This document shows, piece by piece, positions 1-49,930 of a DNA stretch of 49,930 nt; position 1 is the first letter of the stretch, and each line of letters begins with the position of its first letter. The stretch comes from Desulfobacterium sp. (GTDB lineage: Bacteria; Desulfobacterota; Desulfobacteria; Desulfobacterales; Desulfobacteraceae), in NCBI GenBank assembly GCA_016342325.1, contig JAEINR010000043.1:1-49930 (forward strand). Direction: 5' to 3'. The notes beneath the pieces were generated by a model. It made no database searches. It worked only from the letters and a program-made list of their open reading frames with translations, and was not told where the DNA came from. The position numbers and the translations under genes were made by a program.

Positions 1-60
1 GCTTTCAAACTTATATCATTCTTAGCAAAAAGTCAATAACAGTAGGGTTTTCAGCCCCTT

Positions 61-192
61 ATGTCAGGAGCTCTGAACTTTGAGTATTTACCTGAACTGC
101 ACTATAAATACAGTTACTTTATTTTCTGGGCGGTTATCGTGACCATTGCCGGGGCGCTGCTCATCTATTTCAAGCGAAAGAACTGGTTTTAG
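61..192 (+). pseudogene. corA: C-terminal remnant of a CorA-type magnesium/cobalt transporter
   Basis: Only 43 codons remain. They contain the tail typical of CorA: an N-F-E-Y-L-P-E-L-H stretch like the one that follows the family's GMN signature, a single membrane segment, and a basic end (YFKRKNWF). CorA proteins are normally 300-370 residues with the GMN loop between two helices. Here the methionine of GMN is not in place (GALNFEY), and the same frame upstream has stops at 37-39 and 43-45, so the rest of the gene does not continue leftwards. It is a truncated relic next to a rearrangement junction. A frameshifted start of a longer gene outside the window is possible but less likely. Confidence 0.6.
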
Positions 193-442
193 AAAAAACA
201 TCCACCGGAGTACTCAGTCCCAGTCTGTGAGTAGAACAAGATGTACCTATCCAGAAGTGGAAAAACGGCGGAAAACAGGGCCGATGCCATGGCCCATAAG
301 ATGTTTGGTCTGTTGAGACTCCTGGGCGCTTTTTGATTCCTTTGGATGCCTCTTTTTAACAGGAGTAAAACCGTTTTTACCGTTTCGCTTATCGATATAT
401 AGGGTAGGGGGGAGCAGGACGATATTTCTTATACTAATAAAA
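193..442. other. Intergenic stretch, no gene seen
   Basis: Between the corA scrap and the lapA-like promoter I see no convincing coding region. The only open frame (minus strand, 247-465) lacks a ribosome binding site and has no recognisable protein features. A short near-palindrome (GTAAAACCGTTTTTAC, about 365-380) is the only structure noticed. Confidence 0.5.
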
Positions 443-471
443 TTGACATTGACGATATTTCGCAATAAGAT
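443..471 (+). promoter_or_regulatory. Sigma-70 type promoter for the lapA-like gene
   Basis: TTGACA at 443-448 is followed by a 17-base spacer and TAAGAT at 466-471, close to the consensus for a housekeeping promoter. Transcription would start near 478, giving a leader of about 100 bases before the ATG at 579. Confidence 0.5.
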
Positions 472-578
472 GGTTTAGCCATTCGATGGATTCTATTACT
501 TTCTGACAGTCTCCGGTTCCTGAAACTTCCCGGTTATCTGATATCAATGAACACCTAACCCAAAGCGAGAGCCTTAAA

Positions 579-785
579 ATGGCAAAGGTTAAAATGATCG
601 CGGCGTTGCTGTTGGTTGCAGTGGGCCTGGTCGTGGTACTTCAGAACACCCAGCCTGTTGAGACCCGGTTCCTTTTTATGACGGTGACCATGCCGAGAGC
701 CGTCCTGCTCATCATTACGATGCTTATCGGTATTGCCGTCGGGATTCTTGTGGCACTTGGCTTGTCCGGCAGGAAAACCAAGTAA
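579..785 (+). CDS. Small LapA-domain (DUF1049-like) inner-membrane protein
   Basis: A 68-residue protein with two hydrophobic segments (about residues 5-22 and 41-62) and, between them, the QNTQPVETRFLF-type stretch characteristic of LapA/DUF1049 proteins (V-L-Q-N, then a beta-like segment before the second helix). In Enterobacteria LapA works with LapB in controlling lipopolysaccharide synthesis; here no lapB neighbour is present, so the role is unknown. The ATG follows a purine-rich AAGCGAGAG. A good promoter lies about 110 bases upstream, so it may be the first gene of the transcript continuing into the cation exchanger 92 bases downstream. Confidence 0.75.
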   Translation: MAKVKMIAALLLVAVGLVVVLQNTQPVETRFLFMTVTMPRAVLLIITMLIGIAVGILVALGLSGRKTK

Positions 786-877
786 GACTGCGGGCCTCAT
801 CAAGACGGTAGTCCCATGAAACGTGCCCCACCGGTCTTTGGAACTGACGCATTCATTTTTATCGTTAGGGAGACATC

Positions 878-1858
878 ATGCTCATACATGCGTTTCTTCT
901 TGCGTTCGGGTTTGCCCTGCTTCTGGGCGGTGGAGACCTCCTTGTCAGAGGGGCCTCGGCTTTGGCCGAAACCTTTGGGATTCCACCCCTTGTAATCGGT
1001 CTGACGGTCGTGGCCTTCGGGACCAGCGCACCGGAACTTTCCGTTAATCTTATGGCTGCTTTTCAAGGCAATACGGAAATTTCCTTTGGTAATATCATCG
1101 GTTCCAATATCGCAAATATCGGGTTGATCATCGGCGTCTGCGCAATAATGAAACCCCTGGCGATCGAAGGGGTTGTCATAACCCGAGAAATCCCCATGAT
1201 GGTGCTTGCCTCCCTGGTGGCCCTGGTGACAGGAATGGATCTGTTACTTCGTGATGTTTCAAATCGCTTTGATCGTTCGGACGGTCTTGTCTTTCTTCTC
1301 ATATTTTGTGTTTTCCTGTTTTATACCATCGGCGATGTGATCAGTAAAAGAAAGACAGACCCGCTTGTTCAGCAAGCGGAAGAAATCTATGAGCGAAAAA
1401 GGTCCGGGAAAACAATCCATAACCTGTTCCTGTTCATTTTAGGTCTTATTTTCCTTGTCTTTGGCGGGAAAGTGGCTGTTGATGCCGCCGTGGTCATTGC
1501 GGAATTGCTCAATGTGCCGCGGGTGATCATCGGGCTGACGGTTCTGGCCATCGGCACCAGCCTGCCTGAACTTGTCACGTCCGTCATCGCCACCCGGAAA
1601 GGGCAAACAGATATGGCCATTGGCAATGTGGTTGGCTCCAATATCTTTAACCTGCTGTTTGTCAACGGTATCTGCTCAACAGTGAGGCCCATTTCCGTGC
1701 CGGCATCCGGGGGCGTTGAAGACCTTGTCATGATGGTGTTTCTTTCAATTGTTCTGTTACCGCTTTGTATTTCGGACAATCGGAAAATAGTCCGTCTGGA
1801 AGGGGTCTTACTTTTAGTCCTGTACCTGGGGTTCAATCTTTGGCGAATTTTGGGGTAA
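878..1858 (+). CDS. CaCA-family sodium/calcium (cation) antiporter
   Basis: 326 residues with about ten membrane segments and the two alpha repeats that define the calcium/cation antiporter family. Repeat 1 (about residues 38-78) contains G-T-S-A-P-E-L and G-N-I-I-G-S-N-I; repeat 2 (about 215-255) contains G-T-S-L-P-E-L and G-N-V-V-G-S-N-I. The paired acidic residues in these motifs bind the cation. The length fits YrbG-type bacterial exchangers. An AGGGAGA precedes the ATG by a few bases. It lies 40 bases before the sulfur operon on the same strand and could be co-transcribed, though no functional link with sulfur is evident. The substrate ion (Ca2+ or another divalent ion) cannot be told from sequence. 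Confidence 0.9.
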   Translation: MLIHAFLLAFGFALLLGGGDLLVRGASALAETFGIPPLVIGLTVVAFGTSAPELSVNLMAAFQGNTEISFGNIIGSNIANIGLIIGVCAIMKPLAIEGVVITREIPMMVLASLVALVTGMDLLLRDVSNRFDRSDGLVFLLIFCVFLFYTIGDVISKRKTDPLVQQAEEIYERKRSGKTIHNLFLFILGLIFLVFGGKVAVDAAVVIAELLNVPRVIIGLTVLAIGTSLPELVTSVIATRKGQTDMAIGNVVGSNIFNLLFVNGICSTVRPISVPASGGVEDLVMMVFLSIVLLPLCISDNRKIVRLEGVLLLVLYLGFNLWRILG

Positions 1859-1897
1859 CTCAGCAGGAGTGTTTATCCATATTAAGGAGAAAAGGCT

Positions 1898-3907
1898 ATG
1901 AAGCAAAGCATTCTTTTTCGGCTTGCGGTTTGCATGCTGTTCGTGTTGTGCACAGGACTTCTGTTTCAATACCCGGCCTGTGGTTCTGCCATCAAGGATA
2001 CGGAATCCGCCACCCACGGCGATACGGCAGCCACCCAGGTTATTGTTAAAACGTATGAATTTGATGGGGTCAAACTGGTGCAGTTCAATCTTGCGGTACT
2101 GTCCCACTATTCTTATATGGTGGTGAGTCGCGGAGAGGCCCTGGTGGTTGATCCGGATCGCGATATTCAGGTGTACCTTGACACGGCCAAAGCAGAAGGA
2201 TGGACGGTCAAAGGGGTATTTCTCACCCATTCAAATGCCGATTTCGTGGCCGGTCATACGGAATTTTCAAAGCGGGTCGGCTGTCCCATCTATCAGAGCC
2301 GGGACAGCGGCGCCGTTTACGATATCACCGCCCTTTCCCATGGGCAGTCGATCCCTTGGGGAGAGGTCAGGCTGCAATTTTTGGGTACCCCCGGCCATAC
2401 CCCCGACGGCATGAGCGTTCTGGTCTTTGGCAAGGCAGACACGGTCACGCCAAAGGCGATCCTTACCGGCGACACCCTGTTCGTGGGATCCATCGGCCGA
2501 CCTGATCTCATGGGCGGGAGCGTTCCGGCCGCAACCCTGGCCGGTATGGCTTACGATACCTGGACAGACACCCTTGCCAAACTTGACGATGGTGTGGTGG
2601 TGCTGCCTGCCCATGGTGCCGGATCCCTTTGCGGGGCTCATCTCAGGGACGAGCCGTCGTCCACCATTGGTACGGAACGGGCAACCAATCCCTATCTCCG
2701 GCATAAGGGCAGAAATGATTTTATCACTGCCGTGCTCGAGGGGCTGCCCGATGCGCCGCAATATTTCAAGCATAATGCAAGGATGAACCGGGAGGGGCCC
2801 GCTTTGGTGGATTGGAACGGTCAAGTGCCGAAAATCTCTCCCCTGGATGCATCGCTGTCGGATATATCCAGGCTTTATATCGTTGATTTGCGGGATGCCC
2901 AAAGTTTTGCCGCAGGCCACATTCCCAATGGGATTAATATCGGCCTGCGGGGACGCCTGGAGACATGGGCCGGCATCATTGTGCCCTGGGGCAGTAGGGT
3001 CGTTCTTTGCGGCAGTGACGAGGAGGTGAAAGAGGCTTGCTTCCGCCTGCACCGGGTCGGCTATGAAGTGGACGGAGCCATTTCCCTGGAGGCGTGGAAA
3101 GGGGCGAAACTGGCTGTATCCGCCAACCGGCAGGTTTCTCCCCAGGAACTCTACAACCAGGTCCAGGCGGGGATTGGTCCGGTGATTGTGGACGTGCGCC
3201 TGCCGAGCGAGTGGATGGGACTCAGGATCGGAAATGTGTTGAACATGCCTCTCAATCAATTGAGCGATCTTGCTGTGAAACTCGATCCTGAGCAGCCGGT
3301 GGTAACGGTTTGCAATTCGGCCTATCGAAGCAGCATGGGGATCGGTTTGCTGGAACGGCTAGGGTTCCGGCAGGTGGCAAGCATGACAGGGGGGGGCGAG
3401 GCCTGGATCGAGGCGGGATTGCCCGTGCGCCAGCCAACGGCTCCGGGTGGTGCCCAGGCACAGGCCAGGCGGGTGATCAAACTGCCGGACCGGGTCGATC
3501 CGGCCCAGGTCAAACGCATGCTCATGGATCAGCCCGGAACCTTTGACCTGGTGGACATCCGGCCGATCGACCATTTCAGGGACTATAGCCTGCCGGGGTC
3601 ACGCAACGTGGATATTGCAGATCTGATAAATGATTCGGTTTGGCTGACCGGCGCGGGACCGCTTGTGATCGTTGATCGTGACGGGTCCCTGGCCATGGTC
3701 GCCGGAGGCATCCTGTCCCAGAAAACAGACAGACAGATCAAGGTGCTTTTTGGTGGCCTGGAAGCCTACTGGAACCTGTCGGAGATGGGAGACCCGGTCA
3801 AAGCCGTTCCCATTGTCCCTGGTGTGCAGTCACCTGTTCCGGCAGTACCGGTCCAGCCGGGTGGGCAGACGCCTGAACCATTGAAAAAGAAAAGCGCGGG
3901 GTGCTGA
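1898..3907 (+). CDS. Exported persulfide-dioxygenase-like metallo-hydrolase fused to three rhodanese domains
   Basis: 669 residues. Residues 1-31 look like a Sec signal, placing the protein in the periplasm. Residues 45-300 are a metallo-beta-lactamase fold of the ETHE1/BLH persulfide dioxygenase group, with T110-H111, D115, H167 (GTPGHTPDG), D192 (LTGD) and H239 (LPAHG), plus the family's linker motif around Y289-F290. The second His of the HxHxDH motif is Asn113 and the last is Phe116; ETHE1 is known to bind iron through three ligands equivalent to H111, H167 and D192, so iron binding may survive. Three rhodanese domains follow: about 325-405 (candidate Cys371), 415-510 (Cys472 in CNSAYRS) and 530-630 (Asp593 where Cys is expected, so probably inactive). 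It is followed directly by two YeeE-type permease genes, suggesting periplasmic handling of persulfide or thiosulfate sulfur. An AAGGAG precedes the ATG. Confidence 0.85.
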   Translation: MKQSILFRLAVCMLFVLCTGLLFQYPACGSAIKDTESATHGDTAATQVIVKTYEFDGVKLVQFNLAVLSHYSYMVVSRGEALVVDPDRDIQVYLDTAKAEGWTVKGVFLTHSNADFVAGHTEFSKRVGCPIYQSRDSGAVYDITALSHGQSIPWGEVRLQFLGTPGHTPDGMSVLVFGKADTVTPKAILTGDTLFVGSIGRPDLMGGSVPAATLAGMAYDTWTDTLAKLDDGVVVLPAHGAGSLCGAHLRDEPSSTIGTERATNPYLRHKGRNDFITAVLEGLPDAPQYFKHNARMNREGPALVDWNGQVPKISPLDASLSDISRLYIVDLRDAQSFAAGHIPNGINIGLRGRLETWAGIIVPWGSRVVLCGSDEEVKEACFRLHRVGYEVDGAISLEAWKGAKLAVSANRQVSPQELYNQVQAGIGPVIVDVRLPSEWMGLRIGNVLNMPLNQLSDLAVKLDPEQPVVTVCNSAYRSSMGIGLLERLGFRQVASMTGGGEAWIEAGLPVRQPTAPGGAQAQARRVIKLPDRVDPAQVKRMLMDQPGTFDLVDIRPIDHFRDYSLPGSRNVDIADLINDSVWLTGAGPLVIVDRDGSLAMVAGGILSQKTDRQIKVLFGGLEAYWNLSEMGDPVKAVPIVPGVQSPVPAVPVQPGGQTPEPLKKKSAGC

Positions 3908-3909
3908 CC

Positions 3910-4443
3910 ATGACTGAAAAAACGACCCATGAAATTAAGGCTGAAAAGGGGGGCATGAACCCCTATTACGCCGGCGTGCTGCTCGGGGCCACCCTTTTAT
4001 TCTCCTATCTGATCCTTGGTGCCGGGCTTGGGGCCTCGTCGGGCATCGCCCGGGTGGGGGCGCAGGCGGCATTGCTGTTTTCCCCGGCTCGGACCCTGGC
4101 CAGCGACTATTTTGGGAGCTGGGGCCCCCACCCCCTTCGATACTATCTTGCGTTCATGCTGGCCGGCGTTTTTTTTGGGGGACTCATTTCCGCATTGCTG
4201 GCCGGCCGCTGGGATTTTTCCGTGGAACGCGGCGGGAAATGCCCACCCGGAAAGCGGCTTCTGCTTGCCCTGGTCGGGGGAGTGCTCGCAGGATTCGCAA
4301 GCCGCCTTGCCAACGGATGCACTTCAGGCCAGGCCCTGTCAGGAAGCGCTCTGCTTTTAACGGGAAGCCTGCTCTTTCTGATATTCCTCTTCGCGGGGGG
4401 GTACGCCGTGGCCTGGTTTGTAAGGAGACAATGGGATGATTGA
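3910..4443 (+). CDS. YeeE/YedE-family sulfur transporter half (PmpA-like)
   Basis: About 177 residues, four to five membrane helices, with the N-G-C-T-S-G-Q conserved motif of the YeeE/YedE (TsuA) family, whose cysteines pass thiosulfate-type sulfur through the membrane. E. coli TsuA is about 350 residues and contains two such halves; here the halves are separate genes, as in PmpA/PmpB pairs. I start at the ATG at 3910, just after the upstream stop; a GTG at 3901 overlapping that stop is the alternative. Its end overlaps the next gene by 8 bases, so the two are translationally coupled. Substrate is inferred from family and from the sulfur-handling neighbours. Confidence 0.8.
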   Translation: MTEKTTHEIKAEKGGMNPYYAGVLLGATLLFSYLILGAGLGASSGIARVGAQAALLFSPARTLASDYFGSWGPHPLRYYLAFMLAGVFFGGLISALLAGRWDFSVERGGKCPPGKRLLLALVGGVLAGFASRLANGCTSGQALSGSALLLTGSLLFLIFLFAGGYAVAWFVRRQWDD

Positions 4444-6439
4444 AACGTTTTTTGCAAACGGAACCCTGGATACCCCGGCTGCGTTCCTGACTAGTCTGAT
4501 CATTGGCATCCTTTTTGGCGTGGCGCTGGAACAGGCGGGGTTCGGGAGTTCCCGGCGTCTGTCAGGCATCTTTTATTTCCGGGACATGACGGTGCTTAAG
4601 GTGATGTTTACCGCGGTTGTTGTGGCCATGCTCGGCATTTGTTATGCCAGGGCCTTTGGCTGGGTGACCATGGAGAACCTTTATTCTCTGCATACCTTCT
4701 ATGGGGCGCAGATCGTGGGAGGATTGATATTCGGCGCCGGGTTTGTCATGGCTGGTTGGTGCCCGGGTACCGGCGCTGTGGGCATGGCATCAGGAAAGGT
4801 GGATGCCTTGGTGTTTCTCCTGGGCGGTGCCGTCGGCAGTATCCTCTACAACGAAGTATCTCCTGTCTTGGGGTGGTTGACCTCGGCAGACCGGGGGGTT
4901 GTATTTGCCTATGACAGTCTTGGGGTTTCCCGGGCCGTTTTTGTCTTTTCCTTTACGGTGATCGCTGTGGGGTGTTTCTGGGGCGCGGAGTATGTCGAAA
5001 GAAAAGGGCAGGGCAGGGGGGAGCACTTGGGCACGCCCTTCCTCAAGGCCTTCAGCGTGATACTTGTGGTGGGGGCCTTTGGCCTGCTGGCCGTGCCGGA
5101 AGCGCCCTTGGTGGCGTCATCGGGTTCTTCAGCTGTCCTGCAGGAGGCCGGGGTGCTGACGGGGCTGGAGGCCGGGTCGGATCATATGGAACCTTGGGAG
5201 CTGGCAGATCGTCTGCTTGCCGGTGACCGGTCGATGGTGCTCGTGGATATCCGTACACCAGGTGAATTTGCTAAATTTCATATCCGGTCCGCCCTTAACA
5301 TTGCGGTGACGGCGCTGCCGGACCTTCTTGCGCCCCATAAAAACAATGGCTTGATCGTGCTCTATTCCAACGGCATGACCCATCCGGCCCAGGTGCGTGA
5401 CAGCCTGTTTCGGTTGGGTTTCGGCAATGTATGTTTCTTGACGGATGGGCTGAAAGGCTTTCTGGACGCGTGCCTTAAACCGGTATCGTTGAGGGCTGAG
5501 CCGGTTTCGCCTGTGTTGGCAGTCAAAATCAATGCATGGCGGGCATTTTTCCTTGCACCGGTGCTTGCTGGGGAGACAACGGCTGCCGCTGCCGCAACCG
5601 TCCCGGACCTTGGTTCGCTGACCCTTCCCGGAATGGTCGAAACCCAGTGGCTGAATATGAATATGGGAACCCCCGGGGTAAAGATTGTGGATCTTCGCCC
5701 CCAGGCCGAGTACAACGCCGGCCATATTCCAGGATCCATGAGCCTGAACCTGGAAAGTCTGAGGGGCCTGGTAAACGGTCTGCCATCGACCCTGCTGCCC
5801 GCGGTAATGCTGGCGGAACATTTTTCTATGATGGGGGTTCGACCGACGGATTTGGTGGTGTTGGTCTGCACGGATAAGCGCCAGGATGGGACCCTGGTCG
5901 GCATGGCATGTGAGCGGTTACGGCATGGAAATTATGCGTTGCTGCGGGGCGGGTTTTCCAAGTGGGTGGCTGAAAAGCATGCCCTGGACACAATCCTTCC
6001 CTCAATCGAACCGTTCCAGTATCCGGTTCCGGATCGTCCGGAAACATTTACTGTCACCGCAAAAGAGGTATTGGCCGCCATGGGCAGGCCCGGGACGGTT
6101 ATTCTTGATGTCAGGCCGGGGGATTACTTTACCGGTAAGAAACAGGATGAAGCAAGGGGAGGGCACATCCCCGGGGCCATCAATCGTCCCTTTAACGAGG
6201 ATGTGACAAAGACCGACACCTATACTGAAATCAAGTCCGTTGATGCCCTTGAAAGCGCATACGGGAAGCTCATTCCGACAAAAAAGACACCACTCATTGT
6301 TCACTGCCGCACAGGTCACCAAGCAAGTCAGACATTTTTCATTCTGGTGCGGCTTCTTGGTTACACGGACGTCAGTTGGTATGACGCAGGCTGGACCGAG
6401 TGGGCCGCCCGACCGGAATTTCCGGTGGCAAAACCATAA
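4436..6439 (+). CDS. YeeE/YedE transporter half fused to three rhodanese domains
   Basis: 667 residues. The first 225 form about six membrane segments with the second YeeE half signature, including G-W-C-P-G-T-G (Cys109). Three rhodanese-like domains follow: about 250-345 (VDIRTPGEF, but Ser311 where the catalytic Cys would be), 395-510 (VDLRPQAEY with AGHIPGS; Cys478) and 540-660 (LDVRPGDYF with GGHIPGA; Cys624 in CRTGHQAS, a well-formed active loop). At least one domain is thus probably a working sulfurtransferase. Fusion of a sulfur permease to a triple rhodanese is unusual and suggests direct hand-over of sulfane sulfur to or from the channel. Which side of the membrane the rhodaneses face cannot be settled by eye. 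Confidence 0.8.
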   Translation: MIETFFANGTLDTPAAFLTSLIIGILFGVALEQAGFGSSRRLSGIFYFRDMTVLKVMFTAVVVAMLGICYARAFGWVTMENLYSLHTFYGAQIVGGLIFGAGFVMAGWCPGTGAVGMASGKVDALVFLLGGAVGSILYNEVSPVLGWLTSADRGVVFAYDSLGVSRAVFVFSFTVIAVGCFWGAEYVERKGQGRGEHLGTPFLKAFSVILVVGAFGLLAVPEAPLVASSGSSAVLQEAGVLTGLEAGSDHMEPWELADRLLAGDRSMVLVDIRTPGEFAKFHIRSALNIAVTALPDLLAPHKNNGLIVLYSNGMTHPAQVRDSLFRLGFGNVCFLTDGLKGFLDACLKPVSLRAEPVSPVLAVKINAWRAFFLAPVLAGETTAAAAATVPDLGSLTLPGMVETQWLNMNMGTPGVKIVDLRPQAEYNAGHIPGSMSLNLESLRGLVNGLPSTLLPAVMLAEHFSMMGVRPTDLVVLVCTDKRQDGTLVGMACERLRHGNYALLRGGFSKWVAEKHALDTILPSIEPFQYPVPDRPETFTVTAKEVLAAMGRPGTVILDVRPGDYFTGKKQDEARGGHIPGAINRPFNEDVTKTDTYTEIKSVDALESAYGKLIPTKKTPLIVHCRTGHQASQTFFILVRLLGYTDVSWYDAGWTEWAARPEFPVAKP

Positions 6440-6580
6440 TTGAAGAGGTTCGGTTCGGTCTTTCCTATACCATCTTTTAGCCGATGCTGATGTCCCGGAC
6501 CTGAACCCTTCGTCCCTTCACATACCGAACCTGGGGCGAAGGACTATTGGACATTCACTTATGTGGTTTGCCTTTCTTAT

Positions 6581-6615
6581 AGAGAAGGAGGGGGATTGGT
6601 CCGGCCTCCTTCTCT
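6581..6615. terminator. Strong hairpin between convergent operons
   Basis: An 11-base perfect inverted repeat (AGAGAAGGAGG at 6581-6591 and its complement at 6605-6615) with a 13-base loop, followed on the plus strand by ACCTTTTATT. It sits between the sulfur operon and the oppositely oriented regulator gene and can end transcription from the plus side. Confidence 0.65.
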
Positions 6616-6693
6616 ACCTTTTATTCAGACTTTCCGGTCAAAAAAATACGCGCATTTGGGTCGCCCCATGTTCCGGCAATTTTGGGTCGGGGT

Positions 6694-8082
6694 CTATCGG
6701 AATTTGTCAGCGCTGATTCGGAAGCGCTTCATGATCTGTTGCAGGGCCTGGCGCTCTAGTTTGCACCGTTTGGCCGCCTTGGTGACGTTGCCGCCGGAAA
6801 GCGATAGCATGGCGCCGATGTAGTTGTGGTTGAACCGGGTCAGCATCTCCTCCTTGGCCTCTTTGTAGGGCAGCTTGTGAAGGGTCTCCTGGTCCAGGTG
6901 ATCCAGGGGCGAGGGGGCTGTCGTGTCCAGGGGGATGTCCGAGCAGGTGATGGTGTCTGATTCGGTGGAGAGGATGCCCTGGATCAGGGCATTCTCAAGT
7001 TCCCGCACGTTTCCGGGCCAGGTCTGTTGCATGAGCCGGGTCATCAGCCGTGGAGAGATCTGTTTTTCCGGCCGGTTGAGGTTTTTGCAGTGCTTGGTGA
7101 CAAGGTGCCGGGCAATGCTCGGGATATCGGTGATTCTCTCCCTTAGCGGGGGCAGTTCAATGGTGAACACATTGAGCCGGTAGAAGAAATCTTCTCGAAA
7201 CTCTCCGTCGGAGATTTTTTGATGGAGATTCCTGTTGGTGGAGGCGATGATCCTCACGTCGATCTTGACGGATTTCGTGTCTCCCAGGGGCTTTATTTCC
7301 CGCTCCTGGAGGACCCGCAGGAGCTTGGTCTGGATGGTGGGGCTGATGTCGCCGATTTCATCGAGAAACAGGGTCCCTTGATCCGCCTCCTGGAACAGTC
7401 CTTTTTTGTCTCTTACGGCATTGGTAAAGGCCCCTTTTTTGTAGCCGAACAGCTCACTCTCCAGGATATGCTCGGGAACCGTGGGGCAGTTGATGGGAAT
7501 ATAGGAACGCTCATTTCGCTGGCTCAGGTAGTGGATGGATTGCGCGGTCAAATCTTTGCCCGTGCCGGATTCGCCTGTGATCAACACGGTCACGTTGCTT
7601 TCCGCCACCATGGATATCTTTTGAAACACCGCTTCCATGGCCGGACTCTCTCCGATGAGCTTGCCAAAGGAGCCCTTTTTCTCCTTCTGGAGCTTCCGGT
7701 TCTCTTTTAAAAGCAGGCTGCGCTCCAGGGCTTTCCTGACCCTGAAGATGATCTCGTCCTGGTCAAAGGGTTTTGAGATGAAGTCATAGGCCCCTTTTTT
7801 GATGGCATCCACGGCAACGTCGATGCTGCCAAAGCCGGTTATCATGACCATGGTGAGACCGGGATAGTGTTCCATCACATTGTCAAGCAGCTCAAATCCG
7901 TCCATGCCGGGCATGCGGATGTCGCACAGAACCAGGTCAAAGGATTCCTGGCCCAGGATGGTGAGGGCCATCTCTGCTGAAAATGCGGCCGTGACTGTGC
8001 ATCCGAGTTCCGGTTCCAGGATCCGTTTAAGAAGCATTGTCATGTCTTTTTCATCGTCAACAACAAGAATCCTGCCCATCAT
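6694..8082 (-). CDS. NtrC-family sigma-54 response regulator
   Basis: 462 residues: receiver domain 1-120 (acidic pocket D9, D10; phospho-acceptor D54; K104), AAA+ domain about 140-370 (Walker A GESGTGK at 170-176, Walker B FLDE at about 239-242), and a Fis-type helix-turn-helix at the C-terminus. The sigma-54 contact loop reads GAFTNA (217-222) instead of GAFTGA. Its start overlaps the stop of the kinase gene by one base, so the two are a coupled two-component pair. The operon starts with a sigma-54-type promoter upstream of the TauE gene, so the regulator may activate its own operon; this is inference. Confidence 0.9.
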   Translation of the reverse strand: MMGRILVVDDEKDMTMLLKRILEPELGCTVTAAFSAEMALTILGQESFDLVLCDIRMPGMDGFELLDNVMEHYPGLTMVMITGFGSIDVAVDAIKKGAYDFISKPFDQDEIIFRVRKALERSLLLKENRKLQKEKKGSFGKLIGESPAMEAVFQKISMVAESNVTVLITGESGTGKDLTAQSIHYLSQRNERSYIPINCPTVPEHILESELFGYKKGAFTNAVRDKKGLFQEADQGTLFLDEIGDISPTIQTKLLRVLQEREIKPLGDTKSVKIDVRIIASTNRNLHQKISDGEFREDFFYRLNVFTIELPPLRERITDIPSIARHLVTKHCKNLNRPEKQISPRLMTRLMQQTWPGNVRELENALIQGILSTESDTITCSDIPLDTTAPSPLDHLDQETLHKLPYKEAKEEMLTRFNHNYIGAMLSLSGGNVTKAAKRCKLERQALQQIMKRFRISADKFR

Positions 8083-9599
8083 TATATTCTGTCTCCGTCT
8101 TCCCCGGCACTGGGAAGCACGATGGTAAATATCGTGCCCTTGCCGGGAGAACTCTCCACTGTAATGTCTCCGCCATGGTTTGAGATGATGCCGTAACTCA
8201 CCGAAAGGCCAAGGCCTGTTCCCTTGCCCACCGGTTTTGTGGTGAAGAAGGGGTTGAATATTTTTTCCATATTTTCCTGGCTGATGCCCGGCCCATTGTC
8301 CTTAACTGCAATGAGAACCTGGTTGTGGTTGTTTTGGGTGGTGGTGATGGTGATGGTCCCCCTTTTTTCCAGGGCGTAGCCCGCATTGATCATGAGATTG
8401 ATCATCACCTGCCGCAGCTCCTGCTCGTTGCCCGTGACAAAAAGAGGTTGGTCCGGCCAAAGGTTGAGGTTCATCTCGATTTGCCTCAGGTCGGGATGGT
8501 TGATGAGAAATTTCACCACGTCGTCCACCACCTGGTTCAGGTTGACACGGCCATCGTCCATTGAGTTCTTTCGGGAAAAGGTGAGAAGGTCGGAAACAAC
8601 GTTTCTGCAGGCATGGACATGCTTTTCAATGATCTTCAGGTCATCGTGGTTGGTGGGGCTGTTTTCCGACTCCTGCTTGAGAAGGAGCTGGGTATAGCCA
8701 AGGATAATGCCCAGGGGATTGTTGATCTCATGGGCGACCCCTGCGGAGAGCTCTCCAAGGGCGGCAAGCTTTTCGGCCTGGGCCATCTGTTTTTCCATCA
8801 TCTTTTTCTCGTTGATGTCCTTGATGATGAAGTGGTAGGTCTTGGCACAGCCAAAGGCGCCGTAATCGACCCCGCAGGTGATCATCACCAGCAGGGTCTC
8901 CCCGTTGGGCCGGACAAAGGCAGTCTCCTCGTTGAGGATGAATTCATGGGCGTTGATATGACCCTGGATCCGTTCCCATTCTCTGCCGTCGTCAAAGAGC
9001 ATCTTGATGTGCATTTCGCCTGTGACCATCTCCTCCTTGGTGTAGCCGGTCATGGGGATACCGGCGGGGTTGATCTCGATGATTTTCCACTGGCAGTCCG
9101 TGACCAGGATGGTGTCCAGGGACTGTTCAAATATCCTGCGGCATTTGTGTTCGCTTGTGGTGAGCATCTCGGTGCGCTCTATCACCTGTTGCTCAAGGTT
9201 CTGGTTCAGGTGTACAAGCTTTAAGTGGGTTTTTTCAAGGGCCTTGCGGCTATTTATGATTTTTCGGTTCATGTTCCAGCTTTGCTTGAAAAAGAGGGTG
9301 ATCAGGCCCACCAGCATGAACGAGACCGTGTTGATGGTGCCGGAGTAGGGACCGATGATATGCCAGATTTCGTTGTTGGACGAGAGGATGAGCAGCTGCT
9401 TCAGGATGTGGCCGAAGGAGCGGGAGAAGGCAAAAATGGTGAATCCCGAGCCGATCCACATGAGATAAAGATAAACCACGTTGGCCGGATGCTTTTCCCT
9501 CAGCATCTTTGCCTTGTGAAGGGAGATGGTGGAGATGATGATCATGGCAAAGGAGCCAAGGACATCCACGGCCAGTATGGGGATATAGGAGAATATCAT
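8082..9599 (-). CDS. Membrane sensor histidine kinase (3 membrane segments, PAS, HisKA, HATPase)
   Basis: 505 residues from the ATG at 9599, chosen because AAGGAGA stands 6-7 bases before it; the longer open frame runs back into the previous gene. Three hydrophobic helices occupy about residues 5-115, followed by a coiled coil, a PAS domain (about 150-270), an H-box with AHEINNPLG, an N-box (LMINAGYAL) and G-boxes (DNGPG, GTGLGL). The sensory part is almost all in the membrane, with little periplasmic sequence, hinting at sensing through the membrane or through a partner such as the small membrane protein encoded 70 bases upstream. Cognate regulator overlaps its end. Confidence 0.88.
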
Positions 9600-9669
9600 A
9601 TCTTCTCCTTGGTATGAATTCCGGTCCGGGCTACGGTAGATGGTCCACAACCCGGGGGGCAGAAGATTA

Positions 9670-10134
9670 TCATCCCTCCTCCTCGGCAAGAAGCGTTGAG
9701 AGTCCCCGGTAGAAGAAGGCGATGGCCGGGACGCATAAAAGATGGTCAAGCTTCAGGATGTAATAGAAGTTGGCAAGGGTCCTGCTGTTGTTTGCGGGAT
9801 CGATCCGGATCTTCCACACGGACAGGGTCGTAACGTCCACGGCCGCGACCTGGTTGTCCAGAAAGTGAACCGCCAGGGCGACCAGGTTCCAGAGGATGAA
9901 AAACAGTGCTGAGTATTGGATCAGTCGCCATCCCCTTTCCCGGTCAAGGCCCTGGCCGTTGATGGTGAGGATGAGGGTCACCATGGAGAGGAGAAAAAAG
10001 AGGTGCCCGAGCTGGTGGACGATGATTCCCTCGGAGCCCGAGTGCATCTGGGTGGCATGGGCAAGATCGGGGATGAGAGTGCCGACAAATGCCGTGAAAG
10101 ACAGGGCTAAGTATTGTAAGACGGTTTGTTTCAT
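9670..10134 (-). CDS. Small polytopic membrane protein of unknown function, histidine-rich helices
   Basis: 154 residues from the ATG at 10134 (AGAGAAAG upstream); an upstream in-frame extension overlaps the preceding gene and is rejected. About four hydrophobic segments. Histidines lie in or beside helices: VHQLGH near the start of helix 2, AVHFLD at the end of helix 3, and KLDHLLC in helix 4, a pattern that could bind heme or metal, though no known motif is matched. It sits between an EMC3-like protein and a membrane histidine kinase in one operon, so it could be a signalling or redox partner of the kinase. I do not recognise the family. Confidence 0.7.
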   Translation of the reverse strand: MKQTVLQYLALSFTAFVGTLIPDLAHATQMHSGSEGIIVHQLGHLFFLLSMVTLILTINGQGLDRERGWRLIQYSALFFILWNLVALAVHFLDNQVAAVDVTTLSVWKIRIDPANNSRTLANFYYILKLDHLLCVPAIAFFYRGLSTLLAEEEG

Positions 10135-10159
10135 CTGCTTTCTCTTGCCCTGGTGTGCA

Positions 10160-10726
10160 TCACTGTCCCGGATGGCTCTTTCGCTTGTACAGATACTTGG
10201 CAATGGCAATGCCGATAAACGACAACAGGGCTGAGACAAAGTACCAGAATATGGCGCTGGCCTTTACCGTGTGCACTTCAAAAAGGGTTTCGCTTCCCAA
10301 AAGCCGGGCAAGGGCTTGGGGGTTGTAAGCGTTGTTGACATAGGCCAGCATCAGGAGAAGGGGCAGCCAGGTGGTTATCAGGGTCTTTAGAAATCCTTCG
10401 AAAAAGTAGTCATAATAGGCCCGGTTGAGCTTGGCCTGGTCGATGTTCTTCGCCATGGCCTTTCCCTTTTCCTGGTCCGCATGGTTGCTTGCTTCCTGGC
10501 GGATGCCGTACCAGTACTGAAAATCCTTTTCCAACTGCTGGTGTCGTTTTGTCGTGTAGGTGGCGCGAAGAGCGCTGGACAAAAGAACCATGGAAAAGGC
10601 GAGCAGGAAGATAATGGCCGTGGGGCCCAGGGGATGAAGGGGGGTTAACAGGGTGTCTAACAGGGTGGCTGTCTTAAGACTGTAAATTAAGATCAGGTCC
10701 CATAGGGTGTCGAGGAGACTGTTCAT
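10160..10726 (-). CDS. EMC3/TMCO1-like (DUF106) integral membrane protein
   Basis: 188 residues with a membrane helix near 35-55, a charged and probably coiled cytoplasmic stretch about 57-105 (QQLEKDFQYW... then KAMAKNIDQAKLNRAYY), and two further helices about 110-130 and 155-175. This architecture resembles EMC3/TMCO1 (DUF106) proteins of the YidC/Oxa1/Get1 insertase superfamily, better known from archaea and eukaryotes. The assignment rests on pattern, not on a search. It lies downstream of the TauE gene across a hairpin and 25 bases before the next operon gene. Confidence 0.5.
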   Translation of the reverse strand: MNSLLDTLWDLILIYSLKTATLLDTLLTPLHPLGPTAIIFLLAFSMVLLSSALRATYTTKRHQQLEKDFQYWYGIRQEASNHADQEKGKAMAKNIDQAKLNRAYYDYFFEGFLKTLITTWLPLLLMLAYVNNAYNPQALARLLGSETLFEVHTVKASAIFWYFVSALLSFIGIAIAKYLYKRKSHPGQ

Positions 10727-10774
10727 TGCATAAAACCTTTGTCTACCTGCTTCTGTTGCGGGTGGTCAAAATCA

Positions 10775-10806
10775 GACAGGGGGGTTGCTTTCGCAACACC
10801 CCTGTC
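10775..10806 (-). terminator. Strong intra-operon hairpin after the TauE gene
   Basis: GACAGGGG-G-GTTGC, loop TTTC, then GCAAC-A-CCCCTGTC: a 13-pair stem with one mismatch. It lies between the TauE/SafE stop and the next gene. Read on the minus strand it is followed by TGATTTTG, a weak U-tract, so partial termination or 3' end protection favouring the transporter transcript is plausible. Confidence 0.5.
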
Positions 10807-10847
10807 ATGTTCTATAAACTTTGCGCTACTCTATCATCATTAGATCT

Positions 10848-12551
10848 TTAGATCCAGATCTCAATCTTAAAAAACCTGAAGAACAGGAAGAAAAGAGTGA
10901 TGGCAAGAACCCATTTGAGCTGAATTTCGCTGAACATGGTCTGGAGGCGGCTTCCCAGCATACCGCCGGCAAAACCACCGATGATGATGGAGATGGCAAG
11001 CCAGAGATCCGGAAGGTAGCCGTTGAGAAGGTAACCGATAAAGGAACCGATACTTGAAAAGCAGGTACCGACAAGGGCGATGGGAACAGCAACGTACATG
11101 GGAAGTGCACCAAGGCTTGTCATGGCGGGTACGAGGAGGAAACCGCCGCCGATACCGAAACTCCGGGAGACAATACCGATACCCAGGCCGAGGATTCCGA
11201 AGAGAAGGGGATTGATCCTGAACTCTTCACCCCAGAACTTGAATCTGTAGTCTGTGAGGCTTCCCTTGACTGGTTCGATGGAACCCATCTCTGCGGCAGA
11301 ACCGTCTTTCTTGGCCTTGGCAACGGCTGCGTTGAACTTCTGGACCATGGCCTTGATGTTCTTTCTCTTCTCCATGGCCTTGGGGGTTAGCTCCTGGAGG
11401 GTTTTGAATCCCATGATCACAACCAGGATGGCGAGCCACTCTTTGTAGGTCTTCATGGGCAGGTACTCGATGGCGTACTGGCCAAGCCATACGGAACCGA
11501 TAAAGATACCCACACCAAAGGAGAGGCCCACGGGCCATGCAACCCTGCGCTCTTTTACGGCAAAGCGGTAGAAGGATCCCAGGGGGGAGAACAGGGTGAG
11601 GGCGATGTTGGAAGGACGAAGAACGTTGGCCGCATTGATACCGACGGGGCCGGCCGTTTGTACGACCATTACCTGGAAGGCAGCCATGAGCATTCCGCCT
11701 GCGGCACCGATCATGGAGAAGTAGGCACCCACAAGGATGGCTCCGATGATGATCCAGAGGGGGTTCATGTACCGGCCGCCCTTGTCGAGCCAAAATCCTT
11801 TGGGCTCAAGTTTGTAGTCACCGGCAGCAGCGCCGTTTACAAACACGTTGAACTCGGTGTCCGGGGGGGTGTGGCGGTAGGTCTTGAAAGAGGCGGTGAA
11901 CTTACCCGTGGTCTTGTCAAGGTCGATTTTTGTGCCCTTGTCCCAGTAGCTGCCGGATGTGCCATGGTCGGCAAGAACGCTTCTGGAGAAGATGGTTACC
12001 TTGCCCACACGGGTCAGCTCTTTAGTAATGGTGTTGATACCGTAGCTTGACTCGTGGGCGTATTTGTAGAAGTTCCACTCGGCTTCGTTGTTGATAGCGG
12101 CAAGCATGCTCTTTGTATCTGCGCCCAGGTCGTTCCACTTGTTGAGCTTGAACATGGTGGTGCTGTAAAGACCGCGTTTTCCCTTCTGGGTGAAGAAGGA
12201 GGGACCGCCGAACTTTTTCTTGACAACCTTACCGAGTTTTTCAGGCTTTGAGGTCAGCATGTAGTAGAGGACCGGGATGCTGGTGTCCGTGGTGAACCCT
12301 TTTTTCTCGGCATCCTTGGCAAGTTGCTTGACCTCGGTCTTTCCGTTGGTGTCCTTGGGGGCGAACCTGTCTTTGGCTGCAACGGTCAAGAACAGGTCTG
12401 CTCCGGGGGCGATAGTGCCGGTCACTGTGACCACATCACCCGCGCTGTAGGTTGATGCGGAAATGGTGCCCGTGTTTTGAGCCATGGCAGGCATGGCGCA
12501 AAACAAGAGAACCATTGAAAAAACAAATAATCGAGTCACAATTTGTTTCAT
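10848..12551 (-). CDS. TauE/SafE-family transporter with an extra periplasmic N-terminal domain
   Basis: 567 residues from the ATG at 12551 (AAGGAGA before it). A Sec signal ending around AMAQ (residue 25) precedes a domain of about 240 residues predicted to be outside, then a TauE/SafE body of about eight helices with the family's glycine-rich segments (GAAGGMLMAAFQV; GIGGGFLLVPAM). The body carries a charged insert of about 60 residues (around 415-475). TauE/SafE proteins export sulfite, sulfoacetate or related anions in other bacteria; the substrate here is unknown. The added secreted domain is not part of the usual 250-residue transporter. First gene of an operon ending in a two-component system, behind a sigma-54-type promoter. 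Confidence 0.85.
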   Translation of the reverse strand: MKQIVTRLFVFSMVLLFCAMPAMAQNTGTISASTYSAGDVVTVTGTIAPGADLFLTVAAKDRFAPKDTNGKTEVKQLAKDAEKKGFTTDTSIPVLYYMLTSKPEKLGKVVKKKFGGPSFFTQKGKRGLYSTTMFKLNKWNDLGADTKSMLAAINNEAEWNFYKYAHESSYGINTITKELTRVGKVTIFSRSVLADHGTSGSYWDKGTKIDLDKTTGKFTASFKTYRHTPPDTEFNVFVNGAAAGDYKLEPKGFWLDKGGRYMNPLWIIIGAILVGAYFSMIGAAGGMLMAAFQVMVVQTAGPVGINAANVLRPSNIALTLFSPLGSFYRFAVKERRVAWPVGLSFGVGIFIGSVWLGQYAIEYLPMKTYKEWLAILVVIMGFKTLQELTPKAMEKRKNIKAMVQKFNAAVAKAKKDGSAAEMGSIEPVKGSLTDYRFKFWGEEFRINPLLFGILGLGIGIVSRSFGIGGGFLLVPAMTSLGALPMYVAVPIALVGTCFSSIGSFIGYLLNGYLPDLWLAISIIIGGFAGGMLGSRLQTMFSEIQLKWVLAITLFFLFFRFFKIEIWI

Positions 12552-12693
12552 ATCTCTTCTCCTTAAACGTAATTGATTGCTGCGCCCCTCTCCAGGCTTG
12601 ATTTGTCTGGAACCAAGGCACAAATATTATAATCCGCTAACAGGGAGCGTTTGCCGGCCCCTGTTAAAAACAAAAATTTAAGAAAGAGCTCAA

Positions 12694-12709
12694 AGCAAAC
12701 GGCATGCCC
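12694..12709 (-). promoter_or_regulatory. Sigma-54 promoter for the TauE operon
   Basis: Read on the minus strand: GGGCATGCCGTTTGCT, matching TGGCAYG-N4-TTGCW except for the first base. The GG (12708-12707) and GC (12696-12695) doublets are exactly 10 bases apart. Start of transcription would be near 12683, about 130 bases before the TauE ATG. Confidence 0.6.
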
Positions 12710-13018
12710 TGGGTTGGTCAGTCAGTGATAAAAAAAATGAAAAATAGTGTAGTTTGTTGATTTTATGATGAATTATTTTTTTTGATTTGTGTATTTAATT
12801 GGATCAAGGCGGTCCTGGGATGGAGATGGCCTCCATGGGGCCTGTTTTTTAAGGGAAAGGGGTGCAGCGAAAATGTTGCACTTTATTGGTGTTTGTGTGA
12901 ATCTTCTGTTAGTTCAGTGGGTTGGCTATGTGATGGTTTTTTCTTGCACTGCCGCTTTTTTATTGCGGTTTTCGCTTTTTCCAGGGAAGAACTGAAAAAT
13001 AATCCATGGGCCCCTTTC
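12710..13018. other. AT-rich intergenic region between divergent promoters, no gene seen
   Basis: The open frame on the plus strand (12782-13126) has no ribosome binding site and its peptide has no recognisable features. The region is T-rich around 12770-12785 and separates two divergent sigma-54 type promoters. No RNA gene recognised. Confidence 0.5.
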
Positions 13019-13037
13019 TTTGACAAGGCCTGTCAAA
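13019..13037. promoter_or_regulatory. Perfect inverted repeat, candidate activator binding site
   Basis: TTTGACA-AGGCC-TGTCAAA: 7-base arms around a 5-base centre. It is about 65 bases upstream of the -24 element of the DUF169 promoter, a usual place for a sigma-54 activator site. Which regulator binds is not known. Confidence 0.45.
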
Positions 13038-13093
13038 TGGGCAATTGCTCCTGGGCAAAAGCAGGGGGAACCTGGCGGAACCGCTTAAACCCT

Positions 13094-13109
13094 CGGTACG
13101 GATATTGCT
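13094..13109 (+). promoter_or_regulatory. Sigma-54 promoter for the DUF169 gene
   Basis: CGGTACGGATATTGCT fits TGGCACG-N4-TTGCW with two mismatches; GG (13095-13096) and GC (13107-13108) are 10 bases apart. Transcription would start near 13120, about 75 bases before the ATG. Confidence 0.6.
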
Positions 13110-13193
13110 TTAGGACCACCACATGATTTTGTTGATCACGGAAAACACTTTTGTTGAACCTGATATGTTTGTAAAACCCTTAAGGAGGAACTA

Positions 13194-13967
13194 ATGAATT
13201 TTACAGAAATGCATAAACAGTTTATTTGGAATGTAAGGCTTGACTTTGACCCCGTCGGAATCCGTTATGTCTATGATGAGGCTGAGATCGAGAAGCTGCC
13301 CGTGACCCACCGCTCAAAGGCCAAGATCACCTACTGCCAGTTCCTTACCGCATGCCGCCAGCAGCGTTCTGCCCTGTTCATGGAGCCCAAGAAGCTTCTT
13401 TGCCAGAACGCCTATCCCGTGTTTGGTTTCAGGGAACTTGATAAGGAGGCCGATACAAAACGGCACATGAAATACCTCCAGGACGAGGAGGTGGCCTGGG
13501 AGGCGCCCCTTCAGAAGGCCAAGCTCGAGAAAGGGTGCATCGGCATTTATATGGCTCCCCTTGACTTCTTTGACAAGATGGATCTTGCCCCGAGCGTTGT
13601 CTTCTTTGTCGCCACTCCCTACCAGGCATATCATATGCTCAATGACTACATGGGCGCCATGAAGAAACCGAACCTTCAGTTCTGCCACACCCCCAACTCA
13701 GCGGTCTGCTCCGGTTCTGTTTATTCCTATGTAAACAACACCGCCAATATGACCACCATGTGTGCAGGTTCCAAAACTTCCGGAAAAACAGAGATGAACT
13801 ATGTGAACGTCTTTATTCCCGGCGACCAGATCAACGCCGTTGCCGAGCAGCAGAAGATGCGGGTCGACAAGGGTGAGGGTGCCTCCCTCATCGGTAAGGG
13901 CTCCCAGGCCTGGCCCGGCCTTGACGCCTGCAAGGGATGTCCCATGTTCAAGTTTGAAGAGGTATAG
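13194..13967 (+). CDS. DUF169-family cysteine-containing protein
   Basis: 257 residues resembling the DUF169 (COG2043) family found mainly in anaerobes: an N-terminal D-P-V-G-I segment, several cysteines (CQFLTACRQQ near 48-54, C-H-T-P-N-S-A-V-C in the middle, and a C-terminal C-K-G-C-P-M-F), and no membrane segments. The C-terminal CxxC and the scattered cysteines suggest metal or iron-sulfur binding, not proven. TAAGGAGGAA precedes the ATG. It stands alone, with its own sigma-54 type promoter upstream and a hairpin terminator downstream. Function unknown. Confidence 0.75.
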   Translation: MNFTEMHKQFIWNVRLDFDPVGIRYVYDEAEIEKLPVTHRSKAKITYCQFLTACRQQRSALFMEPKKLLCQNAYPVFGFRELDKEADTKRHMKYLQDEEVAWEAPLQKAKLEKGCIGIYMAPLDFFDKMDLAPSVVFFVATPYQAYHMLNDYMGAMKKPNLQFCHTPNSAVCSGSVYSYVNNTANMTTMCAGSKTSGKTEMNYVNVFIPGDQINAVAEQQKMRVDKGEGASLIGKGSQAWPGLDACKGCPMFKFEEV

Positions 13968-13981
13968 GATTTAAGCCCGGC

Positions 13982-14020
13982 GTCGGGCTATCTCGGGGTA
14001 AGACCCTGGGATAGCCCGAC
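13982..14020. terminator. Bidirectional hairpin between convergent genes
   Basis: GTCGGGCTATC (13982-13992) pairs perfectly with GATAGCCCGAC (14010-14020), with a smaller GGGT/ACCC stem inside. It lies between the stops of the DUF169 and YitT genes; no strong T-run follows on the plus side. Confidence 0.6.
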
Positions 14021-14026
14021 CCGATC

Positions 14027-14953
14027 TTATATCCTTGGTCTGAATCCCTCCCCCAGCACCTCATGGACGTTGTTTACAATGACAAAGGCATGGGGGTCGA
14101 TCCCTTTGACCGTCTCCACCAGCAGGGGCACCTCCCTTCTTGTCACCACGGTGAAGATGATCTCCCGCTCTACGTTCATATACAGCCCTTTTCCGTGGAG
14201 GGCCGTGGCCCCCCGGTCCATGGTCTCCATGATGACCTTTGAGATCTCGTCGTACCGCTGGGAGATGATGATGGCTGAATTGGCATAATCAAACCCGTCG
14301 ATGATGGAATCCACAAGCTTGCACGATCCCACGATCAGGATAAACGAGTAGAGGCAGAGGGTAAATACGGGTTTGTCCGGGGAAAGATCCTTGAGGTGGA
14401 TGATCACCCCGCCAAAGGCCACGATAAAGAAGTCCATGGACATGAAAACCTGCCCAGGTTTCAGGCCGTACCGCTTCTGGGCGATGGCGGCAATGATGTC
14501 GACCCCGCCGGTGGTTCCCCTGAACTTGAACACGATGCCAAGGCCGATCCCCATGAGGATGGTCCCGGTGGTGATATAGAGTAAAAAGTCGTTGGCAAGC
14601 ATGTTTTGGATGGCTGGAATGTCCTGGCATCGGAAAAACGCCATTCCCGGGATCTCCCCCCGCAGGAGATCAATGAACAGGGAGCTTACGCTGAATCCGT
14701 AAAAGGTTCGGACCCCGAACTCCTTGCCCAGCACCTTCACCCCCCAAAGGTAGAGGGGAAGGTTCATGAGCCAGATGGCAAGGCCGACACTGATTCCGCC
14801 GTTGGTGAGGAAGTTCAGGGCAATGGCGATGCCGGTCACCCCGCCGGGAATGATCCTGGCATCGATGGTGAAAATCGATATTCCCGCCGCAAGCAGCAGG
14901 CAGCCCAGGGTGATGGCAAGGTAATCCAATAATATCTTTTGGGTAAATTTCAT
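14027..14953 (-). CDS. YitT-family membrane protein (DUF161 repeats plus DUF2179)
   Basis: 308 residues. The first 215 hold five or six helices with the YitT pattern (A-I-T-L-G, I-P-G-G-V-T-G-I-A near residue 35, and F-R-G-T-T-G-G-V-D-I near 144). The last 80 residues are the cytoplasmic DUF2179 domain, including G-A-T-A-L-H-G-K-G and the final V-H-E-V-L-G-E-G-F. YitT proteins are widespread but their transport function is not established. Single gene, transcribed away from the neighbouring hydrolase gene. Confidence 0.88.
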   Translation of the reverse strand: MKFTQKILLDYLAITLGCLLLAAGISIFTIDARIIPGGVTGIAIALNFLTNGGISVGLAIWLMNLPLYLWGVKVLGKEFGVRTFYGFSVSSLFIDLLRGEIPGMAFFRCQDIPAIQNMLANDFLLYITTGTILMGIGLGIVFKFRGTTGGVDIIAAIAQKRYGLKPGQVFMSMDFFIVAFGGVIIHLKDLSPDKPVFTLCLYSFILIVGSCKLVDSIIDGFDYANSAIIISQRYDEISKVIMETMDRGATALHGKGLYMNVEREIIFTVVTRREVPLLVETVKGIDPHAFVIVNNVHEVLGEGFRPRI

Positions 14954-15141
14954 GGGAACTCCATATCTTAGCTTGTTCGCTCTGATTATCGCGTTATTTT
15001 GGCTTGTCCAGGTTAGGGATTGTTCATTCTTTTGTTTACTGTTTGTCGGGGTTATGTCATTTAATCAGGCTTGGTGTCAACCCTAATATGGGGTGGATTC
15101 GGCATGTTTTGTTTGCAAATTGCGGAGAACAAGGAGGCGGT

Positions 15142-16026
15142 GTGGGAAAAATACGATTCAGCAGTGTCAACGGAAACATGATGGGACTTGACGGGGGGGC
15201 CATGTTCGGGAATGCGCCCAAGGCGTTGTGGCAGCGTTGGACCCGGGCCGATGACAACAACATGATCGATATCGCCTCCCGATGCCTTCTGGTGGAAACC
15301 GACAGTGCAAGGATCCTCTTTGAAACCGGTGTGGGCGCCTATCTGTCTCCTGCCATGAAACAACGGTTCGGTGTCAAGGGGGAGTCCCACCAGCTTCTGG
15401 ACTCCCTGGACGACCTTGGCCTTGACCATGGGGATATCACCCATGTGGTGCTTTCCCACCTTCACTTTGACCATGCCGGGGGACTCTTGGCCACCTGGCA
15501 GGAGGGCAGGGAGCCGGAACTTCTCTTCCCCAATGCCGAGTTCATCACCGGTCGGGCCAACTGGGAGCGCTCCTGCTCTCCCCACATAAGGGACCGGGCC
15601 TCATTTATCCCGGCGCTCAATCGTCTCCTTGAAGAGAGCAACCGCCTCAGTCTGAAAGAAAACGGAGATCTCCTGGAATTGGACGGTGTCAGGATCCGCT
15701 TCATGGAAAGCAACGGCCACACCCCGGGCATGATGCTCTCCCACATCAGCTGTGATGACGGCAGCCTTGTCTTTGCCGGCGATATCGCACCCGGCCATTT
15801 TTGGGTTAACCTTCCCATCACCATGGGGTATGACCGGTTTCCCGAAGAGCTTGTCAACGAGAAAAAGCGCGTGTTCAAAGAGGTCTATGAAGGGAACGCC
15901 TGGATTTTCTATACCCACGACCCGGTCTATTCCGTGTCAAAGCTTGCTGTGGATTCAAAAAACGGGCGCTTTGTTCCCTCCTCCCTTGTGGAATCCTTTG
16001 CAGGGACTTCCCTGGGCCGGATCTGA
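15142..16026 (+). CDS. Metallo-beta-lactamase-fold hydrolase
   Basis: I use the GTG at 15142, directly after AAGGAGG, giving 294 residues; the open frame extends to 15004 but only with a TTG and non-protein-like sequence. The N-terminus (FSSVNGNMMGLDGGAMFG) resembles quorum-quenching lactonase-like and related MBL hydrolases that begin with a L-D-G-G-A-M-F-G motif. The metal site is intact: S-H-L-H-F-D-H-A-G-G, then G-H-T-P-G and F-A-G-D, and a late H-D-P. Substrate is unknown. It precedes the sigma-54 activator by 83 bases on the same strand. Confidence 0.8.
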   Translation: MGKIRFSSVNGNMMGLDGGAMFGNAPKALWQRWTRADDNNMIDIASRCLLVETDSARILFETGVGAYLSPAMKQRFGVKGESHQLLDSLDDLGLDHGDITHVVLSHLHFDHAGGLLATWQEGREPELLFPNAEFITGRANWERSCSPHIRDRASFIPALNRLLEESNRLSLKENGDLLELDGVRIRFMESNGHTPGMMLSHISCDDGSLVFAGDIAPGHFWVNLPITMGYDRFPEELVNEKKRVFKEVYEGNAWIFYTHDPVYSVSKLAVDSKNGRFVPSSLVESFAGTSLGRI

Positions 16027-16109
16027 AATGCCGTGAACTGTTAATGGGTTGGAAGATCAAGGATAAGCTGGTATCATGTTTTAAAATCACAGCAGGTGGA
16101 GGATGATCC

Positions 16110-17678
16110 ATGGCAGCTCAGGACGCAGGAAACCGCTTCGGCGATTTTGATTTAAGCAACATTGATTTTTTTTCTGTCCTGGACAGACTAGACGATGGGG
16201 TGATCATAACGGACAGGGACGGTGTGATTCTCTACTACAACCTTTCCCAGGCAAAGATCGACAAGTTTGAACCCGATGAGGTGCTGGGGAAAAAGCTGAC
16301 CGAAATCTATGATCTGACCGATGAGACAAGCATGATCATCCAGTGCATCAAGCGTCAGTGCTCCATCAAGAACCGTACCTTTTTCTACCGCACCATTAAA
16401 GGTAACATTGCCAACTCCATCACCTCGGTCTATCCCGTGTTCACAAACAATGAGGTGACAGGGGCCGTCTGCTTTGTCAAAGATTACGAGCTGCTCCAGC
16501 GATCCACTCCCATGGTGTCCATCGCTGATATTAAGCCGGATATTGGAAACGGTTCAAGGTTCACCTTTGCAGATCTTGTGGGCATTAGTCCCGATTTCCA
16601 GCGGTCTGTCCGGGCGGCAAGAAAGGCGTCTGCCTCATCCTCGCCCATCATGCTCTTTGGCGAAACCGGAACCGGAAAGGAGCTGTTTGCACAGTCCATC
16701 CACAACCACGGCCCCAGGAGCTGCAACCGCTATGTTGCCGTGAACTGCGCCGCCATTCCCAAGGATCTTCTGGAGGGGGTGCTGTTTGGCACCTGCAAGG
16801 GTGCCTTTACCGGTGCCATGGACAAGCCCGGGCTCTTTGAGACGGCCAACAACGGAACCCTCTTCCTTGACGAGCTCCTTGCCATGCCCGTGAATCTCCA
16901 GGCAAAGCTTCTGCGTGTTCTCCAGGAGAAGACGGTCAGAAGGGTGGGCTCCCTGACCGAACAGGCCGTGGATGTCAAGATCTTAAGCTCGGTGAGCAGT
17001 GATCCCAGGGAGGCCATTAAAAACGATCAGCTCAGGATCGACCTCTTCTACAGGCTGGGGGTGGTGCTGATCAAGATTCCCCCCTTGCGCAAACGGATTG
17101 CCGGCATGACCGAGCTTGTGAGCCATTTTATCCGTAAACTCAATTCCGCGTTGGGAACCCATGTGGCCAGGGTCTCTGACAGGGTACTGGAGCTGTTCAG
17201 CGAGTACCACTGGCCCGGCAACGTCCGGGAGCTTGAGCACTTGCTCGAAGGTGCCATGAACATAGCAGGCCACGAAGATGTGCTGGATGCCAAACACTTT
17301 TCAACGGGCCTTGGTTCCATTGAACCTGATAATATCTGCTCTACCCCCTTGGTGATGGACGATTCGGACATAAATCAAGGGAGGAACGCCATCGACACGG
17401 GGCCAACGATCGCTTCCAGGCGGCGGACCATGCTCCAGGAGATGACCGAAATCCAGGTGCCCATTTCAGATATCATGGGCAGCCGGCCCGACCCGGAAAG
17501 AAAAAGCCTGGCCCAGATCCAGGCCGAGCAGGAGAAGCAGGCCATCAGCCAGGTATTGGATTCAACCCGGGGCAACGTCACCCAGGCCGCAAAGGAGTTG
17601 GGCCTTTCCCGGCAGCTCCTCCACTACAAGCTCAAAAAATACAGCCTCGTCAGGAAAGAATTCTGTAATCCTAATTAG
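16110..17678 (+). CDS. PAS-containing sigma-54 transcriptional activator
   Basis: 522 residues. A PAS domain at about 18-125 replaces a receiver, so it probably senses a small ligand. AAA+ domain about 155-390: Walker A GETGTGK (184-190), GAFTGA intact (231-236), Walker B FLDE (252-255), followed by L-L-A-M-P where I/G-x-M-P is usual. A Fis-type helix-turn-helix (GNVTQAAKELGLSRQLL) ends the protein. It lies just upstream of a clear sigma-54 promoter and the quaternary-amine demethylation operon, so it is the likely activator of that operon; ligand probably the quaternary amine or a derivative. Both statements are inference from context. Confidence 0.9.
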   Translation: MAAQDAGNRFGDFDLSNIDFFSVLDRLDDGVIITDRDGVILYYNLSQAKIDKFEPDEVLGKKLTEIYDLTDETSMIIQCIKRQCSIKNRTFFYRTIKGNIANSITSVYPVFTNNEVTGAVCFVKDYELLQRSTPMVSIADIKPDIGNGSRFTFADLVGISPDFQRSVRAARKASASSSPIMLFGETGTGKELFAQSIHNHGPRSCNRYVAVNCAAIPKDLLEGVLFGTCKGAFTGAMDKPGLFETANNGTLFLDELLAMPVNLQAKLLRVLQEKTVRRVGSLTEQAVDVKILSSVSSDPREAIKNDQLRIDLFYRLGVVLIKIPPLRKRIAGMTELVSHFIRKLNSALGTHVARVSDRVLELFSEYHWPGNVRELEHLLEGAMNIAGHEDVLDAKHFSTGLGSIEPDNICSTPLVMDDSDINQGRNAIDTGPTIASRRRTMLQEMTEIQVPISDIMGSRPDPERKSLAQIQAEQEKQAISQVLDSTRGNVTQAAKELGLSRQLLHYKLKKYSLVRKEFCNPN

Positions 17679-17759
17679 CAAATAATTTTTCAGGGTGAAA
17701 ATATTTTTTCTAATTAGGGGTGTTTCGGCGAAAAAAATTTTTCTATTTCCCTAGGAAAT
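17671..17759 (+). promoter_or_regulatory. Candidate upstream activator sites for the methyltransferase operon
   Basis: Perfect inverted repeat ATTTCC-CTA-GGAAAT at 17745-17759, centred about 113 bases before the -24 element. Two copies of the palindrome CTAATTAG (17671-17678, 17710-17717) stand 39 bases apart just upstream. Position fits enhancer sites for the activator encoded next door; the CTAATTAG pair is weaker evidence because the region is AT-rich. Confidence 0.4.
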
Positions 17760-17863
17760 TGGTGTTGATCTTTTCTTGTTTTAAAAATATCCTTTTTAAT
17801 TTGTAAGCGATATCGGAATGTTACTCTCTTTTTCTCCTTGGGGGAAGGCGGACGGCATCCCCG

Positions 17864-17879
17864 TGGTATGCAACTTGCG
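17864..17879 (+). promoter_or_regulatory. Sigma-54 promoter of the quaternary-amine demethylation operon
   Basis: TGGTATGCAACTTGCG matches TGGCAYG-N4-TTGCW closely; GG at 17865-17866 and GC at 17877-17878 are 10 bases apart. Transcription would start near 17890, about 120 bases before the first BCCT gene. Confidence 0.65.
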
Positions 17880-18010
17880 ATAGTTGTCGGCATTGGAGAT
17901 TTATGCCTGTATCATTTGCGCTGTTGCCTTACATCAACCTGTTTACGTGGCATCGCAACATACAGGCCTTTTGATTTACGATTCAAAGAGTTCATTAAAA
18001 GGAGAGTTCA

Positions 18011-19516
18011 ATGTCCAGTTCAACAAGTAGTTCAAAACCCTTTGATCCCACGGTCTTCTGGGTTTCGGCCTCGGTAACCGTTCTTTTTGTGTTATGGGCC
18101 GTCCTGTTTCCGGAAAACATGGGTTCAACCATCAATGCCGTGTTTGGCTGGACCACAACTTATTGGGGATGGCTTTATCTCTTAACCGCATTTCTTCTAG
18201 TTATTGGCTGTTTTGTCCTCATGGGGAGGAAATACGGATCCATTAAGCTGGGGCTGGCCCACGATCGTCCCGAGTTTTCTAACTTCTCCTGGTTTGCCAT
18301 GCTGTTCGGGTCTGCCATCGCAGCGGGCATCGTGTTCTGGGGACCTGCAGAGCCCGCCTACCATTACATGAGCCCGCCACCCTATTTCGGGGGAGAGGCA
18401 ATCACCCCCGGGGCCGGGGCCAATGCCATGACCTATTCGTTTTTCCACTGGGGACTCAGTGCCTGGGCCATCTACGCCATGCTCACCGTTGCCCTGGGCC
18501 ATGCCTGCTTTACCAATAACCTTCCCCTGCGATTCTCCAGCGCCTTTTACTATGTGATCGGTGATCGCATCCACGGCGTCTGGGGCAAGGTCCTGGACAT
18601 CTTTGCTGTATTTGCAACCCTTGGGGGCCTTGCCACCACCACGGGACTTGTGGCGCTCCAGCTCTCCTCCGGCCTCAAGTTTCAGTACGGGATCGAGCTT
18701 GGCAGCGGCGGTATCTATATCATCATCGGGATTCTCACCGCCATCTTCACCTTTTCAGTCTATTCAGGGCTTGAAAAGGGGATCAAGCTCATGGGCGATA
18801 TCAATATGTGGGTGTTTGTTGCGGTGTGGTTTTTCATCCTTGTGTTCGGCCCCACGATTTTCCTCATTAACCTTACGACAAACGCCATCGGCCAATATCT
18901 CCTCAACTTCATTCCCATGAGTCTCTTTACCGCTCCAGGAGTCGAGGGGAACTGGATCGGCAGCTGGACCGTGTTTTACTGGGCCTGGTGGATGAGCTGG
19001 GCTCCCTTTGTTGCGGTATTCATCGCAAGAATCTCCAAGGGCAGAACCATCCGTGAGACCGTGGCCGCCACTCTGCTCCTGCCGACCCTGGGTAATTTCC
19101 TCTGGTACGGGGTCGTGGGGGGATCGGGAATCAGCTTTGACGTCACTGCTACATTGAAGGAGCACGGGGTTGAGAGCGCCATCTTTGCCATTGCCCAGCA
19201 CCTGCCCATGACCGGCCTTCTTGCCGTTGTGCTGATATTCCTCATTGCCACCTTTTTTCTCACCAGCGCAAACTCCGCTGCCCTCGCCCTTGCCATGTTT
19301 GTTTCGGGCCACGAAACCCCCGGCAAGAACCTGAGGGCCTTCTGGGGCATCGCCCTTGGTGCTGTTGCCGCCGTTCTTTCCGGCACGGGAAGCCTCAAGG
19401 CGATCCAGACGGCATCCATTGCAACGGCGTTTCCCCTGATGTTTCTGCTGCTGTTGGTTCTATTCGGAACCTTCAGGGGGTTGAACCGATCCATTAGCGA
19501 TAATGAAAAACAATAG
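18011..19516 (+). CDS. BCCT-family betaine/carnitine/choline transporter (first copy)
   Basis: 501 residues, about 12 helices. Family marks are present: F-W-G-P-A-E-P-A-Y-H-Y near residue 112, F-F-H-W-G-L-S-A-W near 145, and the tryptophan-rich Y-W-A-W-W-M-S-W-A-P-F-V segment near 325. AAGGAGAG precedes the ATG. First gene behind the sigma-54 promoter; the MttB-family methyltransferase follows 43 bases later, so its cargo is probably the methylated amine degraded by this operon (glycine betaine, carnitine, proline betaine or similar). Lack of a long C-terminal extension argues against an osmosensing role of the BetP kind. Confidence 0.93.
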   Translation: MSSSTSSSKPFDPTVFWVSASVTVLFVLWAVLFPENMGSTINAVFGWTTTYWGWLYLLTAFLLVIGCFVLMGRKYGSIKLGLAHDRPEFSNFSWFAMLFGSAIAAGIVFWGPAEPAYHYMSPPPYFGGEAITPGAGANAMTYSFFHWGLSAWAIYAMLTVALGHACFTNNLPLRFSSAFYYVIGDRIHGVWGKVLDIFAVFATLGGLATTTGLVALQLSSGLKFQYGIELGSGGIYIIIGILTAIFTFSVYSGLEKGIKLMGDINMWVFVAVWFFILVFGPTIFLINLTTNAIGQYLLNFIPMSLFTAPGVEGNWIGSWTVFYWAWWMSWAPFVAVFIARISKGRTIRETVAATLLLPTLGNFLWYGVVGGSGISFDVTATLKEHGVESAIFAIAQHLPMTGLLAVVLIFLIATFFLTSANSAALALAMFVSGHETPGKNLRAFWGIALGAVAAVLSGTGSLKAIQTASIATAFPLMFLLLLVLFGTFRGLNRSISDNEKQ

Positions 19517-19559
19517 GTCCCATTAAAAATCAGACCAGACCAATAAAAAGGAGAACACC

Positions 19560-20981
19560 ATGTACGATAGAATGCAGGAATTAGGCACGGAACAGATCAC
19601 CAGGATCCACGATGCATCCATGGATATCCTGAAAAACACCGGGGTGATCTTTAACGAGGACGAGGCCCTGGAGATCTTCAAAAAAAATGGTTTCAGGGTC
19701 GATGGAAAGATTGTCTTTTTTGAGGAAAAGGATGTGGAACAGGCCCTCAAGACCGTGCCGAAACGGTTCAGGGTGTATGCCCGGAATCCTGAAAATAATG
19801 TTGATATCGGGGAAGACGATTTTGTGTTTGTTCCCGGTTATGGTGCCCCCTACGTGATCACCCCCCAGGGGGATCAGCGGGAGGCCACCATGGAGGATTA
19901 CGACAACTTCTGCAAGTTGGTTCACACCTCCAAGCACATTAACATGAACGGTTGGATGATGGTGGAGCCCTCGGATATGCCCCATGAGACCGTGCACCTG
20001 GACCTGAATCTCTCCAATATCCTCCTGTGCGACAAGGCCTTCATGGGAAGTCCCGTGTCGCGAAAGGCGGCCGTGGAGGGTCTTGAGATGGCCGCCATTG
20101 CCTGGGGCGGAAAGGAGAATATTATGGACAAGGCCGTTTCGGTTTCCCTGATCAACTCCCTTTCCCCGTTGCAGTTTTCCGATGAGATGGCAGGCTCTCT
20201 TATCGAGCTTGCCCGCCACGGTCAAGCCTGTGTCATTGCTTCCCTGATCATGGCCGGCGCCTCCGGACCTGTGACCATGGACGGGGTTGCGACCCTCCAG
20301 AACGCCGAGATACTGGCCGGTATCACCCTGTCCCAGCTGGTGCGCCAGGGGGCGCCTGTTATCTATGGTTCCACCTCCTCGGCCATGGATATGCGGACAG
20401 GTGCCCTGAGCATCGGGGCGCCGGAGCTTTCCATGAATGTCTCGTTCACCGCCCAGATGGCAAGGTTCTACAACCTGCCCTCCCGCTCCGGTGGCGGACT
20501 GACTGACTCCCTCTTCCCGGACGCCCAGGCAGGGATCGAGTCCGCCCTGGCACTTTCGACGGCGGCAAGGAACGGGATCAACTTCATTCTTCATTCCTGC
20601 GGCATCCTGGGTTCCTACATTGCCATGAGTTACGAAAAATTTCTGCTGGACGAGGAGACCTGCGGGCTGATCCGCCACATGTTCAGGCCCACCGCCGTAA
20701 GCGATGACTCCATCGATGTGGAGATGATAAAAACGGTTGGCATCGGCGGCCAGTACCTGACCCATCCAAAGACCTTCAAGCTTTGCAGGACCGAGCTGTA
20801 CTCGACCGATCTCATGAGTCGCATGAATTACGATGCCTGGACAAAGGCGGGCAAAAAACGGATCGACCAGGTGGCCGAGGACAAGGTGAGTCAGCGTCTT
20901 GCCACCTATGAGCGGCCGGATATCGATCCCGGGATCGAGAAGGCTCTGACCGCCTATGTTGCGGCAAAGAAAAAAGGTTAG
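19560..20981 (+). CDS. MttB-superfamily (non-pyrrolysine) quaternary-amine methyltransferase
   Basis: 473 residues, homologous along its length to trimethylamine methyltransferase MttB. There is no in-frame amber codon inside the gene; TAG appears only as the terminal stop. That places it with the non-Pyl members such as glycine betaine, proline betaine and carnitine methyltransferases, which move a methyl group from the quaternary amine to a Co(I) corrinoid protein. The partners follow in the same operon: corrinoid protein and methyl-H4folate methyltransferase. A glycine-rich S-R-S-G-G-G-L-T-D-S segment sits near residue 304. AAAGGAG precedes the ATG. Glycine betaine is the likeliest substrate but the sequence alone does not decide. 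Confidence 0.88.
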   Translation: MYDRMQELGTEQITRIHDASMDILKNTGVIFNEDEALEIFKKNGFRVDGKIVFFEEKDVEQALKTVPKRFRVYARNPENNVDIGEDDFVFVPGYGAPYVITPQGDQREATMEDYDNFCKLVHTSKHINMNGWMMVEPSDMPHETVHLDLNLSNILLCDKAFMGSPVSRKAAVEGLEMAAIAWGGKENIMDKAVSVSLINSLSPLQFSDEMAGSLIELARHGQACVIASLIMAGASGPVTMDGVATLQNAEILAGITLSQLVRQGAPVIYGSTSSAMDMRTGALSIGAPELSMNVSFTAQMARFYNLPSRSGGGLTDSLFPDAQAGIESALALSTAARNGINFILHSCGILGSYIAMSYEKFLLDEETCGLIRHMFRPTAVSDDSIDVEMIKTVGIGGQYLTHPKTFKLCRTELYSTDLMSRMNYDAWTKAGKKRIDQVAEDKVSQRLATYERPDIDPGIEKALTAYVAAKKKG

Positions 20982-21042
20982 GAGAAACGGCTAGCGGAAA
21001 AACGAGCAGGGCGTGAAACCTCAACAGGACAAAGGAGATAAG

Positions 21043-22602
21043 ATGGGCAAGGGGAAGCAGATGGAAGATTTAATCAGGAAATTGCTGGGCAATCACCTGG
21101 ATATCCGGGTTTTTTACGGGGCAACCCTTCTAGTGCTTCCCTTCATCCTTGTGGGGGGGCTCTTCCCAGATCTCTTGGCAGCCGTCTCCAACAAAGTGCT
21201 TGCCTATCTGACCCAATCCTGGAGCTGGCTCTACCTTGGGAGTGTGAGCTTCTTTGCCCTTGTCTGCCTGGTAATCGCCATCTCTCCCTTTGGGAAGGTG
21301 CGCCTGGGCCGGGATGATGAAGTGCCCGAACACAGCAGAATCAGCTGGTTTTCCATGCTCTTTTCCGCAGGCATGGGTATCGGGCTTGTGTTCTGGGCCA
21401 TTGCCGAGCCCATTTACCATTTCACAGGACCCCCCATGGGAACGGGCAACTCTGCAGAATCTGCCCGGATGGCCTTTGAGATCTTCTTCTTCCACTGGGG
21501 GATCCATGCCTGGGGCACCTATGTGGCCGTGGGACTTCCCCTTGCCTATTTTCAGTTTCGCAGGGGCAAGCCCGGGGTGATTTCCCAGTGCATCGCCCCC
21601 CTATTTGGCGGGAGCGACGCCATGGGGGGCAAGGCCGGCACCCTGGTGGACATCCTTGCGGTCTGGGCCACCGTCATGGGGGTGGTTACCTCCCTGGGCC
21701 TGGGGGCCCTCCAGATCACAAGCGGACTGGCCCACTCTGCCGGGATTCCCGGGACCACCCTTTCCACCACAATTATTATTTCCGTGATCACTGTCATGTT
21801 CATCGCCTCGGCCCTGAGCGGGGTGAAGCGGGGGATCAAGTTTCTCTCCCTATTGAATGTCACCCTGATGCTGGTGATGCTTGGCTTTTTCGCCCTGTAC
21901 GGTCCCTTTGGGTACCTGGTCAGGACCTTTCTCTTGGGGTTTGGGGATTATCTCAGGGAGCTTTTACCCCTGTCCACGAGTTTCACGCTCTTTGACAACC
22001 TGGCCTGGACCCGATCCTGGACCGTGTTTTACTGGGCCTGGTGGATCGCCTGGGCGCCCTTTGTGGGGGCCTTTATCGCAACCATCTCACGGGGCAGGAC
22101 CATCCGGGAGTTTGTACTGGTGGTGATGATCCTTCCGGTGATCTTCTCCTTTATCTTTGCAAGTTTCCTCGGGGGAACGGCCATCCACCTGGAACTGTTC
22201 CAGGGCATTGCCATTGGAGAGATCGTGAGCCAAAGCGTTGAGGTGGCTTTGTTTGAAACCTTGAAACACCTTCCGTTTTACGGCGTACTGGCCTTTCTTG
22301 CCAATGTGTTGATCGCATCGTTTTTCATCACATCGGCAGATTCGGCCACCTATGTGATCACCCGGTTCTCCACCGGCGGAAGGGGCGCCGAGAACGGGAA
22401 AATACGCCGGCGGCTCATCATATTCTGGGGCGTTCTACTGGGCGGACTTGCCGTGGTGCTGATTTATTCAGGCGGGCTGAAGGCGCTACAGACCGCATCC
22501 ATTGTCGGCGCATTTCCATTTATTTTTGTTATGTACATGCTGCTTGCGTCAACCATCAAAGATCTTTTTAAGCACAACAAACCAATCAAGAAAAATAATT
22601 AA
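21043..22602 (+). CDS. BCCT-family transporter (second copy)
   Basis: 519 residues from the ATG at 21043, which has AAAGGAGATAAG in front; a GTG at 21013 is an inferior start. About 12 helices with F-W-A-I-A-E-P-I-Y-H-F, F-F-H-W-G-I-H-A-W and the Y-W-A-W-W-I-A-W-A-P-F-V motif. It is clearly diverged from the first carrier of the operon (different substrate-loop residues: A-I-A-E-P versus G-P-A-E-P), so the two may differ in substrate or affinity, for example one importing betaine and one handling the demethylated product. Lies between the methyltransferase and the corrinoid protein. Confidence 0.92.
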   Translation: MGKGKQMEDLIRKLLGNHLDIRVFYGATLLVLPFILVGGLFPDLLAAVSNKVLAYLTQSWSWLYLGSVSFFALVCLVIAISPFGKVRLGRDDEVPEHSRISWFSMLFSAGMGIGLVFWAIAEPIYHFTGPPMGTGNSAESARMAFEIFFFHWGIHAWGTYVAVGLPLAYFQFRRGKPGVISQCIAPLFGGSDAMGGKAGTLVDILAVWATVMGVVTSLGLGALQITSGLAHSAGIPGTTLSTTIIISVITVMFIASALSGVKRGIKFLSLLNVTLMLVMLGFFALYGPFGYLVRTFLLGFGDYLRELLPLSTSFTLFDNLAWTRSWTVFYWAWWIAWAPFVGAFIATISRGRTIREFVLVVMILPVIFSFIFASFLGGTAIHLELFQGIAIGEIVSQSVEVALFETLKHLPFYGVLAFLANVLIASFFITSADSATYVITRFSTGGRGAENGKIRRRLIIFWGVLLGGLAVVLIYSGGLKALQTASIVGAFPFIFVMYMLLASTIKDLFKHNKPIKKNN

Positions 22603-22617
22603 CATGGAGGAATAAAC

Positions 22618-23250
22618 ATGTCCGATCTAAAAACAATCACAGAGACACTGTTGACAGGGGATGGGGAAAAAGTTGCAGAGCTGACACAGGCGGCCCTTGA
22701 TGCAGGGGTTTCAGCAAAGGATATCCTTGACCAGGCACTGATCGCGGGTATGGACATCGTGGGCGCACGCATGGAGTCCGGGGAGATGTTTATTCCCGAG
22801 GTGCTCATGTCTGCCCAGGCCATGGGAGGCGCCGTTGAAATATTGAAACCCCTTCTTTCCGAAGAGGATTCCGCAGGCGTCGGCAAGGTGGTCCTTGGAA
22901 CCGTTAAGGGCGATCTCCACGATATCGGTAAGAATCTTGTTTCCATGATGCTGGAGAGCGCCGGATTTGAGGTGATCAACATGGGGGTCGATGTGGATCC
23001 CGACGCCTTTATCAAGGCGATTAAGGATAACGATGCCGACATCCTTGCCCTGTCCGCCCTCTTGACCACCACCATGCCCATGATGGCCCAGACCATCAAG
23101 AGCGTTGAAGAGAGCGGGTTGAGGGACAAGATCAAGATCCTTGTGGGCGGGGCGCCGGTGAACCAGAGCTATGCCGATGAGATCGGTGCGGACGGCTATG
23201 CGCCGGATGCCGGTTCCGCAAGCAAGCTTGCCAAGAGCCTTATGGCCTGA
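22618..23250 (+). CDS. Corrinoid (cobalamin-binding) methyl-carrier protein
   Basis: 210 residues in two parts: a four-helix cap (about 1-85) and a Rossmann-like B12 domain with D-L-H-D-I-G-K-N (D-x-H-x-x-G; His is the lower cobalt ligand) near residue 101, a G-V-D-V switch and a late G-G-A-P-V-N. Length and motifs match MtgC/MttC/MtmC-type carriers. It accepts the methyl group from the MttB-family enzyme and hands it to the pterin methyltransferase encoded next. GGAGGAA precedes the ATG, 15 bases after the second carrier gene. No RamA-type reductive activator is present in this window, so it must be elsewhere. Confidence 0.92.
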   Translation: MSDLKTITETLLTGDGEKVAELTQAALDAGVSAKDILDQALIAGMDIVGARMESGEMFIPEVLMSAQAMGGAVEILKPLLSEEDSAGVGKVVLGTVKGDLHDIGKNLVSMMLESAGFEVINMGVDVDPDAFIKAIKDNDADILALSALLTTTMPMMAQTIKSVEESGLRDKIKILVGGAPVNQSYADEIGADGYAPDAGSASKLAKSLMA

Positions 23251-23305
23251 TCGAAATGATGTTTGCATTACTTGTTACGGTAAAAAATATTAACGGAGGA
23301 AACCG

Positions 23306-24106
23306 ATGTTCACAGTCATTGGAGAGAGAATCAACACCACCCTTAAAAAGGTGCAGGCGGCCGTTGCAGACAGGGACGACGCCTACATAAAGGATGACGT
23401 AAAAAAACAGACCGAGGCCGGGGCCACCTACATCGATGTTAATGCCGGGGCCAGGATCGGCCATGAAGAGGCGGATATGCGCTGGCTCCTCAAGGTGGTT
23501 CAGGAGGCGACAGACCTGCCGTTGTGCCTTGACAGCCCCGACCCGGCCATCCTGGAGATGGCCTATGGCATGGTGGACAAGACCCCCATGGTCAACTCCA
23601 TCAGCCTGGAGAAGGAGCGATTCGATGCCATGATTCCCTTTCTAAAGGGAAAGGAGTGCAAGATCATCGCCCTCTGCATGGATGATTCCGGCATGCCCAA
23701 GAGCTTTGAGGATATTGTGGCCCGGGCCAAGAGTATTGTCCAGGAGTTGGAGAACATAGGGATGAAGCGGGAGGATATCTTTATCGACCCCCTGATCCAG
23801 CCCATGAGCGTGGACAGCCAGAACGGGATGATGGTGATGAAGGCTGTAAAGACCATCATGACCGAAATCGAAGGGGTTCACACCACCGGCGGGTTGTCCA
23901 ACATTTCCTATGGGCTTCCCCAGCGCAAGATCATCAACCGGAACTTTCTTGTGATGATGATGGCCCACGGGTTTGACGCCGCCATCATGGATCCCCTTGA
24001 CAAGGATATCATGGCTGTGCTCAGGACTTCCGAGATGCTCAAGGGTGAAGACAACTTCTGCATGAACTACCTCAAGGCTGTCAGGGCTGGCAATATCAAG
24101 GCGTAA
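23306..24106 (+). CDS. Methyltetrahydrofolate:corrinoid methyltransferase (MtgA/MtvA-like)
   Basis: 266 residues, a pterin-binding TIM barrel of the AcsE/MtrH/MetH type. Typical features: F-T-V-I-G-E-R-I-N-T-T at the start, Y-I-D-V-N-A-G-A-R near residue 42, L-C-L-D-S-P-D near 74, and G-L-S-N-I-S-Y-G-L-P near 196. It transfers the methyl group from the corrinoid carrier to tetrahydrofolate, linking demethylation to the Wood-Ljungdahl pathway for oxidation. Last gene of the operon; its stop codon is the first base triplet of the direct repeat described below and is followed by a terminator hairpin. Confidence 0.9.
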   Translation: MFTVIGERINTTLKKVQAAVADRDDAYIKDDVKKQTEAGATYIDVNAGARIGHEEADMRWLLKVVQEATDLPLCLDSPDPAILEMAYGMVDKTPMVNSISLEKERFDAMIPFLKGKECKIIALCMDDSGMPKSFEDIVARAKSIVQELENIGMKREDIFIDPLIQPMSVDSQNGMMVMKAVKTIMTEIEGVHTTGGLSNISYGLPQRKIINRNFLVMMMAHGFDAAIMDPLDKDIMAVLRTSEMLKGEDNFCMNYLKAVRAGNIKA

Positions 24107-24273
24107 CCCCCTCCGGTCCGTTGCCTGGAACGGCCAACGGCGTGTAAGACGTATGTTTACGCGCCGTTGGCTTTTGGCCAAATCCTCCACGTGTCTGGCC
24201 CAGGTTTGTAAATACCCCCGGGGAGCAGGGCTATCCGGCCGTGCTCTCCTGGTGGTATGAACGAACTCAAAGG
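24104..24273. repeat. Left copy of an imperfect 170-bp direct repeat, containing a scrap of the 26.5-kb gene
   Basis: From the methyltransferase stop codon onward, this stretch aligns with 26370-26543 (by eye roughly 80-85% identical, few gaps). Shared blocks include GGTCCGTTGCCTG, GTAAGACGTAT, TTTGTAAATACC, GGGCTATCCGGCCGTG and AACTCAAAGG. Its right end (24235-24277, minus strand) is a decayed copy of the last codons of the gene at 26500-27186: F-E-F-V-H is kept, then one base is missing. The two copies bracket the AT-rich islet. Confidence 0.75.
24134..24170 (+). terminator. Terminator hairpin of the methyltransferase operon
   Basis: CCAACGGCG-TGTAA at 24134-24147 pairs with TTTACGCGCCGTTGG at 24156-24170 with one irregularity, followed by CTTTTGG. 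The homologous hairpin in the right repeat (26400-26436) has several base changes, most of which keep the stem, which supports a conserved RNA structure. Confidence 0.6.
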
Positions 24274-24318
24274 CCATCCCACGATTCCGATTACAGGGTC
24301 ATTTTTTCTGAAAATACG

Positions 24319-24921
24319 TTAAGAATTATTACCACTAACTCTCCAACAGACATCTACAGCCACTGCTAAAATGATATCGGACGCAAGTTGATCCGTAATG
24401 GATTTGTCATAAAGCAATTTAGCTTCAGCCGGAAAGTCTTCATCTCCTCTCCAGTACAATACTGCAACCTTAATTCGGGGTGTAATTCTGAAAATATAGG
24501 CTGCATCTGCCATATCAAACAAAGTACCGTCAAGTTTTTCACAATGCTTTTTAAAACTTTCAACATCATCACCAAATCTTTTAGTGATTTGATTTGTCGG
24601 GATTTCATGGGGACCGCTAAAAAAATTCATTCCACCGGGAATATCTTTTTCGGATATCCATTCGTTATAAATCCTGACATCCTTTGACTGCAGGAGATAG
24701 TTGACTAAGAATACATTGAAATATTTATGAGGCGGTTCGGGATTATTACTGATACGGTCAATTTTATATTCCCCAGGATATATTTTGTATTCATCTCCCC
24801 ACGCAAAAACCGTATAGCATTTTTTATCCTTATCATATTCACATAATGCCCTGCGGCAAACGTCTTCAGGGTTTTTTTCTGCCAAATCTTCAAATAGTAT
24901 TTTATCTACTGAATTGGCCAT
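24319..24921 (-). CDS. DUF3786-domain protein
   Basis: 200 residues, soluble. It carries the DUF3786 pattern: an early D-E-Y-K-I-Y-P-G segment, then V-N-Y-L-L, I-P-G-G-M-N-F-F-S-G-P-H-E-I-P-T in the middle, and near the end a W-R-G-D-E-D-F-P-A-E-A-K-L-L-Y-D stretch. The family is common in anaerobes with unknown function, sometimes fused to iron-sulfur domains; no cysteine cluster is present here. It is AT-rich compared with the neighbours and is the last gene of the MarR operon, 3 bases after the YCII gene stop. Likely acquired together with the islet. Confidence 0.75.
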   Translation of the reverse strand: MANSVDKILFEDLAEKNPEDVCRRALCEYDKDKKCYTVFAWGDEYKIYPGEYKIDRISNNPEPPHKYFNVFLVNYLLQSKDVRIYNEWISEKDIPGGMNFFSGPHEIPTNQITKRFGDDVESFKKHCEKLDGTLFDMADAAYIFRITPRIKVAVLYWRGDEDFPAEAKLLYDKSITDQLASDIILAVAVDVCWRVSGNNS

Positions 24922-24924
24922 TTT

Positions 24925-25350
24925 TTATTCCTTCATCCATTCTTTAATCCATTTGGTTTCTATTAAATCATTTATAACAAAAGGATCGTTCATTGCAAGT
25001 TCTTCAGCAGTATTTATACTGTCGGCATTAAATGAAATCATTCCACCGCTCCGGTCGGAAAAAGGTCCGCCCGAATAGTTTTCAAGTTTGTTATCATGCC
25101 AATACTTAATATGTTCTTGTACAACTTTTTTAATTTCATTAACGTCTTTTTTCAGATCCTTTTTCATCATGTAAAAAAATACATATTGTTTAGTTATCGT
25201 TTGACTCCTTTTCTCCTTGTATTCCTCAGCATTTAGTTTGTAGAGATTTCCATACCCTGTAATACACAGCGTTATCACTAAAAGTGTAAATAATATAAAA
25301 TGACTGATTTGTTTAAAAACGATCCTTTTTTTTATTCTTTTAAAATTCAT
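24925..25350 (-). CDS. Membrane-anchored YCII-domain protein
   Basis: 141 residues. A basic start and one hydrophobic helix (about 14-35) form a signal anchor. The rest has the YciI/YCII ferredoxin-like pattern: H-I-K-Y-W, a G-G-P-F-S-D stretch, G-G-M-I-S-F, then A-E-E-L-A-M-N-D-P-F-V and a closing I-K-E-W. The conserved His and Asp (of D-P-F) are the proposed catalytic pair in YCII proteins. An exported, anchored YCII domain is unusual. It lies 18 bases after the MarR gene and before DUF3786 in an AT-rich operon. Function unknown. Confidence 0.7.
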   Translation of the reverse strand: MNFKRIKKRIVFKQISHFILFTLLVITLCITGYGNLYKLNAEEYKEKRSQTITKQYVFFYMMKKDLKKDVNEIKKVVQEHIKYWHDNKLENYSGGPFSDRSGGMISFNADSINTAEELAMNDPFVINDLIETKWIKEWMKE

Positions 25351-25368
25351 AAAATTTCCCTTTTTTTA

Positions 25369-25806
25369 CTAACTTTTGAAAATGAGTTGCCTGATCACGC
25401 TAAGAGAATTTAAAGATTTTTCAATTTCATACTCACTAAGAGAATCAAGCCATTCAAGACTCAATTCATTTAAACTATCCAGACATTTTCTCCTTAAATC
25501 CGCTCCTTTTTTTGTTGCAGAAAGAATTGTCAATCTTGCATCACCTTTTGAAATCGAAATGTCAATTAGTTCCGAATGGTTTAACTTTTTAACAATTTTG
25601 GAAACATTCGATTTTTCAAACAAAAGCTCACCGACAAGTTGTTTTTGATTTACCGTTTTTTTTTCAACAATTTCATTTAATACAACAAACTGTTGCTGGG
25701 TTAGGCCATACTCCTTTGTAACCCTTGCTCCGGTTTTTTGCAGATAGGCACCTATCTGCAACAGTTTTCTGACAATCATTATTTTTTTATCAATTTCATT
25801 TTTCAT
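25369..25806 (-). CDS. MarR-family transcriptional regulator
   Basis: 145 residues with the winged-helix arrangement of MarR: helices, then Q-Q-F-V-V-L-N-E-I, recognition region V-G-E-L-L-F-E-K-S-N-V-S-K-I-V-K-K-L, and a wing with D-A-R-L-T-I-L. First gene of an operon with an anchored YCII protein and a DUF3786 protein. A perfect inverted repeat overlaps its own promoter, so autorepression is likely. No cysteine near the effector pocket stands out, so a small-molecule ligand is more likely than redox sensing; that is inference. Confidence 0.88.
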   Translation of the reverse strand: MKNEIDKKIMIVRKLLQIGAYLQKTGARVTKEYGLTQQQFVVLNEIVEKKTVNQKQLVGELLFEKSNVSKIVKKLNHSELIDISISKGDARLTILSATKKGADLRRKCLDSLNELSLEWLDSLSEYEIEKSLNSLSVIRQLIFKS

Positions 25807-25828
25807 AATAGAATATTCTCCTGAATAA

Positions 25829-25870
25829 AGTTTCTATGGAAACTATAAAGGCAGAAGGTTTCCGTGTCAA
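25829..25870 (-). promoter_or_regulatory. MarR operon promoter with overlapping operator
   Basis: On the minus strand: TTGACA (25870-25865), exactly 17 bases, TATAGT (25847-25842). The inverted repeat AGTTTC-CATA-GAAACT (25829-25844) overlaps the -10 element, the usual site for a MarR dimer that represses its own operon. Start of the MarR gene is 23 bases downstream of the repeat. Confidence 0.7.
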
Positions 25871-25884
25871 CTATTTTTTTAAAT

Positions 25885-26043
25885 TCAATTGTGATTGAGA
25901 AAATCATCATATATCCGCCAATAGCCATAGCGGGATTTACAAACATCGTCCCATATCTGTTTCAGCTATTCAAAATGATTTTCAACGCACTTGTAATAAG
26001 CGCTTGCTTTGGGATTGCGAGGTTGGTAAATGATCAAAATCAT
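25885..26043 (-). pseudogene. N-terminal scrap of an IS91/IS801-like transposase
   Basis: The minus-strand frame reads Y-Q-P-R-N-P-K-A-S-A-Y-Y-K-C-V-E-N-H-F-E, then an amber stop, then L-K-Q-I-W-D-D-V-C-K-S-R-Y-G-Y-W-R-I-Y-D-D-F. This resembles the start of IS91-type transposases, which have Y-x-P-R, V-E-x-H-F-E and R-Y-G-F-W-R-P before the zinc-binding domain. Only about 52 codons survive, with one internal stop and no zinc domain, so it is inactive. It marks past mobile-element activity at the islet. Confidence 0.55.
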
Positions 26044-26182
26044 ATGGTGATGATTTTGCCATACTAAACCAGAAATAATGGTAAGATTTTCAATGAATTT
26101 TATTTTAAAATTAGATATGGTTGTATCGTATAGAGGTTTTGTTGAACGCATACAATAAGCGATCTATCCCAAGGAAAGGTAA

Positions 26183-26338
26183 AATAACACTTTATGGCCA
26201 GATGCTCATCCAAGAACAATAGATAATGGAGAAAAATCTGCTATCAGAATAGGTTTGGGGATACACCCACACCTGTGCAGCGTTGACGCTGATGACTACA
26301 TAGAAAACCACTATACATCAAAGGAAAAAATGGTGTAA
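26183..26338 (+). other. Protein-like 51-codon fragment without a start codon
   Basis: This frame has no ATG and no ribosome binding site, but reads like real protein (W-P-D-A-H-P-R-T-I-D-N-G-E-K-S, then I-R-I-G-L-G-I-H-P-H-L-C-S-V-D). It may be the 3' remnant of a gene destroyed during formation of the islet. The family is not recognised. Apart from this and the transposase scrap, 25870-26370 shows no gene. Confidence 0.3.
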
Positions 26339-26369
26339 CTCGAATATCATCAAACGAAAGCTAACAAGT

Positions 26370-26543
26370 TAACCCTCTTCGGTCCGTTGCCTGAAACGGC
26401 CAAGGGCGCGTAAGACGTATTCTTACGCACTCTTGGCTTTCGGTAAAAATCTGCCGCGTGTCCGGCCTGGATTTGTAAATACCTTCGGGGGGCACAGGGC
26501 TATCCGGCCGTGTTCTCCTTGGGGGCATGAACAAACTCAAAGG
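26370..26543. repeat. Right copy of the imperfect 170-bp direct repeat
   Basis: Homologous to 24104-24273. This copy contains the intact 3' end of the downstream minus-strand gene and its probable terminator hairpin (26400-26436). The intact gene end here and the decayed one on the left indicate that this is the parental copy. Confidence 0.75.
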
Positions 26544-27186
26544 GGGTCTCCTTGTGGCTTATCATGGAGATGGTCTCCAGGGGATCCTTGGTGGCTTTCA
26601 GTTGGTTGTAGGTTTCGGCGATTTTCAACAGGGCGCTCCAATCCGAATCGTCTGAATCACCGTTCATGAAAGACACAAGGCTCATGCTGTTGGACTTTGT
26701 CTGGAGATTTGTCGTAAAATCGAGGAACTCATTGTTTGTTGCCAGGCGGTTGAAGGTGGCTTTGAACCCTTCGTCATTGTTCAATTGTTTCTCAAGGTCT
26801 GCCTTGCCCTCAAACTTTTCTTTGATGACGATCTTTCCCTTGGCGTCCAACGAGAGGGACACCTCCTGATCCTTATCGATGCCAAGCGCCTCCATGGTCG
26901 ATTCAAGGGCCGCTTTTACCTTTTTTTCATCGGCATCGGCCACGGCTTGAATATCTTCCTTTGCGAGCCTGCCCGTGGGGGGAAGACCCATGGCCTCCCG
27001 TTGCTGTGCAAGGGGCACGTCTTTTGAGAGGGTCACCGTATCCTTTTTTATGACTGAATTGTCCGTGGATGCGGTTTTGCCGGCCTCGGTTGTTTTGGCG
27101 GTGTCTGTTGTTTCTATGACGTTCTTGTTGCTGCTGCCATAGCGGTCATTGGTTCTGTATGCCTCAGTATTGCTGATACTTACCAT
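26500..27186 (-). CDS. Hypothetical soluble protein with disordered N-terminus
   Basis: 228 residues, family not recognised. Residues 1-65 are rich in Ser, Thr, Asn, Lys and look disordered, without a signal peptide. The rest is helical and acidic (for example A-D-A-D-E-K-K-V-K-A-A-L-E-S-T, then K-A-D-L-E-K-Q-L-N-N-D-E-G-F). The style resembles low-complexity proteins that accompany flagella or secretion systems, but no such genes are nearby. CAAGGAGAA precedes the ATG. Its final codons are duplicated and decayed on the far side of the AT-rich islet. Confidence 0.6.
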   Translation of the reverse strand: MVSISNTEAYRTNDRYGSSNKNVIETTDTAKTTEAGKTASTDNSVIKKDTVTLSKDVPLAQQREAMGLPPTGRLAKEDIQAVADADEKKVKAALESTMEALGIDKDQEVSLSLDAKGKIVIKEKFEGKADLEKQLNNDEGFKATFNRLATNNEFLDFTTNLQTKSNSMSLVSFMNGDSDDSDWSALLKIAETYNQLKATKDPLETISMISHKETPFEFVHAPKENTAG

Positions 27187-27390
27187 GAAATATTCTCCTT
27201 GAAAAAATGTTCAGTAAACCATCGTTGTCGGCAATATAAGCATCTTTCGTGCCACAATTTTAAGAATAAAATATTTTGGGTTGAGCACCAGCGCTGGCAG
27301 CCGCTTTCCTCCAGATTGCCCAGGCGTTATGTAACAGATCCATGGTCGGTATCCCTGGGGCGGCAGAATTTACCCGGCAAAAGATCCGGG

Positions 27391-28245
27391 TCAGCGGCTT
27401 TTAACCAGGGCCTTGATTCGCTTTAACGAGATGACCCCAAGATAGGTGACCCCGGCAATGACGATGATGACAGGGCCGGTGGAGAGTCCCATGGAATAGC
27501 TTACCCCAAGGCCGACACCGTTGAACACCATGCAGAAAAAGACGGACAGTGCCATCATTTTTCCCATGCTGGTGGTGAACTTTCCAGCCACGGCAGGGGG
27601 CAGGGTCAGGAGGGCAATGACCATGACAATGCCCACGATTCTCACCAGCAGAACAACGGTGAGGGCTGTGAGGCAGAGAAGGAGAAGATAGTATCGTGAC
27701 GCGTTGACGCCCCTGAGGGTGGCGTATTCGTCATCAAAGCAGACGGCCAGCAGTTTATTGAAAAAAAGCACGGATGTCAGCAGGATAACGGTATCAAGAC
27801 AGATCACCATGGTGATGTCATGGGGGGAGATGAGGAGAATATCTCCGAATAGAAAGCTGGATACTTCAAAATAACCCGGGGTGAGGTCGATGAACAAGAG
27901 ACCCGCAGCCATTCCAACGGCCCAGATGGCGCCGATGACCGTGTCCTCCCTCTCCTTTGCGTAGAGGCTGACAAGGCCTGTGATGACTGCGGCGCCAAGG
28001 GCCGAGACAATGGCCCCGTGGATGGGTTGGATAAAGGAGAAGCCCAGGACCTTGTTCATGTAGAGTGCGCCACCGATTCCGCCAAAGGCCGAATGGGAGA
28101 TGGCCCCTGCAAGATAACTGATTCTTTTGGTGACCACGTAGGTGCCGATGACGCCAAAGGAGATGCTTGCGAAAATGCCGACGATAAAAGCGTTCCTGAG
28201 GAACGTCAGGTCCGGGTCCAGGAGGGCGTGGAAAAAATCAATCAC
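27391..28245 (-). CDS. ABC-3 family metal permease (ZnuB/MntB-like)
   Basis: 284 residues, eight or nine helices, of the ABC-3 family that imports zinc, manganese or iron. Recognisable parts: an early A-F-I-V-G-I-F-A-S-I-S-F-G-V-I-G-T-Y-V, then S-H-S-A-F-G-G-I-G, D-D-E-Y-A-T-L-R-G-V near 172 (the coupling region), and L-L-T-L-P-P-A-V-A near 216. It overlaps the ATPase gene by 8 bases. No periplasmic metal-binding protein is encoded next to the pair, so it must be supplied from elsewhere. The metal cannot be decided from the sequence. Confidence 0.9.
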   Translation of the reverse strand: MIDFFHALLDPDLTFLRNAFIVGIFASISFGVIGTYVVTKRISYLAGAISHSAFGGIGGALYMNKVLGFSFIQPIHGAIVSALGAAVITGLVSLYAKEREDTVIGAIWAVGMAAGLLFIDLTPGYFEVSSFLFGDILLISPHDITMVICLDTVILLTSVLFFNKLLAVCFDDEYATLRGVNASRYYLLLLCLTALTVVLLVRIVGIVMVIALLTLPPAVAGKFTTSMGKMMALSVFFCMVFNGVGLGVSYSMGLSTGPVIIVIAGVTYLGVISLKRIKALVKSR

Positions 28246-28996
28246 AGGAATGCCCCCTTTCGCTGCATCTGTGGTCGTGGCGGATCATCCTCGGGTCGCC
28301 GCCGTAGAGATCCTTGACCAGGGTGCCGTCCATGGTTGTGGTGGGGTGGATATTGATCTTGCGGTTGACGCAGATAACGCTTTTTACCACCTGGGAGGTG
28401 AAGCCCAGGTCATGGGAGACAATCAAGATGGTCATACGGTTGTTGAGCTCCTTTAAGATCGAAAACAGGGCCAGTTCCGATTCCTGGTCAACGTTTGCGG
28501 TGGGTTCGTCCAGGAGCAGCAGCTCGGGATCGCTGCACAAGGCCCTGGCAATGAGGACCCGCTGTTTCTGTCCCCCTGAGAGCTGGCTGAAGTGGTCGGC
28601 CTTGTATGCCTTGAGGTCGACCTCCTCAAGGGCCTTTTCAGCCTCAATCCTGTCCTGTTTGGAATACCTGCCCCAGAAGTTGCTGCCGAGACGCCCCATG
28701 AGTGCGACATCCATGACCGTGACCGGGAACTGCATATCCAGTTGGGTATGCTGGGGCATGTACCCCACCCTGAGCCTGCTCTGTTCCGGGGATTGGCCAA
28801 GGATCTCAATGGATCCCGAGTCCGGCTTAAGAAGACCCAGGAGAAGCTTCAACAGGGTTGTCTTTCCTCCGCCATTGGGGCCGACAACGGTTGCAAAATC
28901 CTTTTTTTTGACACTGAGGGAGACATTGTCAAGCACAAAGCCCCGGTTGTAGGAGAACGAGACATCCTTTAGAACGATTGCATGATCTGACTTCAA
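28238..28996 (-). CDS. ABC transporter ATPase, metal type (ZnuC/MntA-like)
   Basis: About 252 residues if translation begins at the TTG at 28996, which has GGAG eight bases before it; no ATG fits, and the open frame goes back to another TTG at 29062. Walker A is G-P-N-G-G-G-K-T-T, the Q-loop is Y-M-P-Q-H, the signature is L-S-G-G-Q-K-Q-R, Walker B L-L-L-L-D-E-P, and the switch His is in V-S-H-D. The C-terminal 30 residues are rich in His (including H-D-H-R-C-S-E-R-G-H), as in zinc-type importers. First gene of the pair with the permease. Confidence 0.88.
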   Translation of the reverse strand: MKSDHAIVLKDVSFSYNRGFVLDNVSLSVKKKDFATVVGPNGGGKTTLLKLLLGLLKPDSGSIEILGQSPEQSRLRVGYMPQHTQLDMQFPVTVMDVALMGRLGSNFWGRYSKQDRIEAEKALEEVDLKAYKADHFSQLSGGQKQRVLIARALCSDPELLLLDEPTANVDQESELALFSILKELNNRMTILIVSHDLGFTSQVVKSVICVNRKINIHPTTTMDGTLVKDLYGGDPRMIRHDHRCSERGHSCD

Positions 28997-29138
28997 TTTA
29001 AGTGCTCCATCTTTGAAAAAACATTGATTGCTGAAGAGGAAAGTACCATAAAATCGGGGCAAAGGAAATCAGCTTGACAACCAAATGGTAAAAATACGAA
29101 AATGGGTCGTTTGAAACCCAAAAAAAGGAGGAAGCACC

Positions 29139-29210
29139 ATGCCGGGTGTGCAGGCCCCGGTTCCTGCTGCGGAAAAGATCATTAATAGAAGTATTTGGGC
29201 TTTGCAATGA
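29139..29210 (+). CDS. Possible 23-residue small protein
   Basis: ATG at 29139 follows an excellent AAAGGAGGAAGCACC. The frame gives 23 residues (starting M-P-G-V-Q-A-P-V-P-A-A-E-K and ending W-A-L-Q) and then TGA. No membrane helix, no family known, no clear promoter. It could be a leader peptide, a small regulatory protein or a chance frame. It starts about 140 bases upstream of the ABC ATPase gene on the opposite strand. Confidence 0.3.
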   Translation: MPGVQAPVPAAEKIINRSIWALQ

Positions 29211-29262
29211 AAATTCGTCCCTCCCCCAATGGGCTAAGGCTGTTCCGGTCGCCTGTTTTGCC

Positions 29263-29291
29263 TTGACACCCCAAGGGGCAACCGATAATAT
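29263..29291 (+). promoter_or_regulatory. Near-consensus sigma-70 promoter for the binding-protein/kinase operon
   Basis: TTGACA (29263-29268), a 17-base spacer and TAATAT (29286-29291). A CCCC-AA-GGGG dyad lies at the start of the spacer. Transcription would start near 29298, 70 bases before the first ATG. Confidence 0.65.
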
Positions 29292-29367
29292 TGAAAAATC
29301 TATCCAGCGATCCTAAATCGTTTCAGTTACAGGGTGACATCCAACGCCTGTTCCGGGGGAGGAGTCC

Positions 29368-30510
29368 ATGAAAAAGTATGCGGGTTTCCGTGGTTTTGCA
29401 TCTGCAACTGCAACTGCAGCTGCATCTGCGCTGTTTTTAATGGTCCTTTTTTGTGGGTGCGACAAACCGGAACCTTTGAAAATAGGGTTCTCCGGATGCT
29501 TGACCGGCCGGCTGTCCGATCTTGGTACGGCTGGCAGGAACGGCGCGCTGCTGGCAGTGGAACAGGCCAACAAGGCCGGGGGCATCCAAGGCCGGCCTGT
29601 GGAGCTGATCGTAAAGGATGATAAGCACGATCCCAAAACAGCCGTTGCCGTAGACAGGGAACTCATGGACCAGGGGGTGGTCGCCATCATCGGGCACATG
29701 ACAAGTTCCATGACCCTTGCGGCCCTTCCTTTGATCAACCGGGAAAGAATGGTTATGGTCGGTCCCACGGTGAGTTCCAATGGGTTGAGCGGCATGGACG
29801 ACTATTTTTTAAGGGTGATCGGGTCAAACACGGCAAGGGTCAATCTCATGGCCGACCATATTGCAACCCGGACCGATGTGAAAACCGTGGCCTGCCTCTA
29901 TGATCTGGGAAACAGATCCTTTTCCCACCCCTGGTTCACAAGCTTCAAGGAATCATTTGAGAAACACCCGGGGTGCAGGGTGGTTCCGGTGACCTTCACC
30001 TCCACCCAGGATGTCGCCTACGGAGATCTCGTGGATGAGATCCTTGAAGCCAATGCCCAGGGCCTGCTCCTGGTTGCAGGCGCCCTTCACACGGCAATGG
30101 TGTGTCACCAGCTTAGGAAAAAAGGGTCGAAGATGCCGGTGTTTTCCTCCGGCTGGGCCCAGACAAAGCAACTGCTGCTCCAGGGGGGCAGGGCGGTGGA
30201 GGGGATGATTTTTTTTCACTATTTTGATCAGGACAACCAAAAGAACAACTACCTTGGTTTCAGGGACGATTATGTTGACACTTATGGAGAGGAGCCTGGG
30301 TTTGCGGCCATGTGCGGCTATGATGCCGCATCTCTTTTGATCAGGGCCCTTCGAATGGATGTCAACCCTGGGAATCTTAAAAAGACAATCCTCGATCATC
30401 GCGTCGTTCAGGGGCTTCAGGGGGATTTTGAACTCGATGCCCATGGCGATGCCAAGCGGAACTATTACAGGATCATCATCAAGGACGGCAGATTCGTGAC
30501 CCTGGAATAA
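29368..30510 (+). CDS. Branched-chain-amino-acid-type periplasmic binding lipoprotein (first copy)
   Basis: 380 residues. A signal with lipobox L-F-C-G-C (Cys about 29) suggests a lipid anchor. The mature part is a type I periplasmic binding fold (Peripla_BP_6, LivJ-like): K-I-G-F-S-G-C-L-T-G, A-V-E-Q-A-N-K-A-G-G-I-Q-G-R-P-V-E-L, D-D-K-H-D-P, and A-I-I-G-H-M-T-S-S. LivJ-type proteins bind amino acids, amides or aromatic acids. A paralogue and a histidine kinase follow, but no LivFGHM permease genes, so it may serve in signalling. Confidence 0.88.
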   Translation: MKKYAGFRGFASATATAAASALFLMVLFCGCDKPEPLKIGFSGCLTGRLSDLGTAGRNGALLAVEQANKAGGIQGRPVELIVKDDKHDPKTAVAVDRELMDQGVVAIIGHMTSSMTLAALPLINRERMVMVGPTVSSNGLSGMDDYFLRVIGSNTARVNLMADHIATRTDVKTVACLYDLGNRSFSHPWFTSFKESFEKHPGCRVVPVTFTSTQDVAYGDLVDEILEANAQGLLLVAGALHTAMVCHQLRKKGSKMPVFSSGWAQTKQLLLQGGRAVEGMIFFHYFDQDNQKNNYLGFRDDYVDTYGEEPGFAAMCGYDAASLLIRALRMDVNPGNLKKTILDHRVVQGLQGDFELDAHGDAKRNYYRIIIKDGRFVTLE

Positions 30511-30578
30511 CACCACGCTTTGGTTCTGGCTTGTCCAGGTTCGTTTTTTACAAATCAGGTCTTGAATGCGGAGGCAGG

Positions 30579-31727
30579 ATGGGTTCTTCTAAAACGAGAA
30601 AAATCCGGCTCCATGGAATTACAAGGACAGTGCTCTGCTGTTTGATGCTCATTTGCGCCATCGGGTGTGACAGGGAGAAGAGCCTTAAGATTGGGTTTGC
30701 CGGAAGCCTGACCGGCAGGTTCTCCGCCCTTGGGATTGATGGCAGGGACGGTGTGGTACTGGCCATCGAAGAGATGAACCAAAAAGGCGGGCTCAACGGT
30801 ATCCCGGTGGAGCTGGTTGTGGGGGATGACCGGTCTGACTGGTCAACGGTCCTTGAGGTGGACCGGAAGCTCATAGGTCGCGGGGTCGTGGCCATTGTCG
30901 GGCACATGACAAGCGTTACGACCCTGGCTGCGCTGCCCCTGGTCAACCGGGAAACGATCGTGATGATTTCCCCGACGGCCAGTTCCGAGGAGCTCTCCGG
31001 CAGGGAGGATTACTTTTTTCGTGTGGTCAACTCCAATCGATACGAGGCGGAAAAGTTAGGTGCCCATGCCGTGGAAAAAATGGGGCTTAAAAAACCGGCC
31101 TGTCTTTTTGACCTCACCAACCGATCCTTTGCCGAGAGCTGGTGCTCCTATTTCGCGGCTCCCTTTGGGGATGCCGGGGGCGACCGGAATATTACGATAA
31201 CTGGATTTGATCCAGAGGAGGACAGCCCCTACCTAGGCCGGGCCCGGGAGCTCCTTCTCCATGGGGCCGATTGCCTTGTCATCTCGGCAAATGCTGTTGA
31301 CACGGCAATGATCTGCCAGCAATTTCGAAAACTCGGAGGGGATCTCCCGATATTTTCAAGCGGCTGGGCCTTGACAAAGGAGTTGGTTCTCCAAGGTGGC
31401 GCGTCGGTGGAGGGGGTTATGTTCTTGCATAAATTTGACCGGATGAGCCAGGAGCCCCTTTATCTTGATTTTAAAAAGGCCTTTGTCAAACGGTTTGCCA
31501 GGGAACCCGATTTCGGGGCTGTCAACGCCTATGACGCGGTTCAGGTGCTCTTCACCGCCCTGACCCAGGGCTATGATGGCCAGGACCTGAGAGACCGGAT
31601 CAAGAATATTGAAGAATTCCGCGGGCTCCAGTTTGCTTTTAAATTTGATGAATTCGGGGAAGCACTGCACAGCTCAAATCTCATCGTCGTTCAGAACGGC
31701 AGGTTCGTAACCATTGACAGGTTATGA
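30579..31727 (+). CDS. Branched-chain-amino-acid-type periplasmic binding lipoprotein (second copy)
   Basis: 382 residues from the ATG at 30579, which has GGAGG before it. Lipobox A-I-G-C. The protein is a clear paralogue of the preceding one: K-I-G-F-A-G-S-L-T-G-R-F-S-A-L-G, A-I-E-E-M-N-Q-K-G-G-L-N-G-I-P-V-E-L, D-D-R-S-D-W, and A-I-V-G-H-M-T-S-V align directly. Tandem duplication within the operon is likely. The kinase gene follows 27 bases after. Divergence between the two in the ligand cleft (for example T-V-S-S-N-G versus T-A-S-S-E-E) suggests different ligands. Confidence 0.88.
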   Translation: MGSSKTRKIRLHGITRTVLCCLMLICAIGCDREKSLKIGFAGSLTGRFSALGIDGRDGVVLAIEEMNQKGGLNGIPVELVVGDDRSDWSTVLEVDRKLIGRGVVAIVGHMTSVTTLAALPLVNRETIVMISPTASSEELSGREDYFFRVVNSNRYEAEKLGAHAVEKMGLKKPACLFDLTNRSFAESWCSYFAAPFGDAGGDRNITITGFDPEEDSPYLGRARELLLHGADCLVISANAVDTAMICQQFRKLGGDLPIFSSGWALTKELVLQGGASVEGVMFLHKFDRMSQEPLYLDFKKAFVKRFAREPDFGAVNAYDAVQVLFTALTQGYDGQDLRDRIKNIEEFRGLQFAFKFDEFGEALHSSNLIVVQNGRFVTIDRL

Positions 31728-31754
31728 TTTTGGATGGTCAACAGGACGGGATAA

Positions 31755-33953
31755 ATGATGTTTAAGCAGAGTCTGAAACGGCTTTTGACCGTAAATTTCA
31801 TCATTGCAGCAATTTTGCCCATTGTTTTCCTGGGGTTCATCAGCCTGAACATCTTGAACAAAAGCATTAAAGCGGAGGTGTTCAGCAAGAATCTTCTGCT
31901 TGCCAAGGCCGTTGCCGGGGAGGTTGAACGGTTTTTAAAGGAGCCGGAACGCATCCTGGTTCAGATCAAGGAGATGATCGAAACGGAAAAGTTGATCTCC
32001 CTTGACAATATCGATTCCTATCTGGTTTCGATTCTTCGTCACTATCACACCTTTGAGATGATCAGGGTCCTGGATGCCAGGGGCAAGGTCAGCCATATCG
32101 CTCCTTTTGAGCAGGATATGGTGGGCATCGATATGACCGGTCATCCGTTTTACGGGGCCGTTAAGCAGACCGGCCGGCCTTTCTGGTCCCGCACCTTTAT
32201 CTCCATCTATTCCGGGTATCCCACCCTTGCCCTTGCCCTGCCGTTTAAGAACGGTGTGCTGGTGGGATATCTCAACCTGAAGTCCCTGTCCTCCATCACC
32301 GACAGAATCGGCATTGGAAGCCACGGCCATGCGTCCATTGTCGATAAAAACGGCACCTATATTGCCCATCCGGTTCGGGAGTACGTGGTACAGCAGGTGA
32401 ACGTCGGACACCTTGGTGTCATCAAAGAGGGCCTTGGCGGGTTTACCGGTTCCATGGAATTCTCCCACAAGGGGAACTTGCAGATCGGCAGTGTCACCCG
32501 AATGGCTGACTCCGGGTGGGTGGTGGCTGTGTTTCAATTTTCCAAAGCAGCCTTTGCACCCCTGAGGAAGATTTGGGTCGTCATCGGCACCGGTGGGGTC
32601 CTGGCCACGGCCCTGGGCATCTGTTTGGCCATTTTCAACATTCGGAAGGCCCTGATACCCCTTTCCCGTTTCACGGAAAAGACAAAACAGGTGGCCCAGG
32701 GGAACTACAACTATGGGTTTGAAGGTGAAACCTACCTTGAGGTCCGGGCGGTGTCGGAAAATTTCAAGCAGATGATAGAAGCGGTTAAAAGTCGGGAGGA
32801 GGCGCTCATTAATGCCAGGAACTACACCCGGATGGTGTTCAACTCCCTGGGCTCCTTTTTCGTCAGTGTGGATGCCTTGGGAAATATCATGGATTGGAAT
32901 GCCGCACCAGGGGCCATGGGCGATATCGTACCGGTCGAGGGTGAAAAAGTAGACCGATGTCTGCCCCGGTTTTTTACAAGGAACCTTGATATAGCGGCTG
33001 TGATCCGGGAGGGGGAGCCCAGGCATGTGGACCAGTTCAAGGTGGTCATAGGCGATGAGATCCGGTATTTTGAAATGGATATCGTCCCTTTTGCCGATAC
33101 CGGCATCAAAGGGGCCGTGATCCGGATCGACCATGTAACGGAAAAGGTGAAAATGCGCGAGATCATGACCCAGACCGAGAAGATGATGTCCGTGGGCGGG
33201 CTTGCCGCAGGCATGGCCCACGAGATCAACAATCCCCTTGCCGGCATCATCCAGAGCATGCAGGTGATCCGGAGCCGCATCGTCAGGTCCATGCCGAAAA
33301 ATGTGGAGGCGGCCGAAAAATGCGGTATCACCATGGATCAAATTCGTCTCTACATGGAGATGCGCAACATCCCCTTTATGCTCAAATCCGTGGGGGAGGC
33401 GGGCCAGCGGGCCGCCAAAATAGTGGCAAACATGCTCTCGTTCTACAGTAAGAGTCAATCCAAAACAGAGCTCAATGACATGAAACAGTTGGTTGAGACC
33501 AGTGTGGAACTGGCTGAGAGCGATTACAGCCTCAAGGAGACGTATGATTTCCACAAGGTTACCATTGTACGGGAATATGAAGGAAATCTCCCTTTGGTTG
33601 CCTGCGACGGTATCAAGATGCAACAGGTTTTTCTCAACCTGATCACCAACTCGGCCCACGCCATGGCCCTTCAGACCGATCCCTCCAGGAAAAACACACT
33701 CACCCTTTCCATCAAAAAAACAGAGCGTCACGTGGTGATCCAAGTGGAAGATAACGGCCCGGGCATGGATGAAAGTGTTAGAAAACGGGTCTTTGAACCG
33801 TTTTTTACCACCAAGGGAACCCAGACCGGCACCGGTCTCGGACTCTGCGTTGCCTATTTTATCGTTACCGAAGACCACAACGGCCTCATGACCGTTGAGT
33901 CCACCCCGGGCAGGGGAAGCAAGTTCTGCGTGGGCCTTCCATTGGTCGATTAG
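31755..33953 (+). CDS. Cache-domain sensor histidine kinase
   Basis: 732 residues. Membrane helix about 13-35, a large periplasmic double-Cache sensor about 38-270 (G-R-P-F-W-S-R-T-F-I-S-I-Y-S-G-Y-P-T and the H-G-H-A-S-I-V-D-K-N-G-T-Y-I-A-H-P motif), second helix about 278-300, HAMP about 300-350, a PAS-like domain about 360-470, then HisKA with [11 protein letters not shown]-box N-S-A-H-A-M, and G-boxes D-N-G-P-G and G-T-G-L-G-L. The periplasmic sensor could read ligand directly or through the two binding lipoproteins encoded just before it. No response regulator lies in the neighbourhood. Confidence 0.9.
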   Translation: MMFKQSLKRLLTVNFIIAAILPIVFLGFISLNILNKSIKAEVFSKNLLLAKAVAGEVERFLKEPERILVQIKEMIETEKLISLDNIDSYLVSILRHYHTFEMIRVLDARGKVSHIAPFEQDMVGIDMTGHPFYGAVKQTGRPFWSRTFISIYSGYPTLALALPFKNGVLVGYLNLKSLSSITDRIGIGSHGHASIVDKNGTYIAHPVREYVVQQVNVGHLGVIKEGLGGFTGSMEFSHKGNLQIGSVTRMADSGWVVAVFQFSKAAFAPLRKIWVVIGTGGVLATALGICLAIFNIRKALIPLSRFTEKTKQVAQGNYNYGFEGETYLEVRAVSENFKQMIEAVKSREEALINARNYTRMVFNSLGSFFVSVDALGNIMDWNAAPGAMGDIVPVEGEKVDRCLPRFFTRNLDIAAVIREGEPRHVDQFKVVIGDEIRYFEMDIVPFADTGIKGAVIRIDHVTEKVKMREIMTQTEKMMSVGGLAAGMAHEINNPLAGIIQSMQVIRSRIVRSMPKNVEAAEKCGITMDQIRLYMEMRNIPFMLKSVGEAGQRAAKIVANMLSFYSKSQSKTELNDMKQLVETSVELAESDYSLKETYDFHKVTIVREYEGNLPLVACDGIKMQQVFLNLITNSAHAMALQTDPSRKNTLTLSIKKTERHVVIQVEDNGPGMDESVRKRVFEPFFTTKGTQTGTGLGLCVAYFIVTEDHNGLMTVESTPGRGSKFCVGLPLVD

Positions 33954-33964
33954 ACTTTTCCCAC

Positions 33965-33984
33965 CCCGTCTTTTACGGGTTTTT
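33965..33984 (+). terminator. Short intrinsic terminator after the Cache kinase
   Basis: CCCGT-CTTTT-ACGGG followed by TTTTT. The stem is only five pairs, but the T-run and position directly after the stop support it. It overlaps the stop codon of the converging peptidase gene. Confidence 0.45.
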
Positions 33985-35070
33985 CTGATCCTTTCCGTTG
34001 TCATACACAAGGACCATGAACCGGTCCAGAATATCCAGCATCCAAAAAATGCTCTCGATCTCCACATGCTCATCCGTTGCATGGGCGGTCATGATTCCCC
34101 GGGCACCCCAGATGACGCCGGGGATCCCGTAATCGCTCAGGAACCTGGCATCGCTTGCGCCATGTTCAAATCCTGTCACCGCTTCCGGAATAAGGGAGAG
34201 GAGGGTCTGAAGATGGGGAGAATCTCCCCCCCTGAAGAGGGGTTCCTTTTCCTCGGTGGTTACCATGGATATCGTGACCCTGTCGATCTCTGCCAGGATG
34301 GCATCCGGATCATCGTTTTCGGTATATCGTATGTCCAGCACGGCATGGGCCGTGTCACACACCTGATTGACCGATTCGCCTCCCTGGATGATGCCCGTGT
34401 TCAGGGTCTTGTGCCAGTGTCCGGGCCCATCCGCCTCAAACAGGGGGCGCACCTTTTTCAGGTCGTCCACCAGGATGTCGATGGCATTTGTCCCGAGCCA
34501 GGGCATGGCGCCGTGGGCCGCTTTCCCCTGGGCCGTGAGCTTTATATCGAGAATTCCCTTTCCCTTGGTGATGATCTGTTCAGGCTCTCCGCCGTCCAAG
34601 GCAATGGCAAAATCAGCTTGAACGCTTTTCAGGGTGTGTCTGGCCCCGTCATATCCCCCGGTCTCCTCATCCCCGGTCAGGAGAATTCCAAAGGGAAGGT
34701 GCTCCTGCCCCAGGCCTTCTTTTCCAAGTTTTGCCATCCATTGTTTTAAAAGAACAAGGCTGAGGGCCACGGCATATTTGTCGTCAACGCTGCCCCTGCC
34801 GTAGATTTTTCCTTCCCGTTCAACCGGTTCGAACAGGGCGTCAGGACCGTCCACCACATCAAAGTGAGCCATGAGAAGCACTGGGGTTACCCCGGGTTTC
34901 GGGGTGACAAGAATCGAGGGGATGGCGTTGTTGTCAACTCTCTTGTAGCTCACCCCAAGGTTGGTAAGAAATGTTTCGATGAAATCCGCGCACCGATTCA
35001 ATTCGTCCGGTCTTGATGCGATGGTCTTGAATCGCATCAACTCTTTTAACACTGATATCACTTCACCCAT
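33973..35070 (-). CDS. M20-family metallopeptidase (ArgE/DapE/ACY1 type)
   Basis: 365 residues from the ATG at 35070, which follows AGGAGA; an upstream ATG at 35121 lacks this. Di-zinc site motifs are all present: M-A-H-F-D-V-V-D, G-R-G-S-V-D-D-K-Y, T-G-D-E-E-T-G-G, D-G-G-E, and a late H-A-T-D-E-H. The dimerisation domain sits between. M20 enzymes cleave N-acyl amino acids, dipeptides or carbamoyl compounds. It follows a LeuA-type synthase gene by 70 bases on the same strand, so it may deacylate an intermediate or product of that enzyme, which is speculative. Confidence 0.88.
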   Translation of the reverse strand: MGEVISVLKELMRFKTIASRPDELNRCADFIETFLTNLGVSYKRVDNNAIPSILVTPKPGVTPVLLMAHFDVVDGPDALFEPVEREGKIYGRGSVDDKYAVALSLVLLKQWMAKLGKEGLGQEHLPFGILLTGDEETGGYDGARHTLKSVQADFAIALDGGEPEQIITKGKGILDIKLTAQGKAAHGAMPWLGTNAIDILVDDLKKVRPLFEADGPGHWHKTLNTGIIQGGESVNQVCDTAHAVLDIRYTENDDPDAILAEIDRVTISMVTTEEKEPLFRGGDSPHLQTLLSLIPEAVTGFEHGASDARFLSDYGIPGVIWGARGIMTAHATDEHVEIESIFWMLDILDRFMVLVYDNGKDQKNP

Positions 35071-35140
35071 GGAGATTCTCCTGTTTTTAAATTTCTGCTG
35101 TAAGATTTCTCGGCTTTTCAACGTCGGGAGCAGTCATGTA

Positions 35141-36274
35141 TTATTGCTGTTTGGAACAGGCGTCGGCAATGGCTTGGATCTCGTCTTTCCCAAGACTGCG
35201 GTTCAACCGTGCGCTGTTGTTCTTTATCACCTGGGTGATGGCATTGATTGCCTTGGGGGCGTAAGTTATCCCCTTCTGGTCAAGGTATTGGTTTACCAGT
35301 TTTTTGCCGCACAGGACATTTATGAAAAATTGTTGTTCACGCCGGATACCATAGCCCCCGCCGCTGTGGGTCCCCGCCACATGGGTCTTTACTCCGGCAC
35401 CGAAAAAGGGGGTGTTGTAGGTGAGAAGGGATTGGCCGGTCTGGTCCTTGCAAATGGTATCGATGTACTGGTAATAGGCCTTGAAGGTCTCCACATCCTC
35501 CAGGTTGATCCCAAGGGCATACCCTTGGTCCTTCAGCATTTTTGCCGTGGTGTAGAGGTCGGCAAGCCCGTTTCTTTCCCCCAGGCCGAGCACCGAGGCT
35601 TCAACCACGGTGGCGCCTGCAACAACGCCCATGACGGTGTTGGCCGACGCCATGCCCAGATCATTGTGGCAGTGGATGCTGAGGCGGGTGTCAGACCCGT
35701 GGGCAAGGCGGGAGATGGGGAGGATGGTATCATAGATCTGGTTCGGCCCCATGATACCCGAGGTGTCGGGCAGGGAGAGAATGTCAATGGAGAGTTCCTT
35801 GATCAGGTAGGTCGCGGCCCTTGAGAGAAACCCGGGATCCGTTCTTCCGATGTCCAGGATGGCAAGGGAGATGCACGCCCCGGGACAGTTGTTTCGGATC
35901 TCTTCCAGGGACGCTGCCACGGTTTCAAAGATCCGGCTTAGATCCTTGTTCCAGTCGTTCTGCCGCACATGGGCATGGAGGTGGAAATCCATGGTGCCGG
36001 TTTGGACCAGGATGCCTGCATCCTCCGGGCAGGCCCGTCCCATGGCCGCAACCCGGGTGGGAAAACCACGGTTTTGGGCAAGATGGACCAATTGTTTCAA
36101 TTTCGTTTGTTCCGACACATGGGCCGGTGGGTAACCTGCCTGGCAGATGTCCATGACAAGGGTTGCCTGGAACTCGAGCACGGTTTGGGCCTGGTCTGGG
36201 GAGAAGACGATACCCCTGTGCTGCATGCCTTCCCGCAGGGTCTCGTCGATGATACAAATCTTGGCTTTGTTCAT
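35141..36274 (-). CDS. LeuA/homocitrate-synthase-like carboligase (DRE-TIM superfamily)
   Basis: 377 residues. TIM-barrel enzyme of the isopropylmalate/citramalate/homocitrate synthase group: D-E-T-L-R-E-G-M-Q at residue 10 (the usual form is D-x-T-L-R-D-G-x-Q), S-I-H-C-H-N-D-L-G-M-A near 190 (metal-binding H-x-H), and G-L-G-E-R-N-G. It condenses an acyl-CoA with a keto acid in known relatives. It lacks the C-terminal LeuA allosteric domain (about 130 residues), so it resembles NifV or AksA in size. Which keto acid is used is unknown. First gene of a pair with the M20 peptidase. Confidence 0.82.
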   Translation of the reverse strand: MNKAKICIIDETLREGMQHRGIVFSPDQAQTVLEFQATLVMDICQAGYPPAHVSEQTKLKQLVHLAQNRGFPTRVAAMGRACPEDAGILVQTGTMDFHLHAHVRQNDWNKDLSRIFETVAASLEEIRNNCPGACISLAILDIGRTDPGFLSRAATYLIKELSIDILSLPDTSGIMGPNQIYDTILPISRLAHGSDTRLSIHCHNDLGMASANTVMGVVAGATVVEASVLGLGERNGLADLYTTAKMLKDQGYALGINLEDVETFKAYYQYIDTICKDQTGQSLLTYNTPFFGAGVKTHVAGTHSGGGYGIRREQQFFINVLCGKKLVNQYLDQKGITYAPKAINAITQVIKNNSARLNRSLGKDEIQAIADACSKQQ

Positions 36275-36411
36275 ACCGCACCTCTCTTTTGCTGGGGCTT
36301 TGGGGGGTTGTCGATTTTTGTGCCAAAGTATATCCGCAAACGCTTTCCATGGTAAGAAAAATCTTCACTTTTTCAGGAATGCTTTGTTTTGGGGCCAGGA
36401 TCATTTCCCCC

Positions 36412-36441
36412 TTGACATTGGGCTTGGGTTTAATCTATGTA
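36412..36441 (+). promoter_or_regulatory. Possible sigma-70 promoter before the cobalamin riboswitch
   Basis: TTGACA at 36412-36417 and a weaker TATGTA at 36436-36441 with an 18-base spacer. Position, directly before the riboswitch, fits well; the -10 element is poor. Confidence 0.4.
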
Positions 36442-36446
36442 GGACA

Positions 36447-36610
36447 GGTCAGGCGCTCTTAACGAGCACAATAGGGAATCCGGTGAAATCCCGGAACGGG
36501 CCCGCCGCTGTAATTGGGGACGAACGCTGCAGGATGCCACTTTCGGAAATGTGAACCGGGGGGAAGGCGCGGCAATTAGGATGATCCAAGAGTCAGAAGA
36601 CCTACCTGAT
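36447..36610 (+). ncRNA. Cobalamin (AdoCbl-type) riboswitch
   Basis: Contains the landmark blocks in order: AGGGAATCCGGTGAAATCC (from about 36473), GCCCGCCGCTGTAA (core, 36499-36512 region) and the B12 box AGTCAGAAGACCTACC at 36591-36606. It stands before cbiK and cobO, genes of cobalamin synthesis, and is followed by an intrinsic terminator, so cobalamin binding probably stops transcription. Confidence 0.9.
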
Positions 36611-36672
36611 AGATTTGTGTTTCCCCGTGGATCAGGGATGGCATCAAGATTTTCAGGATAAGAAAAGGGATA

Positions 36673-36707
36673 CCCTGGATCGATTGTAATCGGTTCGGGG
36701 TTTTTTT
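36673..36707 (+). terminator. Intrinsic terminator controlled by the cobalamin riboswitch
   Basis: 12-pair stem (CCCTGGATCGAT with ATCGGTTCGGGG, some G-U pairs), loop TGTA, then seven T. It lies between the B12 box and the cbiK start, the expected place for the expression platform. Confidence 0.75.
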
Positions 36708-36754
36708 ATTGCTTCGAACGCTTTTTGTGAATCGTTTTACCAAGAGGAAAATCA

Positions 36755-37630
36755 ATGCAAAAAAAAATCATCTCGTTTCTTTCCATCGTCCTGTTGCTGC
36801 TGCCGGCCCTTGTCCTTGCCCATGGCCATGATCGTCCTGAGAAAAAGGGTATCCTGCTGGTTGCCTTTGGCTCCAGTGTTCCCCAGGCCCGGGTGTCGTT
36901 TGAGAACATCGATAAAACCGTCAAAGCCACCTTCAATGGGATGCCGGTCCGATGGGCCTACACCTCGGCCATCATCCGAAACAAGCTCGCAAAACAGGGT
37001 GAAGTTCTCGACAGCGTTGCCATGGCCCTGGCAAAGATGACCGACGATGGGTTTACCCACGTGGCCGTGCAGTCCCTCCACACCATCCGGGGGGAAGAGT
37101 ATGACGATCTTGCAAGGACGGCCCGGGCCTTTGAAGGCATGCCCAACGGTATCCTGCAAATTGTGCTTGGGGCGCCTATGATTTCGAGCCAGGCGGATAT
37201 TGAAGCCGTGGCCCGGGCCGTGGTCAGCAATATTCCCCAAGATAGAAAACCGGGAGAGGCCGTGGTTCTTATGGGACACGGAACGCCCCATCCTTCCAAC
37301 GCCTTTTATGCGGCCATGATGTTCAACCTCCAGAAGATCGATCCCAATATCTTTGTGGGTACGGTTGAGGGCTCACCTGAAATTGGCGACATCAAGGCGA
37401 TGCTGGCGAAAAACAAGGTCAAGAGCGCCTACCTCATTCCGTTCATGTCCGTTGCCGGGGACCATGCAAGAAACGACATGGCAGGCGACGAGGACGATTC
37501 CTGGAAGTCAATCCTGACAAAAGCGGGCATTGACTGCAAGACGGTCCTCAAGGGAACCGCAGAATACGATAACATGGTAGCCATCTGGGTCAAGCACCTG
37601 AGCCAGGCCTTGGCGCATTTCAAGGGATAG
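36755..37630 (+). CDS. cbiK: Periplasmic sirohydrochlorin cobaltochelatase CbiK
   Basis: 291 residues. A Sec signal (residues 1-22, ending L-V-L-A) makes it an exported CbiK, as known for the periplasmic CbiK of Desulfovibrio. Body: G-I-L-L-V-A-F-G-S-S, V-Q-S-L-H-T-I-R-G-E-E-Y (active-site His) and V-L-M-G-H-G-T-P-H-P-S-N (second metal His). Class II chelatases insert Co2+ into sirohydrochlorin; the exported forms may instead handle iron or heme-like tetrapyrroles, or bind metal in the periplasm. Under a cobalamin riboswitch with cobO, so a corrinoid role is likely. Confidence 0.92.
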   Translation: MQKKIISFLSIVLLLLPALVLAHGHDRPEKKGILLVAFGSSVPQARVSFENIDKTVKATFNGMPVRWAYTSAIIRNKLAKQGEVLDSVAMALAKMTDDGFTHVAVQSLHTIRGEEYDDLARTARAFEGMPNGILQIVLGAPMISSQADIEAVARAVVSNIPQDRKPGEAVVLMGHGTPHPSNAFYAAMMFNLQKIDPNIFVGTVEGSPEIGDIKAMLAKNKVKSAYLIPFMSVAGDHARNDMAGDEDDSWKSILTKAGIDCKTVLKGTAEYDNMVAIWVKHLSQALAHFKG

Positions 37631-37639
37631 CGTATGTCC

Positions 37640-37674
37640 GGGGTCAGGCTTTTCGTGTAAACACGCCTGACCCC
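37640..37674 (+). other. Long intergenic hairpin after cbiK
   Basis: GGGGTCAGG (37640-37648) pairs with CCTGACCCC (37666-37674); an inner CGTGT-AA-ACACG continues the stem after a bulge. No T-run follows, so RNA processing or protection of the cbiK message is more likely than termination. Confidence 0.5.
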
Positions 37675-37730
37675 GTCCGAAGGTTGAGTTCAATAAACCC
37701 ACCTCCGAAACGTAACTTAAGGAGTCAATC

Positions 37731-38033
37731 ATGAACAGCGACCATGTAATGAAGATTAACCGGGCTTGCGCCCCAGGGGCAGCAACCGGCACGTTTCCCA
37801 TTTACACCATGAGGGACGGATTTCTCTTTCGAACCGTTGGCCATCCCATGGGATGGTCAGAGCACCCGGATTACCGGCTTGGAGAGGATGGGAAGCTTTA
37901 TCGAACAAAATACCACCTCCACGGCATGGGTAGACTGCCTGAGTATGAGTTTGGAAAGGATGGAAAACTCTATCGCACGGAAAACCATTTGGAGGGCCGT
38001 GGCAGCGAGCCTGACTTTGAAATCGTTGATTAA
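37731..38033 (+). CDS. Small protein made of three exact 24-residue repeats
   Basis: 100 residues. After a 28-residue lead-in, three back-to-back 24-residue units fill the rest: residues 29-52, 53-76 and 77-100. Each starts D-G-x-L-[FY]-R-T, has a His at position 10-11, an H/G-rich middle and ends with P-[DE]-[YF]-[RE]-[LFI]. Units of this size with aromatic and glycine positions suggest a small beta-propeller-like or beta-flower fold. AAGGAG precedes the ATG. It lies between cbiK and cobO behind the cobalamin riboswitch, so it may be a corrinoid or metal accessory protein. No family is recognised and no signal peptide is seen. Confidence 0.7.
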   Translation: MNSDHVMKINRACAPGAATGTFPIYTMRDGFLFRTVGHPMGWSEHPDYRLGEDGKLYRTKYHLHGMGRLPEYEFGKDGKLYRTENHLEGRGSEPDFEIVD

Positions 38034-38042
38034 ATATTTTAA

Positions 38043-38068
38043 CCGTCCTGTCTTCCCAGGCAGGACGG
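38043..38068 (+). other. Intergenic hairpin before cobO
   Basis: CCGTCCTG (38043-38050) and CAGGACGG (38061-38068) form a perfect 8-pair stem with a 10-base loop; no T-run follows. Lies 25 bases before the cobO ATG and may affect its translation or RNA stability. Confidence 0.45.
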
Positions 38069-38093
38069 GTGGTACAGGAGAGGTCGATCTATC

Positions 38094-38615
38094 ATGGACA
38101 GTGAATTACTGATCGTTAATACGGGATATGGAAAAGGAAAAACCACCGCGGCCCTGGGGCTTGCCATGAGGGCCCTGGGCCATGGTTACAAGGTGTGCAT
38201 TATTCAATTTATGAAGGGAAGCTGGGAGTACGGAGAACTCTTCTCTGCCGAGCGCTTTGGCGACAACCTGGATTTCCATGTGATGGGAAGGGGATTTACC
38301 TGGCAATCCGACAACATGGAAAAGGACAGGGAAACCGCCCTGCATGCCTGGGACAGGGCCAAGGAGATCATTTCTTCGGAGGAGTACAAGGTGGTGATCC
38401 TGGACGAGTTGACCTATCTGATGACCTTCAATTTCATTGATACCAACGAGGCTGTTGCCTTTTTATCGGACGAGAACAGGAAAAACCATGTGGTGGTAAC
38501 CGGCAGGGACGCCCCCAAGGCCCTCATCGATGCGGCCGATCTCGTGACCGAGATGAAGGAGGTGAAGCATCCCTACACGTCCGGAATCATGGCCCAGAAG
38601 GGCATTGAGTTCTAG
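38094..38615 (+). CDS. cobO: Cob(I)yrinic acid a,c-diamide adenosyltransferase
   Basis: 173 residues, the usual length of CobO/BtuR/CobA. P-loop T-G-Y-G-K-G-K-T-T-A-A-L-G at residues 8-20, I-I-Q-F-M-K-G-S near 37, L-D-E-L-T-Y near 102, and V-V-T-G-R-D-A-P near 133. The enzyme adds the adenosyl group to cob(I)alamin. Third gene of the riboswitch-controlled operon. The sequence is complete and no residue of the P-loop is altered. Confidence 0.93.
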   Translation: MDSELLIVNTGYGKGKTTAALGLAMRALGHGYKVCIIQFMKGSWEYGELFSAERFGDNLDFHVMGRGFTWQSDNMEKDRETALHAWDRAKEIISSEEYKVVILDELTYLMTFNFIDTNEAVAFLSDENRKNHVVVTGRDAPKALIDAADLVTEMKEVKHPYTSGIMAQKGIEF

Positions 38616-38631
38616 GCGCGCCGATCGCTTG

Positions 38632-40086
38632 TTATTCCCGGGTCGCCAGGGTCGTCTCACATCGGTTCCGTCCGTTTGCTTTTGCCGCATAAAGGGCCTT
38701 GTCCACGCGTTTCAGGAGGCTCTCCCGGGTATCCTGGTGGATCTGTTCGGTGACGCCAAGGCTGATGGTGGCAGGAATCTGTTTTTCCTGGTACACAGCG
38801 GGATCTGCTTCCACGGCCCTGCGGACCTTTTCCGCCATTGCCAGGGCATCTTCAAGGGGACACTCCTTGAGGAGTACGAGAAATTCCTCCCCGCCCCACC
38901 GGCATAGAACGTCGTTGCTGCGGATCGCATTAGCGGTGGTTTCCACCACCTTCTGCAGGACGCAATCCCCTGCCATGTGGCCGTGGGTGTCATTAACCTT
39001 TTTAAAGTGGTCCATGTCAAACAGGATAAGGGAGAAAGGCTTTTGTTCCCGTGGGAGATCCTTTAACGCCTGGTCCATGATGATATCAAAGGCCCTGCGG
39101 TTGTAAATGCCGGTGAGCTTGTCAATGGTGGCCATCCGTGTGAGCCGTTGTTGGTAGGAAGAGATGGTCAGGTTGGTCGCCAGGAGAATCAAGGCTGTGA
39201 TGACAAAGGATAAACACAGGTTGGTGATCAGGGTGTTTTTGATCTTATCGATCTCCTTATCTCCCCGCTGCTCAACAAACAGATACCACCCGAATTCCGG
39301 TATGTAGCGGTTGTTCACATAAACGGTTTTGCCGTTGTCCTGGTATTCAAAGGACAGGGGGGCGCCCTTGAGAATATCCTCCCTGTGTTCGGCCATGCCC
39401 TGGACGGCAAAGATGTTTTTCCGGGGGTCGGGAAAGTCCTTGCCGTGGAGGGTCACCCGGCCGTTGCTGTCGGTAAAGTAGATGCTTCGCTGGTAGGTTC
39501 GCTGGTAGGTGTTGATTAAATTTTTTACGGCATGGATGGCAAGGCCCACTCCGGTTGCCCCGATATAATTGCCGTCATAGTCCTGGACCCTGTGATTGAT
39601 GAAGATGGTCATGGTGTCCTTGTGGGCCATGTCCGGGTCCAAGTTGATTTCATACTCTGAATCCATGTTCTTGATGCGGAAATACCACTGGTCCCGTTCC
39701 TCTTTCTCGCTGACGGTTTTGAGTATGCCGCCCGGGTAGTAGTATCTATTGGTGGCATCGGAGACAAAAAAGCTTGAAAAGGTATTATATTTGGTTTTGA
39801 TCTCTCCAAGGTAATGGGAGATTTTTTTTGAGCCTTTCTCCCCCTGGAGCACCCAGTCCCGGAGAAAGGTGTCCGTTGCCATGAGGGAGGCGATAAAGAT
39901 CGGTCTGAGCAAGTCCCTCTGGATCTCAGAATAGATGTTGTCGCCTGTCAGGGGAAGCTCATTCTGGGTGATGTGGGTCCGCAAGGAAGAACTTGAGACA
40001 AGGTAGCTTGTCACGCTGATGCCCAGGAAACCTGTGATGAGAAGCAGGCTGATGATGATGATGAGCCGACGGTTACCTTGTTCCAT
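38632..40086 (-). CDS. Cache-domain diguanylate cyclase (GGEEF with I-site)
   Basis: 484 residues. Helix about 11-33, extracellular double-Cache sensor about 35-285 (R-Y-Y-Y-P-G-G, then D-Q-W-Y-F, and G-A-T-G-V-G-L), helix about 290-310, GGDEF domain about 320-480 with active site R-W-G-G-E-E-F and inhibitory R-S-N-D exactly five residues before it. The family makes c-di-GMP from GTP. The product may feed the MshEN-domain glycosyltransferase encoded 8 kb away. AAGGAGTGAA precedes the ATG. Single gene. Confidence 0.92.
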   Translation of the reverse strand: MEQGNRRLIIIISLLLITGFLGISVTSYLVSSSSLRTHITQNELPLTGDNIYSEIQRDLLRPIFIASLMATDTFLRDWVLQGEKGSKKISHYLGEIKTKYNTFSSFFVSDATNRYYYPGGILKTVSEKEERDQWYFRIKNMDSEYEINLDPDMAHKDTMTIFINHRVQDYDGNYIGATGVGLAIHAVKNLINTYQRTYQRSIYFTDSNGRVTLHGKDFPDPRKNIFAVQGMAEHREDILKGAPLSFEYQDNGKTVYVNNRYIPEFGWYLFVEQRGDKEIDKIKNTLITNLCLSFVITALILLATNLTISSYQQRLTRMATIDKLTGIYNRRAFDIIMDQALKDLPREQKPFSLILFDMDHFKKVNDTHGHMAGDCVLQKVVETTANAIRSNDVLCRWGGEEFLVLLKECPLEDALAMAEKVRRAVEADPAVYQEKQIPATISLGVTEQIHQDTRESLLKRVDKALYAAKANGRNRCETTLATRE

Positions 40087-40264
40087 TTCACTCCTTGCTG
40101 TGCCGGGTAGATCGGAAATCTAAGCAATATCGCAGGCTCTTTCCAGGATTGCAATAGAAAAAAAACGTGCTTTTGATCAAGGATGCTGGTATTCATTGGG
40201 GCTAACCTGATAATCTGGTCGGGGTTTGTGTGGGGTTTAATCTATTAAATCGAGGAGTTGAACA

Positions 40265-41317
40265 ATGGCTGGCACGGATCGAATGGGGAGAATATTTGTA
40301 ACAATTATACTATCAATGCTCATGGTCGGCCTGGTCTCCTCCCCCTTGCTTGCCAAGGAAAAAAAGGTCAACATCCGCTTCAGCACCTGGCATGTTCCGG
40401 CCGGGGCCGATGTCCGGAAGCTGTGGATCCCCATGCTCGAGGAGATGAAAAAGAGAAGCAACGGCCGCATTACCTATACCATGTATTCCGGCGGCGCCCT
40501 TGGCAAGGGCCCGGACCATTTTGATATCGTGAAGACAGGGCTCTCTGACATGGGCTATGCCACCCTGAGCTGGACCCCGGGCCGCTTTCGCCTGACCGAC
40601 GTGCTCTCTTCCCCCATTGTCTGTCCTGCCAAGTGGAAGGGTGCCGAGGCGGGCATGGCCATGTACGACAAAATGTTGAGCCCGGAGTTCAAGGATGTGA
40701 AGGTGCTTCACATCAATAACTGTGTCATGGCCCATTTGTGGACCACCAAAAAGGTGACCACCCTTGAGGATATGAAAGGGATGAAGATCCGAAGTCCGGG
40801 GGGACTCCAGACCCGGGCGATCCAGGCCCTGGGTGCCACCCCCGTGTTCATGCCCCTGGGGGATGTTTACCTCTCCATGGAGACCGGGGTGATCGACGGT
40901 ATCGTCACCTGTCCGGCCCTGGTCAAGGCGTTTAAGCTCAATGAAGTCGCAAGTTACGGGGTCCCCACATCCTTTGGCTGCGTGTCCGAGGGGCTGTTTG
41001 TCAACAAGCGGTTCTGGAACCGGGTGCCCGAGGATCTCAAGCCCGTGATTGAATCCGTGGGCAGGGATGCCTACAAGATCGCAGGGGTGTTTGACGAAAA
41101 CTGGTATGCGTCCGTCATGGCGGAATTCAAAACCGCCATGGAGATCACCCCCCTGTCTTCCGCCGAGCAGAAACGCTGGGATGAGCGTTTCAGCGGGATG
41201 CTTGCCGATTGGGCCGGGGAGCTCGAGGCAAAGGGGCTGCCCGCAGAAAAGGCCCTGACCACCTTTAAGGCGGAGCTTGGCAAGGTGGGCGTGGGGTTTA
41301 ATGCCTGTCCGTTTTAA
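40265..41317 (+). CDS. dctP: TRAP transporter substrate-binding protein DctP
   Basis: 350 residues, Sec signal ending about residue 31 (L-L-A). DctP family features: I-R-F-S-T-W-H-V-P, G-R-I-T-Y-T-M-Y-S-G-G-A-L-G-K, W-T-T-K-K-V-T-T-L-E-D-M-K-G-M-K-I-R (the family's conserved loop with an Arg that binds carboxylate) and M-E-T-G-V-I-D-G. It captures an organic acid for the membrane pair encoded next. Which acid is unknown. GAGGAG precedes the ATG. Confidence 0.92.
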   Translation: MAGTDRMGRIFVTIILSMLMVGLVSSPLLAKEKKVNIRFSTWHVPAGADVRKLWIPMLEEMKKRSNGRITYTMYSGGALGKGPDHFDIVKTGLSDMGYATLSWTPGRFRLTDVLSSPIVCPAKWKGAEAGMAMYDKMLSPEFKDVKVLHINNCVMAHLWTTKKVTTLEDMKGMKIRSPGGLQTRAIQALGATPVFMPLGDVYLSMETGVIDGIVTCPALVKAFKLNEVASYGVPTSFGCVSEGLFVNKRFWNRVPEDLKPVIESVGRDAYKIAGVFDENWYASVMAEFKTAMEITPLSSAEQKRWDERFSGMLADWAGELEAKGLPAEKALTTFKAELGKVGVGFNACPF

Positions 41318-41825
41318 GGGCTTGTTTCCCTGGTTGAAATGCTGGATCCACCGCCTCACCGGCTGGGCCTTGACCCTTGGCATGGGCTGGGTGGTGGTGA
41401 TGATGGTGCTGACCACCGTGGATGTGGCGGGCCGTTATTTCTTGTCAAAGCCCGTGCCCGGCGCCATTGAGATGAGTTCCTTCATGCTTGGGATCTTTGC
41501 CATGCTTGGCATGGCCTATACCCACCAGAAGGGGGCCAATGTCCGGGTCACCATGCTTACCCGGGCGTTGCCCCCGGTTGCTGCAAACATTCTGGAAATT
41601 CTGACGTCCCTCCTCACCCTCCAGGTGGTGGGGATGCTGTCCTGGTACGGCATGGTCATGGGGGTGGAGGAGTACCACGCAAGGACCACCACCGACACCC
41701 TGGCCATTCCCCTTTATCCCCTTCAATTTCTGTTGGCCCTGGGGGCCTTGCTTCTTGGGCTTGAGATCCTGGTCAACCTTTGCGAGTCCGTTAACACTTT
41801 ATTTCAAACCAGGCACAAGGGATAG
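41301..41825 (+). CDS. dctQ: TRAP transporter small permease DctQ
   Basis: 174 residues from the ATG at 41301, which overlaps the end of dctP by 17 bases; the frame extends to a TTG at 41277 but the ATG is preferable. Four helices (about 20-40, 55-73, 90-115, 135-158) with V-D-V-A-G-R-Y and the E-x-x-x-F signature region near helix 2. Couples the binding protein to DctM. Last 12 bases before dctM are non-coding. Confidence 0.9.
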   Translation: MPVRFKGLFPWLKCWIHRLTGWALTLGMGWVVVMMVLTTVDVAGRYFLSKPVPGAIEMSSFMLGIFAMLGMAYTHQKGANVRVTMLTRALPPVAANILEILTSLLTLQVVGMLSWYGMVMGVEEYHARTTTDTLAIPLYPLQFLLALGALLLGLEILVNLCESVNTLFQTRHKG

Positions 41826-41836
41826 AGGACGCTGAT

Positions 41837-43144
41837 ATGGATCCCCAGACCATTGGATTTTTAGGCATCGGCGTTTTATTCTTGCTATTGCTCATCGGCA
41901 TGCCCATCGGGTTTGCCCTGGCCTTTGTGGGGTTCTGGGGCATCTCCCTGATCACCGATATCGCCGTTGCCCTGCCCACCCTGCAGCGGTCCTTTAACGG
42001 CACCTTTACCACCTACGCCTTTACCGTGATCCCCCTGTTTGTGCTCATGGGGGAACTGGCCTCGGTGTCCGGCTTAAGCCAGGGCATCTACACCCTTGCC
42101 GACAAGTGGCTGAGACGGCTTCCGGGCGGGCTTGCCATTGCCACCATTGGCGGGTGTGCCGGATTTGCCGCCATCTGCGGCTCTTCCGTGGCAACGGCTG
42201 CGACCCTGGGCCGGGTGGCCCTACCGGAGATGCGAAAGTATAACTACGACATCCACCTTGCAACGGGAAGCGTTGCCGCAGGCGGCACCCTGGGGTTTTT
42301 GATTCCCCCGAGCATCGGGTTTGTGGTCTATGGCATCCTCACCGAACAGTCCATTGGAAAACTGCTGGTGTCCGGGATTCTACCCGGGGTGCTCCTGGTG
42401 ATCGCCTTTGTCATGATCGTGGTGATCTGGGTGCTGATCCACCCGGATGCCGCCCCCATGAACCCTGAAAAGGTGAGCCTTGGGGAGAAACTTGTTGCCC
42501 TGAAGCAGGTGTGGGAACTCATTGTCGTGTTCTTCCTTGTCATGGGGGGGATCTATTTTGGATTTTTCACCCCCACCGAGGCCGGGGCCGTGGGGGCGTT
42601 CTTTCTTTTTGTTGTGACCGTTTTCAGAAGAAAGCTGACCTGGCGTGCCCTGGTGGATGCCCTGGCTTCAACCACACGGGTTTCGGTGATGATCTTCATG
42701 ATCCTTGCCGGTGCCTATGTGTTTACCTACTTCATGGCCCTGACCATGATTCCCATGAATCTTTCCATCTGGCTGAGTTCCATGGCGGTTTCAAAATACC
42801 TGATCCTTGCCATCGTGTTGACCGGCTACTTGCTCCTCGGATGCTTTCTGGATGCCACCTCCATGATGGTGCTCACCCTTCCGGTCATATTCCCCACCAT
42901 CCTCAAGCTTGGCTTCAACCCCATCTGGTTCGGCGTGATCTCCGTTCTTATGATGGAGGCAGGACTGATCACCCCGCCCCTGGGATTGAACATCTTTGTG
43001 ATCGCTGGCGTGGCGGAGGTGCCCATGGAGGTGGTTTTCAAGGGGGCGCTCTTTTTTCTGTTCGCCATCTTCACCGTGGTGATCCTGGTGACCCTCTACC
43101 CCCAGATCGCCCTGTTCCTGCCGGGAATCATGGGCAGAATCTGA
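41837..43144 (+). CDS. dctM: TRAP transporter large permease DctM
   Basis: 435 residues, about 12 helices. DctM landmarks: V-L-M-G-E-L-A near 73, G-C-A-G-F-A-A-I-C-G-S-S-V-A-T-A near 107-122, A-A-G-G-T-L-G-F-L-I-P-P-S near 148 and G-C-F-L-D-A-T-S-M near 333. This is the sodium-driven carrier of the system. The three genes form a compact dctPQM operon ending 57 bases before the converging nicotinamidase gene. Confidence 0.93.
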   Translation: MDPQTIGFLGIGVLFLLLLIGMPIGFALAFVGFWGISLITDIAVALPTLQRSFNGTFTTYAFTVIPLFVLMGELASVSGLSQGIYTLADKWLRRLPGGLAIATIGGCAGFAAICGSSVATAATLGRVALPEMRKYNYDIHLATGSVAAGGTLGFLIPPSIGFVVYGILTEQSIGKLLVSGILPGVLLVIAFVMIVVIWVLIHPDAAPMNPEKVSLGEKLVALKQVWELIVVFFLVMGGIYFGFFTPTEAGAVGAFFLFVVTVFRRKLTWRALVDALASTTRVSVMIFMILAGAYVFTYFMALTMIPMNLSIWLSSMAVSKYLILAIVLTGYLLLGCFLDATSMMVLTLPVIFPTILKLGFNPIWFGVISVLMMEAGLITPPLGLNIFVIAGVAEVPMEVVFKGALFFLFAIFTVVILVTLYPQIALFLPGIMGRI

Positions 43145-43201
43145 TTCTACCTGGGTTAGCTATTGTAACAAGCAATGGGCGCCATTCCGAGGTGAAGCGC
43201 T

Positions 43202-43858
43202 TTATAGCGCATTGCTGGTGATGATATGGATTCCTTGCTGCTTCATCTCTTCAAGGGCGTCCAGGGTGGTCTCTTTTGCGACGCCCCGGCAGAGGTCTTC
43301 CACCAGGAATACCTCAAATCCCCTTTCTGCGGCATCCAAGGCCGTTGCCTTGACACAATAGTCCGTGGCAAGGCCGTAGACCACAACCCGGGTGATGTTG
43401 GCCGCCCTGAGACGTTGGGTAAGTTCAGTGGGGGTGTTTCCCTGGTCCTTGAACCCGGAGTAGCTGTCAAATCGCGGGTCGGTCCCCTTTTTCACAATGG
43501 CGGTAAAGGTGTCGGCGGGGATGAGAATCCCGGCGTTCCCACTCTCCTGGACACAGTGGGGGGGCCAGAGCACCTGGGTTTCGCCATGGACCTCAATGGT
43601 GTCAAAGGGCTGCTTCCCCGGGTGGTTGGTGAAAAACGAGACATGGTCTTCCGGGTGCCAGTCCTGGGTGGCGAACAGGGTGACGCCCCTTGATTTCAGG
43701 CGAAGGGTCACCTGCTCCACCTCTTTTACATAGGGTTCATCCGTGCCGTCAACGGCAAGGGCACCCTGTTTGAGGGTGGTGAAATCCCCCTGGAAGTCCA
43801 CGACGATCACCCCGGTTGTTGCCAGGGCACCTGGGTCTGAAAATGGTGACGGGCTCAT
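43202..43858 (-). CDS. pncA: Nicotinamidase (isochorismatase-fold amidase)
   Basis: 218 residues from the ATG at 43858 (AAAGGAGAAACA before it); the open frame goes further upstream but without such a site. The catalytic triad of PncA can be seen: Asp in V-V-D-F-Q-G-D-F, Lys in I-V-K-K-G-T-D, and Cys in G-L-A-T-D-Y-C-V-K. Metal ligands D-W-H-P-E-D-H are also present. It hydrolyses nicotinamide to nicotinate for NAD salvage. Single gene. Confidence 0.88.
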   Translation of the reverse strand: MSPSPFSDPGALATTGVIVVDFQGDFTTLKQGALAVDGTDEPYVKEVEQVTLRLKSRGVTLFATQDWHPEDHVSFFTNHPGKQPFDTIEVHGETQVLWPPHCVQESGNAGILIPADTFTAIVKKGTDPRFDSYSGFKDQGNTPTELTQRLRAANITRVVVYGLATDYCVKATALDAAERGFEVFLVEDLCRGVAKETTLDALEEMKQQGIHIITSNAL

Positions 43859-44058
43859 TGTTTCTCCTTTAAACATTTTGGGTTTGATCCCGATTGATTT
43901 AGCTTTGGATCGCCTGTTTGTCAAGGACAACCTCCGGACGTCCTGTTTCCCCAGGGTTTGTTGGTGACCTGCGGAAAATGCTGGAAAAAACGCTGGAAAG
44001 ACGATAGGCTGTTGAAAAACATCAATACGGTGAAGAGTCGAGGGAGGATAGTGCAAAA

Positions 44059-45450
44059 ATGTTTGCTGAACCTCGCAAAACGATCACGCATCACCTGACA
44101 CGGCGTAATCTACTTAAGCAATTTGCTTTCCAGAGTCTTGCATGGTCTTTCCTGCCCCGGTTAGCCAGCGCGGATAATGGGAAACACGCCCCTTCATTCA
44201 TGCGGGGAATAAATACCTATTATCTCCTGGTTGAGGCCTATCGCCATGTACAAAAGAACAGGGGGGCTAGTGTTTCTGCATGTGTCTACGAATACCTTGT
44301 TGATAAACTGAAGTTGCCTGAAATTCGAGACAAATGCAACATTAACGCGATTCGCTACTGGGCATTTAACGATTACCCCGGTCCGGATGATAAATTGCTC
44401 CCCCGCACCACGGATGGACGGCTTTGGCGAAACAGTCAACAGATTGATCAACTGGCCCTTGAAGTCCTTGCCGCTGTAACCGAAATACTGGGCGAGCTTG
44501 GTTTTTATCTCGTCCCGGTGCTTTCCAATTACTGGGCTTCCTACGGAGGCATTTTACAGTACCTGGTCTGGACGGGGGAGTTGGAAAAGCAAGATTACAT
44601 TGATGCACTCTGTACACGTCGCGGGACCGCGCTTTATCTCGAAAATACACTTCGGTTCTTTTCTTCTCCAAAAGTTGAAGCGCTTTTCCAGAAGCACATC
44701 AGTCAAATTCTTCCGTTGTTTGCCGACAACCCGGCGGTCCGAGTCATTGAGTTGATGAATGAACCACGGGGTAAAAACCCCCTCAGCCTTGCAAACAAGC
44801 CGTTGCAAAATGGTCTGATGAGTTCGGATCTGATTGCCGCATGGCTTAACCGGCAGGCAACCTGGATTCGGCAGAGTGGCCATTTTAATAAACAATGCCC
44901 TTATATTTCCAGCGGTGAAGAGGGATGGCTTGAAGATCCGGTTGGGTCTGTCAGACTGAAGTCCATGGCAAAAGGCGGACAGTCCTATGAAGGCATTGAC
45001 CTTCTGAAAAACATCTCTGCCCAAACCGATGGCATTACCATTGCGTCGGTCCACATGTACACCCATATGGCTACAAAACTGATACAATCTAACAATTGTG
45101 GCCATGATTTTATAGATCAACGGGGCTGGACCCATCTGTCAAACCCTGCTGAAAATACGGACAGATCCCATTTTATCAACCTTGCAGAGGATTGGATCCT
45201 CAGCCGGGCCCAGGTCTTGAAAGCCTACCCGTGGTATATCGGGGAAATGGCATGGCCCTGGCGTACCGAAGAGACGCCCATGGAATCGCCGTTGAAAACA
45301 TACCATACGCTTTATCACCGATGGGCGTCCCTTGCGCGACAAAAGGGTGCCCAAGGCGTTTTTTTATGGATGCTTGACGGCCTGGAACATAGGGACCCTT
45401 TTTACGGTCTGAACCGGGACGAACTTGCTGTGGTAGTTACAGGCTTATAG
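44059..45450 (+). CDS. Tat-exported glycoside hydrolase, GH5/mannanase-like
   Basis: 463 residues. The start has a twin-arginine motif T-R-R-N-L-L-K followed by a hydrophobic stretch ending A-S-A (about residue 38). The rest is a TIM barrel of the GH5 kind: R-G-I-N-T-Y-Y near 49, N-I-N-A-I-R-Y-W-A-F near 95, the acid/base Glu in E-L-M-N-E-P-R-G near 235 and the candidate nucleophile Glu in W-Y-I-G-E-M-A-W near 395. First gene of an exopolysaccharide operon, where a hydrolase that trims the polymer is common (as GH8 BcsZ in cellulose operons). GGGAGGA precedes the ATG. Confidence 0.78.
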   Translation: MFAEPRKTITHHLTRRNLLKQFAFQSLAWSFLPRLASADNGKHAPSFMRGINTYYLLVEAYRHVQKNRGASVSACVYEYLVDKLKLPEIRDKCNINAIRYWAFNDYPGPDDKLLPRTTDGRLWRNSQQIDQLALEVLAAVTEILGELGFYLVPVLSNYWASYGGILQYLVWTGELEKQDYIDALCTRRGTALYLENTLRFFSSPKVEALFQKHISQILPLFADNPAVRVIELMNEPRGKNPLSLANKPLQNGLMSSDLIAAWLNRQATWIRQSGHFNKQCPYISSGEEGWLEDPVGSVRLKSMAKGGQSYEGIDLLKNISAQTDGITIASVHMYTHMATKLIQSNNCGHDFIDQRGWTHLSNPAENTDRSHFINLAEDWILSRAQVLKAYPWYIGEMAWPWRTEETPMESPLKTYHTLYHRWASLARQKGAQGVFLWMLDGLEHRDPFYGLNRDELAVVVTGL

Positions 45451-45490
45451 CTTATCGCTTATAGCGCATATCGCCAGTGAACGATTATAA

Positions 45491-47605
45491 ATGGTATTCC
45501 CAGGGGGTGGCACTTTGAATCTATCAACCGTAATCGCGCGGATCGCTGTTCTTGTTTTTTTACTGGCGGGTCCGGTTTTGGCAGATGATCTTTTTACGGT
45601 ACAGATCAATCAATTTGACTCCGGAGAGACGATTCAAATAAGTGATCTGCAGAAGAAACATATCAATGACCTGTGGCTCCGGCGAGACGGCAACACCATT
45701 TCGTTGAATGCCGGTATTTTTCCGGATCGGTACCACGCCGGATTGCTTTTGACTCAACTTCGCCATTTTACACCCCATGCACAAGTCATTTCTGCATCCA
45801 TGCCGTCCCCGGAACAATGGCTCCCCCTTCAAAGACATATTTCCCTACAGGACATTGGTTATGAACAGCCGGTACTTCTCCAGGGGGTTCAGCCATACCA
45901 TGCAATACATTTTCCGTGGGACAGCACCATGGCCATCAAGGGCAGTTATCTAAAGCTGGATCTCCGGGTTTCAGACGTTTTAAAATCGAACTCTACGGTG
46001 ACGGTACTTGCTGAAGGGATTCCCCTGGTTTCCTTTCTTAAAAAAGATCTCATGGATGATAAAAAGGTCATAATACGTCTTGATCCGTTGCAGAACATTG
46101 AGATCGGAGGGACGCTTGATATTGAAATATCCGGTTCTTTCAGGGCCACTGAAGCGTATTGTGTTGATATGAAAAGTAAAAGTCTATGGTTGTGTCTGGA
46201 CAATACATCCCGCCTCCAATTTACCCGGAAGATGCCTTCCTTTTCTGTCCGGCACTTTTTTTCAGAACCGGCTGCAAAATTCTGTTTTGTTTCATTTGAG
46301 GAAAATAAGGATTCAATTGAAGCCATTGCAAAAATGGCCGGTCTCATCGGCAGTCTGGCCTATTCCAAACATTCCCGTATCCAATTCGCGCCATACTCGC
46401 TGACGGGGAAGAATATTTTTGTCGGTTCTTTTGATAATGACATAACGGTGCTTGGCAACAATCTTTTTATTACGCCCAATGGCAGCAAGCTCCTCACTGG
46501 GACCGTTTTCCCCGCATTGATTTTTTCAAAACTCAATGGGACATCAGCAGAACCTTCCGCCAAAGAAGCGGTGAAGGATATCAGTTTTGAAATGCTAGGC
46601 TATGACAACCGCACGACCCAGGGCATTGGTGATCTGATTTTTCAAACGACCTTCTCCGGATTACAGTTGGGGGGGTGGCCTGAAAAAATGTCAGGGACCA
46701 TACGCTATACCCATGGCCCTGTTTTAGAGGATGACCGCTCTTTTCTTCGCATTCGTCTCAATGGCGTACTCCTAGAATCACGGGAGATCTTTGGCGATGG
46801 CGGAGAGCGTATTTTAACATTCTCCATTCCCTCCCGGGCAATCCAGGCACAAAACAATCTGGAAATCGTTTTCTCTTACTATTTTTACACGGAAGACTGC
46901 ATTGGCAGTTATCCTGCATTTGAAGTGTCACTTAATAAAGATTCTTTCTTATCCCTGGGCCGCTACAATCCTGCTCCGCCGCTCACTTTCTCCAACTACC
47001 CGGCAATCTTCAAAGGAAAAGGTGCATTGCTTCTCAGTAAACTCAGTAAAGACTTTTATACCCCCATGGTTCGCCTCATGGAAATTCAGGGGTATTTACA
47101 GCATGCCATACCGGATATTGCCATAACCGAAGCTGTCAATCTGGAAACAGGCAAATTTGATTATGGGGTAATGGTCATGGATCCAAACACCGCACAACCC
47201 TTTGACCCACCCGTGGATCTTACACAAAAACTGATGATCACCAACCCGTTGAGCAACAGAGTCCTGATACATCTTGAGACCACAGAATCCATCTCTGCGC
47301 TCCAGACGTTTTACTATGACGACAAACTTCCCATGCTTTTGTATCAGCAGCGGAACGTTTCACGCTCGCCTTTAGGGTTTACAACGGATCTCCTCTCAAG
47401 CCACTCCCGTGCAAATGTTGGAATTATCAGCGATACAGAATGGCACGCCATGGAAATTGGCCGAAAAATACGGGTGATATACCCGGATAAGAAAAATATG
47501 GCTTATTATTGGCATAAATATCGTTTGATCTTTTTCTTTCTGGCCGGCGCCGGTTTTCTGCTGTTTCTTTTCTATGTGTACCACCGTCTTGCCAAGGAGA
47601 AATAG
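45491..47605 (+). CDS. BcsB-like periplasmic exopolysaccharide subunit
   Basis: 704 residues: Sec signal about 1-31, a SPOR-like stretch about 33-105, then alternating carbohydrate-binding and flavodoxin-like regions as in BcsB (A-I-H-F-P, C-V-D-M-K-S-K-S-L-W near 222, R-H-F-F near 252, I-E-A-I-A-K-M-A-G-L-I-G), and a C-terminal membrane anchor about 677-697. BcsB guides the nascent polymer through the periplasm with the synthase. A TTG at 45515, right after AGGGGGTGG, is a likely alternative start; the ATG at 45491 has no ribosome binding site. The final helix may contact the synthase encoded two genes later. Confidence 0.75.
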   Translation: MVFPGGGTLNLSTVIARIAVLVFLLAGPVLADDLFTVQINQFDSGETIQISDLQKKHINDLWLRRDGNTISLNAGIFPDRYHAGLLLTQLRHFTPHAQVISASMPSPEQWLPLQRHISLQDIGYEQPVLLQGVQPYHAIHFPWDSTMAIKGSYLKLDLRVSDVLKSNSTVTVLAEGIPLVSFLKKDLMDDKKVIIRLDPLQNIEIGGTLDIEISGSFRATEAYCVDMKSKSLWLCLDNTSRLQFTRKMPSFSVRHFFSEPAAKFCFVSFEENKDSIEAIAKMAGLIGSLAYSKHSRIQFAPYSLTGKNIFVGSFDNDITVLGNNLFITPNGSKLLTGTVFPALIFSKLNGTSAEPSAKEAVKDISFEMLGYDNRTTQGIGDLIFQTTFSGLQLGGWPEKMSGTIRYTHGPVLEDDRSFLRIRLNGVLLESREIFGDGGERILTFSIPSRAIQAQNNLEIVFSYYFYTEDCIGSYPAFEVSLNKDSFLSLGRYNPAPPLTFSNYPAIFKGKGALLLSKLSKDFYTPMVRLMEIQGYLQHAIPDIAITEAVNLETGKFDYGVMVMDPNTAQPFDPPVDLTQKLMITNPLSNRVLIHLETTESISALQTFYYDDKLPMLLYQQRNVSRSPLGFTTDLLSSHSRANVGIISDTEWHAMEIGRKIRVIYPDKKNMAYYWHKYRLIFFFLAGAGFLLFLFYVYHRLAKEK

Positions 47606-48442
47606 ATGCTTAACAAAGTCTGTTTTCTGTTCTTTGCCGCCACGGTAGCCGGATGCATCTATTGCCCTTCAGTGCTTGTTGCAGGCGCATACGGGCAACA
47701 GAAAGGTCATTTCTTCTATTCCCTGCAATCCTATTATTACAGCACGGATCAATACATTGATGAAAAGAGCGATCGCCACGATCGCGGCGGAACCTATACC
47801 AAATTCGAGCTGAATCCGTACCTGGAGTATGGGGTGACCGACAAAGATACGGTGACCGTCAATTCTTTTTACAATTGGCTGACAGACGATGCCCCGGGAA
47901 GTACCCGGAAAACCCAGGGGGTTACGGACCTGGAAATTGGGTGGCAGCACCGGATTTTAACCGGTAAAAATCGGGTAGCAGCAATCCATGGAATGGTTAT
48001 TATTCCAGCCGGGTATTCCATTGATGATGACCCGAGGCTTGGGTATAATCGTTTTGGTGCAGAAGCAAGCCTTTTATACGGACAAAGTTTTAAACTGTCA
48101 GACAAATATGGCTTTGTGGATTTGCGACTGGGGTATCGCGACTATTTGGGTTACCCTTCAAGCCAGATCCGTGGAAACGCAACTGTTGGGTATGACATTC
48201 TTACCCGGTGGCAACTACTTGCTGCAGGCGATCTGCAATATGGCCTGAAAGACGGCCATGGAAAACAGCTGGGACTTAATTTGCAGGCACAGCCCAATTA
48301 TCGTCTCTTGAAACTGTCACTTGGGGCCCGCTTCAGGATCAATGCACAGTATTCCCTGGTTGTCGGCGGGTATCAACATGTATGGGGAGAAGAAACAGGC
48401 GGAGGAGGGGGTGGATATGTCAGCCTTTGGTACAGCAACTAA
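47606..48442 (+). CDS. Outer-membrane beta-barrel protein of the exopolysaccharide operon
   Basis: 278 residues. Signal peptide about 1-27. The mature part alternates hydrophobic and polar residues with many aromatic ends (F-F-Y-S-L-Q-S-Y-Y-Y, D-T-V-T-V-N-S-F-Y-N-W-L, L-L-Y-G-Q-S-F) and ends with an aromatic residue near the C-terminus (Y-V-S-L-W-Y-S-N), typical of outer-membrane barrels of about 10-12 strands. Starts directly after the previous stop with its AAGGAG inside that gene, and overlaps the synthase gene by 26 bases. Probably the export pore for the polymer. Family not identified. Confidence 0.7.
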   Translation: MLNKVCFLFFAATVAGCIYCPSVLVAGAYGQQKGHFFYSLQSYYYSTDQYIDEKSDRHDRGGTYTKFELNPYLEYGVTDKDTVTVNSFYNWLTDDAPGSTRKTQGVTDLEIGWQHRILTGKNRVAAIHGMVIIPAGYSIDDDPRLGYNRFGAEASLLYGQSFKLSDKYGFVDLRLGYRDYLGYPSSQIRGNATVGYDILTRWQLLAAGDLQYGLKDGHGKQLGLNLQAQPNYRLLKLSLGARFRINAQYSLVVGGYQHVWGEETGGGGGGYVSLWYSN

Positions 48443-49865
48443 CGATGGACAGCCCCAACGGCTGGGTTCTATTCTTATTGAACAGGGGAAGATCACAGCC
48501 CCCCAACTGGACGAAGCCCTTGCTGTCCAAAAAGAAAAAGGGGGCCGCCTGGGGTGGCTGTTGCTGACCCTGGGCATGATCACACGGTTGGATCTCTTTG
48601 CCTCCCTTGCAATACATTTTTCCCTTGTATTTCGTAAGTACTCACCCGATCTCATAACAGAAATTGATCGATCGGTTCTTGGGCAGATCGACTATGACAA
48701 GATCCTTGAACAGCATGTCATTCCCTGTTCCATTGTTGATGATACCCTGCTTCTTTTTACTGACTTTCCAGATCGTTTGCAACTGGCCGACTTTTGTAAA
48801 ACCCACTTTAGGGTTAAGCAAATACAACCCGTTGTTGTCACGGACCTGGATTTCATGCACATCATCCAGGAACTGTATGGTAAAAGCCTCATGGATCAGT
48901 CCATCAATGGCCTCTTTTACAGGGATTCCAGTGAGTCTGCCTACAGTGTTTTTACGAAAACACAGGTGTTGTTCATGGGGGGGCTTGGTTTCGGTGTCTT
49001 GATTTGGCTATACCTTGATGCCTATACTTTTCTTATAGCGGCTTTTTCATTTTGCCAAATTGCTTTTTTTGTAGGGGTTCTCTATAAGGTCGTTTTGAGC
49101 CTTGCCGGATCGAAGTTTGAGCAAACCGAATTCGTCACCAAAGAAGATGTGGACAATCTTGAGGAGAAAGAACTTCCCGTCTATACGATTCTCGTTCCGG
49201 TGTATAAGGAACCGGAAATCGTTCATGTTCTGGTCAATTCGTTGAAAAAAATGAATTATCCCCAGGGGAAACTGGATATTCTGCTCCTCCTTGAAGAAGA
49301 AGATACGCCCACCTATGAGGCTGCCAAAAAAGCGCATCCGCCGGGCAACTGGCGGTTTATCCGAGTGCCGGATTCGTTGCCGAAAACAAAGCCGAAGGCC
49401 TGTAATTACGGGGTTTTTTTTAGCCGAGGTGCTTTTTTGACAATTTATGATGCCGAAGATATCCCAGACCCGGACCAATTGAAAAAAGCCATTGTCGGAT
49501 TTCAAAAGTATGGCGAGTCCTATGTCTGCCTCCAGGCAGCACTTAATTACTTTAATGCGGATGAAAATATCATCACCAGACTCTTTACCCTTGAATATTC
49601 CTATTGGTTTGATTATCTGCTGACCGGCCTGGATTATTTCCATCTGCCCATTCCCCTTGGCGGGACCAGTAATCACTTCCGTATGGATATCCTGAAAGAA
49701 CTGGGTTCATGGGACCCCTACAATGTAACCGAAGATGCCGATCTTGGCATTCGTGCCAGTGCCAACGGATATAAGGTCGGCATTCTCAACTCCACAACCT
49801 ATGAGGAGGCAAATACAAGGTATGGGAACTGGCTTCGCCAGCGCTCAAGGTGGATCAAAGGGTAA
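48417..49865 (+). pseudogene. MshEN-domain glycosyltransferase family 2 synthase, truncated at its C-terminus
   Basis: 482 codons from the ATG at 48417 (GGAGGAGGGGG before it). Residues about 14-70 contain two MshEN c-di-GMP-binding motifs: R-L-G-S-I-L-I-E-Q-G-K-I with L-x-x-A-L-x-x-Q, then R-L-G-W-L-L-L-T-L-G-M-I with a last-position change. Two helices (about 180-230) precede the GT2 domain: V-P-V-Y-K-E-P, K-P-K-A-C-N-Y-G, I-Y-D-A-E-D (DxD-like), T-E-D-A-D-L-G (catalytic TED) and Q-R-S-R-W-I-K-G, where the frame stops. In relatives (NfrB, BcsA-type) this motif is followed by several membrane helices forming the channel; they are missing, so the product is probably inactive. Confidence 0.8.
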
Positions 49866-49930
49866 AGTGGACCCCTGAGTCAAGACAAAAAAACAATTAG
49901 TTTAAGCTGCACATGGATATTTATCCACAA
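49863..49930. mobile_element. Probable end of an insertion sequence interrupting the synthase
   Basis: Coding sequence breaks off inside TAAAGTGGACCCCTGAGTC. The block TAAAGTGGACCCC-N-GTCAAGACA looks like the terminal inverted repeat of IS3-type elements, but only 65 bases are in view. The stop codon of the synthase is formed by this sequence. No transposase is visible here; the body would lie to the right. Confidence 0.45.

Follow-up and report, generated by a model that had tools for sequence, protein, structure and literature searches.

Little is understood of the movement of sulfane sulfur across the inner membrane without its escape in the form of a reactive small molecule, as has been said of sulfur import (PMC11582611; PMC numbers in this text refer to excerpts of the articles). 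The closest described systems include PmpA and PmpB (YedE1 and YedE2), two half-YeeE proteins with one conserved cysteine each, which are often linked with PDO genes (PMC11582611, PMC10812762); TsuA (YeeE) and TsuB (YeeD), the former a single chain of about nine transmembrane helices that contains three relay cysteines; and SoxYZ, a periplasmic carrier with a swinging-arm cysteine (PMC11237559) that was proposed to feed the YeeE-type channel SoxT1A (PMC11582611). CstB, a type III persulfide dioxygenase-rhodanese (3r2u, 3tp9), contains an MBL domain, a pseudo-rhodanese and a rhodanese in that order; tandem TST (1uar, 3hwi) and three-domain YnjE/EanB proteins are also close.

In this work, a 49,930-nucleotide stretch of Desulfobacterium sp. 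DNA (the window) was analyzed, in which a CstB-like gene precedes two YeeE halves, Y1 and Y2. Y2 and Y1 resemble the N- and C-terminal halves represented by PmpB and PmpA, whereas Y2 has two extra transmembrane helices and three fused, probably periplasmic rhodaneses, and the module has a predicted exported arm protein upstream. Gene 1 shares the domain order of CstB (27-33% identity in Foldseek alignments) but is putatively exported, possesses an additional Asp-loop rhodanese and a Cys arm, and lacks the MBL part in some relatives. The predicted periplasmic arm cysteine recalls SoxYZ and SoxT1A, but the carrier has a rhodanese-like fold instead of SoxY, and the channel is split and has its own sulfurtransferases attached. 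In fold and in the second and third relay cysteines the channel agrees with TsuA, whereas the first channel cysteine is missing and the partner is predicted to be periplasmic and is not TusA-like. Residues ~394-665 of Y2 correspond to a two-domain TST with the cysteine in the last domain, but are joined in one chain with a permease half and an additional, Cys-less rhodanese. No description of a PF04143-rhodanese fusion or of the Cys arm was found in excerpts of the open-licence PMC literature, and the putative carrier with a Cys-less rhodanese domain and a KKSAGC tail would be a previously undescribed one. We propose that the three genes probably constitute a self-contained periplasmic sulfane-sulfur relay and import module, in which the arm cysteine carries persulfide to the split YeeE channel.

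Results

Gene content and order of the module

The following features were assigned, all on the forward (+) strand:

1898..3907, +, gene 1, 669 aa: CstB-like MBL protein, putatively exported; three rhodanese domains, Cys arm
1898..1990, +, putative signal peptide at the N-terminus: covers residues 1 to ~31, hydrophobicity peaks at residue 20
2099..2614, +, MBL domain: residues 68-239; triad H111, H167, D192; N113 instead of His
2825..3103, +, gene 1 rhodanese domain 1: pseudo-rhodanese, Cys371 unconserved; limits approximate, from the model
3137..3412, +, gene 1 rhodanese domain 2: loop CNSAYRSS, Cys472 at 3311-3313; PF00581 at 414-505
3476..3793, +, gene 1 rhodanese domain 3: Cys-less, invariant Asp593, loop DRDG; limits approximate
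3794..3907, +, predicted disordered Pro/Ala-rich arm: ends KKKSAGC-stop, Cys669 at 3902-3904
3910..4443, +, gene 2 (Y1): PmpA-like C-terminal YeeE half, PF04143 positions 165-309
4318-4320, +, Y1 channel Cys, in GCTSG: Cys140 from GTG 3901, Cys137 from ATG 3910
4436..6439, +, gene 3 (Y2), 667 aa: PmpB-like N-terminal YeeE half and three rhodanese domains
4475..5092, +, membrane part of Y2: residues 14-219 with six helices; Cys109 (GWCPGT) at 4760-4762; Gly37 at the TsuA Cys22 position
5180..5470, +, Y2 rhodanese domain 1: without Cys, Ser311 invariant in loop YSNGMTH; limits approximate
5615..6430, +, Y2 rhodanese domains 2-3: tandem TST/MST-type sulfurtransferase; Cys624 (CRTGHQAS) at 6305-6307

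Profile searches found PF00753 and three PF00581 stretches in the gene 1 ORF (1898-3907), and one PF04143 half followed by three PF00581 stretches in the Y2 ORF (4436-6439). An earlier note on this DNA had described three rhodanese domains in each of these proteins, and both its domain count and its residue positions (Cys371, Cys472 and Asp593 in gene 1; Ser311, Cys478 and Cys624 in Y2) are borne out in two uninterrupted ORFs. Y1, with a start at GTG 3901 or ATG 3910 and an end at 4443, lies between them and is a second PF04143 half, corresponding to the C-terminal part of the profile. The two halves score 72.1 and 66.1 bits against a PF04143 cut-off of 27, and 33.2 and 35.9 bits against the cut-off of 400 of the NCBIfam TsuA model. 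The end of Y1 and the start of Y2 share 8 bases in the window; among 74 measured loci the overlap is 8 bases in 68 and 4 bases in 6, and Y1 and Y2 may be translated together through it.

Conservation was assessed in the best 80 of 423 loci, ranked by Y2 similarity in a scan of named genomes, a sampling that favors full fusions. The order gene 1, Y1, Y2 with rhodaneses is kept in 75 of these 80 loci; in the remaining five (L042, L048, L051, L053, L085) a contig ends within Y1/Y2 or just upstream of Y1. The predicted exported arm protein precedes Y1/Y2 in all 75 loci of this set having that DNA, and the Y2 match reaches query residue 660 or beyond in 71/80. Among 57 other genomes, 4 contain full-length relatives of the fusion (52-54% identity). 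An assembly or frameshift join, which the earlier note had named as a possible refutation, is rejected on the basis of the stop-free Y2 frame of 671 codons, the full-length relatives and the conserved order. A full-length fusion is present in 10 of 395 genomes of the phylum, all with the arm protein. One further genome, G158, is a counter-example, where the arm protein (L161) has no adjoining Y1/Y2. The module is distributed over eleven phylum labels, sulfate reducers and Planctomycetes among them.

A larger conserved operon was rejected, since the neighbor clusters listed recur less than 1.5 kb from the module in at most 4 of the 80 loci (the ORF calls being crude and less reliable on contigs of high GC), as was plasmid carriage, since a PLSDB search at 1e-40 gave no match. 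The neighbor genes of the 80 loci, likewise from crude ORF calls, showed no conserved cytoplasmic acceptor.

The split channel

Y1 aligns with TsuA residues 235-329. Its Cys140 (79/79) and Cys109 of Y2 (81/81) are invariant and correspond to the third and second relay cysteines, respectively, whereas the TsuA Cys22 column is occupied in Y2 by Gly (59) or Ser (22); the relay cysteines are distributed over two chains. Loop charges computed for Y2, together with its six helices, strongly indicate that the fused rhodaneses are periplasmic. For structure prediction, alignments of 46 rows each were used, selected among 67 and 68 usable ones.

Active and Cys-less rhodanese domains

Among the four rhodanese cysteines that the earlier note had considered active, Cys472 and Cys624 are each conserved in 72/72 rows with a residue, but Cys371 is present in 26/71 and Cys478 in 6/73, and a four-cysteine rhodanese relay is rejected on these grounds. 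Ser311 of Y2 (81/81) and Asp593 of gene 1 (76/76) are invariant, and the proposed mixture of active and Cys-less domains is supported. Y2 domains 2-3 match 1uar (TMt 0.88) and 3hwi (TMt 0.89) and have the architecture of a tandem-domain TST/MST, two rhodaneses with the catalytic Cys loop in the second. In L100, L102 and L104 Y2 stops after its first rhodanese; hence Cys624 can be dispensed with in some loci.

The MBL front end and its loss

Gene 1 shows the MBL, pseudo-rhodanese and rhodanese order of CstB, and Foldseek matched its model to 3tp9 (TMt 0.81) and 3r2u (TMt 0.82-0.85). An N-terminal hydrophobic stretch and a modeled helix at residues 2-22, followed by pLDDT <50 at 24-41, point to a putatively exported product. 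The 2-His-1-Asp triad, whose mononuclear-iron ligand roles are taken from PMC6060420, is conserved (H111 70/71, H167 70/70, D192 70/70). Position 113, the second His of HxHxD and the equivalent of ETHE1 His81, a predicted persulfide binder (PMC6060420), is His in 66/71 rows and Asn in the window, L025, L026, L028 and L100. The host genome contains both dsrA and cytochrome bd oxidase, and the host is therefore considered a sulfate-reducing bacterium that may be exposed to O2. The earlier suggestion that the MBL domain does something other than use oxygen gains from Asn113 and loses from the intact triad and the cytochrome bd.

Most lineages seen carry the CstB-type front end. In three lineages, however, the MBL domain and two rhodaneses are absent while the arm is kept (L031, L040, L078, L079, G424), and elsewhere in these genomes nothing closely similar to the missing part was found. 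MBL presence mapped on the Y2 tree requires three changes (L085, L091, L094 and L099, cut or frameshifted, were omitted; L042, L048, L051, L053 and L076 were left unscored). As at least three lineages manage without it, the MBL front end appears to be accessory, and the constant core of gene 1 is a Cys-less (Asp-loop) rhodanese-fold domain with a predicted flexible arm ending in KKSAGC.

These observations bear on the alternative of a periplasmic CstB-like persulfide dioxygenase operon for detoxification, in which the MBL domain would use O2 to convert persulfide into sulfite, the rhodanese would form thiosulfate, and the YeeE halves would move thiosulfate. The iron triad, the nearest structures (CstB-like 3tp9 and 3r2u, and PDOs), the host cytochrome bd and the known adjacency of a PDO to split YeeE (PMC10812762), seen likewise in G396, are in its favor. 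We nevertheless consider it unlikely, given the MBL-less lineages that keep both arm and permease, dsrA in the host, the replacement of the predicted persulfide-binding His by Asn113 in the window and four relatives, and the invariant arm, which it leaves unexplained.

The cysteine-tipped arm

The last residue of the gene 1 protein is Cys in 76/76 copies. As a background, 657 further ORFs from these loci (150 aa or longer; crude ORFs, Y1/Y2 included) were considered, of which 3 have a C-terminal Cys and 1 a C-terminal Gly-Cys. Arm residues 631-669 were modeled as disordered (pLDDT <50); the linker is rich in Pro (26%) and Ala (21%) and extends 38-78 residues beyond the domain. Synonymous codons vary in the tail and all three stops are used; on these grounds a recoded stop, or a nucleotide-level signal serving the downstream start, was rejected as the origin of the tail. 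Common C-terminal chemistry was rejected on the 3/657 background and on the single occurrence of the tail DNA pattern in the genome (reversed control, 0), and is further disfavored by an MBL-rhodanese paralogue adjoining the L032 module that has neither domain 3 nor the tail. By analogy, not homology, gene 1 has the SoxY-type trait of a Cys on a flexible C-terminal arm of a putatively exported protein; the window protein matches PF00753 and PF00581 only, the tested short arm proteins PF00581 only, and neither the SoxY domain PF13501.

Among 17 genomes whose split YeeE pairs are more distant, 12 have Cys-ended arms of another make: Y2 itself ends in DEGC in eight, a Y2-rhodanese fusion ends in GGCG in one, and in three the arm belongs to a separate protein immediately downstream of Y2, with the ending GGCG in one and KGC in two. 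In the other five (G050, G057, G006, G044, G396) no such arm was found on Y2 or the examined neighboring ORFs, which implies that split YeeE does not always need one; in G396 a CstB-like gene lies beside the armless pair. It is a tentative generalization, on which we are almost evenly divided, that split YeeE channels without the first TsuA cysteine are commonly fed by a periplasmic swinging Cys arm, in trans or on a channel half, with the KKSAGC carrier here and DEGC, GGCG or KGC tails elsewhere, as a general, repeatedly invented alternative to SoxYZ-SoxT.

The terminal Cys could also have a structural role, bind a metal or serve for attachment. Were the arm such a structural or targeting device (a membrane or partner tether, a disulfide or a metal site), Y1/Y2 and the rhodaneses would work without it as a sulfur carrier. 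Lipid or partner binding by the basic KKK beside the Cys is conceivable, and the five armless pairs agree with this reading; but no hydrophobic sorting helix was seen near the gene 1 C-terminus, the Cys is without exception exactly the last residue, and a basic tether would not explain the recurrence of unrelated tails, acidic DEGC and GGCG, near split YeeE. This explanation appears quite improbable.

Discussion

The composition and order of the module, its conservation and coupling, the absence pattern and the missing first cysteine are legible in the sequences themselves; we infer that the arm carries persulfide and delivers it to the channel. In the proposed relay, Y1 and Y2 would be the PmpA-like and PmpB-like halves of one YeeE-type channel, and the terminal Cys a swinging-arm persulfide carrier loaded by Cys472 and/or Cys624. 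The arm protein may dock through the two Cys-less rhodanese domains, that of Y2 being the presumed docking domain, and the arm would present sulfur to the relay cysteines Y2 Cys109 and Y1 Cys140. Where present, the CstB-type front end might make, trim or oxidize the carried sulfur. The earlier idea of a periplasmic sulfane-sulfur relay beside a YeeE-type permease is supported, but in place of the direct contact of fixed domains it envisaged, the invariant Cys arm, which it had missed, offers a better relay. As proposed by analogy, this would resemble in its working SoxYZ feeding SoxT, with unrelated parts; SoxYZ and SoxT1A (PMC11582611) and YeeD as a 'fourth cysteine' (PMC11073785) provide precedents.

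The inward direction of transport is the part that we would defend least. The same machine could run outward, with cytoplasmic sulfane sulfur exported or vented to the periplasmic arm and rhodaneses: its anatomy fixes no direction, and every sulfur-handling domain is predicted to lie outside. We regard this as very unlikely, as the characterized relatives TsuA, SoxT and YedE1E2 are described as importers (PMC11582611, PMC10812762, PMC11073785). Selenium or another chalcogen as the real cargo is hardly credible: a YedE-like protein in selenium transport of Methanococcus maripaludis (PMC11582611) and weak NCBIfam matches to selenium YedE and ExtH suggest it, but these matches are far under the curated cut-offs, and no recurrent selenium gene was recognized in the neighbor clusters listed.

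The relay with an arm-borne persulfide can be approached in named isolates, as both the MBL form (Desulfoluna limicola ASN36, Desulfoferrobacter suflitae DRH4) and the MBL-less form (Desulforhabdus sp. TSK, Fundidesulfovibrio agrisoli SG106) are available for comparison. Should the arm Cys receive sulfur and pass it to the channel, the module would be a compact and testable solution to the crossing of sulfur, and YeeE channels would be able to take protein-bound sulfur instead of free anions.

Organization of the module in the window

The window comprises one entire contig of a 6.67 Mb genome, and the contig starts with four genes on the plus strand:

878-1858, + strand: sodium/calcium exchanger, first of the four genes
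1898-3907, + strand: gene 1, metallo-beta-lactamase (MBL) domain and three rhodanese domains
3901 (GTG) or, more likely, 3910 (ATG) to 4443, + strand: Y1, C-terminal part of the PF04143 profile
4436-6439, + strand: Y2, N-terminal part of the PF04143 profile and three rhodanese domains

The earlier note's observation of six rhodanese domains in two adjacent proteins was confirmed, gene 1 and Y2 each being one continuous reading frame. Apart from its last domain, gene 1 encodes a CstB-like protein, a type of enzyme that is already known, and the last two domains of Y2 together make up a single ordinary tandem TST. In the window the sodium/calcium-type exchanger immediately precedes the module; homologues of it are located directly downstream of Y2 in two loci of relatives (L067, L069) and about 7.6 kb from the module in a third (L092), and what we take to be a cation-ATPase-like protein is encoded within 0.7 kb of it in L030, L037, L047 and L058. 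Elsewhere in the window, two small membrane proteins without clear family adjoin a TauE/SafE protein (PF01925; 10848-12623), whose long N-terminal region looks exported and which matches the magnetosome protein MamO weakly, far under the cut-off; two BCCT transporters, an MttB-family methyltransferase and a pterin-binding enzyme (18011-24103) form what looks like a betaine-type demethylation cluster.

Conservation and distribution of the three genes

Four further full-length Y2 fusions (52-54% identity), in every case with gene 1, Y1 and Y2 ordered as in the window, were found in a search of 58 genomes including the own one. A profile built from five copies had a full-length match in 10 of 395 phylum genomes, own included. 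In a scan of named genomes, 423 of 468 candidates were confirmed, and the best 80 of 423, a set biased to good full-length matches, were used. The gene order, on whose conservation the earlier note had made its reading depend, was retained for all three genes in 75 of these 80 loci; in the other five (L042, L048, L051, L053, L085) the upstream DNA is missing. The start of Y2 overlaps the end of Y1, stop codon included, by 8 bases in 68 of the 74 measured loci and by 4 bases in the other six, a sign that the two are tightly coupled in translation. No listed cluster of neighbours other than the trio occurred within 1.5 kb in more than four of the 80 loci.

Eleven phylum labels, read from record titles and in some cases possibly wrong for MAGs, are represented among the rows from the best 80 of 423: Thermodesulfobacteriota (Desulfobacterota), Planctomycetota, Lentisphaerota, Verrucomicrobiota, Kiritimatiellota, Pseudomonadota, Acidobacteriota, Omnitrophota, Hydrogenedentota, Auribacterota and Wallbacteria. 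In a Y2 tree of 77 rows, built by a quick method with SH-aLRT as the only support measure, the window falls inside a starred set of eight rows together with Verrucomicrobiota and Kiritimatiellota MAGs, to whose copies its Y2 is 65-66% identical, whereas identity to the Desulfobacula copies is 51-52%. This pattern suggests transfer of a self-contained module, binning errors being possible.

Conserved cysteines and rhodanese loops

Usable copies were aligned for gene 1 (76 rows), Y1 (79) and Y2 (81), with the window counted in each. Among the rows with a residue at the position, gene 1 retains Cys245 in the MBL site in 72 of 73, Cys472 in 72/72 and the terminal Cys669 in 76/76; Cys140 of Y1 (79/79) and Cys109 of Y2 (81/81) are invariant, and Cys346 of Y2 is present in 70 of 81 rows. 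Cys624 of Y2 is found in 72/72 rows, with a gap in the nine rows where Y2 is cut, frameshifted or shorter. Of the four active-loop cysteines named in the earlier note, Cys472 and Cys624 are conserved, but Cys371 (26/71) and Cys478 (6/73) are not, so those two domains are no conserved sulfurtransferases. The Cys-less loops at Asp593 (DRDG, 76/76) and Ser311 (YSNGMTH, 81/81) are strongly conserved, as would be expected for docking rather than catalysis.

The MBL domain keeps its iron triad, the residue roles being those given in an excerpt of PMC6060420. Asn113 occurs in 5 of 71 rows, the window among these, in place of the His predicted there as the persulfide residue in ETHE1. The host has dsrA (605 bits) and a bd oxidase (591 bits). 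A second MBL-rhodanese protein, which lacks the tail, immediately follows the module in L032 and is encoded on the other strand (10035-11477).

The Cys-ended arm of gene 1

Gene 1 ends in a stretch of 38-78 residues (26% Pro, 21% Ala), predicted to be disordered in the window protein (residues 631-669, pLDDT under 50), which closes with a basic patch followed by (S/P)-(A/V/G)-G-C-stop. Among 657 other ORFs from the same loci that are 150 aa or longer (crude ORF calls, Y1 and Y2 counted in), the last residue is Cys in three and the end is Gly-Cys in one. Since the tail codons vary synonymously and all three stop codons are used, the constraint acts on the protein; in the own genome, a degenerate DNA pattern for the tail gave one hit and the reversed pattern none. 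Across the 395 phylum genomes, the arm protein is found in the same 10 genomes with full-length Y2 and in an eleventh (G158), where a full-length protein with the tail KKPVAGC (L161, 6750-8738) has no adjoining Y1 or Y2.

Channel and topology

The Y2 profile matches the one-chain thiosulfate transporter TsuA (6leo, E 2.4e-4; 8j4c, E 6.2e-4) over TsuA residues 4-117, and a Y1 profile of five rows covers residues 235-329 (8j4c, E 0.0066; 6leo, E 0.17). The first channel cysteine, Cys22 of TsuA, is missing: its column corresponds to Y2 residue 37, where 59 of the 81 rows have Gly and the remaining 22 Ser, and the Ala of the C22A construct 8j4c in that column confirms the assignment. The Y2 model has six membrane-length helices (block means of membrane-part pLDDT 58-93, pTM 0.48). 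By the Lys/Arg content of its loops, Y2 has its N-terminus and rhodanese domains on the outer side, and the loops near 33-52 and 192-201 face inward; the Y1 end RRQWDD fits a cytoplasmic YeeE C-terminus, as do the YeeE-YeeD fusions. Based on loop charges, helix count and this C-terminus, all six rhodanese domains and the MBL domain are most likely periplasmic.

Short and variant modules

Gene 1 is only about 180-220 aa long in Desulforhabdus (L031), Accumulibacter (L040), Fundidesulfovibrio (L078) and Desulfovibrionaceae (L079), where it has just three parts: an N-terminus that looks signal-like by eye, the Asp-loop domain and the arm. A short gene 1 in G424, which has the same genus code as G349, retains the IKDS motif seen near the N-terminus of long forms; Pfam was checked for L040, L078 and G424. 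The MBL-less state requires three changes on the Y2 tree, each at tips among MBL-bearing rows, and losses are therefore the simpler reading. A search of the MBL-less genomes (six handles, G349 and the genome of L031 being apparently identical) showed that the missing MBL-rhodanese part has no close counterpart elsewhere in them, the best match being 43% over a fragment; the L079 genome gave no match, and Accumulibacter has a separate MBL-rhodanese frame of 422 aa without the tail. Conversely, L100, L102 and L104 keep a long gene 1 and have a Y2 with a single rhodanese domain (Pfam on L100 and L104 only). Y2 ends near residue 480 in L097 and L098 and runs off the contig in L103; these three loci were set aside. 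Taken together, the short gene 1 and single-rhodanese Y2 loci define, by sequence comparison, what is common to complete loci: the arm protein, Y1, and the Y2 membrane half with its Ser-loop rhodanese.

Cys-ended arms at distant split YeeE loci

The search for the arm protein also gave weak matches in eight genomes (E 2.8e-11 to 9.6e-9). Seven of these are rhodanese-domain proteins without terminal Cys, among them the product of a CstB-like gene that adjoins a split YeeE pair in G396; the eighth, in G172, differs from them. Distant Y2 halves were examined in 17 genomes, 12 of which have a Cys-ended arm. Eight (G285, G326, G159, G239, G421, G384, G440, G055) encode a Y2 ending in DEGC, with no rhodanese stretch in the match and a chain that continues past the membrane part (Pfam on G326 and G055 only), in several cases through an extra hydrophobic segment and then a linker. 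G371 has a Y2-rhodanese fusion (33% identity) ending in KGGCG, and Y2 of G219 and of G096 is followed immediately by an ORF whose product (216 aa, hydrophobic N-terminus) ends in KGC. In the twelfth, G172, the gene next after Y1 and Y2 encodes a protein of 201 aa that combines a hydrophobic N-terminus with a Cys-less rhodanese (loop DKDG) and a Pro/Gly-rich tail ending in PGGCG; in GGCG tails the Cys is last but one. The 12 cases cannot all be counted as independent, since seven of the eight genomes with DEGC share a single family code (f78). Four tail makes (KKSAGC, DEGC, GGCG, KGC) in at least three positions nevertheless argue that split YeeE is repeatedly partnered by a Cys-tipped arm, which would then not be one protein's peculiarity. 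No Cys-ended ORF of at least 85 aa was found in the locus stretch examined in G050, G057, G006 and G044, nor a Cys end on Y2 or the MBL gene, the only two examined, in G396; these five armless pairs show that the arm is not obligatory.

An in-frame TGA lies exactly at the Y2 Cys109 column in G172 (L172), G219 (L131) and G096 (L134), which suggests selenocysteine at this channel position. PMC13188914 names a YeeE family that contains Sec (GUxSG), at a site that looks like the other channel Cys. At L009 (10-504, minus strand), a second frame of 165 aa, on the strand opposite to the DEGC-tailed Y2, also ends in GDDEGC. Redox membrane proteins lie next to the split YeeE loci of G371 and G172 (L171, 2925-5231, minus strand; L172, 1367-2464), namely a multihaem cytochrome/cytochrome b561 protein and an NrfD/polysulfide-reductase subunit.

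Proposed sulfur transfer

In the proposed mechanism, periplasmic sulfane sulfur (thiosulfate, polysulfide or low-molecular persulfide) would be taken up by the rhodanese residues Cys472 and Cys624 and passed to the arm Cys, which would present it to the channel for relay via Cys109 and Cys140; persulfide loading of the arm, the hand-over and the inward direction are what we infer. The analysis itself shows the conservation, the coupling, the pattern of absence and the lack of a first channel Cys, and strongly suggests the topology. The arm of gene 1 would act in the role proposed for persulfidated SoxYZ towards SoxT1A (PMC11582611), SoxY being described as having a swinging arm (PMC11237559). 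It would also be the mirror counterpart, on the opposite membrane side, of the cytoplasmic YeeD, called a "fourth cysteine" in PMC11073785. Split YeeE beside PDO genes is already known (PMC10812762), and no description of a YeeE-rhodanese fusion or Cys arm was found in the partial texts of open-licence PMC literature. We assign the module to the split YeeE/PmpAB kind, its partner being of a new type.
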